From the NCBI RefSeq assembly GCF_900129025.1, contig NZ_FQUM01000006.1:1-64000 (forward strand): a DNA stretch of 64,000 nt. The letters are read 5' to 3'. The notes under the pieces are model-generated. The model was not told the origin of the DNA. It saw only the letters and a program-made list of their open reading frames with translations, and made no database searches. The position numbers and the translations under genes were made by a program. This document shows, in pieces, positions 1-64,000 of the stretch (position 1 is its first letter; every line of letters begins with the position of its first letter). Origin of the DNA: Mariniphaga anaerophila. GTDB lineage: Bacteria > Bacteroidota > Bacteroidia > Bacteroidales > Prolixibacteraceae.

Positions 1-421
1 TCAAATTCTTCAAAATCAAAACTTGATTCTCTTTTCATTTTGCCAAACTAAAAATTTATATCCTTCTAACTTGACACACTTATTTGAACAGCGTCGAAAA
101 TGGGATTACAATTAGCAATTACAGCATATTCGCCGTTTATTATATCACAAGAAGACAATATGCCGAATACTCTTTTCCCCCCACATTAATATACGTCCAC
201 AAGTTTTTCCGTCTCTAACTCATCTTCTATACAATAACGAAGGAGCTTCGGCAAATTTTCGAAATGCACACTATTGTTTAAATCAATTTTGACAAATTCT
301 GCCTACCTCATTATATATACCTGTTTGAATAATCGATAACACTCAAAATTTTAGAGCCTTTTATTGATAGGATTTGTTAAACAAAAGTGTATTTTCGTTC
401 TCACAAATAAAATATTCGAAA
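1..421. other. gap before the first gene, possible decayed ORF on minus strand
   Basis: This AT-rich stretch holds no intact gene that I can support. On the minus strand one frame stays open from about 310 to 189, meets a TAA at 186-188, and continues open in the same frame to a TAG at 66-68. That gives roughly 80 codons with a single internal stop. The translation has no motif I recognise and there is no clear start, so it is either a gene remnant or chance. No promoter box matching TAnnTTTG was found directly ahead of the mannosyltransferase gene. Confidence 0.3.
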
Positions 422-1150
422 GTGTCAAAAAACCTTGTAATTATTCCGACATACAATGAGAAGGAAAATGTGGAGAAGATGATACGAAAGGTATTTTCGC
501 TACCAACACCTTTTCATTTATTAATAGTAGAAGATAATTCGCCTGACGGCACGGCGCTCATCGTAAAAAAATTGCAGGATGAATTTCCCGGCCAGCTGCA
601 TATACTGGAAAGAAAAGGGAAACTTGGCCTGGGAACGGCTTACATTGCCGGTTTTAAATGGGCATTGGAGCGTGACTATGAATTTATATTTGAAATGGAT
701 TGTGACTTTTCGCACAACCCCGACGATCTGCTCAGTCTCCACGAAGCTGCGCTGAACGGTGCAGATGTTGCCATTGGCTCCCGCTACATTTCGGGAATAA
801 ACGTAGTCAACTGGCCGTTGGGAAGAGTACTGATGTCGTACTTCGCATCAATGTATGTGCGCATTATCACCGGAATGAATGTAAAAGACACCACGGCAGG
901 GTTTAAATGCTACCGCAGAAAAGTTCTTGAGACTATCGACTTCGAAAAGATTAAACTTATTGGTTACGGGTTTCAGATAGAAATGAAATTTACGGCGTGG
1001 AAATTCGGATTTAATATTGTAGAAGTTCCGATTGTTTTTACTGACCGTAAAGAAGGAACCTCAAAAATGAGCGGAGGAATTTTCAACGAAGCGCTTTGGG
1101 GCGTTATGAAAATGAAAATCAGAAGCTGGTCCAGAAACTATAAACGATAA
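422..1150 (+). CDS. polyprenol-phosphate mannosyltransferase (DPM1-like GT2)
   Basis: This GT2-family glycosyltransferase probably transfers mannose (or a related sugar) from a nucleotide sugar to polyprenyl phosphate at the inner face of the cytoplasmic membrane. It has the family N-terminus VIIPTYNEKEN, then the nucleotide-binding VEDNSPDGT and the metal-binding MDCDFSHNP (DxD-type). ATSxxAGFKCYRR-like and KEGTSKMSGG segments follow. There is no membrane anchor, as in short DPM1-type enzymes. The open frame extends upstream to a TTG at 374, but I chose GTG at 422. The protein then begins directly with the conserved VIIPTYNE strand and is 242 residues, a normal family length. Dihydroorotase lies downstream on the same strand, separated by a repeated leader. 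The exact sugar and acceptor cannot be read from the sequence. Confidence 0.88.
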   Translation: MSKNLVIIPTYNEKENVEKMIRKVFSLPTPFHLLIVEDNSPDGTALIVKKLQDEFPGQLHILERKGKLGLGTAYIAGFKWALERDYEFIFEMDCDFSHNPDDLLSLHEAALNGADVAIGSRYISGINVVNWPLGRVLMSYFASMYVRIITGMNVKDTTAGFKCYRRKVLETIDFEKIKLIGYGFQIEMKFTAWKFGFNIVEVPIVFTDRKEGTSKMSGGIFNEALWGVMKMKIRSWSRNYKR

Positions 1151-1216
1151 AACGGACAATTTGTGCCAGCACTCCTATTTTACTTCGAAATATATACTAT
1201 ATATAAGATCAGAGTT

Positions 1217-1335
1217 ATGAAACGAACATGGATTTTCTCAATTCAAAAGTCATAATAAGAAATGAGTAAATTTATGTGAGTTCCTGAATGTCTTCAAATT
1301 TATTGAACATTCAGAAATCAAAAAATTTTATACAG
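1217..1335 (+). repeat. leader repeat, copy 1 (upstream of pyrC)
   Basis: This is one of three copies of a leader of about 120 bp found in the window; the others are at 26424-26532 and 42607-42726. It begins ATGAAACGAACATG and ends ATTTTATACAG immediately before the pyrC ATG. Hand alignment with copy 3 gives about 16 differences over 120 positions. A hairpin lies at 1284-1314: CTGAATG pairs with CATTCAG, a two-base bulge (TC) follows, and TTCAA pairs with TTGAA around a five-base loop. It ends 21 nt before the start codon. The element reads like a transcribed 5' leader or a dispersed repeat; its function is unknown. Confidence 0.85.
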
Positions 1336-2679
1336 ATGAAAAAACTCATCAAAGAAGCAACCATAGTCAACGAAGGACTGAAGTTTAAAGGGAGTGTTCT
1401 GATCGACAACAATACAATAGAAAAAGTATTTCCATACGCTGTTCCGAAAGACTTTGATTTTACAGGAGTAGAAATCATTGATGCAAGCGGCCTTTTACTA
1501 ATTCCAGGAGCAATAGACGACCAGGTGCATTTTAGAGAACCGGGGCTTACCTACAAAGGCGAGATTGCCACCGAAAGTCGGGCCGCAGTAGCAGGAGGCG
1601 TTACTTCGTACATGGAAATGCCAAACACCAAACCACAATCTGTAACCCAGGAAGAATTACAAAAGAAATACGACCGTGCGGCTGAAGTTTCACCGGCCAA
1701 CTACTCGTTTTACATGGGCGCAACCAACAATAACCTCGACGAAGTGCTTAAAACCGATCCCACAAAAGTGTGCGGCATTAAGGTTTTTATGGGCTCTTCA
1801 ACCGGCAACATGTTGGTTGACGACGAGAAAACACTGTCTGAGATATTTCAGAATGCGCCCACTTTAGTAGCCACCCATTGTGAAGACGAAGCTACCATTC
1901 AGAAAAACATTGCGATTGCAAAAGCCAGGTATGGAGAAAATGTGCCTGTTTCGCGCCATGCACATATTCGCAATGATGAAGCCTGCTACATATCTTCGTC
2001 AAAAGCAGTGGAGCTAGCTTCCAAATTCGACACACGCCTGCATGTACTGCACCTCTCCTCTGCAAAAGAGATGAGTTTATTTTCTCCCGGAACGGTAAAA
2101 AACAAAAACATTACTGCCGAAGTTTGTGTGCACCATTTGTGGTTCGACGAGCGTGACTACATCACAAAAGGCAATTATATAAAATGGAACCCTTCCATAA
2201 AAACGATAAAAGACAAAGAAGCTTTGTGGGATGCTTTGCTTTCCGATAAAATTGACGTGATTGCCACCGACCATGCGCCGCACACCCGTGAAGAAAAAAA
2301 CAACACCTATTTTAAAGCGCCGTCAGGCGGGCCGTTGGTTCAGCATTCTCTGACTGCCATGCTCGAAATGACAAACAAAGGTGTAATCTCAATAGAAAAA
2401 GTGATTCAGAAAATGTGTCATGCGCCGGCAGATCTGTTTCGTATCGACCGCCGCGGGTACATTCGCGAAGGATACTATGCTGATCTGGTGCTTATCGATC
2501 CGAATAAATCCTGGCAGGTTTCGCCAGAAAATATATTGTATAAATGTGGCTGGTCGCCATTCGAAGGCCAGGAATTTTCGCACCAGGTGGTTTCAACTTT
2601 TGTTAACGGCCAGGAAGTGTACAAAAACGGCGTGGTGCAAGACGGACTGACGGGGATGCGACTCAGTTTTCTGGCCTGA
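1336..2679 (+). CDS. pyrC: dihydroorotase
   Basis: This amidohydrolase cyclises N-carbamoyl-L-aspartate to dihydroorotate in pyrimidine synthesis, in the cytoplasm. The 447-residue protein has the metal-site segments in order: DDQVHFREPG at 61-70, the carboxylated-lysine region IKVFMGSS near 150, THCEDE near 180, HVLHLSS near 236, and the catalytic Asp region ATDHAPH near 308. The first His of the usual HxH pair is Gln here (DQVHF), a feature I recall in other Bacteroidota dihydroorotases. The frame stays open upstream to 1288, but that part is the repeated leader and translates to a peptide also found before an unrelated lipoprotein. The start is therefore ATG 1336, giving MKKLIKEATI. An allantoinase or dihydropyrimidinase role is less likely given the overall match. 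Confidence 0.92.
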   Translation: MKKLIKEATIVNEGLKFKGSVLIDNNTIEKVFPYAVPKDFDFTGVEIIDASGLLLIPGAIDDQVHFREPGLTYKGEIATESRAAVAGGVTSYMEMPNTKPQSVTQEELQKKYDRAAEVSPANYSFYMGATNNNLDEVLKTDPTKVCGIKVFMGSSTGNMLVDDEKTLSEIFQNAPTLVATHCEDEATIQKNIAIAKARYGENVPVSRHAHIRNDEACYISSSKAVELASKFDTRLHVLHLSSAKEMSLFSPGTVKNKNITAEVCVHHLWFDERDYITKGNYIKWNPSIKTIKDKEALWDALLSDKIDVIATDHAPHTREEKNNTYFKAPSGGPLVQHSLTAMLEMTNKGVISIEKVIQKMCHAPADLFRIDRRGYIREGYYADLVLIDPNKSWQVSPENILYKCGWSPFEGQEFSHQVVSTFVNGQEVYKNGVVQDGLTGMRLSFLA

Positions 2680-2716
2680 CAACTATTTTAAGAAATTTCA
2701 GGGGAAAGCATAATCA

Positions 2717-3571
2717 TTATTTTCCCAATTCTGAAATACCGGGCTTCCCGTCGCTGGCTTTCTTGAGCTCCATCACCTTTTCCAGATCGATGTCGTTAAA
2801 CAGCTTCATTATTTGCCTTACTGTGGCGTTGTATCCAACCCGGTAAATTTCTTCAGCCTTATTAAAATTGAAAGTACTGAACTCGCGTGCTTCGGGTGGT
2901 TCAATTACAAAATCACAAACCTTTTTACTGTCTTCCACATTCTGTGCAATTCCCAGACGAAACGCACGCTCAGCAATAGCTTTCATTCCCTTCACTTTTC
3001 CCTCGGGACCATTATGATTTACGTGCACTCCAATCAACAGCTGGCATTTATCACGAATTGCCTCGGCAGGAAGATTGTTCAGCAAACCTCCGTCAACATA
3101 AGTTTGCCCGTCGATAATCTGAGGTTCAAAAACAACCGGAATAGATGCCGACGCCATAACCCACTGGAAAAGTTTTCCTTTTGATTTTATCTCTTCCTGC
3201 CCGCTGTTCAGATTGGTAACAGCACAATAAAAAGGCATTTTCAAAGCGGCAAAATCATCCTCTCCAATCATATCTTTCATCACTTTCTGAACCTGCCCAA
3301 TATCAATCAGTCCGCTAAATGGCATGTGCCAGTTAATCATTTTGTGAAATTTGCTTTCCGTTAAAATGGCCAGTATTTCTTTTGGAGAACAACCGGCGGC
3401 ATAAAACACACCCACAATGGCACCCATGCTTGTGCCCGAAATTACACGCGGTTTTATTCCGAAATTTTCCAAAGCATCCAAAACGCCAATATGGGCAATT
3501 CCGCGAGCACCGCCTCCGCTCAGGGCAATTCCAAATCTTGGGAGCTCACTTTTTGCTGTGATTTTATCCAT
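2717..3571 (-). CDS. patatin-like phospholipase (RssA/NTE type)
   Basis: This predicted cytoplasmic serine lipid acyl hydrolase has a Ser-Asp dyad. GGGARG at 19-24 forms the oxyanion hole, GTSMGA at 46-51 carries the nucleophile Ser48, and VDGGLLNN near 160 supplies the catalytic Asp. There is no signal peptide and no surface-secretion domain, so it resembles short RssA-like patatins (284 residues) and not secreted PlpD-type proteins. It runs convergently to pyrC with 37 bases between their stops. Substrate and physiological role are not evident from the context. Confidence 0.88.
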   Translation of the reverse strand: MDKITAKSELPRFGIALSGGGARGIAHIGVLDALENFGIKPRVISGTSMGAIVGVFYAAGCSPKEILAILTESKFHKMINWHMPFSGLIDIGQVQKVMKDMIGEDDFAALKMPFYCAVTNLNSGQEEIKSKGKLFQWVMASASIPVVFEPQIIDGQTYVDGGLLNNLPAEAIRDKCQLLIGVHVNHNGPEGKVKGMKAIAERAFRLGIAQNVEDSKKVCDFVIEPPEAREFSTFNFNKAEEIYRVGYNATVRQIMKLFNDIDLEKVMELKKASDGKPGISELGK

Positions 3572-3595
3572 TATACTGTGTTAAATTGAAGGAAA

Positions 3596-3603
3596 CAAAT
3601 CTA
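3596..3603 (-). promoter_or_regulatory. candidate -7 box for the patatin gene
   Basis: On the minus strand the sequence TAGATTTG fits the Bacteroidota -7 consensus TAnnTTTG and lies 24 bases before the ATG. A TAnnTTCG-like box (TATTTTCG) lies just upstream as an alternative. No TTTG -33 element is present at the usual 19-21 base spacing. Confidence 0.45.
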
Positions 3604-3719
3604 CGAAAATACTGAAACAGACCATTCACATTTATTGTTGCAACAGACATAAAAAACAACGCAAAAATTAACGAACGGTGTTTACCCTGAAAAAGCATTA
3701 CCAAACCACACATTATTTA

Positions 3720-3727
3720 TACTTTTG
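3720..3727 (+). promoter_or_regulatory. candidate -7 box overlapping the first possible mfd start
   Basis: TACTTTTG fits TAnnTTTG. It overlaps the TTG codon at 3725 that opens the longest mfd frame. If this box is used, translation must begin further downstream, for example at the in-frame TTG 3746. Confidence 0.45.
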
Positions 3728-6700
3728 CGAAAATTTTCAGGAAGTTTGGAACCTGTAACATTTCTAAAATATTTCGAAGGGCAAAAAGATTTTTCCGAAC
3801 TGGTAAAAAAACTCTCTGCCCCCCCGGGTGAAAAAATTCACCTGCACGGACTTATTGGCTCTGCAAAAACGATATTAGCCGCCAACCTTTTCCGGAAGCT
3901 TAACAAAAACATGCTGCTACTTATTAACGACAGGGAAGAAGCAGCTTATTTATTCGATGATCTAAACAATCTTGGGTTCGAGGAATTCACTCTGTTTTTT
4001 CCCTCATCGTACAAACGATCCATTCAGTACGGAAAGCCGGAGCAGGAAAATATTGTTCAGCGGACAGAAACGTTGAACAAATTATCCGACCACGATACCA
4101 TTAATATAGTAGTTACTTATCCGGAGGCGCTGGTCGAATCTGTTATTTCGCAGGCCAACCTCGATCAAAATACGTTGCAGGTAAGTGTTGGCGACAAAAT
4201 CTCCATCGAATTCATCAACGAATTTTTATACGAATATGGTTTCGAACGGGTGGATTTTGTTTACGAACCCGGGCAATTTTCGGTACGCGGCAGCATTGTG
4301 GATATTTTTTCCTATTCCAATGAAGACCCGTACCGGCTCGATTTTTTTGGCGATGAAGTAGATTCCATCCGCAGTTTCAACATCGACAATCAGATTTCGA
4401 AAGAGACATTCAAAAAAATAACAATCGTTCCCAACATTCAAAATGAAAATCTGGAAGGGAATCGGGTACCTTTGTTTGAGTTTCTGCCCGAAAACACCAT
4501 TTATATTGGGGAAGACCTCAACCAGTGTTTTCATCATGTAAACGATATCCACCGGCAGGCAATCCTGGCAAAGGCCGAAGAGGAAAACCTCATGGAAATG
4601 ATTGTTCCGGGCGAAACGCTGAAAGAGCAACTTCAAACAAAAACTGTTTGCGACTGGGGGAATAACCTCTGTTTTGAACCGGATTCAACTTTTGAGTATT
4701 CATTTGCCCGGCAGCCGGTTTTCAATAAAAAGTTTGATCTGCTGGCTGAAAACCTGGAAGAGCACCAGAACAACGAATATCGGGTTTTCATTCTTTCAAA
4801 CCATAAAAAGCAGATTGAAAGATTGCAGGCGATTTTCGGCGATATTAAAGCCACCGTAAATTTTACCCCGGTATATTTTACGCTGCACGAAGGATTTGTT
4901 GACCACGATTTAAAAATTTGCTGTTACACCGACCACCAGATTTTTGAACGTTACCACCGGTTTAAACTCAAAACAAAAAAAGATCAGCGCGAAGCCATCT
5001 CGCTAAAAGAGCTGAGCATGCTCCACCCCGGCGATTACGTTGTGCATATCGACCACGGAATCGGAAAATTTGCCGGGCTGGTTCGTACCGAAATAAACGG
5101 GAAAATACAGGAAGCAATCCGGTTAACGTATAAAAACAACGATGCGTTGCTGGTAAACATTCATTCGCTTCACCGCATTTCAAAATATAAAGGGAAAGAT
5201 GGTTCGGAACCCACGCTGAACAAGCTCGGCACAGGTGCATGGCAGAAAATGAAAAACCGCACCAAAGCCAAAGTAAAAGATATTGCGAAAGAATTGATTG
5301 CATTATATGCTGAACGTCTTTCTGAAAAAGGGTTCGCATTTTCGCCCGACTCATACTTACAAACCGAGCTGGAAGCGTCGTTTATTTACGAAGACACTCC
5401 CGACCAGGAAAAAGCAACCGGTGCCGTCAAAGAAGACATGGAAAAACACATTCCGATGGACAGGCTGGTATGCGGCGACGTAGGCTTCGGGAAAACAGAA
5501 ATAGCAATCCGGGCTGCTTTTAAAGCAGTAACCGACAGCAAACAAGTGGCGGTTCTGGTGCCAACTACCATTCTGGCATTACAACATTACAAAACATTTT
5601 CCGAACGGCTTGCTGATTTCCCGGTACGCATAGAATACATTAGTCGTTTTAAAACTTCGGCAGAAATAAAACAAACTTTAGCCGACGCAGCTGCCGGAAA
5701 GGTGGATATTTTAATCGGGACCCACCGGTTAGTAAGCAAAGATGTAAAGTTTAAAGATTTGGGGTTGCTCATTATCGACGAAGAACAAAAATTCGGAGTA
5801 TCGGTAAAAGAGAAACTAAAAAGGTTGAAAGTAAATGTAGACACATTAACATTAACTGCCACGCCTATTCCGCGAACATTGCAATTTTCGCTGATGGGCG
5901 CACGCGACTTATCCATCATTCAAACACCGCCTCCCAACCGCTACCCCATTATTACCGAAGTGCATGGTTTTAACGAGCAAATCATCCGCGAAGCAATATT
6001 GTACGAAGTATCCCGCAACGGGCAGGTTTTTTTCATTCACAACCGGGTACAAAATATTTACGAAGTAGAAGCCGCCATAAAAAGAATTGTGCCGGAAATT
6101 TCTACAGTGGTGGGGCACGGCCAAATGGAAGGCCCCAAGCTGGAAAAAGTAATGCTCGATTTTATTAACGGCGATTACGATGTTTTGGTGGCAACAACCA
6201 TCATCGAGTCAGGGCTGGATATTCCAAATGCCAATACCATTATAATAAACCATGCCGAAAATTACGGGTTAAGCGACCTTCACCAGTTGCGCGGACGCGT
6301 GGGGCGTTCCAACAAAAAGGCATTTTGTTACCTTATTACTCCGCCCCTGGCAACCGTAAGTCCGGAAGCCCGGCGCCGGCTAAAAGCTATCGAAGAGTTT
6401 TCAGACCTCGGAAGCGGATTCAACATTGCTATGCAGGACCTTGATATTCGTGGAGCCGGAAACCTGCTGGGCGCCGAACAAAGCGGTTTTATTGCTGATA
6501 TCGGTTTTGAAACCTACCACCGCATTCTTAACGAAGCGGTTCAGGAGCTGAAACAGGAAGAGTTTAACGGTGTTTTCAAAGATTTGGGCAAAGAACAAAC
6601 CCGGGCATTTTTAAATATCAAACCGGTGCACGATTGCCAAATCGACACCGACATGGAGTTGCTTTTCCCGCAGGATTATGTGCCCGGTAACTCGGAAAGA

Positions 6701-7099
6701 ATGTTGTTGTACCGCGAACTGGATAACATTGACAACCGCGAACAACTGGAACAATTCAGCCTTGGGCTGCAAGACAGGTTCGGAAAACTGCCTCAGGAAA
6801 CCCGCGAACTACTGGAAGTGGTAAAACTGCGCTGGAGAGCCCTCGATTTGGGAATGGAAAAAATCATCCTGAAAGAAGGCAAAATGATTTGTCACTTTGT
6901 TTCCGACCAGCAATCTTCATTTTATCAGTCTGAATTATTTTTAAAAATAGTGCAGTTTGTGCAGCACGGAACAACAAAAGGCCGAATGCGGGAAAAAAAC
7001 AATAAGCTCACATTAACTTATGCAAACGTTTCTAATGTAGAAACCGCAGGGCACATTTTAAAAGAAATGGCTGCAGAAGTAATCCAACCCGCACAATAG
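3725..7099 (+). CDS. mfd: transcription-repair coupling factor Mfd
   Basis: Mfd is a superfamily 2 translocase that removes RNA polymerase stalled at DNA lesions and recruits UvrA. The 1124-residue protein has the full architecture. UvrB-like N-terminal domains come first. The CarD/RID RNA polymerase-binding module starts at about residue 432 with LHPGDYVVHIDHGIGKF. The translocase follows, with Walker A GDVGFGKTE near 584 and a DEEQ box near 684, and then the TRCF C-terminal domain from about 960. The start is uncertain: no ATG is close, the frame opens with TTG 3725 inside a likely promoter box, and TTG 3746 would remove seven residues. A weak hairpin, GGTTA/TAACC plus T5 at 7128-7149, may end the transcript. 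Confidence 0.95.
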   Translation: MRKFSGSLEPVTFLKYFEGQKDFSELVKKLSAPPGEKIHLHGLIGSAKTILAANLFRKLNKNMLLLINDREEAAYLFDDLNNLGFEEFTLFFPSSYKRSIQYGKPEQENIVQRTETLNKLSDHDTINIVVTYPEALVESVISQANLDQNTLQVSVGDKISIEFINEFLYEYGFERVDFVYEPGQFSVRGSIVDIFSYSNEDPYRLDFFGDEVDSIRSFNIDNQISKETFKKITIVPNIQNENLEGNRVPLFEFLPENTIYIGEDLNQCFHHVNDIHRQAILAKAEEENLMEMIVPGETLKEQLQTKTVCDWGNNLCFEPDSTFEYSFARQPVFNKKFDLLAENLEEHQNNEYRVFILSNHKKQIERLQAIFGDIKATVNFTPVYFTLHEGFVDHDLKICCYTDHQIFERYHRFKLKTKKDQREAISLKELSMLHPGDYVVHIDHGIGKFAGLVRTEINGKIQEAIRLTYKNNDALLVNIHSLHRISKYKGKDGSEPTLNKLGTGAWQKMKNRTKAKVKDIAKELIALYAERLSEKGFAFSPDSYLQTELEASFIYEDTPDQEKATGAVKEDMEKHIPMDRLVCGDVGFGKTEIAIRAAFKAVTDSKQVAVLVPTTILALQHYKTFSERLADFPVRIEYISRFKTSAEIKQTLADAAAGKVDILIGTHRLVSKDVKFKDLGLLIIDEEQKFGVSVKEKLKRLKVNVDTLTLTATPIPRTLQFSLMGARDLSIIQTPPPNRYPIITEVHGFNEQIIREAILYEVSRNGQVFFIHNRVQNIYEVEAAIKRIVPEISTVVGHGQMEGPKLEKVMLDFINGDYDVLVATTIIESGLDIPNANTIIINHAENYGLSDLHQLRGRVGRSNKKAFCYLITPPLATVSPEARRRLKAIEEFSDLGSGFNIAMQDLDIRGAGNLLGAEQSGFIADIGFETYHRILNEAVQELKQEEFNGVFKDLGKEQTRAFLNIKPVHDCQIDTDMELLFPQDYVPGNSERMLLYRELDNIDNREQLEQFSLGLQDRFGKLPQETRELLEVVKLRWRALDLGMEKIILKEGKMICHFVSDQQSSFYQSELFLKIVQFVQHGTTKGRMREKNNKLTLTYANVSNVETAGHILKEMAAEVIQPAQ

Positions 7100-7218
7100 T
7101 TGGCTCAAACATTTTTTTAAATTTGTTGGTTATTAAATTTAACCTTTTTCACCTTGCTTAGTCAAATAAGCTCGAAATAGAAATAAACCAGTTAAAAATT
7201 CACTTAATAAACTAGAAC

Positions 7219-8337
7219 GTGGCCAAAAAAAATATTTTCAGACTCTCAATTACCATTGTATTAATACTGGTACTGGCAGGAATTGTTTTTTACCCCAAGC
7301 TGGAACCGCTGTTTAAATCAAACGAAGAACCCGCCCTCCAGCGCAATCCGCGGGGAATGGGAGCCGGACAACCGCTTTTTGCCAGCGGATATGTTTTGGT
7401 GCCGTCAAAAATGAGTGAACTAATTTACAGTACAGGTTCGCTGCTTCCTGATGAAGAGGTCGACCTTGCCTTTGAAACATCGGGCAAAGTAGTAGGTATT
7501 TATTTTGACGAAGGCCGAGGTGTAAAAAAAGGCGAACTCCTTGCAAAAATAAACGACAAACCCTTGCAGGCGCAACTGCTGAAACTGCAGGCGCAAAAAA
7601 AACTTGTTGAAGAACGCGAATTCAGGCAGCGGCAGTTACTCGACCGCGATGCCATCAGCCGCGAAAGTTACGACCAGGTGGCCACAGAACTGCAATCCAT
7701 CGAAGCCGATATTATGCTTATTCAGGCGCGGATTGCCGAAACAGAAATGCGCGCTCCGTTCGACGGAGTTGTGGGATTACGAATGATTTCGGAAGGTGCC
7801 TACGCCACAACCCAGACCAAAATTGTACGGCTGGTCAAAACGCGTCCCTTAAAAATTGAATTTTCCATCCCGGAAAGATACGCCGGCGAAGTAGCTCCCG
7901 GGTTTCCTATTTCCTTTGTAGTTGATGGTTTTGCTGAACCTTTCAATGCTAAAGTTTATGCAATCGACCCAAAAGTAGATATTAATACCCGCACAATTGT
8001 AGTGCGCGCGCTTTATCCGAACAGCGGCGAAGAGTTAAAACCAGGTCGTTTTGCCAGTGTGCGTGCCCGGCTTTCAGAAATTGAAAACACGGTTTCGATA
8101 CCTACCGAAGCACTGATTGCAGAAATGTCGGGAGAAAAAGTTTTCATTTATGAAAAAGGCAAGGCAAAAGAGGTAAAAGTAACTACCGGGCTGCGCACCG
8201 AATCGCACATTCAAATCCGCACCGGGCTGAATTTTGGCGATACCTTGTTAACAACGGCCATTCTTCAGTTACGAGAAGGCTTGCCGGTAAAACTCGACAC
8301 ACTTGTTACCAACCAACAACAAACTGTAAACAAATAA
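7219..8337 (+). CDS. RND efflux periplasmic adaptor (membrane fusion protein)
   Basis: This HlyD/AcrA-type adaptor would link an inner membrane RND pump to an outer membrane channel. Residues 8-25 are one hydrophobic N-terminal anchor, with no lipobox. A biotinyl-lipoyl-like half follows (AFETSGKVVGIYFDEG), then an alpha-helical hairpin, the second lipoyl half (AETEMRAPFDGVVG), a beta-barrel and a C-terminal membrane-proximal domain, 372 residues in all. The start is GTG 7219. The stop is one base ahead of the pump ATG, so the two are translationally linked. Confidence 0.92.
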   Translation: MAKKNIFRLSITIVLILVLAGIVFYPKLEPLFKSNEEPALQRNPRGMGAGQPLFASGYVLVPSKMSELIYSTGSLLPDEEVDLAFETSGKVVGIYFDEGRGVKKGELLAKINDKPLQAQLLKLQAQKKLVEEREFRQRQLLDRDAISRESYDQVATELQSIEADIMLIQARIAETEMRAPFDGVVGLRMISEGAYATTQTKIVRLVKTRPLKIEFSIPERYAGEVAPGFPISFVVDGFAEPFNAKVYAIDPKVDINTRTIVVRALYPNSGEELKPGRFASVRARLSEIENTVSIPTEALIAEMSGEKVFIYEKGKAKEVKVTTGLRTESHIQIRTGLNFGDTLLTTAILQLREGLPVKLDTLVTNQQQTVNK

Positions 8338-8338
8338 C

Positions 8339-11300
8339 ATGAGTCTTTCATCAGTCAGCATAAAAAGGCCGGTACTGGCTACGGTATTTTCCCTGGTAAT
8401 ATTGCTTTTCGGAGGAATAGGAATGACATTTCTCGGTGTCAGGGAATTTCCTAGTGTAGACCCGCCAATTATTTCGGTTAGCACATCGTACCCCGGTGCC
8501 AATTCAGATGTAATTGAATCGCAAATTACAGAACCGCTGGAGCAGTCCATCAACGGAATTCCTGGAATTCGTACACTTACCAGTAGCAGTAGCCAGGGCA
8601 GAAGTAGAATTACCGTGGAATTTGAGTTGTCGGTTGATCTGGAAACAGCAGCCAACGATGTGCGCGATAAAGTTTCTCAGGCACAGCGCTACCTTCCTCG
8701 CGATTGCGACCCGCCAACAGTAACAAAGGCAGATGCCGATGCCAGCCCTATTTTAATGGTAGCAGTTAAAAGTCCGAAACGGTCGCTGCTCGAGCTTTCG
8801 GAAATTGCTGAACTGACATTCAAAGAACAACTTCAGACAATTTCGGGAGTAAGTTCGGTTGGCATTTGGGGAGAAAAAAGATACGCCATGCGCATTTGGC
8901 TCGACCCGGCAAAACTGGCCGGTTACCAAATGACTCCGCTCGATGTTCGCAATGCTATTCAGCGCGAAAATGTTGAACTTCCGGCAGGCAGCATCGAAGG
9001 AAACACCACCGAATTAACCATTCGCACTTTGGGATTAATGACCACGCCAGAGGAATTCAACAGCCTCATTCTGAAACAGGAGGGCAACCAGTTAATCAGG
9101 GTGCGCGATGTGGGTCGTGCAGAACTCGGCCCCGAAGATTTGCGGGGAATCATGAAAATGAATAACGTTCCCATGGTTGCCACAGTAATTGTTCCGCAAC
9201 CCGGCGCCAACCACATCGATATTGTTGACGCTGTTTACGACCGGCTCGAATTCATAAAAAAAGACCTTCCCGACGACGTGGAAATAGAAATCGGATTTGA
9301 CAATACTCAATACATCAGGTCATCCATTGATGAAGTAAAAACCACCATTTACGTGGCTTTTTTCCTGGTGGTGGTTATTATCTTTTTCTTTTTACGCGAC
9401 TGGCGCACCACCATTATTCCTATTCTTGTAATTCCGGTTTCGCTGGTGGGGTCGTTTTTTATAATGTACATTGCCGGATTTACCATTAATGTACTTACGT
9501 TATTGGCAATTGTACTTTCCATCGGGCTTGTGGTAGACGATGCAATTGTTATGATGGAAAATATTTATGTGAAAATTGAACGGGGCATGACTCCGTTACA
9601 AGCGGGGCACGAAGGAGCCAACGAAATATTTTTTGCCATTATTGCCACCACAATTACACTGGTAGCGGTATTCTTCCCCATTGTTTTTCTTGAAGGGATG
9701 ACCGGAAGATTATTTCGCGAATTTAGTATTGTAATTGCCGGGGCAGTGGCTATTTCGTCGTTTGTGGCACTTACATTTACCCCGATGCTTTCCACCAAAC
9801 TGTTAAAATCACGAAAAAAACATAACCGTTTTTACAACTGGTCCGAAAAGTTTTTTGAACGACTCAACAACGTTTACAAAAATTCGCTGGAGTCTTTTTT
9901 AACCCGAAAATACATTTCTGTATTTATTCTTATCGGCGCAGGATTTTTAATTTTCAGCCTTTGGAAAATTATCCCGGCAGAAATGGCTCCGATGGAAGAC
10001 CGGTCGCAGTTCAACATAAACGTTACTCCTCCAGAAGGCGCTACTTACGAGTTCAACTACGATTATGTTGAAAAAGTTGGCGAGCTGGTGGAAGAAATGG
10101 TTCCCGAGGCCGAAAAAGTAACTACAATGGTAAGGGGAAGCTGGGCGTTTGTAAGAGTTGTTCTGGTTGATCCTTCTGAACGGGAACGCTCGCAGCAGGA
10201 GATTGCCGCTGACGTTTCTCGCGAACTGCGGAAAATGACCAAAGCCAGAGCCAGTGTAATTCAACAATCGACATTTGGTGGAAGGCGCGCACGCCAACCC
10301 ATCCAATATGTGTTGCAGGCACCAACAATTGAACGCCTGCGTGAAATACTGCCCGAATTTATGGCAGAAGTAAACAACAGTCCGGTTTTTGTTCAGCCGG
10401 ATGTCAACCTGAAATTCACCAAACCCGAACTTCAGATTGAAATAAACAGAGACAAAGCCAACCTGTTGGGCGTTTCTACCCAAAACATTGGGCAAACGTT
10501 GCAGTTGGCGCTCAGCGGCCAGCGTTTTGGCTATTTTATAATGAACGGAAAACAATACGAAATTCTGGGAGAATTGCCACGCCAGGAGCGCAACAAGCCG
10601 CTCGATCTGAAATCTCTTTACGTGCGTAACAACAGTGGCGAGATGATTCAACTGGACAACTTTGTAAACCTGAAAGAAACAACTGCCCCGCCGGAACTTT
10701 ACCGCTACAACCGGTTTGTGTCGGCCACCATTTCTTCAAACTTAGCCGACGGAAGAGCCATTAGCGAAGGGATTGAAGAGATGGACAGAATTGCGGCAAA
10801 AGTACTTGACGACTCATTCCGCACAGCACTTGCCGGCGACTCAAAGGATTTCAGAGAAAGTTCATCCAGCCTGATGTTTGCATTTGTGCTGGCCATCGTA
10901 CTTATTTTTCTGGTTCTTTCTGCACAGTTCGAAAGTTTTAAAGACCCGATTATCGTAATGATGACCGTTCCGCTGGCACTTACAGGAGCTCTTATTTTCA
11001 TGTGGTACTTTAACATTACCATGAATATTTTCAGCCAAATCGGAATTATCATGCTCATTGGGTTGGTATCGAAAAATGGAATTTTAATAGTAGAATTCGC
11101 CAACCAACGAAAAAATGCAGGGATGAACAAGCTTGAAGCCATAAAATTTGCTTCGGGAGCACGCTTCCGCCCGATTTTAATGACAAGCCTTTCGACCATT
11201 CTCGGTATTCTGCCGCTGGCAATGGGACTGGGCGAAGGAGCTCAAAGCCGGGTAGCAATGGGTACTGCTGTAGTTGGCGGTCTTCTCATCGCCACTTTCC

Positions 11301-11395
11301 TTACATTGTACGTTGTTCCGGGAATTTACCTGTTAATTTCAAGCGAATCAAAAAATAAAGATGAAAATGACAACACCCTTGATAAAGCGAAATAA
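8339..11395 (+). CDS. RND efflux transporter, HAE1/AcrB family
   Basis: This proton-driven trimeric inner membrane exporter, probably of drugs or other hydrophobic compounds, has the HAE1 length (1018 residues) and layout. TM1 is followed by a large periplasmic loop, TM2-6, a second loop and TM8-12. The proton-relay residues are visible: GLVVDDAIVMMENI near 397-410 holds the paired aspartates of TM4, and GLVSKNGILIVEFAN near 907-921 holds the TM10 lysine. It sits between its adaptor (1-base gap) and the outer membrane factor, whose start lies 35 bases inside this gene. No local regulator gene was seen, and the substrate cannot be inferred. Confidence 0.95.
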   Translation: MSLSSVSIKRPVLATVFSLVILLFGGIGMTFLGVREFPSVDPPIISVSTSYPGANSDVIESQITEPLEQSINGIPGIRTLTSSSSQGRSRITVEFELSVDLETAANDVRDKVSQAQRYLPRDCDPPTVTKADADASPILMVAVKSPKRSLLELSEIAELTFKEQLQTISGVSSVGIWGEKRYAMRIWLDPAKLAGYQMTPLDVRNAIQRENVELPAGSIEGNTTELTIRTLGLMTTPEEFNSLILKQEGNQLIRVRDVGRAELGPEDLRGIMKMNNVPMVATVIVPQPGANHIDIVDAVYDRLEFIKKDLPDDVEIEIGFDNTQYIRSSIDEVKTTIYVAFFLVVVIIFFFLRDWRTTIIPILVIPVSLVGSFFIMYIAGFTINVLTLLAIVLSIGLVVDDAIVMMENIYVKIERGMTPLQAGHEGANEIFFAIIATTITLVAVFFPIVFLEGMTGRLFREFSIVIAGAVAISSFVALTFTPMLSTKLLKSRKKHNRFYNWSEKFFERLNNVYKNSLESFLTRKYISVFILIGAGFLIFSLWKIIPAEMAPMEDRSQFNINVTPPEGATYEFNYDYVEKVGELVEEMVPEAEKVTTMVRGSWAFVRVVLVDPSERERSQQEIAADVSRELRKMTKARASVIQQSTFGGRRARQPIQYVLQAPTIERLREILPEFMAEVNNSPVFVQPDVNLKFTKPELQIEINRDKANLLGVSTQNIGQTLQLALSGQRFGYFIMNGKQYEILGELPRQERNKPLDLKSLYVRNNSGEMIQLDNFVNLKETTAPPELYRYNRFVSATISSNLADGRAISEGIEEMDRIAAKVLDDSFRTALAGDSKDFRESSSSLMFAFVLAIVLIFLVLSAQFESFKDPIIVMMTVPLALTGALIFMWYFNITMNIFSQIGIIMLIGLVSKNGILIVEFANQRKNAGMNKLEAIKFASGARFRPILMTSLSTILGILPLAMGLGEGAQSRVAMGTAVVGGLLIATFLTLYVVPGIYLLISSESKNKDENDNTLDKAK

Positions 11396-12743
11396 TCCGT
11401 TCAATTTAAAAAATATTACACTGGCGTTTCTGCTTATTTTTTCAATCGGAAATGGCCGGGCACAGGAGGTTTACGATCTTACCCGCTGCGTTGCAACCGG
11501 ACTCGAACAAAATTTTTCGGTTAAAGTAGCCCGCAATCAGCAGGAGGTTGCTGAAAACAACCACACCCGTGGCAATGCCGGATTTCTACCAACGGTAACT
11601 ACTACAAACCGGTTGGGTGGGAACTTAACGTCAACCACCCAGAAAATGAATGACGGATCGGAGAATAATTCGCGGGGAGTTTACAACACAACCGGTTCAG
11701 CTGCACTGGAGCTGAACATGACACTGTTTAACGGATTCAATGTTCAGACCACCTGGCAAAAGCTAAACGAACTCAAACAAAAAGGGGCGCTGAACACCCA
11801 AATGTCCATGGAAAACCTGGTTGCACAAATTGTAGCTGAATACTATTACTACATTCAGCAACTAAACTACCAAAACAACATGGAATACGCCGTTTCACTT
11901 TCGCGCGAACGCGCACGCATCGACGAAGACCGATATTTGTTGGGAGCATCTTCAAAACTGGAACTGCTGCAGTCGATCGTCTATTTAAATGAAGACAGCT
12001 CGCGGCTTGCACGCCAGAATGAATCTATTCTGGAATCGGAAGTACGGCTAAAAAAACTCATGTCGCTCGAAAATCTGGAAGAAAAAATAAAGTTAGCCGA
12101 CACTTCAATAGTGTTTAATTCAGAACTGGTTTATGCCGAACTTTTAAATTCGACCCTCGATTTGAACACCAGTCTGCAAATCGCTAAAAAAAATCACGTT
12201 ATTTCCGAACTCGATTATAAAATTATTGCCTCTCGGGCCTATCCGTATCTCAACCTCTCGTCGAACTATAATTACGGTTACCGCGGATACGGCACCGGAA
12301 ATATTAGCGACTATGGAGAACTGGCATTAAGCAGCCAGCAAACCAATACGCTGAATTACGGGCTTACACTGGGCATGAATATTTTTGACGGGTTTAACCG
12401 ACGCCGTGAAAAAAGTAATGCGCTAATTGAAGTAGAAAACCAGCAGTACCGTTTCCAGCAGGTTGAACAGGAAATTAAGGCCGACTTACTTACCGTGTAT
12501 TATGCTTACGAAAATAATTTACGGCTGGTACAACTGGAAGAAGAAAACCTGAATGTTGCCCGCGAGAATCTGGAGATTGCACTGGAACGCTACAGGCTGG
12601 GTGCTTTGTCGGGTCTGGAACTGCGCGAAGTACAAAAAAGCCTGCTCGATGCAGAAGAACGTTTGATTTCGGTGAAATACCAAACAAAGCTGGCGGAGAT
12701 TTCGCTGCTCCAGATTGCCGGAAAAATTATGGACTACGCATAA
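11361..12743 (+). CDS. TolC-family outer membrane efflux protein
   Basis: This outer membrane factor completes the tripartite pump. A signal peptide ends near IGNGRAQ. The remainder shows the two long coiled-coil repeats of TolC proteins, for example ARENLEIALERYRLGALSGL in the C-terminal repeat, the typical family motif. Length is 460 residues. Its ATG overlaps the pump gene by 35 bases in another frame, a strong sign of one operon. I found no convincing terminator after it. Confidence 0.93.
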   Translation: MKMTTPLIKRNNPFNLKNITLAFLLIFSIGNGRAQEVYDLTRCVATGLEQNFSVKVARNQQEVAENNHTRGNAGFLPTVTTTNRLGGNLTSTTQKMNDGSENNSRGVYNTTGSAALELNMTLFNGFNVQTTWQKLNELKQKGALNTQMSMENLVAQIVAEYYYYIQQLNYQNNMEYAVSLSRERARIDEDRYLLGASSKLELLQSIVYLNEDSSRLARQNESILESEVRLKKLMSLENLEEKIKLADTSIVFNSELVYAELLNSTLDLNTSLQIAKKNHVISELDYKIIASRAYPYLNLSSNYNYGYRGYGTGNISDYGELALSSQQTNTLNYGLTLGMNIFDGFNRRREKSNALIEVENQQYRFQQVEQEIKADLLTVYYAYENNLRLVQLEEENLNVARENLEIALERYRLGALSGLELREVQKSLLDAEERLISVKYQTKLAEISLLQIAGKIMDYA

Positions 12744-13046
12744 AAATTCATTCATACCTTATATAACAGGTCAGATCAATCCAAACGGCATTGAAAAGTA
12801 GCTGGGGAAAATCACAAAACCCACGTCAACTTAATCTTCATAAAAATACGGTCGTTGTATAAGCCGCGAGGTTTTAATGCGACAACTTAAGAAAACTGAT
12901 TTTACAGAATCTGCCACGTTCAATACTCCACATATTTGTTCCGGTTATACCTTATTATATAGGCAACAAAAAAAGCATGGAAAAAAAAAGCGCAATTACT
13001 TGAAAGAAATAGTAACTTTGCCGCGCATTTACCAAAAGCATGTTTC
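12744..13046. other. intergenic region between the efflux operon and nadB
   Basis: About 300 AT-rich bases. Apart from a -7 box for nadB near the right end I see nothing. A 66-codon plus-strand frame at 12877-13077 reads into nadB in a different frame; its composition looks non-coding. Confidence 0.5.
13013..13020 (+). promoter_or_regulatory. candidate -7 box for nadB
   Basis: TAACTTTG fits TAnnTTTG and lies 26 bases before the nadB ATG, which would give a leader of about 20 bases. No TTTG is present at the -33 spacing. Confidence 0.5.
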
Positions 13047-14633
13047 ATGCAAACATTTGAATTTGACACTATTGTAATTGGAAGCGGACTTGCAGGACTA
13101 ACTGCGGCTTACCACTCTTCAAAATTTGGCTCTGTAGCAGTAATCACCAAGTCAGAGCTCGACACCAGTAATTCCTATTATGCACAGGGAGGAATAGCTG
13201 CTGCTATTGGCAGCGACGACTCGCCCGAAGAGCATATGACAGATACTTTTACAGCAGGGCGCGGGCTCTGCGACGAAGATTCTGTTCGAATCCTTGTAAA
13301 CGAGGGAAAAGAGCGGGTGCTGGAACTCATTGATATGGGAATGCAGTTCGACAAAATAGACGGCAACCTTGTTCTCGGACTGGAGGGAGCACACAGTAAA
13401 CGCCGCATTTTACATGCCGACGGTGATGCAACCGGAAAGAAGATCACCTGTTTTACGCTTCAAAAAGTAAAAGAGAAAAAAAATATTACTCCGTTCGAAT
13501 ACACTACCGTTGTTAAATTACTCAAAAACAACGGTGCTATTGTTGGAGTGCAGGCGCTCGATTTCAGAACCGGAGAGAACCTGCTTTTCAAAACAAAAGC
13601 TGTTATTTTGGCCACAGGTGGATTGTCGCGTATTTTTGCCCGCTCTACCAATCCACATACTGCCACCGGCGACGGAATTGCACTGGCATGGGAGGCAGGC
13701 GCCAGAATTTCCGACATTGAGTTTATTCAGTTTCACCCATCAGCACTTTGTGTGCCGGGAGAAGAAGCTTACCTCATTAGCGAAGCTGTTCGCGGAGAAG
13801 GTGCCTGGTTGCTCGACCACGACGGAAAAAGATTCATGAAAGAAATTCATCCGCTCGCAGAGCTGGCTCCCCGCGACGTGGTGGCATTTAATATTTTCAA
13901 AAAACTTAAACAGTCAGGAAAGGACTTCATCTACCTTTCGTTAAAGCATCTGGATGGAGAGAAAATAAAAACGAGGTTCCACAATATTTATTTGCATCTG
14001 CAGGCCGTTGGAATTGACTTAACCAAAGATTTGGTTCCGGTTGCGCCCGCGGCACATTACATGGTTGGAGGCATTCAAACCAATCTGGACGCAGAAACCA
14101 ACATTAAAGGACTTTTTGTTTGCGGAGAAGCAGCCTCAACCGGAGTAATGGGAGCCAATCGTCTGGCCAGCAATTCGCTGCTGGAGTGTCTGGTGTTTGG
14201 GAAACGTGCCAGCGAAACCGCAGCAAAACTTGTTTGGACGAAGGGAGATCTTCCGGAAATAAAACCTGTACATAACAACACTTCCACTGAAAATACTTTC
14301 CTTGAAATGCAAAACAAAATTGCTTCTGTAATGATGACAAACCTGGGCATCGTAAGAAATAAGGCCGGGTTGGAAGAAGCAAAAACGAATTTTGAGGACA
14401 TTGCCAAACAATACGAAAGCACAAACAACGATTACAATTTGCAAAAAATAAGGAACAGCGCAACAGTTTGCGGATTAATTGCAAAAGGAGCGCTCACCCG
14501 CGAAGAGAGCCGGGGCGGACACATTCGGTCCGATTTTCCGGAAGAGCAAAAAAACTTTGAAGTGCACATTGTACAACAAAAAAATAAAGATATTCATTTT
14601 GAACCTGTAAGACGAGAAACACATGATGGATGA
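13047..14633 (+). CDS. nadB: L-aspartate oxidase
   Basis: This FAD enzyme oxidises L-aspartate to iminoaspartate, the first step of de novo NAD synthesis. At 528 residues it has the dinucleotide fold IGSGLAGL at the N-terminus, the flavin-domain segment LHADGDATGK, FIQFHPSAL, and the C-terminal flavin loop GEAASTGVMGANRLASNSL. The last of these separates NadB/SdhA relatives; NadB is favoured by the nadC neighbour and by a complete separate sdhA elsewhere in the window. It overlaps nadC by 11 bases. No nadA is in the window, so quinolinate synthase must be encoded elsewhere. Confidence 0.95.
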   Translation: MQTFEFDTIVIGSGLAGLTAAYHSSKFGSVAVITKSELDTSNSYYAQGGIAAAIGSDDSPEEHMTDTFTAGRGLCDEDSVRILVNEGKERVLELIDMGMQFDKIDGNLVLGLEGAHSKRRILHADGDATGKKITCFTLQKVKEKKNITPFEYTTVVKLLKNNGAIVGVQALDFRTGENLLFKTKAVILATGGLSRIFARSTNPHTATGDGIALAWEAGARISDIEFIQFHPSALCVPGEEAYLISEAVRGEGAWLLDHDGKRFMKEIHPLAELAPRDVVAFNIFKKLKQSGKDFIYLSLKHLDGEKIKTRFHNIYLHLQAVGIDLTKDLVPVAPAAHYMVGGIQTNLDAETNIKGLFVCGEAASTGVMGANRLASNSLLECLVFGKRASETAAKLVWTKGDLPEIKPVHNNTSTENTFLEMQNKIASVMMTNLGIVRNKAGLEEAKTNFEDIAKQYESTNNDYNLQKIRNSATVCGLIAKGALTREESRGGHIRSDFPEEQKNFEVHIVQQKNKDIHFEPVRRETHDG

Positions 14634-15468
14634 AAGAACGCTGGAAGCAGCTGAAATACTATTCGAACTGGCTTATACCGAAGATGTTGGCGACGGAGAC
14701 ATTACCACCAATAACCTGATTCCACCAGAAACCAGCAAAACTGCTGTTCTGGTGGCAAAAGAAGACGGCGTTGTTGCCGGCCTGCAGGTTGCAGAAATGG
14801 GTTTCAGAAAGCTCGACGAAAACATCGAATGGAAAGTTTTTCTGCCGGATGGAAGCAAAGTAAAAAAAGGAGATACAATTGTTGAATTTAAAGGAAGTTA
14901 CAGGGCATTACTGACAGGCGAACGCACTGCGCTTAATTTTCTGCAAAGGCTCTCCGGAATAGCTACTTTTTCCAATTTGTGTGCTACAGAAGTAGCAGAC
15001 TACGACGTAGAAATACTCGACACCAGAAAAACGCTGCCCGGATATCGTCATCTCGACAAATATGCAGTGCGAATGGGAGGCGCATCCAACCATCGGTTTG
15101 CACTTTACGACATGGTTATGATCAAAGATAACCACATTCAGGTAGCAGGAGGCATAAAACAGGCAGTGGATGCCATACGGTACAAAATACCCAAAAGCAT
15201 CAAAATTGAAGTGGAAACAACTACCATGGAACAGGTACAGGAAGCAATTGATGCAGATGTTGACATCATCATGCTCGACAATATGGATCTGAAAATGATG
15301 AAGGAAGCCGTTGAACTTATTAACAAAAGGGCAAAAGTTGAGGCTTCCGGAAATATGACCCTTAAGCGCATCAAAGAAGTAGCTGCCACAGGAGTAAACT
15401 ACATTTCAATTGGGGCGCTCACACACTCTGTAAAAGCACTCGACATCAGTCAGCGTATTGTCGATTAA
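14623..15468 (+). CDS. nadC: nicotinate-nucleotide pyrophosphorylase (carboxylating)
   Basis: This enzyme converts quinolinate plus PRPP to nicotinate mononucleotide, CO2 and pyrophosphate. The 281-residue protein has the family segments EDVGDGDITT, LTGERTALNFLQRLSGIAT, DTRKTLPGYRHLDKYAV with catalytic basic residues, GGASNHR, MIKDNHI and VEASGNMT. The gene starts inside nadB and its stop is followed one base later by coaX, so nadB, nadC and coaX form one transcription unit of cofactor genes. Confidence 0.96.
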   Translation: MMDERTLEAAEILFELAYTEDVGDGDITTNNLIPPETSKTAVLVAKEDGVVAGLQVAEMGFRKLDENIEWKVFLPDGSKVKKGDTIVEFKGSYRALLTGERTALNFLQRLSGIATFSNLCATEVADYDVEILDTRKTLPGYRHLDKYAVRMGGASNHRFALYDMVMIKDNHIQVAGGIKQAVDAIRYKIPKSIKIEVETTTMEQVQEAIDADVDIIMLDNMDLKMMKEAVELINKRAKVEASGNMTLKRIKEVAATGVNYISIGALTHSVKALDISQRIVD

Positions 15469-15469
15469 A

Positions 15470-16201
15470 ATGAATCTTATTATTGACATAGGTAATACGC
15501 GGACGAAATTCTCTGTGTTCAATCACGGCGAAGAGATGATTTCTGTGCCCGTGGATGAGTTTCTGCCATCGCATGTCGATGTGCTTCTGAAAGAACACCC
15601 TTCCATCGATAGTGTTATTCTTTCGTCAGTAAAAAACTACTCGCAGGAATTAAAAAAGTATCTTCAGAAAACGTTCAATACTTTTATTGAACTGGATGAA
15701 GAAACTCCGCTACCTGTTGAAAACTGTTACAACACAAAAGAAACTTTAGGAAAAGACAGACTGGCAGCAGCCGTTGGCGCATTTCATCTTTACCCTAACA
15801 AAAACGTATTGATAATTGATGCAGGCACTGCTATTACCTACGATTTAATAAATGAAAAAGGACAGTACCTGGGCGGGAACATCTCTCCGGGACTGGAAAT
15901 GCGATTTAAGGCGCTAAACCATTTTACAGGGCGCCTGCCATTAGTCGAAAAAAAAGATTTCGGAAAATTGTTTGGCCAAACCACATCAGAAGCAATACGT
16001 GCCGGAGTACAGCATGGCACTGTGTTTGAGGTAGATAAAGCAATTGAAACTTTTAAGGAATTTTATAAAAATTTAAACGTAATTATTACCGGTGGCGATA
16101 CCATTTTTTTTGATAAGAAATTAAAAAATTCTTTCTTTGTACATTTCAATTTAATAGCCATCGGGTTAAACCGCATATTAGAACATAATGGGGAGAATTA
16201 G
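15470..16201 (+). CDS. coaX: type III pantothenate kinase
   Basis: CoaX phosphorylates pantothenate in the first step of CoA synthesis; type III enzymes belong to the ASKHA fold. The phosphate loop IDIGNTRTKF is at the N-terminus, LGKDRLAAAVGA in the middle, IDAGTAITYDL carries the catalytic Asp, and GGNISPGLEMR follows. I start at ATG 15470, one base after the nadC stop, giving 243 residues; a TTG 12 bases earlier would lie inside nadC. The end overlaps the next gene by 14 bases. Confidence 0.94.
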   Translation: MNLIIDIGNTRTKFSVFNHGEEMISVPVDEFLPSHVDVLLKEHPSIDSVILSSVKNYSQELKKYLQKTFNTFIELDEETPLPVENCYNTKETLGKDRLAAAVGAFHLYPNKNVLIIDAGTAITYDLINEKGQYLGGNISPGLEMRFKALNHFTGRLPLVEKKDFGKLFGQTTSEAIRAGVQHGTVFEVDKAIETFKEFYKNLNVIITGGDTIFFDKKLKNSFFVHFNLIAIGLNRILEHNGEN

Positions 16202-17483
16202 AAGCGTAGTTTTTATGGCCGGACTGCTTATAATGCCGGCTTTATTATTTGCACAATTTAATAATAACACCACTTCACCGTATTCACGGTTTGGTTTAGG
16301 AGACCTTCATTCATACAGTTTCGGAAGAACTGCTGCCATGGGAGGGGCATCATTGGCCAGCCGCAACAACCAGCAAATTAATATGTCGAACCCGGCATCT
16401 TACACAGCGGTTGACTCTCTTGGATTTATGTTTGAATTCGGGGTGAACGGGAAGTTTGCAAATTACAGCAACGATATTACAAGCATGAATGCCAACGATG
16501 TAAACTTCGGGTATTTTGCCATGAACTTTCAAATTACAAACTGGCTGGGAACTTCAATGGGACTTACCCCATACTCTGACGTAGGCTACGATGTAAATAT
16601 AACCGACGAGATTGAGAACGCAGGAAAAATCCTTTACCAGTACACCGGAGGAGGCTCGTTGTCGAAAGCTTACTTTGGACTGGCAGTTAATCCGGTTAAA
16701 AACATTTCGGTTGGAGCAAACCTGAATTACATGTTCGGTTTGCTTAGCCGCACCGGGCAAACTTACTTTTTGGAATCATCCAGCTTTTACAAAAACCAGA
16801 GAAACGAAACCCTCAGAATCAGAGATTTTAATTTAAATTTCGGAATACAGGGAACCATTCCAATTAAAAGCGACCAGCGCGTTACGTTAGGAGCTGTTAT
16901 CGAGAACAAACCCAAATACACCGGTTTTTATTCCGATCTGAATACAAAATATATTTCTATTCCTCTGGGTAGCAACAACTATGCAAGCGACCTAGACACA
17001 ATAAGCAACGTCAACGAGGACAACATAAACATTCAATTTCCGCTCACTTATGGGTTTGGAATTTCTTATGTAAAAGACAACCAATTGGAAATAAACGCAG
17101 ATTATTACCACCAATCCTGGTCAGACGTAAATTTACCGGGCGGAGGCAACGATGTTTTAACAGATTTAAATAAATTTGCCGTTGGTGCTGAATGGATTCC
17201 TGATAGATTTTCTATTCGCAGTTACCTCAGCCGAATCGCTTATCGTGCAGGTCTGAAATATGAGAATACTTATCTTCTGATTGACAATCAGCAAATTAAT
17301 GATTTTGGCATAAGTTTTGGAGTTGGATTACCGGTTTATCGTTCCAACTCAACAATAAATGTTTCAGCAGAATTGGGCAGAAGAGGAACGAAAAAAGACA
17401 ACCTTATTCTTGAAAATTATGCAAAATTAAACCTGAGCGTTAACTTATACGACTTGTGGTTTATTAAACGAAGATTTGATTAA
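16188..17483 (+). CDS. outer membrane beta-barrel protein of unknown function
   Basis: The 431-residue product has a signal peptide (hydrophobic core MAGLLIMPALLF, cleavage near AQ). Many alternating amphipathic strands follow, rich in Gly, Asn and aromatic residues. SPYSRFGLGD comes just after the signal and RTAAMGGAS a little later, and the latter recalls FadL/PorV-like barrels. I cannot assign a transport substrate. It starts within coaX and runs straight into a TPR protein and lptC, so it probably belongs to a conserved envelope-biogenesis group. Confidence 0.8.
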   Translation: MGRIRSVVFMAGLLIMPALLFAQFNNNTTSPYSRFGLGDLHSYSFGRTAAMGGASLASRNNQQINMSNPASYTAVDSLGFMFEFGVNGKFANYSNDITSMNANDVNFGYFAMNFQITNWLGTSMGLTPYSDVGYDVNITDEIENAGKILYQYTGGGSLSKAYFGLAVNPVKNISVGANLNYMFGLLSRTGQTYFLESSSFYKNQRNETLRIRDFNLNFGIQGTIPIKSDQRVTLGAVIENKPKYTGFYSDLNTKYISIPLGSNNYASDLDTISNVNEDNINIQFPLTYGFGISYVKDNQLEINADYYHQSWSDVNLPGGGNDVLTDLNKFAVGAEWIPDRFSIRSYLSRIAYRAGLKYENTYLLIDNQQINDFGISFGVGLPVYRSNSTINVSAELGRRGTKKDNLILENYAKLNLSVNLYDLWFIKRRFD

Positions 17484-17517
17484 AAACGAAATAAAAACAA
17501 ATAAAAATTACGAGACT

Positions 17518-19149
17518 ATGAAAGCTGTTTTTCGCATATCACTCTTAATGGCCTCCCTGGTTTTAGCAGCCGTCACTACCATTCAGGCTCAACGAATAAT
17601 CAAAGGCACTGTTTACCGCGAAGGCAAACCGGCTGCCGGAGTTACTGTTGAAGCACACCGTGGCGGCTCAATGATGACCAGTTTCGATGGGAAATATGAA
17701 ATTGAAGCTGACGCTAAAACCAAGTGGATCAGATTTACTTTTATCAACGAATCTGAAAGGATGGACATTTCAGATAAGCAAGGTGATGTGTTCGATTTTG
17801 CATTTGACGGAAAACTTCCCGGAAATGGAGAAGAAACTGAATCGGGTGATGTGATATTGAAATCTGCAGAAGAACTGATTCGTGAACAAGACAGGGACTT
17901 TATGAACGAATTGTCTTTATACAACGAATTCTACAAGCAGGACAATATTGAATCTGCAATGCCTCACTGGAAAAAAGTTTACACTACATATCCAAAATCA
18001 ACCCTGAATATATACATCCACGGTTCCAATATGTACGAAAAACTCATCGAAAAAGCTGCTACTCCCGAAGAAAAAGGCAAACTCATTGATGAATTAATGA
18101 AGCTTTACGATAAGAGAACCAAGTACTTTGGAGAAAAAGGCTATGTTTTAGGAAGAAAAGCAACAGCATGGTTGAAGTATAAACTGGATAACGACCGGGC
18201 TCTGGACAATGGAGATTTGAAAGAAACTCTGAAAAAAGGTTACGACTGGCTGAACGAATCAGTTACAGAAAGAGGGAACGAGTCTGAACTTCCGGTACTG
18301 GTTTTATTAATGCAGACTTCGCGTTCGTTATTCAAACTGGGCGAATTACCAAAAGAAACAGTTGTAAAAAATTACGACACCTGCAATTCAATTCTAAATG
18401 CTACGCTGGATAAAACAACAGATGCCGAAACGGTTAAGAACATCGGCGACGTTCAGGCCTACATCGAAGACATATTTGGCACATCGGGAGCTGCTGATTG
18501 CGAAGCTTTGGTAAATATTTTCACACCGCAGTACGAAAGTAAAAAAGACGATGTGGAATTCATTAAAACCATGTTGCGCCGCCTCGGCAACGCCAATTGT
18601 GACGAAACTCCGCTGTTTTCTGAAGCAACAGAAAAATTGTATGAGCTTGAACCATCGGCAGAGGCTGCATTTAACATGGCACGCCGCTTCGTTAAAAGAG
18701 ACGACGCCGAAAGAGCAAAAAATTACTACCAGCAGGCAATGGAGCAGGAAACCGACAACGAATTGTTGGCTAAATATTACTACGAATACGCTCTGTTCAT
18801 TTACGCAAAAGAACACGCTTTGCAGGAAGCCAGAACTTACGCTAAAAAAGCGATGGATATAAAATCTGATTACTGCGAAGCCTTAATGTTGATTGGTGAT
18901 ATTTATGTAGCAGCAAGCCGTTCGTTCGGGTCAGACGATTTTGAAAAATCAACCGTATTCTGGCTGGCTGTAGATTATTACGAACGCGCTCGTTCAAATC
19001 CGGACTGCGCCGTAGATGCATCTAAAAAAGCAAAAGACTACCGCAAGTACTTCCCAAATAAAGAAGAAGCTTTCTTCCGCAGTTTGCAGGAAGGACAAAC
19101 CTACAAAGTAGGAGGTTGGATCAATGAAAGCACAAAAGTCAGGTTCTAG
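17518..19149 (+). CDS. TPR protein with N-terminal carboxypeptidase-regulatory-like domain
   Basis: This is a secreted or periplasmic 543-residue protein. A signal peptide ends at about TIQAQ. Next comes an Ig-like CarboxypepD_reg-type domain (IIKGTVYREGKPAAGVTV, DGKYEIEA), typical of Bacteroidota surface proteins. From about residue 130 the protein is helical with TPR-like repeats, clearest at AFNMARRFVKRDDAERAKNY and in the following YYEYALFIYAKE segment. The frame is open upstream to 17476, but ATG 17518 gives the signal peptide directly. Its 3' end overlaps lptC by 26 bases. Such proteins often serve as assembly scaffolds; the specific role here is unknown. Confidence 0.8.
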   Translation: MKAVFRISLLMASLVLAAVTTIQAQRIIKGTVYREGKPAAGVTVEAHRGGSMMTSFDGKYEIEADAKTKWIRFTFINESERMDISDKQGDVFDFAFDGKLPGNGEETESGDVILKSAEELIREQDRDFMNELSLYNEFYKQDNIESAMPHWKKVYTTYPKSTLNIYIHGSNMYEKLIEKAATPEEKGKLIDELMKLYDKRTKYFGEKGYVLGRKATAWLKYKLDNDRALDNGDLKETLKKGYDWLNESVTERGNESELPVLVLLMQTSRSLFKLGELPKETVVKNYDTCNSILNATLDKTTDAETVKNIGDVQAYIEDIFGTSGAADCEALVNIFTPQYESKKDDVEFIKTMLRRLGNANCDETPLFSEATEKLYELEPSAEAAFNMARRFVKRDDAERAKNYYQQAMEQETDNELLAKYYYEYALFIYAKEHALQEARTYAKKAMDIKSDYCEALMLIGDIYVAASRSFGSDDFEKSTVFWLAVDYYERARSNPDCAVDASKKAKDYRKYFPNKEEAFFRSLQEGQTYKVGGWINESTKVRF

Positions 19150-19804
19150 AACCTTCAAAATATTATATTATTTGCGAATTGCAGCCCTTTTTGCAGGGGC
19201 TGCATTTCTTTTCTTTGGCTGCGAAAATAACATCGAGAAGATAAAAGCATTCAGCTCTTCCGACAATCTGCCCGACATGGAAGCTGCCACCTTTGAAACC
19301 ATGTTTACCGACAGTGGTGAGGTGCGTTTCTTTCTGAAAGCTCCAACAGTTCTGCATTTCGACGGCGAGGGAAAACCATACTTCGAGTTTCCCGACGGTA
19401 TTGAGCTCATAAAATACGACGAGCACGAACAGGTGATTTCCAGCATTACTGCCGATTACGCCAAACAATTCGAAAAAGAAGAAAAGTGGGAGGCAAAAAA
19501 CAATGTTGTGGCAACCAATGCTCAGGGTGACACACTGAAAACCGAGCACCTCATTTGGGAAGAAAAAGACGAGAAAATTCATACGGAAGAATTCGTCCGG
19601 ATTATCCGCGAAAACCAGATTATTACCGGAATTGGATTTCAGTCTGACCAGTCGCTGCAAAACTGGAGAATAAAAAATCCAAAAGGAACAATTTATATCG
19701 ACATGGAAAATCCGCAGCCTCAGCCAGCCGATTCTGTTCCACCAACACTCCAGGAGGCTCCGAAACAAAATACTTTGCAAAAACCGCTGAATCTCGGAAA
19801 TTAG
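19124..19804 (+). CDS. lptC: LPS export ABC transporter periplasmic protein LptC
   Basis: LptC is the bitopic or lipid-anchored component that receives LPS from the LptBFG transporter and passes it to LptA. The N-terminus has a hydrophobic segment ending in a lipobox-like LFFGC, so it is probably lipidated, as is common in Bacteroidota LptC. The jelly-roll domain covers about residues 50-190, with ITADYA, WEAKNNVVATNAQGD and LIWEEKDEKIHTEEFVRI matching the family. The C-terminus is proline-rich. Length is 226 residues. It is the last gene of an overlapping chain that starts at nadB. Confidence 0.85.
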   Translation: MKAQKSGSRTFKILYYLRIAALFAGAAFLFFGCENNIEKIKAFSSSDNLPDMEAATFETMFTDSGEVRFFLKAPTVLHFDGEGKPYFEFPDGIELIKYDEHEQVISSITADYAKQFEKEEKWEAKNNVVATNAQGDTLKTEHLIWEEKDEKIHTEEFVRIIRENQIITGIGFQSDQSLQNWRIKNPKGTIYIDMENPQPQPADSVPPTLQEAPKQNTLQKPLNLGN

Positions 19805-19972
19805 CCCGAAGCTTTCCGTTCTCAGGCATTTATAAACGGAGGAAGCATTAAAAATCGCGCGGCAACAACACAAAAAACAGGAGTTATTTTACTGATAAAC
19901 AATAACATACGTCCGATATTAAACCACACCTCCAAAAGTGGATAAAATCTCGCGGATTCCTTTGAAAATTAC

Positions 19973-19980
19973 TATATTCG
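19973..19980 (+). promoter_or_regulatory. candidate -7 box for the foldase gene
   Basis: TATATTCG is a one-base variant of TAnnTTTG, 48 bases before the ATG. No matching -33 element was found, so this is a weak call. Confidence 0.35.
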
Positions 19981-20028
19981 TAGCTCGAAAAAAACAAGTA
20001 AATTTTGCATTAAAATAACTGTAAATCA

Positions 20029-22152
20029 ATGGCAACGTTACAAACGATTAGAACAAAAGCAGGATTACTGGTAGCAATTGTGATTGGTATCTCACTTGCT
20101 GCATTTATCCTGGGCGACATGTTTCAGGGGGGAAGCTCCATCCTTCAAGGCAACCGCATGGAAGTAGGAGAAGTCAATGGAGAATCGATTCAATACCCTC
20201 AATTCCAACAAGAAGTTGAAAAATTGGGTGATATCTACCGCATGAATACATCGCAAAACCAGTTAGATGAAAACACATGGGTACAGGTTCGTGAACAAAC
20301 CTGGCAGACTATGATCAGAGACATTGTGATGAATGATGTGTACAAAAAAATTGGGATTACAGTTAGTTCAGACGAACTTTTTGATATGCTTCAGGGAACA
20401 AACCTCCACCCTATTGTTCAGCAACTTTTCAGAAACCCGAACACCGGGCAGGTTGATCGTGGTGCAGTAGTACAGTTCCTCAAAAACCTGGAAACAGGTG
20501 TTGCTCCGGAACAGCGCCATTACTGGCTTTATCTCGAAAACCAAATTGTAGACGAGCGCATTCAATCAAAATACAACAGTCTGGTTGGGAAAGGATTGTA
20601 CGTTACTTCACAGGAAGCATCAAACAGCCTCGCCGGAAGAAACAAAGAAGTTAGTTTCGACTACGTTGCGCTGAATCACACATCGGTAGCAGACAGTCAG
20701 GTAGTTGTAACAGAAAAAGACCTGAAAGACTATTACAATAAAAATCAGGACACCTACAAACAGGAAAAATTACGTCAGATAGAATACATTACATTTCCGG
20801 TAGAGCCTTCGGAACAGGATTTTAAAGACACTGAGAAATGGATTAACGATGTTGTTTCCGACTTTGCATCAGCAACTGACAATGCTGCTTTTGTAAACTC
20901 AAACTCTGATGTCGACTTTGACGACACCTGGTACAAACAATCGGATCTTCCGGAAGATATTGCAACTTGGGTTTTTGAAAACGATGCAAAAATCAACGAC
21001 ATTTTCGGCCCTTATTTTGAAGACAACGCTTACAAACTTGCGAAATTACACGCATCTGAAATGTTGCCTGATTCAGTTGAAGCACGCCACATTTTATTGC
21101 AGGTAAATACACAGCAGGAGCTTATTGCACAGCAAGCACTTGCCGACAGTTTAAAAACTGCAATTGAAAATGGCAGTGATTTCTCTAAACTGGCGATGGA
21201 ATTTTCAGCCGACCAGGGGTCTGCAATCCAGGGAGGTGAATTGGGATGGTTTGGCCGCGGCCAGATGGTAAAACCATTTGAAGAAGCAGCCTTCAATAAC
21301 AAGGTTAAAGAAGTATCTGTTGTAACTTCCCAGTTCGGAATTCATATTATTCAAACCACCGCTCGCGGTCAGTTGTCGCGCCAGGTGCAAATTGCCTACC
21401 TTGTAAGAAACGTAACGCCCAGCACTCAGACTTACCAGAGTGTTTACGCAAAAGCCAGCGAGTTTGCAGGGAAAAACGTCACCAAAGAAGATTTTGATGC
21501 AGCCGCTACTGAGCAAAAAATCAATAAAAGAAGTGCATCACTCCGCGAAACAGATCGCCAGGTTGCTGCACTGGAAAACTCACGCCAGTTGGTAAGAGCG
21601 GCATTCAGCTCAAAAGTTGGTTCAATTGTGGAAGACCAGCAGGGTTCTACCATTTTCGACTTCGGCGATAATTTCGTAATTGCTACCCTTGTTTCAGCGT
21701 CTGAAGAAGGCGTTGCGAGCTTCGAAAGTGTAAAAGCCCGTGTTGAACTGGCCGTATTAAAAGAAAAGAAATTACAATTCCTGGCTGAAAAAGCGAAAAA
21801 AGCCATGGAAGGGAAAACTGACTTGGAAGCCATTGCTTCTGAACTTGGCTCTACTGTTAAAAATGCAGCCAACATTAACCTTACTTCCATTCAAATTCCC
21901 GGAATAGGAATGGAACCGAAAGTTGTCGGCACTGCAACAAACATGTCGCCCGACCAGATTTCCCAACCTGTAGCTGGCAAAAATGGCGTATATATTATAA
22001 AGGTTATCACTGTTAACGAAGGCGATAATCAGGATACAGAGGGCGAAAGAGCCCGTCTTGCCCAGAGTCTTACATTCAGGGCTGCTTCTCAGGCTTACAA
22101 CGTTCACCGCGAAAAAGCTGAAATAGAAGACGAGAGAAGCAAATTCTATTAA
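20029..22152 (+). CDS. PpiD/SurA-type peptidylprolyl isomerase
   Basis: This is a membrane-anchored periplasmic foldase. Residues 12-30 form one N-terminal transmembrane helix (GLLVAIVIGISLAAFILGD), and a SurA_N-like chaperone region follows. One parvulin domain lies at about 345-445, with EARHILLQV, FSKLAMEFSADQGSAIQGGELGWFG and FGIHIIQ. A second, degenerate segment precedes the charged C-terminus. The layout and 707-residue length match PpiD (one TM plus one parvulin domain) more than soluble SurA. It probably assists outer membrane protein folding. It is followed by a terminator and is separated from lptC by 224 bases. Confidence 0.9.
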   Translation: MATLQTIRTKAGLLVAIVIGISLAAFILGDMFQGGSSILQGNRMEVGEVNGESIQYPQFQQEVEKLGDIYRMNTSQNQLDENTWVQVREQTWQTMIRDIVMNDVYKKIGITVSSDELFDMLQGTNLHPIVQQLFRNPNTGQVDRGAVVQFLKNLETGVAPEQRHYWLYLENQIVDERIQSKYNSLVGKGLYVTSQEASNSLAGRNKEVSFDYVALNHTSVADSQVVVTEKDLKDYYNKNQDTYKQEKLRQIEYITFPVEPSEQDFKDTEKWINDVVSDFASATDNAAFVNSNSDVDFDDTWYKQSDLPEDIATWVFENDAKINDIFGPYFEDNAYKLAKLHASEMLPDSVEARHILLQVNTQQELIAQQALADSLKTAIENGSDFSKLAMEFSADQGSAIQGGELGWFGRGQMVKPFEEAAFNNKVKEVSVVTSQFGIHIIQTTARGQLSRQVQIAYLVRNVTPSTQTYQSVYAKASEFAGKNVTKEDFDAAATEQKINKRSASLRETDRQVAALENSRQLVRAAFSSKVGSIVEDQQGSTIFDFGDNFVIATLVSASEEGVASFESVKARVELAVLKEKKLQFLAEKAKKAMEGKTDLEAIASELGSTVKNAANINLTSIQIPGIGMEPKVVGTATNMSPDQISQPVAGKNGVYIIKVITVNEGDNQDTEGERARLAQSLTFRAASQAYNVHREKAEIEDERSKFY

Positions 22153-22178
22153 TAAAATTTCAATTAAATAAAGAAAAG

Positions 22179-22211
22179 GCTGCCTGATTTTTTTCAGACA
22201 GCTTTTTTTTT
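22179..22211 (+). terminator. intrinsic terminator after the foldase gene
   Basis: GCTGCCTGA pairs with TCAGACAGC with one mismatch, around a short T-rich loop, and is followed by a run of nine T. It lies 26 bases past the stop codon. Confidence 0.8.
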
Positions 22212-22281
22212 GCAATGATTAATTTGAGTTAAATCAATTTCAGCAGTTTAGTTGTTATTTTATAAATGATCAAAAAAAAGA

Positions 22282-22289
22282 TATTTTTG
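22282..22289 (+). promoter_or_regulatory. candidate -7 box for gpmI
   Basis: TATTTTTG fits TAnnTTTG and lies 32 bases before the gpmI ATG, downstream of the preceding terminator. The nearest TTG upstream (22252-22254) is too far for the usual -33 spacing. Confidence 0.5.
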
Positions 22290-22321
22290 TCTGTTCGCAT
22301 AAAAAAACAAAAAATAATAAT

Positions 22322-23857
22322 ATGGCAGGAGTACAAAAAACACTATTGATGATCCTTGATGGATGGGGAATTGGAGACGGCTCGAAACGTGATATTATTT
22401 CACAGGCACCCACTCCGTTTATCGATTCATTGTTTAAAAAATACCCAAATTCTCAACTACTTGCATCTGGCGAAAATGTAGGGTTGCCCGACGGACAAAT
22501 GGGTAATTCCGAAGTAGGTCACCTTAATATCGGTGCTGGCCGTGTGCTTTACCAGGATATGGTAAAAATTACACGCGCCATAAAAGACAAATCGCTTTGG
22601 GAAAACCCTCAAATTGTAAAAGCTTACAAATACGCCAAAGAGAACAACAAAAAAGTACACCTCATCGGGCTGATTGGCCCCGGAGGAGTGCATGCACTGA
22701 GTTCTCATATGGTAGCGTTGAGCCAGATCGCCACCGACATGGGTCTGAAAGATGTTTTCGTTCACGGGCTAACTGACGGACGTGACACCGACCCGCGCTC
22801 CGGATACGGATTCATAAAAAATGATCTGGAGGCTTTAAAGGATACCAATGCAAAATTTGCTTCATTTATTGGCCGCTATTACGGAATGGATCGTGACAAA
22901 AATTACGACCGTTTAAAACTGGCTTACGATCTTTACACGCTTGGAAAAGGTGAAAAATCCACAGATATTCTGGAATCTGTTCAGAAATCATACGACAACG
23001 GAGTAACCGACGAGTTTCTGAAACCAATTGTAATGGTAAACGAACAGGGAGAACCGCTGGCAAAAATTGAAGAAAATGATGTAGTAATCTGTTTCAACTT
23101 CCGCACAGACAGGTTGCGCCAGACCACCATCGCATTCACCCAGCAAGACCTTCCCGAATACGGCATGAACAAAATGAATCTGCAGTGGTACACAATGACC
23201 AACTACAAAGCAGATTTCAAAAATGTAAATGTCATTTTCGACAAAGAAAACGTTGTCAACACCATGGGCGAAATGGTTGAAAAAGCAGGGCTAAAACAAA
23301 TCCGAATTGCAGAAACCGAAAAATACGCTCACGTTACTTTCTTCTTTAGCGGTGGACGCGAAGAGCCTTTCAACGGAGAAGAACGTGTTATGGTACAGTC
23401 TCCAAAAGTTCCTACTTACGACCTGCAACCCGAAATGTCGGCTCCAAAAGTGAAGGATAAAATTGTTCCCAAATTGAAAAATCAGGAAGCAGACTTTGTT
23501 TGTCTGAACTTCGCAAATGGAGATATGGTTGGTCACACCGGCGTTTACGACGCCATTTACAAAGCAGTAACTGCTGTTGACCAGTGCGCCAAAGAAGTTG
23601 TAGAAGCAGCGCTGGAAGGCAATTACGATGTATTAATTATTGCTGACCACGGAAATGCCGACAATGCGCTCAACGAGGATGGTTCTCAAAATACAGCGCA
23701 TTCGCTGAACCCGGTTCCTTGTATTTACGTCAGCAACAACCACACCGATGTAAAACTTCAAAACGGTATTCTTGCTGACGTGGCGCCTACTTTGTTAAAC
23801 GTTATGGGGCTGGAAGTTCCAAAAGAAATGACAGGAAAAAATCTGATTGAAAAGTAA
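22322..23857 (+). CDS. gpmI: 2,3-bisphosphoglycerate-independent phosphoglycerate mutase
   Basis: This enzyme interconverts 3- and 2-phosphoglycerate in glycolysis using two Mn ions and a phosphoserine intermediate. The alkaline-phosphatase-superfamily start LLMILDGWGIG carries metal ligand Asp13, and the phosphoserine is Ser63 in GQMGNSEVGHLNIGAGR. HGLTDGRDTDP follows. Metal ligands recur in FANGDMVGHTG and IADHGNADN. Length is 511 residues, normal for the family. It stands alone, with its own promoter box and a following hairpin. Confidence 0.97.
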   Translation: MAGVQKTLLMILDGWGIGDGSKRDIISQAPTPFIDSLFKKYPNSQLLASGENVGLPDGQMGNSEVGHLNIGAGRVLYQDMVKITRAIKDKSLWENPQIVKAYKYAKENNKKVHLIGLIGPGGVHALSSHMVALSQIATDMGLKDVFVHGLTDGRDTDPRSGYGFIKNDLEALKDTNAKFASFIGRYYGMDRDKNYDRLKLAYDLYTLGKGEKSTDILESVQKSYDNGVTDEFLKPIVMVNEQGEPLAKIEENDVVICFNFRTDRLRQTTIAFTQQDLPEYGMNKMNLQWYTMTNYKADFKNVNVIFDKENVVNTMGEMVEKAGLKQIRIAETEKYAHVTFFFSGGREEPFNGEERVMVQSPKVPTYDLQPEMSAPKVKDKIVPKLKNQEADFVCLNFANGDMVGHTGVYDAIYKAVTAVDQCAKEVVEAALEGNYDVLIIADHGNADNALNEDGSQNTAHSLNPVPCIYVSNNHTDVKLQNGILADVAPTLLNVMGLEVPKEMTGKNLIEK

Positions 23858-23881
23858 TAACGAATTTTCGTTCTGAATAAG

Positions 23882-23909
23882 GAGAGAAGTCTTCAACGAG
23901 GCTTCTCTC
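23882..23909 (+). terminator. hairpin after gpmI, probable terminator
   Basis: GAGAGAAGTC pairs with GGCTTCTCTC (ten pairs, one G-T) around an eight-base loop, 25 bases past the stop. The T tract after it is short. Confidence 0.6.
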
Positions 23910-23941
23910 TTTAGCTAAAAGAACATTTATAAAGTACTACA

Positions 23942-24532
23942 ATGATTGAAATCGGACGCACTATTTTAAGCCACGCCATATTTGACCAGCATTTTGTTTG
24001 TGACTTGTTTAAATGCAAAGGAGCATGTTGTATCGAAGGTGATTCTGGTGCGCCGCTAACTCCCGAAGAGGCAAAAATTACGGAAAAAGAATTTCCTAAA
24101 TTCGAAAAATACCTTCCGGAAAGCCACAAGCGGGAAATAAAAAAACAAGGGTTCTCCATGATCGACAGCGATGGCGATTTGGTAACTCCGCTGGTTAACC
24201 AACGCCAGTGTGCCTACTCTTTTTACGACAATAAAGGCATTCTTAAATGTGCTATTGAAAAAGCATTTTTCAACGGCGAAACTACTTTCAGAAAACCTGT
24301 TTCCTGTCATCTTTTTCCAATCAGAATTACTGAATACAAACAGTTTGATGCAGTAAATTACCAGGAACTTGACATTTGCAAACCGGGCCGCGATTGTGGA
24401 AAATCACAAAAAGTCCCGCTCTACAAATTTCTGAAAGAGCCGCTCATTCGAAAATACGGAGAAGAGTGGTATAAAGAAGTTGAGATTGCCGGCAACTACC
24501 TCGAAGACCAAAAGCAAAGCCGTTTGGCGTAA
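23942..24532 (+). CDS. DUF3109 family cysteine-rich protein
   Basis: The 196-residue protein has a CxxxxCxxxCC cluster at residues 20-30 (CDLFKCKGACC) and further cysteines in QRQCAY, LKCAIEK, PVSCHLFPIR and ICKPGRDCGK. This matches the DUF3109/YkgJ-like group, which is thought to bind a metal or Fe-S centre. There is no signal peptide or membrane segment, so it is predicted cytoplasmic. It lies between gpmI and a secreted protein without clear linkage. The biochemical function is not known to me. Confidence 0.8.
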   Translation: MIEIGRTILSHAIFDQHFVCDLFKCKGACCIEGDSGAPLTPEEAKITEKEFPKFEKYLPESHKREIKKQGFSMIDSDGDLVTPLVNQRQCAYSFYDNKGILKCAIEKAFFNGETTFRKPVSCHLFPIRITEYKQFDAVNYQELDICKPGRDCGKSQKVPLYKFLKEPLIRKYGEEWYKEVEIAGNYLEDQKQSRLA

Positions 24533-24899
24533 TATTCATCTTTAGGAAAAAAACCCACGCACTGTTTTTACACGCAAAAAACCGTTCCTTTATCTCCTCT
24601 TTTTTTTGAGTTGATTCCGGTGTGCTGCATTAGAATCAGTCTTTCGTTCTGGCATATCGGTCACTTACCAAAAGCAATTGCCTTAATTCCATACCTGCGT
24701 TTAACTCCACACTCCTCAAAAAACAGGGAACAGTCCCAGAATGAAACATATATTCTGATTTTGGAATTCCCTTTTCCACACAAAATACCCTCAAACAACA
24801 CACAGTCAACAATCTACAAGTTTTGGCACCTGAATTGGTAATAACAAACTGGAAACGCTTGAAGATTTTTACAAACCATTTATTAAAAGAACACAAAAC
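24533..24899. other. intergenic region
   Basis: This is a 367-base gap with weak open frames on both strands (76 and 86 codons), neither of which has protein-like composition. I see no hairpin, promoter box or repeat that I can defend. Confidence 0.4.
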
Positions 24900-25493
24900 A
24901 TGAATCGATTAATTATTGCAATTGCAACAGTTGCCTTTTGGAGCCAAAGTTTCAACGTAAGTGCTCAAACAGAAACAACCAACCACGATGTGGCAATTTC
25001 CATTCCCGAAGTTGCACTGGTGGGAATCGCAGGGGCCGACGGAGAAGGAACAACCATCAATTTAACGCCTGAAATTTCAAATCTGGAAGCGGGTGAAAAA
25101 GTTGATTTCGGCACAGCCAGCAACAGCACTCTTTGGTTAAATTATACATCGGTAATTAAAAGCCTTGGCAACGGAAATGAAAAAGCCGGCGGTAAAACAC
25201 GAAAAATAAGGGCCGAATTGAATGAAAACCTCCCCAACGGGCTGGAACTCTATCTGGAAGTTGCTCCAATCAGTTCGGGAAGTGGACAGACCGGCGCTGC
25301 CGAACAAGAAAAAGTGCTGTTGAAGAAAGGCCCGTCAACAGTTGTGGATAACATCGGAAGCTGCTACACAGAAAAAGGCGAAGGAAAAGGACACAGGTTA
25401 ACATACACACTGGGTACGAAAAAGAATCAATTCGATAAGGTGATGGCACAATCATTTTCAGTACAGGTAGTATATACAATTACTGAAAACTAA
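24900..25493 (+). CDS. secreted protein of unknown function
   Basis: The 197-residue product has a signal peptide (hydrophobic IIAIATVAFW, cleavage near VSAQ). The remainder looks like an all-beta domain, with short alternating strands, a conserved-looking NLTPEISNLEAGE near the start, and a C-terminal strand VQVVYTITEN. This ending recalls fimbrial-type and DUF4402-like beta sandwiches, but I cannot assign a family. One Cys (in GSCYTEKGEG) is present in the mature part. An intrinsic terminator follows, so it is probably monocistronic. Confidence 0.65.
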   Translation: MNRLIIAIATVAFWSQSFNVSAQTETTNHDVAISIPEVALVGIAGADGEGTTINLTPEISNLEAGEKVDFGTASNSTLWLNYTSVIKSLGNGNEKAGGKTRKIRAELNENLPNGLELYLEVAPISSGSGQTGAAEQEKVLLKKGPSTVVDNIGSCYTEKGEGKGHRLTYTLGTKKNQFDKVMAQSFSVQVVYTITEN

Positions 25494-25518
25494 AGGACAC
25501 ATCTCCGGAATATTTATC

Positions 25519-25545
25519 AGGCAGGAGCGTCACCTGCCTTTTTTT
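25519..25545 (+). terminator. intrinsic terminator
   Basis: AGGCAGG pairs perfectly with CCTGCCT around a seven-base loop and is followed by six T, 26 bases after the secreted-protein stop. Confidence 0.85.
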
Positions 25546-25592
25546 GTGTTCAATAATTTGGATGAATGATTTCGTTTTACAAATTCAAATGG

Positions 25593-25600
25593 TAATTTTG
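25593..25600 (+). promoter_or_regulatory. candidate -7 box for the CD225 gene
   Basis: TAATTTTG fits TAnnTTTG and lies 40 bases before the ATG, downstream of a terminator. A TTTCG at 25570-25574 may be a weak -33 element. Confidence 0.5.
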
Positions 25601-25640
25601 TTCTAAATGCTTCGTACCAAAACTTTAAAAATCATACATA

Positions 25641-25958
25641 ATGAACGAACAGCTTGAACAAAACTCATCGTTTAACCAACAGGCTCCTCCTCCCAACTAC
25701 CTTGCGTGGGCAATAATTACCACCATTCTGTGCTGCCTGCCTTTTGGCGTTGTATCAATTATTTATGCTGCACAGGTAAACACAAAATGGCAAATGGGCG
25801 ATTACGAAGGGGCAAAATTGTCCAGTAAAAATGCAAAAATTTGGGCATGGGTATCTTTTGGAGTTGCCATTGCCGGAGTAATTGTGTGGGCGCTTTTGGT
25901 TATTTTTGGCATAGTTGCCGGACTGGGGCTTGGAGCCCTAGAAGGAATCAATGTCTGA
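25641..25958 (+). CDS. CD225/dispanin family membrane protein
   Basis: The 105-residue protein has a Gln/Pro-rich N-terminus (NQQAPPPNYL) and two hydrophobic segments, AIITTILCCLPFGVVSIIYA and WVSFGVAIAGVIVWALLVIF. The CCxPxGxxxIxYA pattern in the first, and the intervening loop with GDYEGAKLSSKNAK, are typical of bacterial CD225 proteins. The molecular role is unknown. The DUF2752 gene starts three bases after its stop, so the two are co-transcribed. Confidence 0.85.
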   Translation: MNEQLEQNSSFNQQAPPPNYLAWAIITTILCCLPFGVVSIIYAAQVNTKWQMGDYEGAKLSSKNAKIWAWVSFGVAIAGVIVWALLVIFGIVAGLGLGALEGINV

Positions 25959-25961
25959 CCA

Positions 25962-26360
25962 ATGAAAACGCTATTAAAAGGAGGATTGCTGGTTGCTTTG
26001 GCAGCGCTGGCAGTCCTCTTTTTTGTTCTCGACCCAAACAAAAATATTATTTTCCCCCGCTGCCCATTCTACTCCCTAACCGGATTTTATTGTCCGGGCT
26101 GCGGTTCTCAACGGGCAATTCACAGCCTGTTGCACCTAAACCTCGCCGGAGTGGTTCAGAGCAATCTTCTTTTTATTCCGGCGGTGCTCACTATCGGATA
26201 CCATTTTCTGCATAAAATTCTTAACAGAAAACTCGGATGGAACCTTCCAAATATTTTTTACCTGAAGAACACGCCTTGGGTAATTCTTGCTATCATTTTA
26301 CTTTTCTGGGTGTTACGTAATATTTCGGAGTTCCCCTTTTCTGAACTGGCTCCGGGCTAG
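25962..26360 (+). CDS. DUF2752 family membrane protein
   Basis: This 132-residue integral membrane protein carries the DUF2752 signature CPFYSLTGFYCPGCGSQRA after a first helix. Two further hydrophobic segments follow. The paired cysteine motif suggests metal or redox chemistry, but no function is established. It is coupled to the CD225 gene by a three-base gap, and the pairing of these two families recurs in Bacteroidota as far as I know. Confidence 0.85.
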   Translation: MKTLLKGGLLVALAALAVLFFVLDPNKNIIFPRCPFYSLTGFYCPGCGSQRAIHSLLHLNLAGVVQSNLLFIPAVLTIGYHFLHKILNRKLGWNLPNIFYLKNTPWVILAIILLFWVLRNISEFPFSELAPG

Positions 26361-26423
26361 TATCTGTACTTTACAAAAAGCAGATTATGGTATAAAGTTT
26401 GAGTTTCGAAATAAATAAAAGTC

Positions 26424-26532
26424 ATGAAACGAACGCGAGTTTTGTTCTTTTAACCTGCACAGGCCAGAATGACTAAAACTTATGTGAGTTGCTAAATACC
26501 GTTCTATTTTTGAACTTTCAAAAATCAAAAAG
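26424..26532 (+). repeat. leader repeat, copy 2 (degenerate)
   Basis: This is the most divergent copy of the repeated leader. It keeps ATGAAACGAAC at its left end, AATGACTAAAACTTATGTGA in the middle, GAGTTGCT, and TTTTTGAAC plus AAATCAAAAA near the right end. It ends at the lipoprotein ATG. It is shorter (109 bases) because the ATTTTATACAG block before the start codon is missing. The hairpin is reduced to GTTC/GAAC. Confidence 0.7.
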
Positions 26533-27189
26533 ATGAAACAGATAATTACACTTATTTCTGCTGCTACGCTGTTATTTACCTGCTCGCCCATCAATAAAAT
26601 AATAACCGTAAACGACGAATTTAAAAATGAAAAAAGCATTCGGCTTATCCAGTACCTCAAAGGATATTCTGACGAAGGCCCGGAAAGAATTGGAGGGTTA
26701 GACTACTGGGTAACTGTAAAAACAGTTTATTCAAAACCGGAAAACCAGGAAGGAATCGTTACGGCAGAATTCACCATAAAAACCGAATCCCGTCCTGAAG
26801 AACTCGATTCACTCATATTTCTGGAAGTAGACCAGACAAAGTATAAACTTTACTCGCACGAATATGCTTCGCGCCACGTTGTGAACCGCTCCACTTCCTC
26901 AAGCATTACCACTTCGATTGAAAAAGAAGACGACGAAGATGAGAGCAAAGACACCGAAAAAACTTCTACCACAACACAAGTCACAACAAGTGATGTAACC
27001 TTGCAGATTATGAAGCGAACCGTCGAAATCCCACGCGACATTTGGCACGAAATCAGCCGGATGCAACAAATCAGGCTCCGCCTGTACATTGCAACCGAAG
27101 GCATCACTGTTCATTTCAGTTCTAAAGACCGACGCAAGTTTGCAGAACTATTCCAGGAAATAAATAAGTTTGAAAGAGCCGAACCTTAG
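26533..27189 (+). CDS. putative lipoprotein of unknown function
   Basis: The 218-residue product starts with a lipoprotein signal ending at LLFTC, so Cys17 is probably lipidated. The rest is predicted mixed alpha/beta, with a Ser/Thr- and acid-rich low-complexity linker in the middle (runs of S and T, then EKEDDEDESKD). It has no family I recognise. Its start codon abuts copy 2 of the repeated leader, which suggests shared control with pyrC and the lipoprotein at 42727. It converges on the AmpG-like gene with seven bases between the stops. Confidence 0.65.
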   Translation: MKQIITLISAATLLFTCSPINKIITVNDEFKNEKSIRLIQYLKGYSDEGPERIGGLDYWVTVKTVYSKPENQEGIVTAEFTIKTESRPEELDSLIFLEVDQTKYKLYSHEYASRHVVNRSTSSSITTSIEKEDDEDESKDTEKTSTTTQVTTSDVTLQIMKRTVEIPRDIWHEISRMQQIRLRLYIATEGITVHFSSKDRRKFAELFQEINKFERAEP

Positions 27190-27196
27190 TAGCGAT

Positions 27197-28483
27197 CTAC
27201 TCTTTTCCGTTTTTCATTCCGAATTTCGGATCGTACTTTAAATAATTAATGATTACAAATCCGGGAATGGTACAAATCATCACCCAAATAAAAAAGTACT
27301 TGTATCCTAAAAATTCCTGAATCAAGCCGCTAACCATCCCCGGCAGCATCATTCCGAGCGCCATAAAACCGGTACAAAGTGCGTAGTGCGCAGTTTTGTG
27401 TTTTCCGTCGGACAAATAAATCAGGTAAAGCATAAAAGCGGTAAACCCGAAACCGTACCCAAACTGTTCAATAATTACTGAGCCGGTTACAATCCACAAA
27501 CTCTGCGGCTGCACAAAAGCAAGAAAAACATACATCAGGTTTGGCAGATTCATGGCAAATACCATGGGCAGCATCCAGTGCTTAAGCCCGTTGCGCGAAA
27601 CCACAATCCCGCCCAAAATTCCGCCTAGCGTAAGAGCAATCATCCCCGCAGTTCCGTAAACAAACCCAATATTACTGGTGGTAAGTCCCAGCCCGCCAAC
27701 TTCCGGGTCGTCCAATAAAAATGGCGAGGCCAGTTTCACCAATTGTGCTTCTCCCAGCCTGAAAATCAGAATAAACAGCAGCGAAAGAACTATCCCGTCT
27801 TTCTTAAAGAAACTCACGAAAGTCTCCACGAAATCGGAAAAAACCTGTTTAACTGATTTTGACTCTCTTTTTACATCAGACACTGGATATGGAAGGACAA
27901 ACAGGTGCCAGATAAAAAAAGCCAGGAAAAGTGCTGCAAAAACAAAAAAAGTAATGCTCCACGCCCACTGGTTGTTTCCTCCGGCAATATTTTCCATTTC
28001 GCCGGCAAGAATAACCAGCGGCCCCTGCCCCGCCAGCATGGCAAAACGGTAAAACGTATTTCGAATTCCCACAAAAAATGCCTGATCGTGTTTGGTAAGC
28101 CCCAGCATATAAAACCCGTCGGCGGCTATGTCGTGTGTTGCAGAAGAAAACGCCATCAGCCAAAAGAATGCGAGCGAGTACTGAAAAAACTTTCCGCCCG
28201 GCAAAGTGAAAGCAACCCCGGCCAGCGCTGCTCCAATAAGCAACTGCATGGCCACAATCCAGTAGCGCTTTGTTTTTAATATTTCCACAATCGGGCTCCA
28301 AAGCGGCTTAATTACCCAGGGCAAATAAAGCCAACTGGTGTACAAAGCAATATCAGTATTGGAAATATCGAGCCGTTTGTACATAATAACCGAAACGGTC
28401 ATCACAAAAACGTATGGAAGTCCTTCTGCAAAATAGAGTGAAGGAATCCAGAACCAGGGGTTGCGGGTTGTTGGCTTTGACAT
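27197..28483 (-). CDS. MFS transporter, AmpG-like permease
   Basis: The 428-residue protein has about twelve hydrophobic helices. The start NPWFWIPSLYFAEGLPYVFV and the TSWLYLPWVIKPLWSPIVE segment are characteristic of AmpG-type permeases. In E. coli AmpG imports anhydro-muropeptides for peptidoglycan recycling; Bacteroidota relatives are poorly characterised. It starts two bases after the GH9-NodB gene stops, so both are in one transcript. This suggests uptake of an amino-sugar oligosaccharide released by that enzyme (inference). Confidence 0.85.
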   Translation of the reverse strand: MSKPTTRNPWFWIPSLYFAEGLPYVFVMTVSVIMYKRLDISNTDIALYTSWLYLPWVIKPLWSPIVEILKTKRYWIVAMQLLIGAALAGVAFTLPGGKFFQYSLAFFWLMAFSSATHDIAADGFYMLGLTKHDQAFFVGIRNTFYRFAMLAGQGPLVILAGEMENIAGGNNQWAWSITFFVFAALFLAFFIWHLFVLPYPVSDVKRESKSVKQVFSDFVETFVSFFKKDGIVLSLLFILIFRLGEAQLVKLASPFLLDDPEVGGLGLTTSNIGFVYGTAGMIALTLGGILGGIVVSRNGLKHWMLPMVFAMNLPNLMYVFLAFVQPQSLWIVTGSVIIEQFGYGFGFTAFMLYLIYLSDGKHKTAHYALCTGFMALGMMLPGMVSGLIQEFLGYKYFFIWVMICTIPGFVIINYLKYDPKFGMKNGKE

Positions 28484-28485
28484 AT

Positions 28486-30957
28486 TTACTGTTTTAATGA
28501 TTTAAATTGATATCCTCTGGAAGAAAAATGTCTGATAACATCTTCCAGAATCCGGTAAAATTTATCCTTGCGTTCGGGCGCTGTCCCGGGATGAATAAGC
28601 AAAACTGCTCCGTTTAACCCGGCAGAATGTGTCTGTTCGTATTGCAACAAATCTCTGTAAATTTTTACGGAGGATTTATAACTTTTCATCGAAGGAGTTG
28701 TATAATCTGCATTGGTTCCTGTTCCCGGTGTAAAATTAACCACATCGAGTCCCAAATTGCGGCACCAGTCTACAATCTGCCGGTTATACCATTCATACGG
28801 CGGCATAAAATACGTGGCATCTCCGGGCTTCACACCATATTTTTCCAGCTCGGCGAAATTGCTTCTTAAATCGCTTTCAAACTCATCGAACGATACCAGC
28901 AAAGAGTCCCGGGTTTCCCAATCACAGTAAAGCAAGTGCCCGTCGGAGTGTGCCCCGACGTAGTGCCCGCCATCCACAACCGTGCTGATTATTCCGTTGA
29001 ATTCTGGCATTCTCAGAAAATTTCCCGTAAAAAAGAAAGAACCTTTGATGTTGTGTTTCTCCAAAACCTGCAAAATATGTTTGCCACCTTCAAATCGCGA
29101 GTCGGCAGTAAAAGCCAGGTAGATGTTCTTCTCATCAGGGTTGATCCGAACAATTGCGCCTTGCAAATCTTTCACAATTGCAGTTTGTTTTGCCATTTTT
29201 TTGCCATCATTTTCCAGAGAGGCCAGGTAAAAACTGAGGCTTGCTGTACCATCCAGCGTTGGTTCGTTGGTAGAATAGTCGCCAATATCGTCGTGATAAA
29301 CTGCAATGCCCTTATTAAAATCTGCATATTCATCCGGATTTTGCAGCACCATTCCAATTTGGTTCTTATTGCGATTAGCATCAATGGGGCCGTCAACGAG
29401 GCCGCCGGGAGTGATGTCTCCCAGCAAAACGGTGTACGATGAGTGCGGCAGCACAGGCGAATCTGCAGCACCGGGCAGCCCGCAAATCATTGCTGTTCCC
29501 CATGGATTGCAGCCAAACAACCAATCGCGAAGAGCAGCCTCCAATTCGACAAACGCATCGTTGCCGGTTTGATCTCGATACAACAGTGCCTGCGTTATTG
29601 CTGCGGCAACCAAATTGTTTGAGCACCACAAAAACGGCAGCCCATTAAAAAACGGATCTTCCTTTCCACGCTCAAAAAGAAGTTGCAGGCCGGTTTTATA
29701 AAAATCCGCAAAATCTTCCTTGCGGTTCTCCATCATAAAATAGTGTCCCAAATTGATAAACGGATAAGATTCGTAATGCCCGGCGGTATCATTTTTTATC
29801 CACGGACTCACCGGTTCCTGCTTCCCCCAGTATTCAGCTTCGCCTAAATAGTGCTGGTTACCTGTAAGCTTGTACAGTTGCGTTGCTGCCAGCTCCAGAT
29901 CATCGGCAAAATTGCTCTCCTCGTAAAAATAAGGCGAAACGTTGCATGCAGTTTGGGTAAAACCGGTGTCCGACAAGGCAAATTGCCAGGCGTCAACCGC
30001 TTTTTGTTCCATAAGCTCTGCCATTTCAGGGTCTGAGTTTTTAAAAACATCAGCACCCAATGCAAAGGCAGATGCAAATTTGCCGGCAGTGGAAGAAACT
30101 CCCGTGGTATTGTTCTTATACTTTGCCAGTCCCTGCGGCTTTCCGGTGACAAAATAGACCGGCCGATATTTCCCCAATCCGTAATCGGCAGGGTCATTAA
30201 CAGGAAGTCGAAAACCAACGTGGTCGCGGTCGTCAGCAATCTGGTTGTACATTTCTCCGGGCGCCGGATTCATTTTCAGCATCCACTGCAAACCCCACTT
30301 TATTTCATCTAAAATATCGGGAATACCGTTGGCGCCGTGTTCTCCGTTGGCATCGAAGTGGTCACCAAACGTTTCCGGGTATTTCTGATAGGCAAACATC
30401 ATCTGAAATATTGTATTTACTGATGTTGTTGAATATTGCAGATAATCGGTGGCATCGTGCCAGCCTCCGGCAACATCAATAAATTCGCCCGAGCGGGTAG
30501 GATGCTCGACAATAATACCATCGTGCAAATGACAGGAATCTTTTAAAAACGGATTGTAACCGCAACGTTGCTGCCGGATGTAATTGAGAATAAAATCGGC
30601 AGTTCCTTCAAACACATCTGCATTAATTCTGAAGTTCGGAGAGCGGGTATCGCCAACTTTCAAGTAGTACCCTCCTTCTTGTTGAAACCCGGAGAAATTC
30701 ATACGAAAAGCCGTCTTCATCCCCCATCGCACGGCATTCTTTATTTTTGTACTTCCCTCGAAAACAACTTCATCGGTAACAGCATTGTGCAACGAAAAAC
30801 CCTGAGCGGAAACTTCTTCATCGGACAAAAAAACAGCTACTTTTACCGACTGCGGCAGGTAGCCCAACTGGTTAATACGAATTACCCGAACTGCCCCGGC
30901 CAGGTTGGCCGAGAAAAGGAACAGGCTCAAAGCAAGCAGGAAAAATCTTAGTTTCAT
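28486..30957 (-). CDS. GH9 glycoside hydrolase fused to NodB-like polysaccharide deacetylase domain
   Basis: This secreted 823-residue enzyme has two predicted catalytic domains. A signal peptide ends near LAGA. Residues 22-110 form the N-terminal Ig-like CelD_N domain, and about 115-585 form the GH9 (alpha/alpha)6 barrel. The base motif GGWHDATDY is at 165-172 (Asp168, Asp171) and the acid motif DYSTNEPTLDGTA holds Glu565. Residues about 600-815 are NodB-like. HSDGH at 670-674 keeps both metal His, but the usual TFDDG is TADSR, so Asp619 is kept and the second Asp is Ser620. GH9 includes cellulases and glucosaminidases. Together with a deacetylase domain and an AmpG-like permease, a chitin- or peptidoglycan-derived substrate is plausible but unproven. 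Confidence 0.88.
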   Translation of the reverse strand: MKLRFFLLALSLFLFSANLAGAVRVIRINQLGYLPQSVKVAVFLSDEEVSAQGFSLHNAVTDEVVFEGSTKIKNAVRWGMKTAFRMNFSGFQQEGGYYLKVGDTRSPNFRINADVFEGTADFILNYIRQQRCGYNPFLKDSCHLHDGIIVEHPTRSGEFIDVAGGWHDATDYLQYSTTSVNTIFQMMFAYQKYPETFGDHFDANGEHGANGIPDILDEIKWGLQWMLKMNPAPGEMYNQIADDRDHVGFRLPVNDPADYGLGKYRPVYFVTGKPQGLAKYKNNTTGVSSTAGKFASAFALGADVFKNSDPEMAELMEQKAVDAWQFALSDTGFTQTACNVSPYFYEESNFADDLELAATQLYKLTGNQHYLGEAEYWGKQEPVSPWIKNDTAGHYESYPFINLGHYFMMENRKEDFADFYKTGLQLLFERGKEDPFFNGLPFLWCSNNLVAAAITQALLYRDQTGNDAFVELEAALRDWLFGCNPWGTAMICGLPGAADSPVLPHSSYTVLLGDITPGGLVDGPIDANRNKNQIGMVLQNPDEYADFNKGIAVYHDDIGDYSTNEPTLDGTASLSFYLASLENDGKKMAKQTAIVKDLQGAIVRINPDEKNIYLAFTADSRFEGGKHILQVLEKHNIKGSFFFTGNFLRMPEFNGIISTVVDGGHYVGAHSDGHLLYCDWETRDSLLVSFDEFESDLRSNFAELEKYGVKPGDATYFMPPYEWYNRQIVDWCRNLGLDVVNFTPGTGTNADYTTPSMKSYKSSVKIYRDLLQYEQTHSAGLNGAVLLIHPGTAPERKDKFYRILEDVIRHFSSRGYQFKSLKQ

Positions 30958-31034
30958 CGTATTTTAGTTTAGAAGAATTTTCTACCGAGCACCGTAATCA
31001 CGAAGGAATACAATTAAAACCGAATTTTCTATGA

Positions 31035-32369
31035 CTAATAATTCTTCTTCAATTCGGCTCCCTTAAAATAGTGATTTAAAATTTCGCTGTACGAATATCC
31101 CTTTTCCCCCATCACCGCAGCGCCAATCTGGCAAAGGCCAACGCCGTGTCCCCATCCGGCGCCGGTTAACACAAACTTTTGCGGAATGCCGTTTTTCTCA
31201 TTCAAATGATCCACCACAAAAGCAGAACTGTACAAATGCGATTCTGATAACCATTTACGAATTTCCAGCTCTTTTCCCACTGTAAGTGTCCGTTTTGTAC
31301 CATGGATTTTCAGCTTAATCAGGCGGGAAGAATGCCCGCGTTTTACCGGTTCCAGCTTAACAATTTCGCCAAAATCAATTCCCGAACGTTTTTTAATCAG
31401 CTCAGCCAGTTCCTGTTGCGAATATTCCACTTTCCAGCGGTAAAAGTCGGTTGTTTTCTGGTCAAAATCAGGCAGCACCTGCGAGAGAATTTTCTGATCG
31501 GTGGTGTTGCAAAAAGCATGAGGTTTGTTGCGAATCCACAACTCGGCCTCGTCTTCCTGCCGAAGATCGACACAAGTTGTTCCTCCGAATTCCGAATCTA
31601 CCACTTTGGTGAGGTAACGGTGGCGCACCGGCTCCCAAACATTCTCAAAATTCTCTGTTAATCCCCCACAACACTTAGAGAACCGCGCATCACAAATTTT
31701 CCCTTCATAAACAAGCACTTCTCCAAATGTTTCGTTCACTGCGGCTATCGCTTTTTCAGAATGAATTTTGGTAATTCCCTGGTAGCGCTGGCAGTGGTCA
31801 TCGGCGCAAACATCAAAAGTGGAATGGTCTTCGCGGTCGTACCAACGAATAATCTCCGTCTCTGTTTCCTCAGATGTACGGTAAATGCCACCACCCGATT
31901 TCAGCGACTCCGTTTTTTCAATTTGCGCCAGCAGCCAGCTCCTTGAAATAACGGCATGTGCTTTTAACAACTCCGGCGAACTGGTAGCGCTCATCTCCGA
32001 AGAAATTACGCTTTTAAGGTAATCTTCGAGGCCAACTACATTTATTGCACGAACTTTCTCATTTTCAGCAATGAGTTTCAGTTTTCCCTGAAACCGCTGG
32101 TTCTCGTTCTGTTCCCAATGAAATCCTACTCCAATAACTACATCACTGAGTTCAAAAAAAGAATTGTTGTCTTCCGGAGAAAGCAGTTGGCTGGCGGCCA
32201 TTTTTTCTCGGGCGGCCGAATACACCGCAAGCTGCCTGTTCTCAATAACAGCGCGGTACTTTCCGGCAGGCAAGCTTTCTTGTTTCTCTGATATAAAATT
32301 GCAGCCCAGCGCAAAATGCAGCTTTTCCAGAGCAACTATTCCTACTTCAATTTCAGGTTGAGTGTTCAT
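31035..32369 (-). CDS. SpoIID/LytB domain protein
   Basis: This 444-residue member of the SpoIID/LytB family acts on peptidoglycan (SpoIID is a lytic transglycosylase on denuded glycan). The core begins at about residue 115 with VVGLEDYLKSVISSEM and AHAVISRSWLL. It continues through CCGGLTENFENVW and ends with GAGWGHGVGLCQIGA. No signal peptide is visible, and the frame opens with a TTG two codons before ATG 32369, which I chose. The cytoplasmic-looking N-terminus is odd for a wall enzyme, although I recall Bacteroides homologues being similar. It lies 77 bases upstream of the GH9-NodB gene, so the three genes may form a wall-glycan locus. Confidence 0.85.
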   Translation of the reverse strand: MNTQPEIEVGIVALEKLHFALGCNFISEKQESLPAGKYRAVIENRQLAVYSAAREKMAASQLLSPEDNNSFFELSDVVIGVGFHWEQNENQRFQGKLKLIAENEKVRAINVVGLEDYLKSVISSEMSATSSPELLKAHAVISRSWLLAQIEKTESLKSGGGIYRTSEETETEIIRWYDREDHSTFDVCADDHCQRYQGITKIHSEKAIAAVNETFGEVLVYEGKICDARFSKCCGGLTENFENVWEPVRHRYLTKVVDSEFGGTTCVDLRQEDEAELWIRNKPHAFCNTTDQKILSQVLPDFDQKTTDFYRWKVEYSQQELAELIKKRSGIDFGEIVKLEPVKRGHSSRLIKLKIHGTKRTLTVGKELEIRKWLSESHLYSSAFVVDHLNEKNGIPQKFVLTGAGWGHGVGLCQIGAAVMGEKGYSYSEILNHYFKGAELKKNY

Positions 32370-32380
32370 GGTCAATTATT

Positions 32381-32869
32381 TTATAGTTCAATTCTTGTTA
32401 TTTTCGAAGCATCCTTACAATTCTCCAACAGTCGAACACTACTCTTTTTTAAAACCGGATGACTGAATCCGGGGGCAATTTCCACAAGCGGAACCAGAAC
32501 AAAAAGCCTTTCGGGAATATGAGGATGTGGTATTTTTAACTGTTCTGTGTCAACCACCATATTGTCGTAATACAAAATATCAATATCCATCTCACGCGAG
32601 GTGTAGTTCTCTTTCCTGGGTTTCCGTCCGAACCCTTTTTCAATGGTTTTAATTGACAAAAGAAGCTCTTCCGGTGCCAGTTCGGTTTTAATCTGAACAA
32701 CAATATTCCAGAAATTCTCCTCCGCATCGAAGCCCCAGGGCGGAGTTTCGTAAACTGACGATTTTTTAACAATGGCACCTAACTTATTCTCAATAATAAG
32801 TAGAACCTTTGTCAAATTATCCTGTTTATTTCCCAGGTTTCCGCCAATTCCTAAAAAAACATGGTGCAT
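32381..32869 (-). CDS. folK: 2-amino-4-hydroxy-6-hydroxymethyldihydropteridine diphosphokinase
   Basis: FolK transfers pyrophosphate from ATP to 6-hydroxymethyl-dihydropterin in folate synthesis. The 162-residue protein has the start FLGIGGNLGNK, YETPPWG, the signature REMDIDILYYDN carrying the Mg-binding aspartates, and IPHPHIPERLFVLVPL. It lies 11 bases ahead of the SpoIID gene on the same strand and diverges from sppA with 85 bases between start codons. Confidence 0.95.
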   Translation of the reverse strand: MHHVFLGIGGNLGNKQDNLTKVLLIIENKLGAIVKKSSVYETPPWGFDAEENFWNIVVQIKTELAPEELLLSIKTIEKGFGRKPRKENYTSREMDIDILYYDNMVVDTEQLKIPHPHIPERLFVLVPLVEIAPGFSHPVLKKSSVRLLENCKDASKITRIEL

Positions 32870-32876
32870 TGAGTAG

Positions 32877-32884
32877 TATATTTG
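32877..32884 (+). promoter_or_regulatory. candidate -7 box for sppA
   Basis: TATATTTG fits TAnnTTTG and lies 70 bases before the sppA ATG, in the divergent region shared with folK. Confidence 0.45.
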
Positions 32885-32954
32885 TAATTATTTGAGAGAT
32901 AAAATTACCCATCATTTACCAAATAACGGTAATGAAAATATAAATTCAAAAAGT

Positions 32955-34730
32955 ATGAAAGATTTTTTTAAGTATGTACTGGCAACAGTGGTTGGAATGG
33001 CTGCAATTTCAATCATTGGTCTTTTGCTGCTGTTTATGACAATTGGAATTTTGGTTTCTACCACAGAGAAAAAAGTTTCTGTGCAGGACAATTCCATGCT
33101 TGTGATTGATCTGGAACGCCAGATTGTTGACCGGGCTCCCAACGATCCTTTTCAGGATCTGGATATTCCGGGATTTCCGCAGCAAAAAACTATCGGGCTG
33201 GATAATATTACTGAATCTTTATCAAAAGCAATACACGACGACCGCATAAAAGGGATTTACCTTAAACTTTCGGCGGTTAACGGGGGAATGGCTTCTGTTG
33301 AAGAAATCAGAAATGCACTTATCGCTTTTAAAGACAGTTGCGACAAACCGGTTTATGCTTACGGCGACAGTTACGACCAAAAATCGTATTACCTGGCAAC
33401 AGTAGCCGATCAGGTTATTTTACATCCGCTCGGAACAGTAGATTTTAGAGGGCTTGGCGGAGAATTAATGTTTTACACCAAGGCGCTTGAAAAGTTGGGT
33501 GTTGAAATGCAGATTGTAAGACACGGAAAGTTTAAAGCTGCGGTTGAACCGTTTATGCTCGAAAAGATGAGCGAAGAAAACCGCGAACAACGCCTGGTTT
33601 ATATGGGCAGCCTTTGGAACCACATGCTGAATGGCATCTCAGGAGAAAGAAGTATTCCGGTTGAACAGTTGAATACTCTTGCTGACGAAGTACAAACGTT
33701 TAAACAAGGCAATAAAGCCGTAGAATCGGGATTGGTTGATGCCGCAAAATACAAAGATGAAGTTCTGGATGATTTGCGCGAAATTACAGGAATTGCCAAG
33801 AAAAAAGGAGTACCAATCATTAGTGCAACCAGCTACGCAGGTGTACCGGTTAAAGGAGCAGAAAAATCGTTCAGCCGGAATAAAATTGCGGTAATTTACG
33901 CCAGCGGCGATATTGGTATGTCAATGGGAAGCGGAGCAGCAATAATCGGCGACGAAGTTGGCAAGGAAATCCGTAAAGTAAGGCAGGACAGCTCGTACAA
34001 AGCCATTGTTTTCAGAGTGAATTCTCCCGGAGGAAGCGTTTTTGACTCGGAAGTAATCTGGCGTGAAGTAAAACTGGCCGCTGAAGAAAAAACAGTTGTT
34101 GTATCGTTTGGCGATGTTGCGGCTTCCGGCGGATACTACATTTCGTGTGCTGCCGACCAGATTGTTGCGCAGCCCAACACCATTACCGGTTCAATTGGTA
34201 TTTTCGGTATGATTCCCAATATGGGTGAATTATTGAACAAAAAACTGGGAATTACTACCGATGTGGTAAAAACCAACAAAAATTCAGACTTGTTGTCGAC
34301 AACCCGCCCAATGACCGCATACGAAAGAGACCTCATGCAGGAAACGATTGAAAGCGGTTACGACCTGTTTATTTCGCATGTTGCCGAAGGCAGGGGCATG
34401 ACCAAAGAACAGGTGGATGAAATAGGACAAGGCCGTGTTTGGAGTGGCGAGAATGCCAAAGAAATCGGGTTAGTTGACGAGTTTGGCGGATTGCAGGATG
34501 CCATTAACCTGGCTGCTGAAATTGAAGGATTAGAAAACTACCGCACTGTTTCGTTACCGGAGCAACTGGATCCTTTCCAGCAACTGCTTAAAACCGGCAG
34601 CGACAATGTACGTGCCCGGTTCCTGAAAAACGAATTAGGAGAAAAATACAAATATTACGAGTACCTGAAAAAAACATCTTCGATGGAAGGCATTTTTGCA
34701 CGCATGCCTTATGACTTGAATATTTACTAA
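32955..34730 (+). CDS. sppA: signal peptide peptidase SppA, 67K type
   Basis: This membrane-bound serine protease degrades cleaved signal peptides and misfolded membrane proteins. The 591-residue protein has one N-terminal transmembrane segment (VVGMAAISIIGLLLLFMTIG) and two tandem S49 domains, as in the E. coli 67K enzyme. The catalytic dyad is split: Lys192 in VRHGKFKAA of the first domain and Ser391 in GDVAASGGYY of the second. The frame is open 21 codons further upstream, but ATG 32955 puts the membrane anchor at the usual distance from the start. Confidence 0.93.
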   Translation: MKDFFKYVLATVVGMAAISIIGLLLLFMTIGILVSTTEKKVSVQDNSMLVIDLERQIVDRAPNDPFQDLDIPGFPQQKTIGLDNITESLSKAIHDDRIKGIYLKLSAVNGGMASVEEIRNALIAFKDSCDKPVYAYGDSYDQKSYYLATVADQVILHPLGTVDFRGLGGELMFYTKALEKLGVEMQIVRHGKFKAAVEPFMLEKMSEENREQRLVYMGSLWNHMLNGISGERSIPVEQLNTLADEVQTFKQGNKAVESGLVDAAKYKDEVLDDLREITGIAKKKGVPIISATSYAGVPVKGAEKSFSRNKIAVIYASGDIGMSMGSGAAIIGDEVGKEIRKVRQDSSYKAIVFRVNSPGGSVFDSEVIWREVKLAAEEKTVVVSFGDVAASGGYYISCAADQIVAQPNTITGSIGIFGMIPNMGELLNKKLGITTDVVKTNKNSDLLSTTRPMTAYERDLMQETIESGYDLFISHVAEGRGMTKEQVDEIGQGRVWSGENAKEIGLVDEFGGLQDAINLAAEIEGLENYRTVSLPEQLDPFQQLLKTGSDNVRARFLKNELGEKYKYYEYLKKTSSMEGIFARMPYDLNIY

Positions 34731-34874
34731 CATTCCCCGTGAATAAAAGTAGTGGCAGGCAATGTGGACTCATCAAGGCTTGCAGACTCATCAAACGGTA
34801 TAGCATTTTGATGAAAAGCCACCACATCATCTGCCTCTACTCATTATATAAAACACCCTTCGTCACAACGAAAA

Positions 34875-36173
34875 ATGAAAACGATTTTAACAATTTTGGC
34901 TATTACATTCCTTTGGGGATGTAACAAAAGCAGTAAAACAAACGAAACAACAGATCCTGATTGGGCACAAGCTGTAACTGCATTTAAAGAGCTTCAAGAA
35001 ACGCTGAAAAAAGAAAACGGAGAAACCTGGAATCATTCATTAGAAGGACCGCTGATTTTTGTAAACAGAGATACAAGAGCAATAATAGCCAACGAAAGCG
35101 ACAACTCCGGAGAACTGGTAAAACGAGAAAACCTTTTTGTAGGAAAACTTCCGGAGAATATTAACATTGCCAATACAGCATTTGACTGGAATGGAAAAAA
35201 ATGGACAATGGTTGCCTTTCCTCTTCCTGACACAAAAGAAAAACGATTGAATTTACTGATTCACGAATCCTTTCACCGAATTCAGCCTGCAATAGGCTTT
35301 GGTTCTTTAGCTGAAATTCAAAGTGTTCATCTGGATTCTAAAAATGGACGAGTTTGGTTAAAGCTGGAACTTGAGGCGTTGAAAAAAGCATTAGATTCAA
35401 ATGAACCTGAAATTCATATAAAAAACGCATTGCTTTTCAGGCAACATCGCTATCAGAGTTTTCCTGATGCTAAACAGGCAGAAAACTCACTGGAAATAAA
35501 TGAGGGACTGGCAGAATACACGGGGTCGATTCTAAGTAAACGAACAGATTCTGACTTGAAGAAACACTATATTTCTCAAATTGACTGGTTTTATACCTTG
35601 CCGGCATTTGTTCGTTCCTTTCCCTATTTTACAATTCCTGTTTACGGTTATTTTTTGCAAAAAACAGATAAAGGTTGGAATTTAAAGATTACGAAAGACA
35701 CTAATTTAACCGACTTTTTCACTGGTTTTTGGAATGTGGACTGTCAGGAATTGACAGACGACACCATCCTGGAAATTGGAAAGACGTACGGAATCGACTC
35801 AATTATTGAGAATGAAACCGAGCGGGAAAACAAGAAAGAAGAATTGAAAAACAGATACAAAAAGAAGTTTCTCAGCGATAGTGTTGTTGTTATAGGTTTA
35901 GAGGCTTTGAACCTAGGGTTCGACCCTTCTAACGTTATGCCGCTGGACTCATCGGGAACGGTTTATCCGAATTTAAGAGTTACTGACAACTGGGGAATAC
36001 TCGAAGTTGACAGTTGTGGTGCTCTGATTGGGCCTGCCTGGAATAAAGTAATAATTTCATATCCTGAATTAATAACAGATACATTAATATATGGGAAAGG
36101 GTGGAAATTAAAACTTAATCAATCATGGAGGTTAGATTTAGTTGATAAGAAATACATGGTAACCAAGGAATAA
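34875..36173 (+). CDS. putative zinc metallopeptidase lipoprotein (HExxH)
   Basis: This 432-residue lipoprotein has a lipobox at TFLWGC (Cys near 16). A gluzincin-like zinc site is visible: HESFH at residues 130-134 and, 76 residues later, NEGLAEYTG, where Glu210 or Glu214 could be the third ligand. The remainder is not a family I know. The C-terminal about 100 residues (VMPLDSSGTVYPNLRV onward) look like a beta domain, and a charged helix (ETERENKKEELKNRYKKK) links the two parts. It stands alone, 144 bases after sppA, and is followed by a strong terminator. Activity is inferred only from the motif spacing. Confidence 0.65.
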   Translation: MKTILTILAITFLWGCNKSSKTNETTDPDWAQAVTAFKELQETLKKENGETWNHSLEGPLIFVNRDTRAIIANESDNSGELVKRENLFVGKLPENINIANTAFDWNGKKWTMVAFPLPDTKEKRLNLLIHESFHRIQPAIGFGSLAEIQSVHLDSKNGRVWLKLELEALKKALDSNEPEIHIKNALLFRQHRYQSFPDAKQAENSLEINEGLAEYTGSILSKRTDSDLKKHYISQIDWFYTLPAFVRSFPYFTIPVYGYFLQKTDKGWNLKITKDTNLTDFFTGFWNVDCQELTDDTILEIGKTYGIDSIIENETERENKKEELKNRYKKKFLSDSVVVIGLEALNLGFDPSNVMPLDSSGTVYPNLRVTDNWGILEVDSCGALIGPAWNKVIISYPELITDTLIYGKGWKLKLNQSWRLDLVDKKYMVTKE

Positions 36174-36197
36174 CCAGCACGCATGAATCCCGAAAAA

Positions 36198-36233
36198 AGA
36201 GACCGTTCTAAATAGCAAACGGTCTCTTTTTTT
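36198..36233. terminator. intrinsic terminator between convergent genes
   Basis: AGAGACCGTT pairs perfectly with AACGGTCTCT around a ten-base loop. It has an A run before it and a T run after it, so it can serve both the lipoprotein gene and the convergent DMT gene. Confidence 0.88.
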
Positions 36234-36265
36234 GTGCCCAGCCGGATAGCTTCAAAAAATTAAAG

Positions 36266-36709
36266 TCAATAGCGCTGAATCAGAAAAATTCCGGCAATCA
36301 AAAGCAGAACGCCAGCAATTCGGCCTCCGGATATCGGATGGACTGCAAGGCCAAAAAATCCAAAGTGGTCGATTATTGAGGCAGCAATTAACTGTCCGGC
36401 AATGGAAGCTGCCAAAACCGTGCTAACGCCAATCCGGGGAATAAAAAAAATGATTGAAGAGACAAAAAGTGCACCCAACGTTCCTCCTATAAACAAATAC
36501 CAAGGAGCTGTTTTCACATAGCCCCAATCGGGAGTTTGAGTGCGAAACAAAATGTTGATTACCACCAACGAAACAAAACCGACCAAAAAATTGACCAGGG
36601 CTCCTTGTAAAGGATGTTTCAGGTAAGTGGTTAACTGGGTATTTATGCTCCCCTGGATAGCTAGGATGCAACCAATTATTAGAACAATAGCTGTGTAAAA
36701 AACCTTCAT
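36266..36709 (-). CDS. DMT-superfamily small transporter (YdcZ/DUF606)
   Basis: This 147-residue integral membrane protein has about five hydrophobic helices and the DUF606 features ALVNFLVGFVSL, PWYLFIGGTLGALFV and an Ala/Gly-rich GQLIAASIIDHFG. A homologue of this size normally acts as a dimer or pair. No partner is adjacent, and the substrate is unknown. Confidence 0.85.
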   Translation of the reverse strand: MKVFYTAIVLIIGCILAIQGSINTQLTTYLKHPLQGALVNFLVGFVSLVVINILFRTQTPDWGYVKTAPWYLFIGGTLGALFVSSIIFFIPRIGVSTVLAASIAGQLIAASIIDHFGFFGLAVHPISGGRIAGVLLLIAGIFLIQRY

Positions 36710-36749
36710 CTGCCGGATTATTAATTGGGAAGTTATACATTTACTAAAG

Positions 36750-36786
36750 CAGGCCCGGCTTTCTTACCGGAAGAAAACCGAGCCTG
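36750..36786 (-). terminator. long hairpin downstream of clpX
   Basis: On the minus strand CAGGCTCGGTTTTCTT pairs with AAGAAAGCCGGGCCTG. This gives sixteen pairs with two G-U, which would be mismatches on the plus strand, around a five-base loop. The structure therefore favours the clpX transcript. The T tract after it is poor. Confidence 0.6.
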
Positions 36787-36839
36787 TTTCTTATTTTCTA
36801 TATTTTTTCAAGCAAAAATTCGTTTCTCCCGAAAGAAAA

Positions 36840-38072
36840 TCAGCTTGCTTTTAACCTGCGGATATTTGAACGGTCCATCTTACTTTGGGCATACTCCTGT
36901 GTAATAAGCAGACTGTCTGCTTTTTCAGAAGGCATTTCATACATGGCATCATTCATTATACTTTCGCAAATAGAACGAAGGCCACGAGCTCCCAGCTTAA
37001 ATTCAATGGCTTTATCCACAATATACTGAAGCGCGTCTTCTTCAAATTCCAAATTTATTTTATCAATCTGGAAAAGCTTTTTATACTGCCTGATTACCGA
37101 GTTTTTCGGTTCAGTAAGAATACTACGCAATGCTTCTTTATTCAGTGGATCGAGATGAACCAGAACCGGCAAACGTCCGATAATTTCCGGAATCAGTCCA
37201 AACGATTTCAAATCCTGGGGAGAAATGTACTGAAGAAGGTTTTCGCGCTCGATACGATCTACCGCTTTCGCTGCGCTGTAACCAATTACTTTAGTATTTA
37301 ACCGGTTGGCAATTTTCCGTTCGATTCCGTCAAAAGCACCTCCACAAACAAACAGGATGTTTTTTGTATCCACCGGAATTAATTTCTGCTCCGGATGTTT
37401 TCTTCCTCCCTGCGGGGGCACATTAACAATGGCTCCTTCCAAAAGTTTCAGCAGCCCCTGCTGAACACCTTCTCCGGAAACATCACGTGTAATGGACGGA
37501 TTATCGCTTTTACGGGCAATTTTATCAATCTCATCGATAAAAACGATGCCGCGTTCGGCAGCTTCCACATTATAATCGGCAGCCTGCAGCAGGCGGGTTA
37601 AAATGCTTTCAATATCTTCTCCCACATAACCGGCTTCGGTAAGCACGGTGGCATCAACAATGGTAAAAGGAACGTGAAGCATTTTTGCAATGGTACGCGC
37701 CAAAAGAGTTTTGCCGGTACCGGTTTCCCCCACCAAAATAATGTTTGACTTTTCAATCTCAGTTTCGTCTTGATCCATTGGCTGGGTAAGCCTTTTGTAA
37801 TGGTTATAAACTGCTACTGAAATAATTTTTTTTGCTTCGTCTTGTCCAATTACATACTGGTCTACAAACTCCTTAATTTGCTTTGGTTTAAGAAGTTGAA
37901 TCCCGGACAAATCAAAAGAACTATCTTTTTTTATTTCTTCCTGGATAATTGAGTAAGCCTGTTCAGCGCAACGATCGCAGATATGCCCGTCGATCCCGGC
38001 GATTAAAAGGTTCACTTCTTTTTTTTCGCGTCCGCAAAAAGAACATTTATCCATTCTGATTTTATTTGCCAT
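36840..38072 (-). CDS. clpX: ATP-dependent Clp protease ATP-binding subunit ClpX
   Basis: ClpX is the AAA+ unfoldase that feeds proteins into ClpP. The N-terminal zinc-binding domain has CSFC at 10-13 and CDRC at 32-35. The AAA+ core has Walker [12 protein letters not shown], the pore loop GYVGED, Walker B FIDEIDK, and a sensor region GARGLRSI near the end. Length is 410 residues, normal for the family. It begins three bases after clpP stops, so clpP and clpX form one operon in the usual order. Confidence 0.97.
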
Positions 38073-38075
38073 TGA

Positions 38076-38759
38076 TTATTTTTTTGCTTTATCTCTCACT
38101 AAAATCTCGTCAATCATTCCGTATTTAACAGCTTCTTCCGAGGTCATCCAGTAATCGCGGTCGGCATCTTTTTCTACCTGTTTTACTGGTTTTCCTGAAT
38201 GAGCTGAAATAATATTATAAAGTTCGGCTTTAATTTTAATGATTTCACGAGCTGTAATTTCAATGTCTGACGCTTGTCCCTGTGCTCCGCCCATGGGCTG
38301 ATGAATCATCACCCTTGAGTGTTTCAGCGCAGAACGTTTTCCTTTGGCGCCGGCAGTAAGCAGCACAGCTCCCATAGAAGCAGCCATTCCGGTACAAATT
38401 GTTGCCACATCGGCAGAGATGTATTGCATGGTGTCGTAAATTCCCAAACCGGCATGTACTTGTCCTCCCGGCGAATTCAGGTAAATCTGAATATCTTTCG
38501 ACGGGTCGGTTGATTCCAGAAACAGTAACTGAGCCTGGATAATGTTGGCCACTGTATCGTCGATGGGAACGCCCAAAAAGATGATACGATCCATCATCAA
38601 CCGCGAAAATACATCCATGGATGCAACGTTGAGCTGGCGTTCTTCGATAATGGTTGGCGAAATGTAACTTCCGTAGGCTGAGTTATACCGCTGTAAAGTT
38701 AAACTGCTAATGCCTTCGTGTTTAACTGCGTATTTTTTGAATTCGTCGTAATTTTCCAT
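38076..38759 (-). CDS. clpP: ATP-dependent Clp protease proteolytic subunit ClpP
   Basis: This serine protease forms the tetradecameric chamber. The catalytic Ser is in GMAASMGAVLL and the His in MIHQPMGGAQGQ; YLNSPGG forms the substrate groove. At 227 residues it has an N-terminal extension of about 30 residues before the family core, which may include a propeptide. It follows tig on the same strand with two hairpins and a promoter-like box in the gap, so it is probably transcribed separately with clpX. Confidence 0.97.
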   Translation of the reverse strand: MENYDEFKKYAVKHEGISSLTLQRYNSAYGSYISPTIIEERQLNVASMDVFSRLMMDRIIFLGVPIDDTVANIIQAQLLFLESTDPSKDIQIYLNSPGGQVHAGLGIYDTMQYISADVATICTGMAASMGAVLLTAGAKGKRSALKHSRVMIHQPMGGAQGQASDIEITAREIIKIKAELYNIISAHSGKPVKQVEKDADRDYWMTSEEAVKYGMIDEILVRDKAKK

Positions 38760-38782
38760 TTTTCCTTCCCTTTATAAAAAAA

Positions 38783-38830
38783 GTAACTTTGTAATTCTGT
38801 CTTATGTTAGAAAACGAATTACAAAGTTAC
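38783..38830 (-). terminator. perfect 15-bp inverted repeat between tig and clpP
   Basis: The arms 38783-38797 and 38816-38830 are perfect complements (GTAACTTTGTAATTC and its reverse) around an 18-base loop. On the minus strand the stem is followed by seven T, as in an intrinsic terminator for tig. Both arms contain TAACTTTG, which is also a -7 box match, so terminator and clpP promoter appear to overlap. Confidence 0.75.
38822..38829 (-). promoter_or_regulatory. candidate -7 box for clpP inside the inverted repeat
   Basis: On the minus strand TAACTTTG fits TAnnTTTG and lies 62 bases before the clpP ATG. Initiation about seven bases downstream would leave only one arm of the hairpin in the clpP leader, so the clpP transcript would escape the terminator fold. 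Confidence 0.45.
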
Positions 38831-38840
38831 AAAAAAGTTA

Positions 38841-38861
38841 TTTGCTGAAACACTCAGCAAA
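38841..38861 (-). terminator. hairpin directly after the tig stop
   Basis: TTTGCTGA pairs perfectly with TCAGCAAA around a five-base loop, two bases past the tig stop. On the minus strand it is followed by TAAC and six T. It is the first of two tandem hairpins before clpP. Confidence 0.7.
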
Positions 38862-38863
38862 TG

Positions 38864-40216
38864 CTATTTGGCCATTTCCTCAAATTCTTCGCGGGTAACT
38901 TCTTTGCTTTCCAGGGTAACTTTCCCTTTAACAACATCAATTACCTTGTCTTCCAGAATTTTGGAGTATAATCTTTCTTTTTCTTCCGGTTTTTCCAGAA
39001 TCATCTTGGCAAACGACTCCAGCTGATCTTCAGGCGCGTTGTAAATGCCGTACTGACTGTACTGAGCATGTGCAATTTTCTTGGCCAAATCAACAGCTTC
39101 TTCGTCCTCTACTTTCAATTCATTTTCTTTAATAATGAAGTCTTTGATGAGCTGCCAACGCAAATCTTTCAAAAATCCGTCGAAGTCTTTTTCAATCTGT
39201 TCGTCGGTTGCTTCTTTATTCGCTTCTTTTAGCCAGCGTTTCAGGAAAGCCTCCGGTAACTCCGGATTAACTTTTTCAACCAGCGCATCCCGTGTATCGT
39301 AAGCAAACCTTGTGTCAGAAGAGTGCAGCAAGCTGTTTGCTATTTCTTCTTTCAACTTGTTTCTTAAATCTTCTTCGGTTTTTACGTCGGTATCTTCGCC
39401 GTATATTTTTTTGTACAGTTCTTCGTTCAGCTCTGCTTTCTGGTAATCCAGTATTTCTGTAATGGTGAAGCTAAAATTGCTGTTCAGTTCATCTGCCTGT
39501 TCGTGACTGATTTTCAGCAAATGTCCCACTTCGTGTCTGTCTTCGTAAGCGGCAACCGGGTCGAAAGTGAGCACTTCACCCTTTTGTTTTCCGAGGAACT
39601 GCTTTTTAATTTCTTCGTTTTTAATCAGGTCAACAGAAAGCAAAACACCATCTGCTTTAATGCCATCTTCTTTTGGATTTCCTTCCTCATCCAATTCAAC
39701 AAAGTCGCCTCTAACCAGGCTCTTGTCCTTAGCTTCGTCGGCATCAACGTTTTGCCCCATTTGCGAAGTAATCATATTCACCTGCTCTTCAACCATGTCG
39801 TCAGAAACTTTTATGGTGAAGTACTGGAGTTTATCCTCTTCACTTAGCGGAACCTCAACTGTTGGCGCCAGAGCCACGTCGAATGCAAATTCAAAAGCTT
39901 CATCGTTTTCCCAATCAATTGGTTTCTGATGTTCTGTACTTGCAAGCGGTTCACCCAAAACCTGTAATTTTTCGTCAACCAAATAACGGGTAAGGTTTTG
40001 CGACAGAACTTTGTTGATTTCTTCTACCATTACCGATTTTTCGAAACGCCTTTTGATGAGCCCCATAGGAGCTTTTCCCGGCCTGAATCCTGGGATTGAA
40101 GCCTTATGACGGTAATCTTTTAAGGTATCTTCAACTGATTGTTCGTAATCCGATTTTTCAATTAAGACCTTAATTACCGCATTTACATTGTCAATATTTT
40201 CTCTGGTAACCTTCAT
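38864..40216 (-). CDS. tig: trigger factor
   Basis: This ribosome-associated chaperone and prolyl isomerase has 450 residues. The N-terminal ribosome-binding domain carries the signature PGFRPGKAP (G-F-R-x-G-K-x-P) near residues 41-49. A divergent FKBP-like region follows at about 150-250, with a helical C-terminal arm rich in Glu and Lys. The order tig, clpP, clpX on one strand is the classic arrangement. Confidence 0.95.
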   Translation of the reverse strand: MKVTRENIDNVNAVIKVLIEKSDYEQSVEDTLKDYRHKASIPGFRPGKAPMGLIKRRFEKSVMVEEINKVLSQNLTRYLVDEKLQVLGEPLASTEHQKPIDWENDEAFEFAFDVALAPTVEVPLSEEDKLQYFTIKVSDDMVEEQVNMITSQMGQNVDADEAKDKSLVRGDFVELDEEGNPKEDGIKADGVLLSVDLIKNEEIKKQFLGKQKGEVLTFDPVAAYEDRHEVGHLLKISHEQADELNSNFSFTITEILDYQKAELNEELYKKIYGEDTDVKTEEDLRNKLKEEIANSLLHSSDTRFAYDTRDALVEKVNPELPEAFLKRWLKEANKEATDEQIEKDFDGFLKDLRWQLIKDFIIKENELKVEDEEAVDLAKKIAHAQYSQYGIYNAPEDQLESFAKMILEKPEEKERLYSKILEDKVIDVVKGKVTLESKEVTREEFEEMAK

Positions 40217-40256
40217 TTTGAAACGATAAAATTAATTTCCCAACATTCCATTAAAT

Positions 40257-40295
40257 CACCGCCGGCAAAATCGCTGAATGGATTAGCCGGCGGTG
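40257..40295 (-). terminator. perfect inverted repeat between tRNA-Leu and tig
   Basis: CACCGCCGGC (40257-40266) and GCCGGCGGTG (40286-40295) are perfect complements with a 19-base loop. The structure sits four bases past the tRNA 3' end. There is no T tract on the minus strand, so it may be a 3' processing or weak termination structure. Confidence 0.5.
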
Positions 40296-40299
40296 TTTG

Positions 40300-40381
40300 T
40301 GCGGACGAAGGGACTCGAACCCCCACGCCGTATGGCACTAGATCCTAAGTCTAGCGCGTCTACCAATTCCGCCACGTCCGC
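40300..40381 (-). tRNA. tRNA-Leu (anticodon UAG)
   Basis: The minus strand folds into a class II tRNA. The acceptor stem GCGGACG pairs with CGTCCGC, and the D arm is GTGGCGGAATTGGTAGACGC-like. The anticodon stem CTAGA/TCTAG holds the loop CTTAGGA, giving anticodon TAG. A variable arm follows, then the T loop GTTCGAGTC. Discriminator A is at 40300. CCA is not encoded, so it must be added after transcription. Confidence 0.95.
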
Positions 40382-40395
40382 AAAAAAACAGGGCG

Positions 40396-40403
40396 CAAAG
40401 ATA
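40396..40403 (-). promoter_or_regulatory. candidate -7 box for tRNA-Leu
   Basis: On the minus strand TATCTTTG fits TAnnTTTG and lies 14 bases before the mature 5' end of the tRNA, in an AT-rich stretch. Confidence 0.5.
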
Positions 40404-40428
40404 ATTAATTTTTTGAATTAATAAAAAA

Positions 40429-41370
40429 TTATTTCCATTCTACAACAGTTCCTCTTTGTTCATTTTGAAGTTCTTGGGGGATGGCGTCTTTAATCTCGCG
40501 CCACATCAGGTTTATCAGCTTGTGCTTTGCAAAATGGCGGGAGTAAACCAAACTCACTTCCCGCAACGGTTTCAGGTTACTAAACCAGCGCACATTCTTT
40601 TTCCGTTCGCCCTGCATCGAGAGCATTGCCAGCTCAGGAATCAGCGTAATACCTCCCTCACGATCAACAATATTCATAAGTGTTTCGAGCGATCCGGCTT
40701 CAAAATGGAACGGCAATTGACTATCGACCGTACCCAAAAAAGAGCAAAGATTCACTACCTGATCCCGAAAACAATGGCCATCGCTCAACAGCCAGATCTC
40801 AGGCGTTGCAATGTCTTTCAGCGTAATCTCCTTCTTCTTGTAGAGCTTGCTTTCCGGATTTACATAAATCAACATCTCTTCGTAAAAAACCGGTTTCTCA
40901 ATTATTTTATCTTCTTTGAGAGGCGTTACCAGAATCCCCACATCAATCAAATCTTTATTCAGCAGCTTCACAATTTCGTTGGTAGTTTGCTCCACCACCT
41001 TAATGTAAATATTAGGGTATTTCTTTTTGTAACGCCCAATAAACAGGGGCAGGAGATATGGTGCCAGCGTCGGGATTATTCCAATACGCAATGTTCCGGA
41101 GACCTGATTTTTGTGTTCTTTTACGATATTGTTAAGTTCTTCGGCCTCTTTTAAAACCACGCGCGCCTGCTCAATAATTCGCTGGCCAACATCGGTTGGA
41201 ATAAGCGGTTGTTTGCTGCGGTCAAAAATGATGATTTCCAGGTCTTCTTCCAGCTTTTTGATTTGCATGGAAAGGGTTGGCTGTGTGATAAAACAGGATT
41301 CGGCGGCTTTGCCAAAATGGCGATAAGTGTCTACCGCGACTATATACTCCAGTTGGGTCAGCGTAATCAT
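40429..41370 (-). CDS. oxyR: LysR-family peroxide sensor OxyR
   Basis: This is a 313-residue LysR-type regulator. The N-terminal winged helix has LTQLEYIVAVDTYRHFGKAAE and TQPTLSMQIKKLEEDL. The effector domain carries DGHCFRDQVVNLC with Cys200 and Cys209, nine residues apart, aligning with the peroxide-sensing pair Cys199/Cys208 of E. coli OxyR. That identifies it as OxyR and not a metabolic LysR. No catalase or ahpCF gene is adjacent, so its targets are elsewhere. Confidence 0.93.
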   Translation of the reverse strand: MITLTQLEYIVAVDTYRHFGKAAESCFITQPTLSMQIKKLEEDLEIIIFDRSKQPLIPTDVGQRIIEQARVVLKEAEELNNIVKEHKNQVSGTLRIGIIPTLAPYLLPLFIGRYKKKYPNIYIKVVEQTTNEIVKLLNKDLIDVGILVTPLKEDKIIEKPVFYEEMLIYVNPESKLYKKKEITLKDIATPEIWLLSDGHCFRDQVVNLCSFLGTVDSQLPFHFEAGSLETLMNIVDREGGITLIPELAMLSMQGERKKNVRWFSNLKPLREVSLVYSRHFAKHKLINLMWREIKDAIPQELQNEQRGTVVEWK

Positions 41371-41389
41371 GGCGTATAGATTTTTCCGC

Positions 41390-41419
41390 TAAAAATAGAA
41401 ATTAATTGTCTGACGCAAA
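41390..41419 (-). promoter_or_regulatory. possible oxyR promoter
   Basis: On the minus strand TTTG (41416-41419) is followed 18 bases later by TATTTTTA (41390-41397), one base from the -7 consensus, about 20 bases ahead of the ATG. Both elements are present but neither box nor spacing is perfect. Confidence 0.4.
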
Positions 41420-41460
41420 AAGAAAGGCGGGATAAAGTGAGTCGGTAACAACCTATTTAT

Positions 41461-42053
41461 TTAAAAACGGCAACCAATTCCGGCATTGATTGAGCCGCCA
41501 AATTCCCACGCAAACCAATCAAAATATTTCGATAATAATCTTTTTTCTTTACCGAGGATAAAAGAAGTTCCTACCCCAATTTTCCGGGTTATAAAAAACT
41601 TGCCCGGCAGGTCTGCTTTAAATCCAAACCCGACGTTTTGGTCAATCCATGTAAAGGGACCAAACCGGTTTAAATGTTCTTTGTATAAAACATCTCCATT
41701 AAAATCATAAGTATATGGTAATAAATCTCTGTTCCGCGTGGTGGAATAAGTAGCTTGTACATCATAAAAAAAAGGCTTTATATGCGTCCAGTTTCAGAAA
41801 ACATGGTAGTGGTAGAATCCTTCAATCCCTTGGAGATGTTCATATAAACTTTATTCTGGTCATCACTCATTTCAGGTTTATTAATGTTGAAACGAATTCC
41901 TCCTCCCAATTCATGCCGGGCGTTATAAGTTTTGGAAAAGGCAAATGTAACATTCCTGCCCGAGTGGGTCGAATTAAATGAAGAAGACAATTCTGTTTGA
42001 GCATTTATAGCAATGACGATGAACAAAAATAAAGTGAATAACAAATATTTCAT
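41461..42053 (-). pseudogene. frameshifted outer membrane beta-barrel protein gene
   Basis: The first 91 codons (42053-41778) encode a signal peptide ending near AINAQ and several beta strands (SSSFNSTHSGRNVTFAFSK, LGGGIRFNIN), then stop at TAA. In the next frame the protein-like reading continues to a TAA at 41461-41463: THIKPFFYDVQATYS, TWIDQNVGFGFKADL, then FGGSINAGIGCRF, ending in Phe as outer membrane barrels do. The whole span is 593 bases, one short of a multiple of three, so a single-base loss explains the break. Frame limits place it within about 16 bases near 41780-41795, which contain no long homopolymer. It is a small barrel of about 197 residues of unknown function. Confidence 0.7.
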
Positions 42054-42101
42054 TTCAAATTAAATTAATTGGGAGCAAGAAATCTTGCTCCCAGCTATAT
42101 A

Positions 42102-42467
42102 CTACAATTCAACTCTCCATATTCTAAATTCAGTTTTTGAATTTATATGCCATTTTGCCCACGAATAGAAAATTGTGTTTAAATCTAACGGATTGTTACT
42201 TAATTCTGTAGGATCATACATATACCATTCATGCGAATATTTTCTGTTTCCACCTAAATACATGGTAGTATTGTTTCTGGAGGCTTCTCCTAAACTTTTT
42301 GCAGACCTGTACCAATCTCGTTCATATGTGTTCCAAAAAATGAAATTGCTTTCAAATGGTAAAACATCATCTGAACAGAATTGGTTCCACTCAGAAAACA
42401 TCCTTCCAATGTTTCTTTTACTGACTGAAGAGATTTCTTCCCAAAACGTATAACCATTATCAGTCAA
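42102..42467 (-). CDS. orphan hypothetical ORF, possibly a gene fragment
   Basis: The 121-codon frame opens with a TTG and has no nearby ATG. The reading is open for about nine further codons upstream to a TAA, with no start or signal peptide. The sequence is rich in Trp, Tyr and Asn (FWEEISSVSK, NFIFWNTYERDWYRSAKSL, TEFRIWRVEL) and looks like real protein, but I cannot place it in a family. It ends 48 bases before the frameshifted barrel gene on the same strand. It may be the 3' part of a larger decayed gene. Confidence 0.4.
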   Translation of the reverse strand: MTDNGYTFWEEISSVSKRNIGRMFSEWNQFCSDDVLPFESNFIFWNTYERDWYRSAKSLGEASRNNTTMYLGGNRKYSHEWYMYDPTELSNNPLDLNTIFYSWAKWHINSKTEFRIWRVEL

Positions 42468-42581
42468 TATGACAATTCGGATTATACATTAAGACTTGAA
42501 CCCAAGGGCTAATATGCTTTCCTATTTCAATTGGGGAAAATATACCATGGCAAAAATAAAGTTGCTTATGACAGAAAATCT

Positions 42582-42589
42582 TAATTTTG
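42582..42589 (+). promoter_or_regulatory. candidate -7 box just upstream of leader repeat copy 3
   Basis: TAATTTTG fits TAnnTTTG, with a TTG 17 bases further upstream. Initiation about seven bases downstream would start the transcript roughly ten bases before the repeat, making the repeat the 5' untranslated leader of the lipoprotein gene. Confidence 0.5.
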
Positions 42590-42606
42590 CAGAAAACAAT
42601 GTAGCA

Positions 42607-42726
42607 ATGAAACGAACATGAATTTTTTTCATTCAAAATTCACAAACAGGAATGATTAAAATTTATGTGAGTTGCTGAATGGCTTCAATTTTTTTGAACA
42701 TTCAGAAATTAAAAAATTTTATACAG
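42607..42726 (+). repeat. leader repeat, copy 3
   Basis: This is a near-complete copy of the repeated leader, starting ATGAAACGAACATGA and ending ATTTTATACAG right before ATG 42727. The hairpin at 42675-42705 has the same stem as copy 1 (CTGAATG/CATTCAG, then TTCAA/TTGAA). The bulge (GC instead of TC) and the loop (TTTTT instead of ATTTA) differ. As in copy 1 it ends 21 nt before the start codon. Confidence 0.85.
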
Positions 42727-43521
42727 ATGAAATTTTCGTTTTTTATCTCTGCCGTTTTACTGGCGTTAGTTATTGCCGGCTGCGGCCCTTCGGATGAAGA
42801 CAAAGCCCGGGTGAAGCTAAACCTTGCCCAGTCACTTTTGGAGAAAAATGATACAACTGCGGCATTGCGCCACCTGGATAGCATTCCGCGCCTGTACCCG
42901 AAAGCTGTTTACGCGCTGAACGCCGCCAAAAACCTGGTAAACGAAGTGCAGTTTGATTTGCTGCACCGCAAAGAAGCAGAACTCGACTCACTGAAAGTAA
43001 AAGTAGCAGAGCTGGAAAAACCTTTTAATAAAGAGAAAACGGAATTTGACCGCTACACCCAATATGTGCACAAACGCCAGACTTTTCAAAGGGCGTGGGA
43101 TCGCTCATACATTCAGGTGCATTTGGATGAACGGGGAGAGATTTACCTGAGCAGCAACTACCACGGAGAAAAATGGCTCGACCACACGGCACTGCGCGTT
43201 TACGACCAGGGTGATGATGCAAAAACGGAAGAGATTCCCATTGGTTCGCCCGACAACCACCGGAGCGATTTTATGGAGGCAAAATGGGAAAAAGTAAGCT
43301 ACCGAAACGGAAAAGATAACGGCGTAATGGAATTCATTGCCAACAACGCTGACCGCAACCTGAAAGCCGTTTTCCTGGGAAATAAATACTATTACATTAT
43401 TCTGGAAACATACGACAAACAGGCCGTGAAAGATGCACTTGCACTTTCAAAAGCACTGAAACAAAGAAGCAAGCTGCAAGCTGAAATAAACAGCTTGCAA
43501 AAGCAACTCAACATCAGCTAA
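42727..43521 (+). CDS. putative lipoprotein with coiled-coil segments
   Basis: The 264-residue product has a lipoprotein signal ending at VIAGC. A helical, TPR-like stretch follows (VKLNLAQSLLEKNDTTAALRHL), then a coiled coil (RKEAELDSLKVKVAELEK), a central beta domain of about 130 residues, and a C-terminal coiled coil (SKLQAEINSLQKQL). I do not recognise the family. An upstream in-frame ATG at 42679 lies in the repeated leader and encodes nearly the same peptide as the leader before pyrC, so I reject it. The gene end overlaps the convergent ppk1-arsC stop by four bases. Confidence 0.75.
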   Translation: MKFSFFISAVLLALVIAGCGPSDEDKARVKLNLAQSLLEKNDTTAALRHLDSIPRLYPKAVYALNAAKNLVNEVQFDLLHRKEAELDSLKVKVAELEKPFNKEKTEFDRYTQYVHKRQTFQRAWDRSYIQVHLDERGEIYLSSNYHGEKWLDHTALRVYDQGDDAKTEEIPIGSPDNHRSDFMEAKWEKVSYRNGKDNGVMEFIANNADRNLKAVFLGNKYYYIILETYDKQAVKDALALSKALKQRSKLQAEINSLQKQLNIS

Positions 43522-45920
43522 ATTATTTCTTCCACCACTTCCGGAGGATTGGCCAAAACCGCTCTGTTTCCGTTAACTACAATGGGCCGTTGAAGCAGTT
43601 TCGGATTTTCAACGAGAACCTTTATCCACTCGTCGTCGGATAATTCTTTGCCTTTGTATTTTTCTTTGTAGTCGGCTTCCTGTGTACGAACCAGCTCAAA
43701 CGGTTTTTTGCCTGATTTTTCGACAATTTCCCTCAAATCGGCTTCCGATAAGCCGGTGTTTAAATATTTTATTATCTCCAAATCAAAACCTCTCTCTTCG
43801 AGATATTGTAACCCCGCACGGCTTTTTGTACAACGCGGATTGTGATAAATTTTCATAACAGTATGGTGTCTTTTTTTTATGTAGTTGTAATAATCTTCCT
43901 GGGCACGGTAAGTTTCCTCCAGGCTTGGTTTATTGTACCTGTTTTGCAATTCCGGATCGAGAATACGGGCTTTGGTGTTGTCGCGCAACTGAATTTTCAG
44001 CATCTCTTTCAGTTCTTCCCGAATGTTTTCGTCGTAAACCGGGCAGGCCACTTCAATCCGGCGGTTCAGGTTTCGCGGCATCCAGTCGGCAGACGAAATG
44101 TACATTTTTTCATCGCCATCATTCCCAAACAGAAAAATTCGCGAATGTTCAAGGTATTTATCCACAATACTTATGGCATTAATATTTTCAGAAAGCTTTT
44201 TCCGATCAATCTGCAGCCCAAAAATACCTCTGACAATCAAGTCTATTTTAACGCCGGCCTTAGCAGCTTTATATAATTTCACCATCATTCCGGGGTCAAT
44301 CAGGCTGTTCATCTTCAAAACCATCCAGGCATTTTTCCCGGCTTTTGCCAGCTCAATCTCCCGCTCAATATTTTCGGTAAACACGTCGCGCATAAAAAAC
44401 GGGCTCACCACCAAATGTTTGTAATTGTAGTGCTGGTAATTCTGCTTAAAAAAACCGAATAATTTTTCAACCTCATCTGCCAGTCGAGGATCTGCAGTGA
44501 GCAACCCGTCGTCAGCATACACTTTTGCGGTGCCTTCATGAAAATTGCCGGTTCCGATGTAGGCGTAATTTCTATACCCGTCCTCTTCGTCGCGTTTTAC
44601 CCAGGCCAGTTTGCTGTGCACCTTCATTCCGGGAACGCCGTTTATTACATTGGCTCCTTCTTCCTGCAATTTATTAGACCACATAATATTGGCCTCTTCG
44701 TCGAACCGCGCCTGCAATTCAATAACCACAGTCACATTTTTCCCGTTTCGGACTGCATTTAGCAACGCATTTACAACTCTCGATGCCGGAGCGACCCGGT
44801 AGATGGTAATCCCAATTTCTTTTACCTGCGGGTCAATTGCAGCCTCCCGAAGGAAATCGATAAAGTGATTAAATGTCTGATACGGGTAATGCAGCATCAC
44901 ATCCTTTCTGCGAAGAACCCGCAAAATACTGGTGTGAGGCGGCAAGTCTTTATGGGTGAACGGCGGCAACTTGGTATAATAATGGCGCTTCTTCCCTATT
45001 TCGGGAAAACTCATAAAATCTTTCCGGTTGTGGTACCTTCCCCCGGGAACGGCATTTTCTTTGTCATCCAGCTTCATCTTTTTCAAAATGAAATCCAGCA
45101 TATCTTTTGGAATCTCCCGATCGTAAATCAGCCGCACTGGCTTGCCTTTTTTCCTTTTTTTCAGGCTGTTTGACATTTTTTCGATGAAGCTTTTCGAAAT
45201 ATCATCGTCGATATCCAGCTCGGCATCGCGCGTCATTTTTATGGTATACGCTTCGTACATGTCGTAATCGAAGTAAAAAAACAGGTCGTCGAAGCAATAC
45301 CGGATAACATCGTCGAGCAGCATTACATACGTTTTTTTACCCTCTTTGGGCAGCACGAAAAACCGCGAAACCGACCTGCCCGGAATACGAATTAACGAAT
45401 AAGCAAAATCAGAGGGATCTGACTTTTTCATCAACTTCACTGCCAGATACACCGAGCGATCGCGCAAATAAGGAAACTTATTCTTTTTGCTCAGCATAAT
45501 TGGAACCAGGTTTGGCAAAACTTTCTCGTAAAAATACTTTTTCACAAAAATGCCCTGCTCGCGACTCAGATCCTTTTCGTTAACAATAAAAATATCATTC
45601 TCATTCAGTTCGGCCAAAATATCTTTAAATATCTGCTGAACTTTTTCCTGCTGTTCGTAAACGATACTCTGAATTTTATCGTGCAACTCGCGGGGCGTAA
45701 AATTCCCCAAAAGATTTTCTTCGTCCTTGCCTATGTCAACCATGCGGCGGACAGTAGCCACACGAACACGAAAAAACTCGTCGAGGTTATTGGAAAAAAT
45801 TCCGATAAAGCGGATGCGTTCGAAAAGCGGAGTATTTGGGTCTTTCGCTTCCTGCAAAACCCTTTCGTTAAACGAGAGCCAGCTAATTTCCCTGTTTATG
45901 AAGTTTTCGTTTGAATACAT
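43518..45920 (-). CDS. ppk1: polyphosphate kinase 1 fused to ArsC/YffB-type thioredoxin-fold domain
   Basis: Residues 1-688 are a full-length PPK1, which makes polyphosphate from ATP. The N-terminal helical domain starts NREISWLSFNERVLQEA. The two phospholipase D-like domains carry the histidines of KVHSKLAWVKR (the phosphorylated His) and LEHSRIFLFG. Residues 689-800 are a complete ArsC-family glutaredoxin-like protein starting at its own Met: MKIYHNPRCTKSRAG has the catalytic Cys, and RPIVVNGNRAVLANPPE is the C-terminal signature. The join runs through IKKRHHTV and includes an A8 run. One A less would end ppk1 at a TGA overlapping the arsC ATG. The fusion may therefore be genuine, the product of slippage, or a sequence error. 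Confidence 0.9.
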   Translation of the reverse strand: MYSNENFINREISWLSFNERVLQEAKDPNTPLFERIRFIGIFSNNLDEFFRVRVATVRRMVDIGKDEENLLGNFTPRELHDKIQSIVYEQQEKVQQIFKDILAELNENDIFIVNEKDLSREQGIFVKKYFYEKVLPNLVPIMLSKKNKFPYLRDRSVYLAVKLMKKSDPSDFAYSLIRIPGRSVSRFFVLPKEGKKTYVMLLDDVIRYCFDDLFFYFDYDMYEAYTIKMTRDAELDIDDDISKSFIEKMSNSLKKRKKGKPVRLIYDREIPKDMLDFILKKMKLDDKENAVPGGRYHNRKDFMSFPEIGKKRHYYTKLPPFTHKDLPPHTSILRVLRRKDVMLHYPYQTFNHFIDFLREAAIDPQVKEIGITIYRVAPASRVVNALLNAVRNGKNVTVVIELQARFDEEANIMWSNKLQEEGANVINGVPGMKVHSKLAWVKRDEEDGYRNYAYIGTGNFHEGTAKVYADDGLLTADPRLADEVEKLFGFFKQNYQHYNYKHLVVSPFFMRDVFTENIEREIELAKAGKNAWMVLKMNSLIDPGMMVKLYKAAKAGVKIDLIVRGIFGLQIDRKKLSENINAISIVDKYLEHSRIFLFGNDGDEKMYISSADWMPRNLNRRIEVACPVYDENIREELKEMLKIQLRDNTKARILDPELQNRYNKPSLEETYRAQEDYYNYIKKRHHTVMKIYHNPRCTKSRAGLQYLEERGFDLEIIKYLNTGLSEADLREIVEKSGKKPFELVRTQEADYKEKYKGKELSDDEWIKVLVENPKLLQRPIVVNGNRAVLANPPEVVEEII

Positions 45921-45941
45921 ACCCAGACTATTTTAAAGAAG

Positions 45942-45949
45942 CAAACGTA
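45942..45949 (-). promoter_or_regulatory. candidate -7 box for ppk1
   Basis: On the minus strand TACGTTTG fits TAnnTTTG and lies 21 bases before the ppk1 ATG. Confidence 0.45.
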
Positions 45950-46020
45950 CAAAATACTTCTTTTGTTGATTCCTTCTTAAAAATAGAAAAAGATAGCAGA
46001 CCGGCAAATGATTTTAACGA

Positions 46021-47110
46021 CTACTGCCCGCCAAATTCCATCAGGTAAGCTTTTATCAATCCATCGAGTTCGCCGTCGAGCACCGCATTTACGTTGCCGG
46101 TTTCGTAATTGGTGCGCAGGTCTTTCACCATTTTGTAGGGCTGCAGCACATACGACCGGATTTGCGAACCCCACTCAATTTTCTTTTTCTGAGATTCAAT
46201 CTCTGCTTCCTTTTCGCGGCGTTTGCGCAACTCCATTTCGTAGAGTTGAGATTTCAGCAGGCGAAGTGCATTTTCTTTGTTTCCGCCCTGCGAACGGCTT
46301 TCGGTATTTTCAATAATAATTCCGGTGGGAGCATGCCGCAGTCGCACGCCGGTTTCAACCTTGTTTACATTCTGTCCGCCGGCACCGCTACTCCTGAAAG
46401 TTTCCCAGGTAATATCAGCAGGATTAATTTCAATTTCAATGGTATCATCAACCAGAGGCGCAACATAAACCGAAGTAAAAGAGGTCATTCGTTTGTTTTG
46501 TGCATTAAACGGAGAAAGACGCACCAGGCGGTGTACTCCGTTTTCGCTTTTGAGGTAACCGTAGGCAAAATCGCCATCTACCTCCAGCGTACAACTTTTA
46601 ATCCCCACCTCGTCGCCGTGTTGCATGTCGGCCACTTTAATTTTGTAGCCTTTATCTTCGCACCAGCGGGTGTACATTCTAAAAAGCATGTCGGCCCAGT
46701 CGTTACTTTCTGTTCCACCGGCGCCAGCATTAATTTTAAGAACTGCCCCCAAATGATCTTCTTCGCTTCGCAGCATGTTTTTTGTTTCCAGTTTTTCCAC
46801 CAAATCGAGCGTTTCAGCGTGAGCTTTCTCAATCTCTTCTTCGGTTGCTTCTTCGGCTTCAAAAAACTCGTACAAAACACCAAGGTCTTCCACTGCCTGA
46901 TTTACTTGCTCAAATCCGCGAGTCCATTCCTTAATGGATTTGATGGTTCTCATCTGCTTTTCAGCATCTTGCGGATTGGACCAAAAATCAGGATCCTGCG
47001 TTTTTAGCTCTTCTTCTTGTAGTTGAATTAATTTTGCATCGTAGTCAAAGATGCCTCCTCAGCGCATCCCGGCGCTCCAGAAGATCTTTTATCTGGTCTT
47101 TCAATATCAT
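46021..47110 (-). CDS. prfB: peptide chain release factor 2 (programmed +1 frameshift)
   Basis: RF2 reads UGA and UAA stop codons. The first 21 codons (47110-47048, [15 protein letters not shown]...RRHL) end at an in-frame TGA. Reading continues in the +1 frame from 47046 to 46021, giving about 362 residues in total. The RF2 tripeptide SPF ([11 protein letters not shown]) and the peptidyl-hydrolysis motif GGQ ([11 protein letters not shown]) are present. The shift makes RF2 level control its own synthesis: when RF2 is scarce, the ribosome pauses at UGA and slips. A longest-ORF call starting at 46953 ([10 protein letters not shown]) would miss about 52 N-terminal residues. Confidence 0.95.
47044..47062 (-). 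promoter_or_regulatory. prfB programmed +1 frameshift site
   Basis: The minus strand reads AGGAGG, three bases, then CTTTGAC. This is the classic RF2 signal: a Shine-Dalgarno-like element just before CTT TGA C, where the ribosome slips to read CTT then GAC. A strong internal SD-like sequence is notable in a phylum that rarely uses SD for initiation. Confidence 0.95.
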
Positions 47111-47134
47111 TATTACTGCTTTTTTTGTGGGTTG

Positions 47135-47142
47135 CAAAGGTA
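47135..47142 (-). promoter_or_regulatory. candidate -7 box for prfB
   Basis: On the minus strand TACCTTTG fits TAnnTTTG, 24 bases before the prfB ATG at 47110 and just past the recX stop. Confidence 0.5.
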
Positions 47143-47155
47143 AAAAGAATCTCAA

Positions 47156-47626
47156 TTATCCGGCAACATCGTTTAAATAGCGGTGAATTAATTCCGGTTC
47201 GAAACCGCGGTTTTGTGTAAAACGAATGATCTGCGCCATTTTTTCAAATTTATTTTTCTTTTTTACTGCACGTGCTTTTTCTTTCATTGTTTTAATCAGC
47301 ACGTCCCGGTATTTATCCTGATCTATTTCTTCCAGGGCATTCAGAATTAAACTGTCCGAAAGTCCCTTCATTTTCAGGTAGTGGCGCATTTTTACTTTTC
47401 CCCACTTGTTAAATTTGAATTTATCGGAAACGTACGACCGGGCGTACCGCTCATCGTCAATAAATTTTTCTTCTTTCAGTTTTGAAATCATTTCAGTTGC
47501 CTGCTCGTCATCAATTCCGGCAGCCGTAATCTTTCGCTGAATATCAAAAGAGCACTGCTCTGAACGACTGCAAAGAGCAGCCATTTTGGCAAATACTTCC
47601 TGTATAGATTTTTGTTCGTTTTCCAT
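47156..47626 (-). CDS. recX: regulatory protein RecX
   Basis: RecX modulates RecA filaments. The 156-residue protein is helical with the RecX repeats: LKEEKFIDDERYARSYVSDK is the typical central signature, and KWGKVKMRHYLKMKGLSDSLI follows. recA is not adjacent. It is 45 bases ahead of the prfB start on the same strand, with a promoter box in between. Confidence 0.9.
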   Translation of the reverse strand: MENEQKSIQEVFAKMAALCSRSEQCSFDIQRKITAAGIDDEQATEMISKLKEEKFIDDERYARSYVSDKFKFNKWGKVKMRHYLKMKGLSDSLILNALEEIDQDKYRDVLIKTMKEKARAVKKKNKFEKMAQIIRFTQNRGFEPELIHRYLNDVAG

Positions 47627-47703
47627 GGATAACCGATTGATTTTTAATCAGACACTAAATTAGCGAAAAAACCAGAAAAAGTTCATTCACCAAGAGGATT
47701 CTC

Positions 47704-48168
47704 CTAAATTGAATCCTGATATCCTTTGTCTTCCAGCAGATGGGGCTTCATCGACGCCTCCACCGCAAGTTGATCGCACCGCTCGTTCAGCGGGTTATTG
47801 GCGTGCCCTTTCACCCAAACAAACCTCACATGATGTTTCTTGTAAATTTCGAGAAAACGCGTCCAAAGATCCGGATTCTTCTTCCCTTTGAACCTTTTTT
47901 TTACCCAGTTGAACACCCATCCTTTTTCAACGGCATCGGCCACATATTTTGAATCGGTGTACACAGTAACTTCACACCCGGGAACTTTTAATGCTTCAAG
48001 CGCTGTTATCACAGCCAGTAGTTCCATCCGGTTATTGGTGGTAAGGCGGTACCCTTCTGAAAGCTCTTTCCGGTGCTGCCCCGACAGCAGCACAGCTCCG
48101 TAGCCTCCGGGCCCAGGATTTCCGCGGGCAGCGCCATCGGTATAAATTGTTATTTTAGGTGTTGCCAT
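47704..48168 (-). CDS. rnhA: ribonuclease HI
   Basis: This enzyme cleaves RNA in RNA:DNA hybrids. The 154-residue protein has the DEDD active site: Asp in IYTDGAARGNPGPGGYGAV, Glu in NNRMELLAVITAL, Asp in VYTDSKYV and Asp in NERCDQLAVEA. WVKGHANNPLNE holds the family's His. Length and motif order match the E. coli enzyme, including the basic protrusion region (WVKKRFKGKK). Confidence 0.95.
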   Translation of the reverse strand: MATPKITIYTDGAARGNPGPGGYGAVLLSGQHRKELSEGYRLTTNNRMELLAVITALEALKVPGCEVTVYTDSKYVADAVEKGWVFNWVKKRFKGKKNPDLWTRFLEIYKKHHVRFVWVKGHANNPLNERCDQLAVEASMKPHLLEDKGYQDSI

Positions 48169-48348
48169 GTCTGAATATTGGAACTAAAGTACAAAGTAAA
48201 ACAAAATAAAAACGAATCGTTCAGCCTCGCATATACAAAGCAGGCAGTTTCGGCATCGAACTTATCAAATTGTGATATTCTGAAATGGGCAACAATTCTT
48301 TTACTTATTAAAGTCATCCCTTTTTTTATATAAACTATTGAGCAAGTT

Positions 48349-49017
48349 TTACTCAGTCTCTATCTCATAGACTAAGTCAAATCTTTGAATATATAAGTTA
48401 TGAATCGTTATAATGTGATTGTCAAAATGAAGTTGTGGCGATGTCTTTAATAAATATTCCAAATCAGGAATTTTCAATTCAACAATTTTATCTGCAATTT
48501 CCCCTGTATTACTGCCATCGCTCGTAAAAATATAATATCTGCATCCGTATCCTGATATTCTAATTTGATTATCAACAATTAATCCTTTAAAGAGAAGACC
48601 ACTAGAGCCTAATTCATTAAAATAAAAGCATAAAGTATCATTAACTTGAGTTACATTCCCATTTCTAATGGTTGTTGTATCACCTGTAATGCAATAGTAC
48701 GATACAGTACTGTCTCCTTTAATCTCAATCTTCTCATAAGGAAATTCAAATTCATCAAAAAAAACAAAATCATCCGGAGAATACATGTAAGACAAAGAAT
48801 CAAGTGTATTCCCTTTCGCATCATAACATTTTATGCCATCAATGAAAGAATAATCCCGAAAACTATATCGTTCTGTTTTAATATCTTCGATATCTTCTTC
48901 TTCAAAAAATATGGGCTCTTTTTCACACGACACATTAAAAACTATAATTGATAATATTATCAAATACTTACACAACAAAAAGCATCTGAAGTTGATAAAC
49001 GTGTGTTCTATTTTCAT
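48349..49017 (-). CDS. AT-rich lipoprotein gene, unknown function
   Basis: The 222-residue product has a long lipoprotein signal (LLCKYLIILSIIVFNVSC). An acidic segment follows (EEEDIEDIKTE), then beta-rich sequence with many Tyr, Phe and Asp residues. I recognise no domain. Base composition is visibly more AT-rich than its neighbours, which may mean later acquisition. It is flanked by about 180 bases on each side, with a terminator belonging to the S46 gene on its upstream side. Confidence 0.65.
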   Translation of the reverse strand: MKIEHTFINFRCFLLCKYLIILSIIVFNVSCEKEPIFFEEEDIEDIKTERYSFRDYSFIDGIKCYDAKGNTLDSLSYMYSPDDFVFFDEFEFPYEKIEIKGDSTVSYYCITGDTTTIRNGNVTQVNDTLCFYFNELGSSGLLFKGLIVDNQIRISGYGCRYYIFTSDGSNTGEIADKIVELKIPDLEYLLKTSPQLHFDNHIITIHNLYIQRFDLVYEIETE

Positions 49018-49112
49018 TATTTTTCGTTTTGATTATTATGTAAAATCAAAAATATATCTTTTTCTTAATTTTTCACACAAATGTGCCCTAACTTCTTTTC
49101 CCGGCTAAATCC

Positions 49113-49144
49113 AAAAAAAAATCCCCGCCGAAAACTGACGGGGA
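49113..49144 (-). terminator. intrinsic terminator after the S46 peptidase gene
   Basis: On the minus strand TCCCCGTC pairs with GGCGGGGA (eight pairs, one G-U) around a seven-base loop, followed by nine T. Confidence 0.88.
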
Positions 49145-49195
49145 CAATTCCAATCAAAATATCGTTCCATCTACGTTAGAAGATGGTTATTGCTT

Positions 49196-51349
49196 CTATT
49201 CTACAATATTCATTTCATCGATGAGATGAGTTGCTCCGGCATATTTGTCGATAATCCATAACACGAAACGGATATCTACATTAATACAACGCTGCAACTC
49301 GGGTTCAAAAGCGATGTCGCCGCTCATTGCTTCCCAGTTTCCGTCGAAAGCTACGCCAATTAATTCGCCGTTGGCATTGAGCACCGGACTACCCGAGTTT
49401 CCTCCGGTAATGTCGTTATTGGTAATAAAGCAGGTATGCAGTTCGCCATCTTCGGCGGCATATCTTCCAAAATCTTTTGCATGCAGCAGCTCTTTCATGC
49501 GGGCCGGCACATCAAATTCGCTGTCGCCCGGAATTTCTTTTTCCAGGTATCCGTCGGCAGTTGTGAAATATTTGTAAATAACTCCGTCGCGCGGTTCATA
49601 GTCGTGTACCTGTCCGTATGTAACACGCATGGTAGAATTGGCATCGGGATAGAAATTTGTGCCATTCTCCATTTCCATTAATCCGGCAAGAAAAAGTCGA
49701 TTCCCTCGATCCAACATATCTTCGTTTTCTTCCGACAAATCATTCAATTCTCTGAATTTATCGAAAATATCGAGCGCAGCCTGAAAAGCCATGTCTTTTT
49801 CCAAATCCTTCATTTTCGGGTTTTCCAGGAACTGAGCCAATTCGTTTTTATCGTCGAAAACAGATTTTTTAAACATTTTTTCGGCGTACTTGCCAAAATC
49901 ACCTTTGTACTTTTTCAGCACTTCGGCAAAAAATGCAGGATGGTATTTTGGGTCTACATTATCGGCATACAACTTCATAAGAGAAGCAACCACTTTCTGG
50001 TCGGTTTCCGCGTCGTAATCTTTAAAATGGGTATCCATGCCCATGGACACACGTTTTTTTATCATCTCCATAAACTCGGTGCGGGTTTCGCCTTCGCCAA
50101 GCAAACGATAAATCGGGAGCGCCCGGTATGAAAACATAAAAATTTCAGGACCGCGAACCATTGCTTCTGCCATGTATTCCTGTGCTTTTCTAACTTCAGT
50201 ATTCTCGTAGGCTTCTTTAATTGATTCCAGTGCTTCGCCGTACTTTTGTTTGCGGCTGTCGTCAGCATTTACCCATTGAGTAAATTTGGTTTCCAAATCT
50301 TTCTTTTTTGCTACAACGTTCAGGTTTTCCAACCCACGGTTTTGCCCGATGCTGTATTTGTAGTAGTTTGAACTTCCGGCATATTTTGATGCGTACTGAA
50401 TGCGTGCTTTCTGACTGGTGCTCATGTACTGGTCAATTATGCCCAGCTTTTCTCCGCGTACCTGTATCCTCACCGGGTTGGTAACATTCATGGTGTATTC
50501 AACACCGTACGATGTTTCGTAACGGTTTGTTCTTCCCGGGTATCCCATAATCATTGCAAAGTCACCCTCTTTTATTCCGTTCAGAGAAACCGGGAAAAAA
50601 TGTTTCGGTGAGTAAGGAATATTATCTTCAGAGTAGCTTGCAGGCTTTCCGTCGGGGCCTGAATAAACTCTGAACAGCGAAAAATCGGCAGTATGGCGGG
50701 GCCACATCCAGTTATCGGTATCGCCGCCAAATTTACCCAGCGCCTGCGGTGGAGCGCCAACCAAACGTACATCGTTGAAAGTTTCCAACACGAACAGAAA
50801 AAACTGGTTCGAATTGAAAAAACTACGCACATAAGTTTCATAATGAGTATCACCTTTGGCCTCTTTTTCCAAATCCCTGGTAACACTACTTATTTTTTTT
50901 GTCCGCTCTTCTTCTGTCATATCATCCGAAAGCTCAGCAGTAACCTTTTGGGTAACATCTTCGATACGCACCAGAAAAGAAACTGTTTTGCCTGGGTTGG
51001 GCAGCTCTTCTTCGCGGGTCATTGCCCAAAATCCATCCTGAAGATAATCGTGTTCTACGCTTGAATGGTTCTGAATTTCATCGAATCCGCAATGGTGGTT
51101 TGTAAGCAGAAGCCCTTCTTTTGAAATCAGTTCGGCGGTACACGACCCCCTGTCTAATGCAACAACTGCATCTTTTAAACTTGAATTATTAATACTGTAT
51201 ATATCTTCTGCAGACAACTCAAATCCCATCTGCTGCATGTCGGAAATATTCAGTTTTTGTATTAACGAGGGCAGCCACATCCCTTCATCAGCCATTGCTC
51301 TTCCCCCCAATAAAATCGTCAAGAGCAGTAGGAAACTCAATCTTCTCAT
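49196..51349 (-). CDS. S46 family dipeptidyl-peptidase (DPP7/DPP11 type)
   Basis: This periplasmic exopeptidase releases dipeptides, central to peptide feeding in Bacteroidota. A signal peptide ends at GGRAMA, and the mature protein begins DEGMWLP, as in the family. The chymotrypsin-like triad is visible: His in TNHHCG (85-86), Asp in GDTDNWMWPRHTADF, Ser652 in TGGNSGSPV. The residue that sets P1 preference appears in FDGNWEAMSGD as Gly, which favours DPP7-like hydrophobic specificity over DPP11 (Arg at that place). The start is ATG 51349; a TTG three codons earlier extends the open frame. Length is 717 residues. Confidence 0.92.
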   Translation of the reverse strand: MRRLSFLLLLTILLGGRAMADEGMWLPSLIQKLNISDMQQMGFELSAEDIYSINNSSLKDAVVALDRGSCTAELISKEGLLLTNHHCGFDEIQNHSSVEHDYLQDGFWAMTREEELPNPGKTVSFLVRIEDVTQKVTAELSDDMTEEERTKKISSVTRDLEKEAKGDTHYETYVRSFFNSNQFFLFVLETFNDVRLVGAPPQALGKFGGDTDNWMWPRHTADFSLFRVYSGPDGKPASYSEDNIPYSPKHFFPVSLNGIKEGDFAMIMGYPGRTNRYETSYGVEYTMNVTNPVRIQVRGEKLGIIDQYMSTSQKARIQYASKYAGSSNYYKYSIGQNRGLENLNVVAKKKDLETKFTQWVNADDSRKQKYGEALESIKEAYENTEVRKAQEYMAEAMVRGPEIFMFSYRALPIYRLLGEGETRTEFMEMIKKRVSMGMDTHFKDYDAETDQKVVASLMKLYADNVDPKYHPAFFAEVLKKYKGDFGKYAEKMFKKSVFDDKNELAQFLENPKMKDLEKDMAFQAALDIFDKFRELNDLSEENEDMLDRGNRLFLAGLMEMENGTNFYPDANSTMRVTYGQVHDYEPRDGVIYKYFTTADGYLEKEIPGDSEFDVPARMKELLHAKDFGRYAAEDGELHTCFITNNDITGGNSGSPVLNANGELIGVAFDGNWEAMSGDIAFEPELQRCINVDIRFVLWIIDKYAGATHLIDEMNIVE

Positions 51350-51381
51350 TATAATCAACTAATTTTTAAATTTTAAAACTG

Positions 51382-51389
51382 CAAATATA
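51382..51389 (-). promoter_or_regulatory. candidate -7 box for the S46 peptidase gene
   Basis: On the minus strand TATATTTG fits TAnnTTTG, 32 bases before the ATG. Confidence 0.5.
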
Positions 51390-51484
51390 ATATTTCGCTT
51401 TTCATTGGGTCACGATTTATGTTCTGTTTACAGTAAGGTTTGGTTAAAAAACTATAATCCACACTGTGTTTTATCAATTCTTAC

Positions 51485-51492
51485 TAATTTTG
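51485..51492 (+). promoter_or_regulatory. candidate -7 box for the M23-dxr-rseP operon
   Basis: TAATTTTG fits TAnnTTTG, 28 bases before the GTG start of the M23 gene. With the minus-strand box at 51382-51389 it defines a divergent promoter region. Confidence 0.5.
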
Positions 51493-51520
51493 TTGCTCTC
51501 AAAATAAAAGCTGAGAGCAC

Positions 51521-52366
51521 GTGAAGAAAAAACTAATGAGAAAGTTAAACGATCGCTATCGTTTAATTATATACAACGACACTACATTTCAGTCGGTATG
51601 GAGTATGAAACTCACCCGCCTGAAAGTATTTACCGTTACCAGCCTTCTGTCTGCAATTATTGTAATTCTGGTTATTTTGCTTATTGCAACAACCGGATTG
51701 CGCGAATACATTCCCGGATACCCGAAAGCCGAGTACAGGCAGATGTTGGTTTTAACAGCACTGAAAGTTGATTCGCTGGAAAATGAGCTTTACAAACGCG
51801 ATCAGTTTTTCAAAGGAATTCAGGCAATTGTTTCGGGCGAAGTGCCTGAAGATAATTTGGTAATAGATACCTCCAGCTTTTCCAACCAGATAGAATTTGA
51901 AACGTTTAACCACGATTCGGTTTTTCAGGACAAACTGCTGGCAGAACAGATAAATTTAATGCCCGGCGGAAAATCGAACCGCCATTTGAGTTTGAGCCAG
52001 ATTCATTTTTTTGTGCCCGTAAAAGGTGTTATCACCAACAAGTTTAAATCCACAACAGACCATTTCGGGATTGATTTGGTGAGCGAACCAAACGCACGAA
52101 TTTCGGCGATAATGGACGGAACGGTTATTTTTTCGGGATGGACCATAGAAACCGGGTACGCAATTTACGTGCAACACAACGCAGATTTGGTGTCGGTTTA
52201 CAAGCACAATTCGGAGCTGTTAAAAAACGAAGGAGACAGGGTAAAAGCCGGAGAAGCAATTGCAATAATTGGCAACACCGGAGAACTTTCCACCGGGCCT
52301 CACCTTCATTTTGAATTGTGGCACAACGGCGCAGCAATTGACCCGGAACAATACATTGATTTTTAG
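51521..52366 (+). CDS. M23 family metallopeptidase (LytM domain)
   Basis: This membrane-anchored murein endopeptidase of 281 residues has a transmembrane helix at about 38-58 (VTSLLSAIIVILVILLIATT). A short coiled linker follows, and the M23 domain covers the last 130 residues. Zinc ligands are present: His181 and Asp185 in HFGID, and His263 in HLHFELW, with His261 as catalytic residue. It should therefore be active, unlike the degenerate LytM activators. The start is GTG 51521 (ATG 51536 is possible). dxr begins four bases after its stop. Confidence 0.88.
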   Translation: MKKKLMRKLNDRYRLIIYNDTTFQSVWSMKLTRLKVFTVTSLLSAIIVILVILLIATTGLREYIPGYPKAEYRQMLVLTALKVDSLENELYKRDQFFKGIQAIVSGEVPEDNLVIDTSSFSNQIEFETFNHDSVFQDKLLAEQINLMPGGKSNRHLSLSQIHFFVPVKGVITNKFKSTTDHFGIDLVSEPNARISAIMDGTVIFSGWTIETGYAIYVQHNADLVSVYKHNSELLKNEGDRVKAGEAIAIIGNTGELSTGPHLHFELWHNGAAIDPEQYIDF

Positions 52367-52370
52367 AATT

Positions 52371-53531
52371 ATGAAGAAAAGAATTGCCATTCTTGGCTCA
52401 ACCGGTTCCATCGGAACCCAATCTCTTGACGTAATTGACCAGAACCCCGAACTATTTGAAGTAGAAGTTTTAACCGCTTACAATAATGTAGATTTATTAA
52501 TTTCCCAGGCAAAAAAATACCAGCCAAATGCCGTGGTTATTGCCAATGAGAAAAACTACAAAACTGTATCAGAAGCACTCAGCAACGACCCCATAAAAGT
52601 ATTTGCCGGTGCCGAAGCGCTGAACCAGGTAGTGCAAATGGAAACCATCGATCTGGTTGTTACAGCAATGGTTGGCTACTCGGGACTAATACCTACGTGG
52701 CACGCAGTAAAAGCCGGCAGAAACATCGCCCTTGCAAACAAAGAAACACTCGTTGTGGCGGGTGAAATAATTACGCAACTGGCAAAAGAAAAACAGGTAG
52801 ACCTTCTTCCTGTAGATTCGGAACATTCGGCCATTTTTCAGTGCCTGATGGGTGAAATTTATAATCCGGTTGAAAAAATTTACCTGACTTGTTCCGGTGG
52901 TCCGTTCAGGGAAAAAACGATAGAAGAACTGGAAAAAGCAACGGTGAAAGACGCACTTGCCCACCCTAACTGGGACATGGGCGCAAAAATAACCATCGAC
53001 TCGGCAACCCTTATGAACAAAGGTTTTGAAGCCATAGAAGCGCGCTGGCTGTTTGGTCTCCCCTCGTCAAAAATAGAGGTAGTCATCCACCCTCAATCTA
53101 TTGTTCATTCGATGGTACAATTTGAGGATGGCTCTATTAAAGCGCAGATGGGACTTCCCGACATGCGACTGCCAATCCAGTATGCGCTGGGTTTTCCACA
53201 CCGGATAAAAAACAACTTTCCGCGGTTCAGCTTTCTGGATTATCCTACCCTTCAATTTGAAAAGCCGAATACAAAAATTTTTCGTAACCTTGCACTCGCT
53301 TTCGACGCATTGGATGCAGGAGGAAATGTTCCGTGTGTACTCAATGCTGCGAATGAAGTAGTTGTAGAGGCTTTTCTGAATAAAAAAATTGGTTTTTTGA
53401 AGATGCCCGAAATCATTGAAAAAGCAATGAAGAAGATTGATTTCGTGAAAAATCCGGACATCGACGATCTGATTCAGACCAATGCCGAAACAAGAACGGT
53501 AGCACAATTGTTAACTGAGGGAAAATCGTAA
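52371..53531 (+). CDS. dxr: 1-deoxy-D-xylulose 5-phosphate reductoisomerase
   Basis: This is the second step of the MEP isoprenoid pathway, using NADPH. The nucleotide-binding start is RIAILGSTGSIGTQSLDV. ANKETLVVAGE, the metal-site segment PVDSEHSAIFQCL, ASGGPF-like CSGGPFREK, and MGAKITIDSATLMNKGFE then follow in order. The frame is open 34 codons upstream inside the M23 gene; ATG 52371 gives the expected N-terminus and 386 residues. The order dxr-rseP is widely conserved. Confidence 0.97.
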   Translation: MKKRIAILGSTGSIGTQSLDVIDQNPELFEVEVLTAYNNVDLLISQAKKYQPNAVVIANEKNYKTVSEALSNDPIKVFAGAEALNQVVQMETIDLVVTAMVGYSGLIPTWHAVKAGRNIALANKETLVVAGEIITQLAKEKQVDLLPVDSEHSAIFQCLMGEIYNPVEKIYLTCSGGPFREKTIEELEKATVKDALAHPNWDMGAKITIDSATLMNKGFEAIEARWLFGLPSSKIEVVIHPQSIVHSMVQFEDGSIKAQMGLPDMRLPIQYALGFPHRIKNNFPRFSFLDYPTLQFEKPNTKIFRNLALAFDALDAGGNVPCVLNAANEVVVEAFLNKKIGFLKMPEIIEKAMKKIDFVKNPDIDDLIQTNAETRTVAQLLTEGKS

Positions 53532-53550
53532 AAAAGAGAAACATATTTAA

Positions 53551-54888
53551 ATGGAGACAATACTAATCAAAGCAGCTCAACTCATTTTAAGCCTTTCTAT
53601 TCTGGTTGTGTTACATGAGTTCGGGCATTTTATGTTTGCAAGAATTTTTAAAACCCGCGTCGAAAAATTCTATCTGTTTTTTGATCCCTGGTTTTCACTT
53701 TTCAAAGTAAAAAAAGGAGAAACCGAATACGGCGTAGGCTGGCTTCCCCTGGGTGGTTATGTAAAAATATCGGGGATGATAGACGAATCGATGGATAAAG
53801 AAGCCATGAAACAACCGCCGCAACCGTGGGAATTCAGAGCGAAACCGGCCTGGCAAAGGTTGTTAATTATGCTCGGCGGGGTGTTGATGAACTTTATTTT
53901 TGCCTTTATCATATACATTGGCGTATTGTACGCCTGGGGCGAAACTTATCTTCCCACGTCCAATGTAAAATATGGAATTGAGGTAAGTGAAACAGGTGAA
54001 CAAATTGGGTTGAAAACAGGCGATAAAATCCTTACTGTAGACAACCAGCAAATAGAAAATTTCAACAAAATAATCCCAACGATTGTACTCGACGATGCAA
54101 AAAGCATTCAGGTTGAACGCGACGGAAAAGTAACCGATATTGAAATAACCGACGCAGATCTTGCCCTGTTGTTGAAAAGCAAATCGGTAATGACTCCGCG
54201 CATCCCGTTTCGCATGCGTGTGGAAGGCTTCACGCCCGATTCTCCGGGAGAAGCCGCCGGCATAAAAATAGGGGACGAAATTAAGGGGCTGAACGGAAAG
54301 GCATTTCAGTTTAACGATGAATGGACCAACGAACTTCAGAAACACAAAGGCAAGCCCATTTCTTTACTGGTAGAAAGAGACGGCAAACCTACAGAAATAG
54401 CCATGAACCTTTCGGATGAAGGGATGATTGGCATCCAGATAAAACAGTTTGTTGACGATGTTTTTGAACTGAAAACCATTGATTACGGGTTGATGGAATC
54501 TATTCCGGCCGGGATTAGCCGAGGAGTACAGACAACGAAAGATTACCTGAAACAGTTCAAATTATTTTTTAAACCCGAAACAAAAGCCTACGAATCATTA
54601 GGTGGTTTTGCTACAATCGGAAATATTTTCCCCGCCAAATGGAACTGGTTCTCGTTTTGGAACATGACCGCTTTTATTTCCATCATCCTCGCAATTATGA
54701 ACCTGCTGCCTATTCCGGCGCTCGACGGAGGCCATGTAATGTTCCTGTTTTTTGAAATGATTTCGGGACGAAAACCCAGTGAAAAATTTCTGGAGTATGC
54801 TCAAATTACCGGTATGATTATATTGTTGGCTCTCGTACTTTTTGCAAATGCAAACGACATAATTAAAATGATTAATGGAACATTTTAA
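53551..54888 (+). CDS. rseP: RIP metalloprotease RseP (site-2 protease)
   Basis: This intramembrane zinc protease of family M50 has 445 residues. The first TM carries HEFGH at residues 22-26. Two PDZ-like domains follow, one with KTGDKILTVDNQQI and one with AAGIKIGDEIKGLNG. The C-terminal TMs have the third zinc ligand in NLLPIPALDGGHVMF. It cleaves anti-sigma factors and signal-peptide remnants in model bacteria. It is 19 bases after dxr, in the same operon. Confidence 0.95.
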   Translation: METILIKAAQLILSLSILVVLHEFGHFMFARIFKTRVEKFYLFFDPWFSLFKVKKGETEYGVGWLPLGGYVKISGMIDESMDKEAMKQPPQPWEFRAKPAWQRLLIMLGGVLMNFIFAFIIYIGVLYAWGETYLPTSNVKYGIEVSETGEQIGLKTGDKILTVDNQQIENFNKIIPTIVLDDAKSIQVERDGKVTDIEITDADLALLLKSKSVMTPRIPFRMRVEGFTPDSPGEAAGIKIGDEIKGLNGKAFQFNDEWTNELQKHKGKPISLLVERDGKPTEIAMNLSDEGMIGIQIKQFVDDVFELKTIDYGLMESIPAGISRGVQTTKDYLKQFKLFFKPETKAYESLGGFATIGNIFPAKWNWFSFWNMTAFISIILAIMNLLPIPALDGGHVMFLFFEMISGRKPSEKFLEYAQITGMIILLALVLFANANDIIKMINGTF

Positions 54889-54900
54889 TTAAAAAAATTC

Positions 54901-54908
54901 TATTTTTG
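54901..54908 (+). promoter_or_regulatory. candidate -7 box for tatA
   Basis: TATTTTTG fits TAnnTTTG, 26 bases before the tatA ATG and 12 bases after the rseP stop, so tatA may be transcribed separately. Confidence 0.5.
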
Positions 54909-54934
54909 CATCGAACCATTTTTAACTTTGAATC

Positions 54935-55135
54935 ATGAATTTATTTGTTATCGCAGGATTTATCGGACCACAGGAAATAATTATCATTTTAATTATAGTA
55001 TTACTTCTTTTCGGCGGTCGTAAAATTCCCGAATTAATGAAAGGCCTGGGAAAAGGAATGAAAGAATTCAAAAAGGCTACTAAAGAGGGAGACGACGACA
55101 ACGAAACAGCCGAACCCGGGAAGATTGAAAAATAG
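54935..55135 (+). CDS. tatA: twin-arginine translocase subunit TatA
   Basis: This 66-residue pore-forming subunit has one N-terminal helix ([12 protein letters not shown]), the [23 protein letters not shown] hinge and amphipathic helix, and an acidic tail. The FG hinge is conserved. No tatC is in the window. A strong terminator follows directly. Confidence 0.94.
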
Positions 55136-55151
55136 CCCGTTCGAAGTTTTA

Positions 55152-55189
55152 CAAAAATCCCGCTGCAGAACACTGCAACGGGATTTTTG
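55152..55189. terminator. strong intrinsic terminator after tatA
   Basis: CAAAAATCCCG pairs with CGGGATTTTTG perfectly, and TGCAG pairs with CTGCA inside, giving one long nearly continuous stem. A and T runs on both sides make it bidirectional. Confidence 0.9.
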
Positions 55190-55259
55190 TATGCCGTGGT
55201 AATGTTTCAAAAGCAATTAATCATGGTAAGATTTTTGTTGCTTTAGTGCGAACCAAAAA

Positions 55260-56327
55260 ATGTTAAAAATGAAACCGAAATTAATATTCCGTTTGTTTCC
55301 GTTGCTCGTGTTAAGCGTACTTATTTCGTGCAAAAACAGCAGCAACACAGGGCTTTCCAAAAACGTAACAGGCAAAGCAGGCGAGTTGGTAGTTGTAATC
55401 AGCGACGAAGCGTGGGAAGGAAATCCCGGAAATACGATTCGCAACACCCTGGCGCAACCGCATCTGGCGCTGCCGCAAGACGAGCCGCTTTTCGATTTGA
55501 TAAAAGTGCCTCACGAAGCTTTCAAAAGCATTTTTAAAACAACCCGCAACATTGTGCAGACGCGCATCTCGCCCAATGTAGATTCAGAAGGAGTAACATT
55601 TAAAGACAATGTGTGGGCCAGTCCGCAGGCAGTAGTCATTATTCAGGCAAAAAGCGAAGACGAATTTGAAAAACTGTTCGAAGAAAACAAAAGCCAAATC
55701 ATGTCGTATTTCATAAAAGCCGAAAAAGACCGATTGGCCATGAATTACGAAAAATATTTTGAACGGGGAATTTACAACGTACTGAACGATGATTTTGGAC
55801 TAACCATGAAATTAGCCCCGGGTTTTCAAATTGGCGAACAAAAAAAGGATTTTATCTGGTTGCGCTACGAAACACCTGAAATTTCACAAGGAATCGTTAT
55901 CTATACATTCCCCTATGTATCTGACAGTGCTTTTACAATTGATTACCAGTTAAAAGTTCGCGACAGCCTTTTAAAGGCAAATGTTCCCGGCCCCACTGAA
56001 GGAAGTTTTATGGCTACCGAAAGAAGGGTTGAACAGTTTTACAACTTCAGAAAACACAACGGAAATTATGCTTCGGAAATGCGCGGACTGTGGCGGCTGG
56101 TAAACGATTTTATGGGCGGCCCCTACATTTCGCTGGCAGAACTCGACGCAGCTAACCAGAGGGTTGTTGTTGCTTACGGATACGTTTATGCTCCGAGCAA
56201 AGACAAAAGAAATCTGTTGCGGCAAATTGAAGCCATGCTCTACTCAATGAAGCTGAACAGCCAGGAAGAAAACGACAAATTAAACGAACAACAAATCGAT
56301 ATTGATATTCAGCCCGAAAACGTGTAA
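55260..56327 (+). CDS. DUF4837 family lipoprotein
   Basis: This 355-residue lipoprotein has a signal ending at VLSVLISC and a following KNSSN linker. It matches DUF4837, a family confined mostly to Bacteroidota. Recognisable segments are VTGKAGELVVVISDEAWEG, NIVQTRISPNV, WASPQAVVIIQA and ASEMRGLWRLVNDFMGGPY. No function is known. It is monocistronic, with terminators on both sides. Confidence 0.85.
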   Translation: MLKMKPKLIFRLFPLLVLSVLISCKNSSNTGLSKNVTGKAGELVVVISDEAWEGNPGNTIRNTLAQPHLALPQDEPLFDLIKVPHEAFKSIFKTTRNIVQTRISPNVDSEGVTFKDNVWASPQAVVIIQAKSEDEFEKLFEENKSQIMSYFIKAEKDRLAMNYEKYFERGIYNVLNDDFGLTMKLAPGFQIGEQKKDFIWLRYETPEISQGIVIYTFPYVSDSAFTIDYQLKVRDSLLKANVPGPTEGSFMATERRVEQFYNFRKHNGNYASEMRGLWRLVNDFMGGPYISLAELDAANQRVVVAYGYVYAPSKDKRNLLRQIEAMLYSMKLNSQEENDKLNEQQIDIDIQPENV

Positions 56328-56368
56328 TTAAAAGACCGATTTTCAAAAACAACTCCTACAAAAAACAG

Positions 56369-56397
56369 AAAAGGCTGTCTCGAGAGACAGCCTTTTT
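56369..56397. terminator. bidirectional terminator between DUF4837 and sdhB
   Basis: AAAAGGCTGTCTC pairs with GAGACAGCCTTTT, the stem closing to a tight loop. It lies between convergent genes and has A and T runs on either side. Confidence 0.9.
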
Positions 56398-56425
56398 AAC
56401 AACCAGTATATATAAAACGCTTATA

Positions 56426-57187
56426 TTATTCGCTGAACCGTGCCTTTAAATACTCGCGGTTGAGGCGGGCAATATTGGAAATGGAAATACTTTTGGGGCA
56501 TTCCACTTCGCAGGCGCCGGTATTGGTACAACCACCGAATCCGAGTTCGTCCATTTTTGCAATCATGTTACGCGCACGGTCTTTGGCTTCTACTTTTCCT
56601 TGCGGAAGTTTTGCCAGGTGAGAAACCTTAGCCGAAACAAACAGCATTGCCGATGAGTTTTTACAAGCTGCCACGCACGCACCGCAACCAATACAAGCTG
56701 CAGCATCCATGGATTCTTCTGCATCGTCGTATGCAATCGGAATAGCATTGGCATCAGGAACACCGCCGGTATTTACAGAAATAAACCCGCCTGCCTGAAG
56801 AATCTTATCAAAAGCTGTACGATCAACTACCAGATCTTTGATTACCGGAAAAGCTTTTGCCCTCCAGGGTTCAATGGTAATTGTTTCGCCATCTTTAAAT
56901 TTCCTCATGTGCAACTGGCAAGTAGTAACTTCTGTATCTGGCCCGTGAGCCCGCCCGTTAATGTACAGGCTGCATGTACCGCAAATACCTTCGCGGCAGT
57001 CGTGGTCAAAAGCTATTGGATCCTTCCCATCAATTATCAGTTGGTTATTTAATATATCGAGCATTTCGAGAAATGACGACCCGGTAGATATGTTTTCGAT
57101 GGTGTAAGTTTCAAACCTTCCCTTGTCTGCGGCGTTTTTTTGCCTCCAGACTTTTATATTGAGTTTTTTTAGAATTTTGTCTGCCAT
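56426..57187 (-). CDS. sdhB: succinate dehydrogenase/fumarate reductase iron-sulfur subunit
   Basis: This 253-residue electron-transfer subunit has the [2Fe-2S] ligands in [17 protein letters not shown] plus a fourth Cys in TTCQLHM. The [4Fe-4S] and [3Fe-4S] ligands are in [13 protein letters not shown] and [15 protein letters not shown]. The sequence type ([15 protein letters not shown]) is that of B-type, dihaem-cytochrome enzymes in Bacteroidota. It is the last gene of sdhCAB, 47 bases after sdhA. Confidence 0.95.
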
Positions 57188-57234
57188 ATCAATTGAATTT
57201 TTTGTGTAATTGCTCTACTCAAAATTTGCATTTA

Positions 57235-59175
57235 CTACTTGTAGCTTCTTTGAGTCAGCTTAACATTTTCAAACACCAAATCTTCCTTATGAAGCACCGG
57301 CTCCTGGCTTTCGCCTTTGTATTCCCAGCACGAAACGTAAGTGAACTTGTCATCGTTACGTTTTGCTTCTCCATCGTCGGTAACCGATTCTTCGCGGAAA
57401 TGGCCGCCACATGATTCCTTGCGGTCAAGGGCATCCATCGCCATCAGTTCGCCAATGTCAAAGAAATCGGCAACACGACCGGCTTTTTCCAATTCAGGAT
57501 TAAGGTTGTCGAGTTCTCCCGGGATTTTTACGTCTTTCCAGAACTCTTCGCGAATTTCACGAATCATCTGAACTGCTTTTTTCAGACCTTCTTCGTTACG
57601 CGACATTCCAACGTAATTCCACATTACATGGCCAAGTTTTTTGTGGAAGTAATCCACCGGTTTCGAGCCTTTAATATTATACAGCTTTTCGATTCGTGCT
57701 GTAACTGATTTTTCGGCTTCGTCAAACTCGGGCGCATTAGTGTCTACTGTCGGTGTCATAATTTCATCGGCCAGGTAATCGCCAATGGTGTATGGCAACA
57801 CAAAATATCCGTCGGCCAGACCCTGCATCAATGCTGAAGCTCCTAAACGGTTAGCTCCGTGATCCGAGAAGTTGGCTTCTCCGATTGAATACAAACCGGG
57901 TACTGAAGTCATCAGGTTATAATCGACCCAGGTTCCACCCATAGAATAGTGGATGGCCGGGTAAATCATCATCGGCTCTTTGTAGGGATCTACATCGGTA
58001 ATTTTTTCGTACATCTGGAAAAGGTTTCCGTAACGGGCTTCAATTACCTTTTTCCCTAACCGTTCTATTGAATATTTAAAATCGAGATACACTGCTTTTC
58101 CTTCGGCGTTTACACCAAATCCGGCATCGCATCTTTCTTTTGCAGCGCGAGAGGCCACGTCGCGTGGCACCAGGTTCCCGTATGAAGGATAACGACGTTC
58201 GAGATAGAAATCGCGGTCTTCATCCGGAATATCATTAGCGCCAATTTCGCCTTTACGCAGTTTTTCGGCGTCTTCTTTCTTTTTAGGTACCCATACACGA
58301 CCATCGTTACGCAACGATTCCGACATTAATGTCAGTTTCGACTGCTGGTCGCCGTGAACCGGAATACATGTCGGGTGAATCTGAACAAAACAAGGGTTGG
58401 CGAAGAATGCACCTTTTTTGTAGCACTGCCATGCTGCAGACCCGTTGCTGCCCATTGCATTGGTAGAGAGGAAAAATACATTTCCGTAGCCACCTGTTGC
58501 AACTACCACTGCATGTGCTCCAAAACGTTTTACTTCTCCGGAAACCAGGTCGCGGGCAATAATACCACGGGCTTTTCCGTCAATTTTTACAACGTCCAGC
58601 ATTTCGTGCCTGCTGAACATTTCAACGTTGCCTTTGGCAATTTGCCGGTTTAATGCCTGGTAAGCACCCAGCAGCAACTGCTGACCTGTTTGTCCTCTGG
58701 CATAAAAAGTACGGCTAACCAAAACACCACCAAATGAGCGGTTGGCCAGCAAGCCGCCGTATTCGCGACCAAACGGTACCCCCTGGGCAACGCACTGGTC
58801 AATAATATTAGGAGATACCTCGGCCAAACGGTAAACGTTAGCCTCGCGGGCACGGTAGTCCCCTCCTTTAATAGTATCGTAAAACAGTCTGAAAACTGAA
58901 TCGTTATCGTTCTGATAGTTTTTTGCGGCATTAATACCTCCCTGCGCTGCAATGGAGTGGGCGCGGCGCGGACTATCCTGATAGCAAAACGCTTTTACCT
59001 TGTACCCCAACTCGGCCAGCGAAGCAGCAGCAGAAGCTCCTCCAAGGCCGGTTCCAACAACAATTACTTCAAGTTTGCGTTTGTTCGCAGGACTCACCAC
59101 CTTGATACCTGCCTTGTGTTTGTTCCACTTTTCGGCAAGTGGCCCTTCAGGTATTTTTGAATCTAATATACTCAT
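57235..59175 (-). CDS. sdhA: succinate dehydrogenase/fumarate reductase flavoprotein subunit
   Basis: This 646-residue subunit carries covalent FAD and the dicarboxylate site. It has the FAD-binding fold [20 protein letters not shown] and the flavinylation region [19 protein letters not shown]. Active-site segments are HPTCIP and [19 protein letters not shown], and [21 protein letters not shown] follows. The direction (succinate oxidation or fumarate reduction) cannot be told from sequence; the same B-type enzyme does both in relatives. Confidence 0.96.
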
Positions 59176-59195
59176 AACCCAATGCTTTTTCGAGA

Positions 59196-59876
59196 TTAAA
59201 ATTTAATGAGGAAATACAACGGAATAACAGAAAAACCGACGGCCACAACAATGGCATAAATCCGGCCTACAATCTGTAGCCTGCTCATCCAGTTTTTGTT
59301 ACTTAAGCCAAGGGTATGAAACCCGGACCAGAACCCGTGTGAAAGGTGAATCCCCAGGAGAATTCCCCCAAAAATGTAAAAAATGTCGTATGCTACACTG
59401 CTTTTGAACAGATCTGCTACCAACTTGTAGGTATCTTCCATGTGTTCGCCACCTACAACAACAGTGCTCATTGCTTCAGGATTAAATTTGATAACCCAGA
59501 AAAAATGAATGATGTGGACTACGAGGAAGACCAGAACCAGTGCTCCTAAAATCAACATGTTCCGGGATGCCCATGAACTTGAAATTCCCGTGTTCTTCTT
59601 GTCGTATTTTACCGGGCGTGCTCGCCAGTTTTCATATTCGATAAAGAAAGACCAGAGAATATGAACCAAAAATCCAAGTCCCAGCAGAGGTTCCATTATT
59701 TTTACTGCAGGGTTAGTGGCCATAAAATTAGCCGCAAGGTTAAAAAGTTCGCCGCTGTCATCAAAAATCAAAAACAGATTCACTGTCAAGTGGACAGCAA
59801 TGAACACAACCAAAAAGAGCCCTGAGATGCTCATAATAAACTTTCTGCCAATCGACGCAGTTAAAAACTTGCTCAT
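59196..59876 (-). CDS. sdhC: succinate dehydrogenase cytochrome b subunit
   Basis: This is a single 226-residue dihaem cytochrome b anchor with five hydrophobic helices, of the B-type found in Bacteroidota and Bacillus; there is no sdhD. Haem-ligand histidines are likely those in [29 protein letters not shown] and [11 protein letters not shown]. It is first in the sdhCAB operon and has the best-matching promoter in the window upstream. Confidence 0.93.
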
Positions 59877-59916
59877 AAATTATTTATTTAATTGTGTTAA
59901 CATCAAAAACTGGTCA

Positions 59917-59948
59917 CAAAAGTAGCGTAAGCCACCTGTTCCCCCAAA
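59917..59948 (-). promoter_or_regulatory. sdhCAB promoter (full -33/-7 match)
   Basis: On the minus strand TTTG (59945-59948) is followed by exactly 20 bases and then TACTTTTG (59917-59924). This matches the Bacteroidota housekeeping consensus TTTG-N19-21-TAnnTTTG. The ATG lies 40 bases downstream. Confidence 0.8.
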
Positions 59949-59989
59949 AAGTTTGCTCTAAAATAGCTAATTTAAATTGGTTCTAAGAA

Positions 59990-60047
59990 GTTCAGTTAAC
60001 ACTGGCTGTTTTAAACACAGAAAGCGGGGTTTTATTGCTAACTGAAC
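59990..60047. repeat. inverted repeat between cobW-like gene and sdhC promoter
   Basis: GTTCAGTTA (59990-59998) and TAACTGAAC (60039-60047) are perfect complements with a 40-base loop, just past the cobW-like stop. It may end that transcript or bind a protein; there is no T tract. Confidence 0.4.
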
Positions 60048-60049
60048 CA

Positions 60050-60952
60050 CTATTTCCCAACATGCTCTTTAAACGATCGATTCCATTCTTTTAATGTAAA
60101 CCGGTCTGACAATGCAACCAGCTCTGTGGGATGAAAATTGTTTTCCACAAGGCGACATTCCACATTTTCGAAAACACACTGAACCGCCAGCACCGTGCCG
60201 TTTTTCAGGTTGGCATATCCTTTAATTCGATACGCTTTTGGCGCCCACTTGTTTAAAAACTGAAGCAAAGCATGCTCTTCAAACTTTTTCCCGCTTTTTA
60301 TAACCATTGAATTTACGTCGGGTCGTGCAAGAGGTTTCGCCAAATCAGGATAAAATTTGGCAACAACGTCATCTTTCAAATAAAAAGGGGCATCGCAAAA
60401 AGACGTTTTCTGAATTCGCGCAAACGGATTTATTTTCTTTATTTCATTTACAGTTCTATCTGCGTTTTCAACAAGGTCTGTTTTATTTACCAGCACCCGG
60501 TCGGCCATTCTTATTTGATGCCCCATCCTTTGCCGCATCAAACCCGCCTTGTTAAAATTAAACGCATCAACAACACACCAATTGGAAGCGAGATACATTT
60601 TCTCAGAAAGCGAACCGGAAGATATTACTTCGGCTACCGAAGTTGTGTCTGAAAGTCCGGAAGCCTCTATAATTAATAGTTCCGGCTGATATTCATCTAT
60701 AAATTTTTCGAGTGAACGAGCGAAATCTCCCAGCAGGCACACGCAAAAAACCGATCCCCGGTTAATTTCCAGCAGGTGAAAATTTTTACCCGACTTTTTT
60801 AACTCTTCCCCGTCAACATTGGAAGGGGCAAATTCGTTTTGAATAACCCCCAGCTTGTATTTGTCGGAATACGAATCGATAATTCTTTTTACAAAAGTGG
60901 TTTTTCCGCTTCCCAAAAATCCGGAGATAATATAAAATGGGATTTTTTTCAT
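60050..60952 (-). CDS. CobW/COG0523-family GTPase
   Basis: This 300-residue G3E-family GTPase, probably a metallochaperone or cofactor-insertion factor, has Walker A GFLGSGKTT at 11-19, Walker B-like LLIIEASGLSD, and NKTDLV for guanine. The usual GCxCC metal motif is replaced by GSVFCVCLLGDF, leaving a CxC. A C-terminal CobW_C-like domain follows at about 220-300. It is 56 bases downstream of the homocysteine methyltransferase gene on the same strand. A role in delivering metal or supporting cobamide-dependent methyl transfer is likely, by context. Confidence 0.85.
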   Translation of the reverse strand: MKKIPFYIISGFLGSGKTTFVKRIIDSYSDKYKLGVIQNEFAPSNVDGEELKKSGKNFHLLEINRGSVFCVCLLGDFARSLEKFIDEYQPELLIIEASGLSDTTSVAEVISSGSLSEKMYLASNWCVVDAFNFNKAGLMRQRMGHQIRMADRVLVNKTDLVENADRTVNEIKKINPFARIQKTSFCDAPFYLKDDVVAKFYPDLAKPLARPDVNSMVIKSGKKFEEHALLQFLNKWAPKAYRIKGYANLKNGTVLAVQCVFENVECRLVENNFHPTELVALSDRFTLKEWNRSFKEHVGK

Positions 60953-61008
60953 GCCGGACTTTTCGTCTTCAGGTGTCGTAGATTTATTGTTCCGGAGTTC
61001 ATTTGGCT

Positions 61009-61890
61009 TTATTTGTCATCAATCACTTGCCGGATTTTGGCAATGTGCTCCGGCGTAGTGCCGCAACACCCGCCGATTATATTTGCTCCGGCAGCAACAA
61101 TTTCCGGAATAAGTTTCGCCATCTCTGCAGGTTGCTCCGGGAAAACGGTTTCTCCGTCCCGATAAATCGGCATTCCAGCGTTGGCATGCACTAAAATGGG
61201 AATAGCGGAATCTGTTTTACGAATCTCTTTTACAATTCCAACCATCCCGGCAATTCCATTTCCACAGTTGGCACCCAGGAGATCGGCCCCTGCATCCACA
61301 AGTGTTTGTACCATGTCGGCAGGCGAAACCCCCATCATAGAACGAAATTCGCCAATAACTGTTTTTTCGAAAGTCATGGTGCAAAATACTTCCAGGCGAG
61401 TGTTTTCTTTGGCCGCCCGAATAGCGATCCGCGCTTCGTCGAGGTCGCTCATGGTTTCAATCATTATTGCATCTGCTCCACCGGCTTCCAACCCTTTAGC
61501 CTGAACTTTAAACGCTTCGTACAATTCGTCTTCGGTTACATCGCCCATCATCAAAATTTTACCGGTTGGCCCCACAGAGCCCAAAACAAATTTTTCGCCG
61601 GCAGCTTTCCTGCTGATTTCGGCAGCTGCTTTATTCAACTCAAAAGTTTTGTCTGCCAGTCCGTACTTTTCAAGTTTAAAGCAGGTTCCGCCAAAACTGT
61701 TGGTTTCAATCATATCAGCACCGGCTTCGATATAACTTTTAGCAATATCCAATACTTTATCCGGATGCGAAAGGTTCCATTCCTCGGGGCATTCGCCGGT
61801 TTTGAGCCCCTTCTTTTGCAGAAAAGTTCCCCAGGCTCCGTCTGAAACCAGCACTTTTCCGTTACTTATTTTATCCAGTATTTTCCCCAT
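61009..61890 (-). CDS. homocysteine S-methyltransferase domain protein (MetH N-terminal type)
   Basis: This stand-alone 293-residue Pfam S-methyl_trans barrel corresponds to the homocysteine-binding module of MetH. The zinc thiolates are Cys209 in GANCGNG and Cys275/Cys276 in GGCCGTTPEHI. VSDGAWGTFLQKKGL, ETNSFGGTCFKLEKYGL and GSVGPTGK are typical. It lacks the folate, cobalamin and activation domains of MetH, so the methyl donor must come from a separate corrinoid protein. One is encoded just upstream (63727 onward). It is 33 bases after the UroD-thioredoxin gene, so methyl transfer from an unknown donor to homocysteine or another thiol is the likely reaction. Confidence 0.9.
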   Translation of the reverse strand: MGKILDKISNGKVLVSDGAWGTFLQKKGLKTGECPEEWNLSHPDKVLDIAKSYIEAGADMIETNSFGGTCFKLEKYGLADKTFELNKAAAEISRKAAGEKFVLGSVGPTGKILMMGDVTEDELYEAFKVQAKGLEAGGADAIMIETMSDLDEARIAIRAAKENTRLEVFCTMTFEKTVIGEFRSMMGVSPADMVQTLVDAGADLLGANCGNGIAGMVGIVKEIRKTDSAIPILVHANAGMPIYRDGETVFPEQPAEMAKLIPEIVAAGANIIGGCCGTTPEHIAKIRQVIDDK

Positions 61891-61923
61891 TGTTATTGTT
61901 TCTAACGAAGTTACGAAAAAACC

Positions 61924-63543
61924 TTACAACTCTTTCAGCCACTCTTTAATTACATCAACAGAAGGAAGCGTCCCTTCAGCTTTCAGTTTGTAACTGATGG
62001 CCACCAATGCCGGCCCTCCTTTTGCTCCGTACGCCGCCAGCTTTTCCCTGCCAATTATTGTTCTCACATTTATTTCTTTCCCTGTTTCGGTAAGCGCACG
62101 AACAACGCGCTCTTTCAGCTCATTACATTGATTTTCTGTTTCGCCCAGCAAAACAAATTCGCCCTTCTTCGACTTTATGTTCAATTTTAATTTCTCGTTG
62201 ATGCGCTTCTGGATGGTTGCAATCAACTCTTTTTCGGGTGGAATCTGGGAAACGAAAGCAATTTTACCATCGATGCAAATGGTGGGAATATTTTTCACCA
62301 TAAGCGACGACATAAAGTTGACTGCTTCCATCTTTTTGATGGCATGTTCGCGCCATTCCACCACGCCATCGAAATAAGGAGTTACGCGTTTTACTGCTTC
62401 CAGCATGTACTGACAGGGAGCGCACGATTCTGAGTCGAGCGTAATAACATCCACAATTACTTTCTCCGCCTGCCCGTAATCCTTCATATTGAATATCTCC
62501 AGGGAATTCTCCCTTTTTTCAAGCGTTCTGGTCACATCTTGCAGGTACGGATCGTGAACCAGGTCGGCAACTGCTGTAAGATTTTCGGGAGGCGTTTCGC
62601 GGGGCAGATCGCAGCCCGGCGCCAAAATAAATCCGGTTTTGCCGCCCAGGTCGAGGCACTCCAGCGCATTCTCCCGGCAATCGTCAGGCGTGCCCATTAA
62701 CAAAACAACCGTAAGTTTTAAATTTCCTCCAAAGCTTATTCCCTTATCCAGCGCAACTTCTTTTACGAAGTCCAGCGGAATGTTTTCGTCAATGGAAATA
62801 TTGTCGGGGTTGCAATTGCACATCGCTTCTATGTTTTGCTGCGCGTGGCCACACACAAAAAAGGAACTGAGCTTGCCTTCCCGTCTGATGTAATCGAAAA
62901 TACGTGTTGCGAAAGGCGTAACAAAACTCTCGAAAGTAAGCGGATCGATTTGGCTTGTCATCGGATCAACTACTGCAATAATATCGCACCCTGCTTCCAG
63001 ATAATACTGAGCCATTTTTTCCCCTACCTGCGTACAGAATTCCATCACACTGTTTACTTCGTCGGGCGCTTCAAACAGTTTCATAAAAATGTCGGTTCCC
63101 AGCAGGTGGAGTGCCAATGTAAACGGACCGGTAATTAATCCGTAGAGCGCCAAATCAGGATATTTTTTGCGAAGTGTGCCGGCCGCTTTTACACAAACCG
63201 GGATGCGCCCGTCGTTTGGCCCCGGAATTTGCAAATCACTTAAAGCTTTCCCTTCGGCAAGAGGATGAGAAACAACTGCAGGAACTCCGGCTTCAGACCA
63301 ACGGAGCTCGCATCCCAGCGCCTCTGCTTCTACTTGCAGGTCGAATACCACCGGAATCCCGTCAGGGTTATACAGATCAACCGATTTGCTTATTCCGTCA
63401 ACTATTTCTTCTGCAGATTTCAGGTAGGTAGCGGCATCAGTACCGGTAAGAAATCCTCCGTGCACTCCAACAAAAGGCACCCACGGAATTCGGTCGGTCG
63501 GCTGAAGGGTAAACGCTTTCCTGATTAATTCGAGACCATCCAT
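61924..63543 (-). CDS. UroD/MtaA-type corrinoid methyltransferase fused to two thioredoxin-like domains
   Basis: This 539-residue fusion has a uroporphyrinogen-decarboxylase-like barrel of the MtaA/MtbA/CmuA methyltransferase group at about 1-345. In that group zinc is held by HxC plus a distal Cys. Here the motif reads SFFVCGH: Cys231 is kept, the usual His two residues before it is Phe, and a His follows at 233. The distal Cys311 in APGCDLPRETPPENL is kept. Residues about 360-445 are a thioredoxin-fold domain with CAPC at 374-377. Residues about 450-539 resemble the small redox-disulfide family (GGPALVAISYKL, VIKEWLKEL) but have only a single Cys (NQCNEL). It is predicted to be cytoplasmic. 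It probably passes methyl groups to or from the nearby corrinoid protein, with the thioredoxin part as redox partner or activator (inference). Confidence 0.85.
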   Translation of the reverse strand: MDGLELIRKAFTLQPTDRIPWVPFVGVHGGFLTGTDAATYLKSAEEIVDGISKSVDLYNPDGIPVVFDLQVEAEALGCELRWSEAGVPAVVSHPLAEGKALSDLQIPGPNDGRIPVCVKAAGTLRKKYPDLALYGLITGPFTLALHLLGTDIFMKLFEAPDEVNSVMEFCTQVGEKMAQYYLEAGCDIIAVVDPMTSQIDPLTFESFVTPFATRIFDYIRREGKLSSFFVCGHAQQNIEAMCNCNPDNISIDENIPLDFVKEVALDKGISFGGNLKLTVVLLMGTPDDCRENALECLDLGGKTGFILAPGCDLPRETPPENLTAVADLVHDPYLQDVTRTLEKRENSLEIFNMKDYGQAEKVIVDVITLDSESCAPCQYMLEAVKRVTPYFDGVVEWREHAIKKMEAVNFMSSLMVKNIPTICIDGKIAFVSQIPPEKELIATIQKRINEKLKLNIKSKKGEFVLLGETENQCNELKERVVRALTETGKEINVRTIIGREKLAAYGAKGGPALVAISYKLKAEGTLPSVDVIKEWLKEL

Positions 63544-63622
63544 TTTTATAATTATTTGAAATTGAGTTAAATCTATTTAATAAGAAAGGACAAAGTTTCT
63601 ACGTTCGGAAAATTTATTTTCC

Positions 63623-63649
63623 AAAAAAAACTGATTGTCAGCCAATCAG
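63623..63649 (-). terminator. intrinsic terminator after the corrinoid protein gene
   Basis: On the minus strand CTGATTG pairs with CAATCAG around a five-base loop, followed by eight T. A second small palindrome (GGAAAA/TTTTCC, 63607-63622) follows at once. It separates the corrinoid gene from the UroD-thioredoxin gene, so the two are at least partly transcribed apart. Confidence 0.75.
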
Positions 63650-63726
63650 ATGCTTCCATAAAAATCAGCAATTACCCCAAGAGGCGATTTTAACACTGTC
63701 TTCCGGCTCTGCCCTTTTCAGCAAAT

Positions 63727-64000
63727 TCAGGCAACCTGCGAATTCAAATATTCCACTAATCCCTGCGGATCCGGCGTATATACATCTGCCCCAATCTTTT
63801 TCCGGAAATCGTCGTTTACCGGGGCACCGCCTATTGCTACTTTTGCTCCGGGCACAGCTTCTTTAATAACTTTTGTGATTTTTTCCATGCTGACCATAGT
63901 TGTGGTCAACAGCGCAGACAACCCGACAAAGGCATTCTGATGTTCTTTCAACGCATCTACAAATTTCTCAGCTTTTACATCGGTCCCTAAATCCACTACC
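63727..64000 (-). CDS. methyltransferase corrinoid protein, 3' part only
   Basis: This is the C-terminal about 91 residues of a cobalamin-binding protein cut by the window edge. VVDLGTDVKAEKFVDALKE, VGLSALLTTTM and VAIGGAPVNDDFRKKIGADVY match the Rossmann-like B12-binding domain of MtbC/MtaC and MetH. The DxHxxG motif that binds the corrinoid lies in the missing N-terminal part. A GTG at 63996 opens the visible frame but is internal. It is the likely methyl carrier for the two methyltransferases downstream. Confidence 0.85.
   Translation of the reverse strand, partial: VVDLGTDVKAEKFVDALKEHQNAFVGLSALLTTTMVSMEKITKVIKEAVPGAKVAIGGAPVNDDFRKKIGADVYTPDPQGLVEYLNSQVA

What the first reader, a model, noticed from the sequence alone, without database searches (positions are those of the whole stretch)
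1217..1335. A leader element of about 120 bp occurs three times, each ending exactly at a start codon
Copies at 1217-1335, 26424-26532 and 42607-42726 precede unrelated genes (pyrC and two lipoproteins). Copies 1 and 3 differ at about 16 of 120 positions by hand alignment, and all run in the direction of the gene. No transposase or target duplication is visible. This looks like a shared cis-regulatory 5' leader or a repeat family that inserts, or is kept, as a leader. I know of no described element with this sequence.
Basis: partly seen in the sequence, partly recalled or inferred. Interest (0 to 1): 0.75.

Follow-up and report, generated by a model that had tools for sequence, protein, structure and literature searches.

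The report
Mobile leader element targeting start codons
A small structured piece of mobile DNA, found in many Bacteroidota, sits in the start codons of unrelated genes and brings a new start codon with it, so the genes can probably still be read; I found no description of such an element.

Summary
The three window copies are real and belong to a large, apparently undescribed family: 37 matches to a model of their type and 68 to a shorter-type model in this genome (overlapping sets), and copies mostly 84-95% identical in several families. It is mobile: of 23 and 20 genomes with pyrC and ilvN only this one carries it there; copies' closest relatives lie in the same genome (59 of 68); tandem copies share ATGAAA. 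It lies at ATGA(AA), mostly a start codon (140 of 162 unique copies; 42 of 49 in D. orientale), and its right end supplies the ATG. In the short type an internal guide GTTNCATnnnnn pairs with the left ATGAAAC and the right n'n'n'n'n'ATG, with compensatory changes, weaker in diverged copies. Downstream genes share no function. Conclusion: a non-autonomous, guide-bearing element homing on start codons, not a regulon leader. Enzyme unknown: Y1, IS110 and reverse-transcriptase genes are each missing from some carriers.

The parts
1217..1335 (+). Copy 1 of the element (119 nt), from the left ATGAAA to the base before the gene's ATG
1217..1222 (+). Left ATGAAA (old target site and left end of the element)
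   Evidence: also in most other copies
1226..1277 (+). Left hairpin P1 (ACATGGATTTT ... AAATTTATGT)
1280..1283 (+). GTTC, the place of the guide GTTNCATnnnnn of the short type; the CATnnnnn part is not present in this family
1284..1314 (+). Right hairpin P2 CTGAATG ... CATTCAG
1315..1341 (+). A-rich right end, ATACAG|ATGAAA, which supplies the start codon (predicted unpaired in the minimum-energy fold of the consensus-like copy L002)
1336..2679 (+). pyrC-like amidohydrolase that starts at the element's end
26424..26532 (+). Copy 2 (diverged, right end shortened)
26533..27189 (+). Gene after copy 2, no Pfam match
42607..42726 (+). Copy 3 of the element (120 nt)
42675..42705 (+). Right hairpin P2 of copy 3, CTGAATG ... 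CATTCAG
42727..43521 (+). Gene after copy 3, no Pfam match

Best explanation
The leader is a non-autonomous mobile element of about 95-125 nt whose usual insertion target is the start codon. Shown: it lies at ATGA, mostly ATGAAA, with one ATG at its left end and a new A-rich stretch plus ATG at its right end, so that the gene keeps a start; it is absent from the same genes of relatives, has multiplied inside genomes, sits in tandem and is spread over families. Shown for the short type: an internal guide GTTNCATnnnnn is complementary to the left end (ATGAAAC) and, overlapping at CAT, to the right end (n'n'n'n'n'ATG), so one strand can lay both ends side by side, and the same sequence matches the target. 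Inferred: the element moves as a folded single strand (sense strand), the guide aligns the two ATGs for cutting and joining and selects ATG-A-AA as target, and an enzyme encoded elsewhere does the chemistry. Inferred: hosts tolerate it because Bacteroidota use no Shine-Dalgarno sequence and the element brings its own A-rich start context. The rivals on the enzyme below are alternatives for that last step, not to mobility.
For: Copies in own genome: 37 (R1), 68 (R2), overlapping. Empty sites: pyrC in 22 of 22 other genomes with the gene, ilvN in 19 of 19; in 30 of these 41 the aligned first codon is ATG and in the other 11 an in-frame ATG lies within a few codons; 18 of 41 begin ATGAAA and 7 ATGAAG. 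Within-genome amplification: nearest neighbour in the same genome for 59 of 68 family-A copies, mean 12 and maximum 24 with shuffled labels. Tandem copies 121 nt apart sharing ATGAAA. Start codons: 140 of 162 unique copies; D. orientale 42 of 49, where of 136 ATGAAA sites that are starts, early in frame or intergenic at most 52 are starts (binomial p 2e-12, Fisher p 1.5e-9). Codon 2 is AAA in 125 of 139 copies against 44 of 297 genes of D. orientale and the window. Guide: 27 cells changed on both sides against 10.5 in shuffles, 0 of 500, slid versions at most 5; 52 of 83 copies pair at 4-5 of 5 variable positions against 21% with swapped partners; left C-G replaced by T-A in 7 of 83. Mean pairs fall from 4.55 of 5 in the 20 best-scoring copies to 3.35 in the last full bin and 3.0 in the last 3 copies, about 2.6 with swapped partners. 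No shared function downstream. Right end has A at -6 (128 of 139), -12 (132) and -13 (99), positions named for Flavobacterium in PMC6847099 (passages read).
Against: No enzyme found: in 52 Y1 transposase loci only one copy, 0.9 kb away. The window's own type (family A) lacks the full guide; its right hairpin's main helix has no two-sided change, and the number of pairs with two-sided change (11) is no higher than in slid versions (9-13); its support rests on the share of cells paired (91% against at most 51%) and the score. In the short type two measures do not exceed shuffles: pairs with two-sided change (6 against 4.4, 73 of 500) and pair types (11 against 11.3). The decline of pairing uses a profile built from 16 of the same copies, so its top bin is favoured. 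-3 is C in 101 of 139, not the favoured A. No replication-strand bias (31 of 52 co-oriented against about 60% of gene length, worked out by hand), which a lagging-strand mechanism would predict. 22 of 162 copies are not directly at an ORF start; of 21 such copies examined 17 lie upstream of a gene in sense. Fewer than half of the empty-site orthologues begin ATGAAA (18 of 41), so the second codon AAA may be brought by the element rather than be required of the target. Excision, circles or movement were not observed. Related rows inflate covariation scores.
Confidence: 0.78

Rival explanations
1. A conserved cis-regulatory RNA leader (riboswitch or attenuator): the right ATG is hidden by the guide and freed when the left ATG pairs instead, co-regulating many genes.
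For: Two mutually exclusive pairings, one of which covers the start codon; sense orientation at start codons; conserved structure.
Against: Downstream genes are unrelated; pyrC and ilvN carry it in one genome only of those compared; homologous genes carry different subfamilies; pairing is weaker in diverged copies; no Rfam match.
Confidence: 0.07
2. Enzyme step, IS200/IS605 kind: a miniature element cut and pasted as single-stranded DNA by a Y1 (HUH) transposase or a RAYT acting in trans; the guide is the analogue of their guide sequences.
For: Hairpins near the ends, no inverted repeats, a short target at the left and a similar site at the right; IS200/IS605 guides also choose cleavage sites by pairing (PMC8266576, passages read). 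15 of 17 carriers tested have a Y1 gene (G008, a further carrier with Y1, left out).
Against: G170 (14 matches) and G084 (4) have none at E<=0.001. Y1 is in 16 of 21 genomes without an R2 match (p 0.43); four of those 21 do match family A, and moving them gives 19 of 21 against 12 of 17 (p 0.21). No copies flank Y1 genes beyond one at 0.9 kb. No replication-strand bias. One long guide 3' of the left hairpin instead of tetranucleotides 5' of each hairpin.
Confidence: 0.27
3. Enzyme step, RNA level: the element inserts into mRNA at AUGAAA with its guide acting like an internal guide sequence, then is copied back into DNA.
For: Guide pairs with both junctions, as group I introns do (recalled); 17 of 21 non-start copies lie upstream of a gene in sense (p 0.007 against one half, 0.07 against 60%).
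Against: No RVT_1 reverse transcriptase at E<=1e-5 in carriers G079, G154, G170, G115, G052, G025, G003. The element is far smaller than a self-splicing intron. Right-half-only matches, which reverse transcription could leave, do exist (for example L028, L049, L107) but were not examined systematically; L027 and L030 keep a left-end remnant.
Confidence: 0.15
4. Enzyme step, folded single-strand site moved by a tyrosine recombinase, similar to integron attC sites without genes.
For: Left hairpin ATGAAAC-GA-GCATG ... CATGC-GA-GTTNCAT has AAC/GTT boxes and two paired segments like attC (resemblance recalled); tandem copies in phase.
Against: The right junction lies well beyond the right box, not in it; targets show no conserved flanks beyond ATGAAA. 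Integrases were not searched.
Confidence: 0.13
5. Enzyme step, IS110-like bridge-RNA recombination.
For: Guide complementary to the joined right and left ends, as a donor-binding loop is (PMC11208160, passages read).
Against: Transposase_20 is absent at E<=1e-5 from 12 of 18 carriers tested, among them the own genome, and from 23 of all 34 genomes.
Confidence: 0.02

Closest known systems
IS200/IS605 elements and their non-autonomous derivatives
   Same: Hairpins near the ends on one strand, no inverted repeats, short target at the left end, guides that pair with cleavage sites
   Different: One long guide serves both ends; target is mostly the start codon, which is rebuilt; no Y1 gene found in two carriers; no replication-strand bias
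REP elements with TnpA-REP (RAYT)
   Same: Small, structured, many copies, probably moved in trans
   Different: No GTAG tetranucleotide; not a single palindrome; mostly at start codons
MITEs
   Same: Short, non-autonomous, many copies, bursts within genomes
   Different: No terminal inverted repeats, no true target duplication, fixed orientation with respect to genes
IS110 / bridge RNA
   Same: Guide complementary to the joined ends
   Different: No recombinase gene in 12 of 18 carriers tested; far smaller; single guide
Integron attC sites
   Same: Folded hairpin with paired AAC/GTT boxes, in-phase tandem copies (resemblance recalled)
   Different: Different junction position and target; no cassettes seen
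HEARO / IscB elements (recalled, not tested beyond Rfam)
   Same: Recalled to insert at ATGA
   Different: Carry a longer RNA and an ORF; no Rfam match here

Membership tests
IS200/IS605 derivative | Hairpins near both ends on one strand | tested here: met
   family A; the short type has one hairpin plus guide pairing
IS200/IS605 derivative | Tetranucleotide guides 5' of each hairpin | tested here: not met
   guide is GTTNCATnnnnn, 3' of the left hairpin; definition from PMC8266576 passages
IS200/IS605 derivative | Y1 transposase in carriers | tested here: inconclusive
   15 of 17 carriers tested have one, G170 and G084 none
IS200/IS605 derivative | Bias to the lagging-strand template (recalled) | tested here: not met
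   31 of 52 co-oriented with replication, like genes; origin and terminus placed from GC skew only
REP/RAYT | GTAG-type tetranucleotide beside a palindrome | tested here: not met
   absent from the consensus sequences; definition from PMC8266576 passages
MITE | Terminal inverted repeats | tested here: not met
   ends are ATGAAACGAAC and AAACAGATGAAA
MITE | Target-site duplication | tested here: not met
   right ATGAAT, ATGAAG or ATGAGA with left ATGAAAC
IS110 / bridge RNA | Transposase_20 recombinase in carriers | tested here: not met
   absent from 12 of 18 carriers, the own genome included
Retroelement | Reverse transcriptase in carriers | tested here: not met
   no RVT_1 in 7 carriers at E<=1e-5
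Known RNA family (Rfam 15) | Match to a covariance model | tested here: not met
   only a tRNA in the window at gathering scores; one sub-threshold microRNA match in six loci
Cis-regulatory leader of a regulon | Functionally related downstream genes | tested here: not met
   146 families among 133 proteins, top family 5
Cis-regulatory leader of a regulon | Ligand or expression response | not testable with these tools
   needs RNA-seq and reporter work
Integron attC | Junction in the right core box; integrase | tested here: inconclusive
   junction lies beyond the box; integrases not searched

The most novel reading that the evidence does not exclude
A new class of nucleic-acid-guided mobile element in Bacteroidota that homes on start codons in general: an internal 12-nt guide, complementary to the element's own joined ends, reads ATG-A-AA by base pairing, and an enzyme outside the Y1, IS110 and reverse-transcriptase classes inserts it so that translation is kept. 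Any gene that starts ATGAAA is then a safe site, as tRNA gene ends are for integrases.
Probability: 0.4. Interest if true: 0.92.

Novelty: new variant of a known kind. Interest (0 to 1): 0.8.

Why it matters
Small non-autonomous mobile elements are a known kind, but none that I know or could find aims at start codons and rebuilds them. The family has rewritten the 5' leaders of dozens of genes in the genomes with most copies, pyrC and ilvN among them, so it should be known before leaders of Bacteroidota are read as regulation or start codons are annotated. It is a natural experiment on translation without Shine-Dalgarno sequences. If the guide selects the target by pairing, it is a compact target-reading device, and the missing enzyme is a defined search problem.

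Tried and rejected
Rfam at both thresholds: no family. Leader-peptide idea (left ORF MKRT then stop): not favoured, because the left frame runs on in some copies and copies differ by single-base indels. Six-base target duplication: rejected by right ends ATGAAT, ATGAAG, ATGAGA with unchanged left end. Longer, autonomous version: models of the left and right halves over the 184 sequences then held (0.93 Mb) showed no widely spaced pair to the eye. Y1 neighbourhood: 22 loci with nhmmer (family A) and R2 and 30 more loci, not all Y1 places, with R2 only: one hit, 0.9 kb from a Y1 gene in G101, taken as chance. RVT_1 and Transposase_20 as common enzymes: rejected. Viral contigs, exact 20-base pattern, and plasmids, blastn at E<=1e-5: no match. 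Promoter box TAnnTTTG in 150 nt upstream of the left ATG: 18 of 139 against 10.6 shuffled, not informative. Strand of folding from G-T against A-C mismatches: 83 to 31 in family A, 7 to 2 in the short type, favours the sense strand only weakly, and one pair that is G-U in most rows makes up 29 of the 83. A first parse of guides used a wrong pattern and is void; redone. The 400 kb sample of D. orientale was placed away from known copies, so its single R2 hit is no density estimate. Papers: searches showed no report of this element in the listings I saw (of only titles and abstract starts; one search listed 12 of 36); three papers were read as passages, none whole.

Rows dropped before counts: 451 hits, 272 after merging, 225 with both ends parsed, 162 unique; of the 22 not at an ORF of 50 aa or more about 7 are tandem copies and one (L242) is a misparsed end. 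In one search only copies whose guide and ends fitted loose patterns were kept (83). The 21 non-start copies were gathered by hand, tandem copies left out; gene calls there are crude ORFs, and for L044 the next gene is 513 nt away behind an opposite ORF. One search used 52 places typed, whose list was cut. Proteins were ORFs of 100 aa or more, cut at 260 aa. Zeros are lower bounds: 27 candidates per genome were scored.

Full report
Observation. Copies 1 and 3 are 87% identical over 122 nt; copy 2 is more diverged. Each also begins with ATGAAA. The window is the start of a 399 kb contig of a 5.05 Mb genome.

Copies. A DNA search of the own genome gave 42 matches at E<=10, 31 of them below 1e-4. 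Of 40 genomes searched, the own one included, 22 had a match at E<=0.01. A 24-base pattern hit 58 stretches of the GTDB collection, mostly Prolixibacteraceae but also Flavobacteriaceae, Cyclobacteriaceae, Labilibaculum, a Marinilabiliaceae genome, Lentimicrobium and Paludibacter MAGs and a MAG filed as Chlorobiota; most are 84-95% identical to the consensus over its 126 nt, the lowest 78%. A covariance model of this type (R1, 39 sequences) found 37 matches in the own genome and 29 in Draconibacterium orientale, most of the weaker ones being a shorter type of about 100 nt. A model of that type (R2, 16 sequences) found 68 matches in the own genome, 65 in D. orientale, and 54, 33, 24, 16, 11 and 0 in six others (E<=0.01, 150 candidates scored per genome), and at least one in 28 of 148 genomes drawn from the order (E<=1e-4, lower bounds). 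R2 also finds the three window copies, so I treat both types as one family.

Mobility. Of 23 genomes with pyrC only the own one has the element in front of it, and of 20 with ilvN likewise. Of the 41 empty orthologues 30 have ATG at the aligned first codon and all have an in-frame ATG within a few codons; 18 begin ATGAAA and 7 ATGAAG. So the ATG after the element is at or very near the gene's own start. Four further empty sites are less close: L267, L269, L066 and L038 against orthologues starting ATGAGA, ATGAGA, ATGCAA and ATGGAA. Family-A copies are closest to copies of the same genome in 59 of 68 cases, 12 on average with shuffled labels. Head-to-tail copies 121 nt apart share one ATGAAA, and tandem copies occur in other families. 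Homologous genes of different genomes can carry different subfamilies, that is, independent insertions. One copy travels on a metal-efflux segment 94-99.5% identical between four genera.

Target. Of 162 unique copies 140 end at the ATG of an ORF of at least 50 codons. In D. orientale 42 of 49 do, 1 is tandem and 6 are not; of 20 further own-genome copies 18 do; of 20 from eight genomes of seven other families 12 do, 3 are tandem and 5 do not. Purging of insertions inside genes does not explain this alone: in 400 kb of D. orientale 35 to 52 of 509 ATGAAA sites are starts, 84 are intergenic and the rest lie inside crude gene calls; 42 of 48 against 52 of 136 has a binomial p of 2e-12 and a Fisher p of 1.5e-9. 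Codon 2 is AAA in 125 of 139 copies against 44 of 297 genes, with no clear preference at the next base; whether AAA is required of the target or partly brought by the element is open. Of 21 non-start copies 17 have the next gene in sense; p is 0.007 against one half but 0.07 against 60%, so this is only suggestive.

Anatomy. Family A can fold into two hairpins, P1 and P2. On 39 sequences 91% of cells pair and 22 cells are changed on both sides against 7.6 in shuffles, but pairs with two-sided change (11) are no more than in slid versions (9-13) and the P2 main helix has none. In the short type the anatomy is clearer: ATGAAAC-GA-GCATG ... CATGC-GA-GTTNCAT-nnnnn ... n'n'n'n'n'-ATGAAA. The 8 bp between CATnnnnn and n'n'n'n'n'ATG show repeated compensatory changes (CTTAT/ATAAG, ACGAT/ATCGT, CTGTT/AACAG, ATGAC/GACAT and others): 27 cells changed on both sides against 10.5 in shuffles and at most 5 (+) or 5 (-) in slid versions, while two other measures do not exceed shuffles. 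Left ATGAAAC pairs with GTTNCAT over the same CAT, usually with a mismatch at A4, and in 7 of 83 copies C-G has become T-A. The guide is therefore complementary to the element's right and left ends joined together, and to the target. Paired positions fall from a mean of 4.55 of 5 in the 20 copies that fit the sequence profile best to 3.35 in the last full bin and 3.0 in the last 3 copies; about 2.6 is reached with swapped partners. That is expected if pairing serves movement and not the host, with the reserve that the profile was built from 16 of these copies. The window's own type lacks CATnnnnn, so for it the guide step is inferred from the relatives.

Translation. The right end has A at -6, -12 and -13 in 128, 132 and 99 of 139 copies, but C at -3 in 101. 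In Flavobacterium johnsoniae A at -3 and upstream adenines (-6, -12, -13 are named) and lack of structure go with initiation, and the phylum lacks Shine-Dalgarno sequences (PMC6847099, passages read). An element that pushes the old leader about 100 nt away is thus tolerable there; this is inference.

Enzyme. Y1 transposase genes are in 15 of 17 carriers tested but not in G170 (14 matches) or G084 (4), and in 16 of 21 genomes without an R2 match (p 0.43); four of these 21 match family A and moving them gives 19 of 21 against 12 of 17, p 0.21. The own genome has a single, RAYT-like Y1 (the label RAYT is recalled). Reverse transcriptases are missing from seven carriers and IS110 transposases from 12 of 18. 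D. orientale copies show no replication-strand bias (31 of 52). The enzyme is unknown; loss after a burst could hide it in any one genome, and only these three classes were searched.

Function downstream. 133 proteins match 146 Pfam families, the commonest being SusD-like with 5, against a regulon. Seven literature searches gave no description of the element in the listings seen; most subscription papers are not held, so this is not proof of novelty.

Verdict. I rate it a new variant of a known kind (small non-autonomous mobile elements), with a fair chance that the guide and the unknown enzyme make it more than that.

Noticed in passing
L086, L087, L193, L194, L198, L292: Palindromes of the type CTGCC..GGCAG or CAGCTG sit inside loops or the guide of some copies, apparently a second palindromic repeat family nested in this one.
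   Followed up: no
L074, L076, L111, L067 (element before a P-II-like gene): A metal-efflux segment of about 3-5 kb with an element copy is 94-99.5% identical between Mangrovibacterium, a Lentimicrobium MAG, a Paludibacter MAG and a Marinilabiliaceae genome, a likely route of spread.
   Followed up: partly
L036, L043, L193, L195 and L199: Subfamilies with a similar left half but a different right half (GTGAGAGCGGAGCGGTTNCATCCGTT and the like) suggest recombination between element halves.
   Followed up: partly
L242, L247: Longer copies (138-165 nt) in the own genome with extra sequence between guide and right end.
   Followed up: no
L123:1324-1854: The own genome's only Y1 transposase is a RAYT-like protein near a sugar-nucleotide dehydrogenase-like gene (by eye); no convincing element within 1.5 kb.
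   Followed up: partly
G079 C278, L360: Unusually long Y1 open frames (about 280-310 aa) in some relatives.
   Followed up: no
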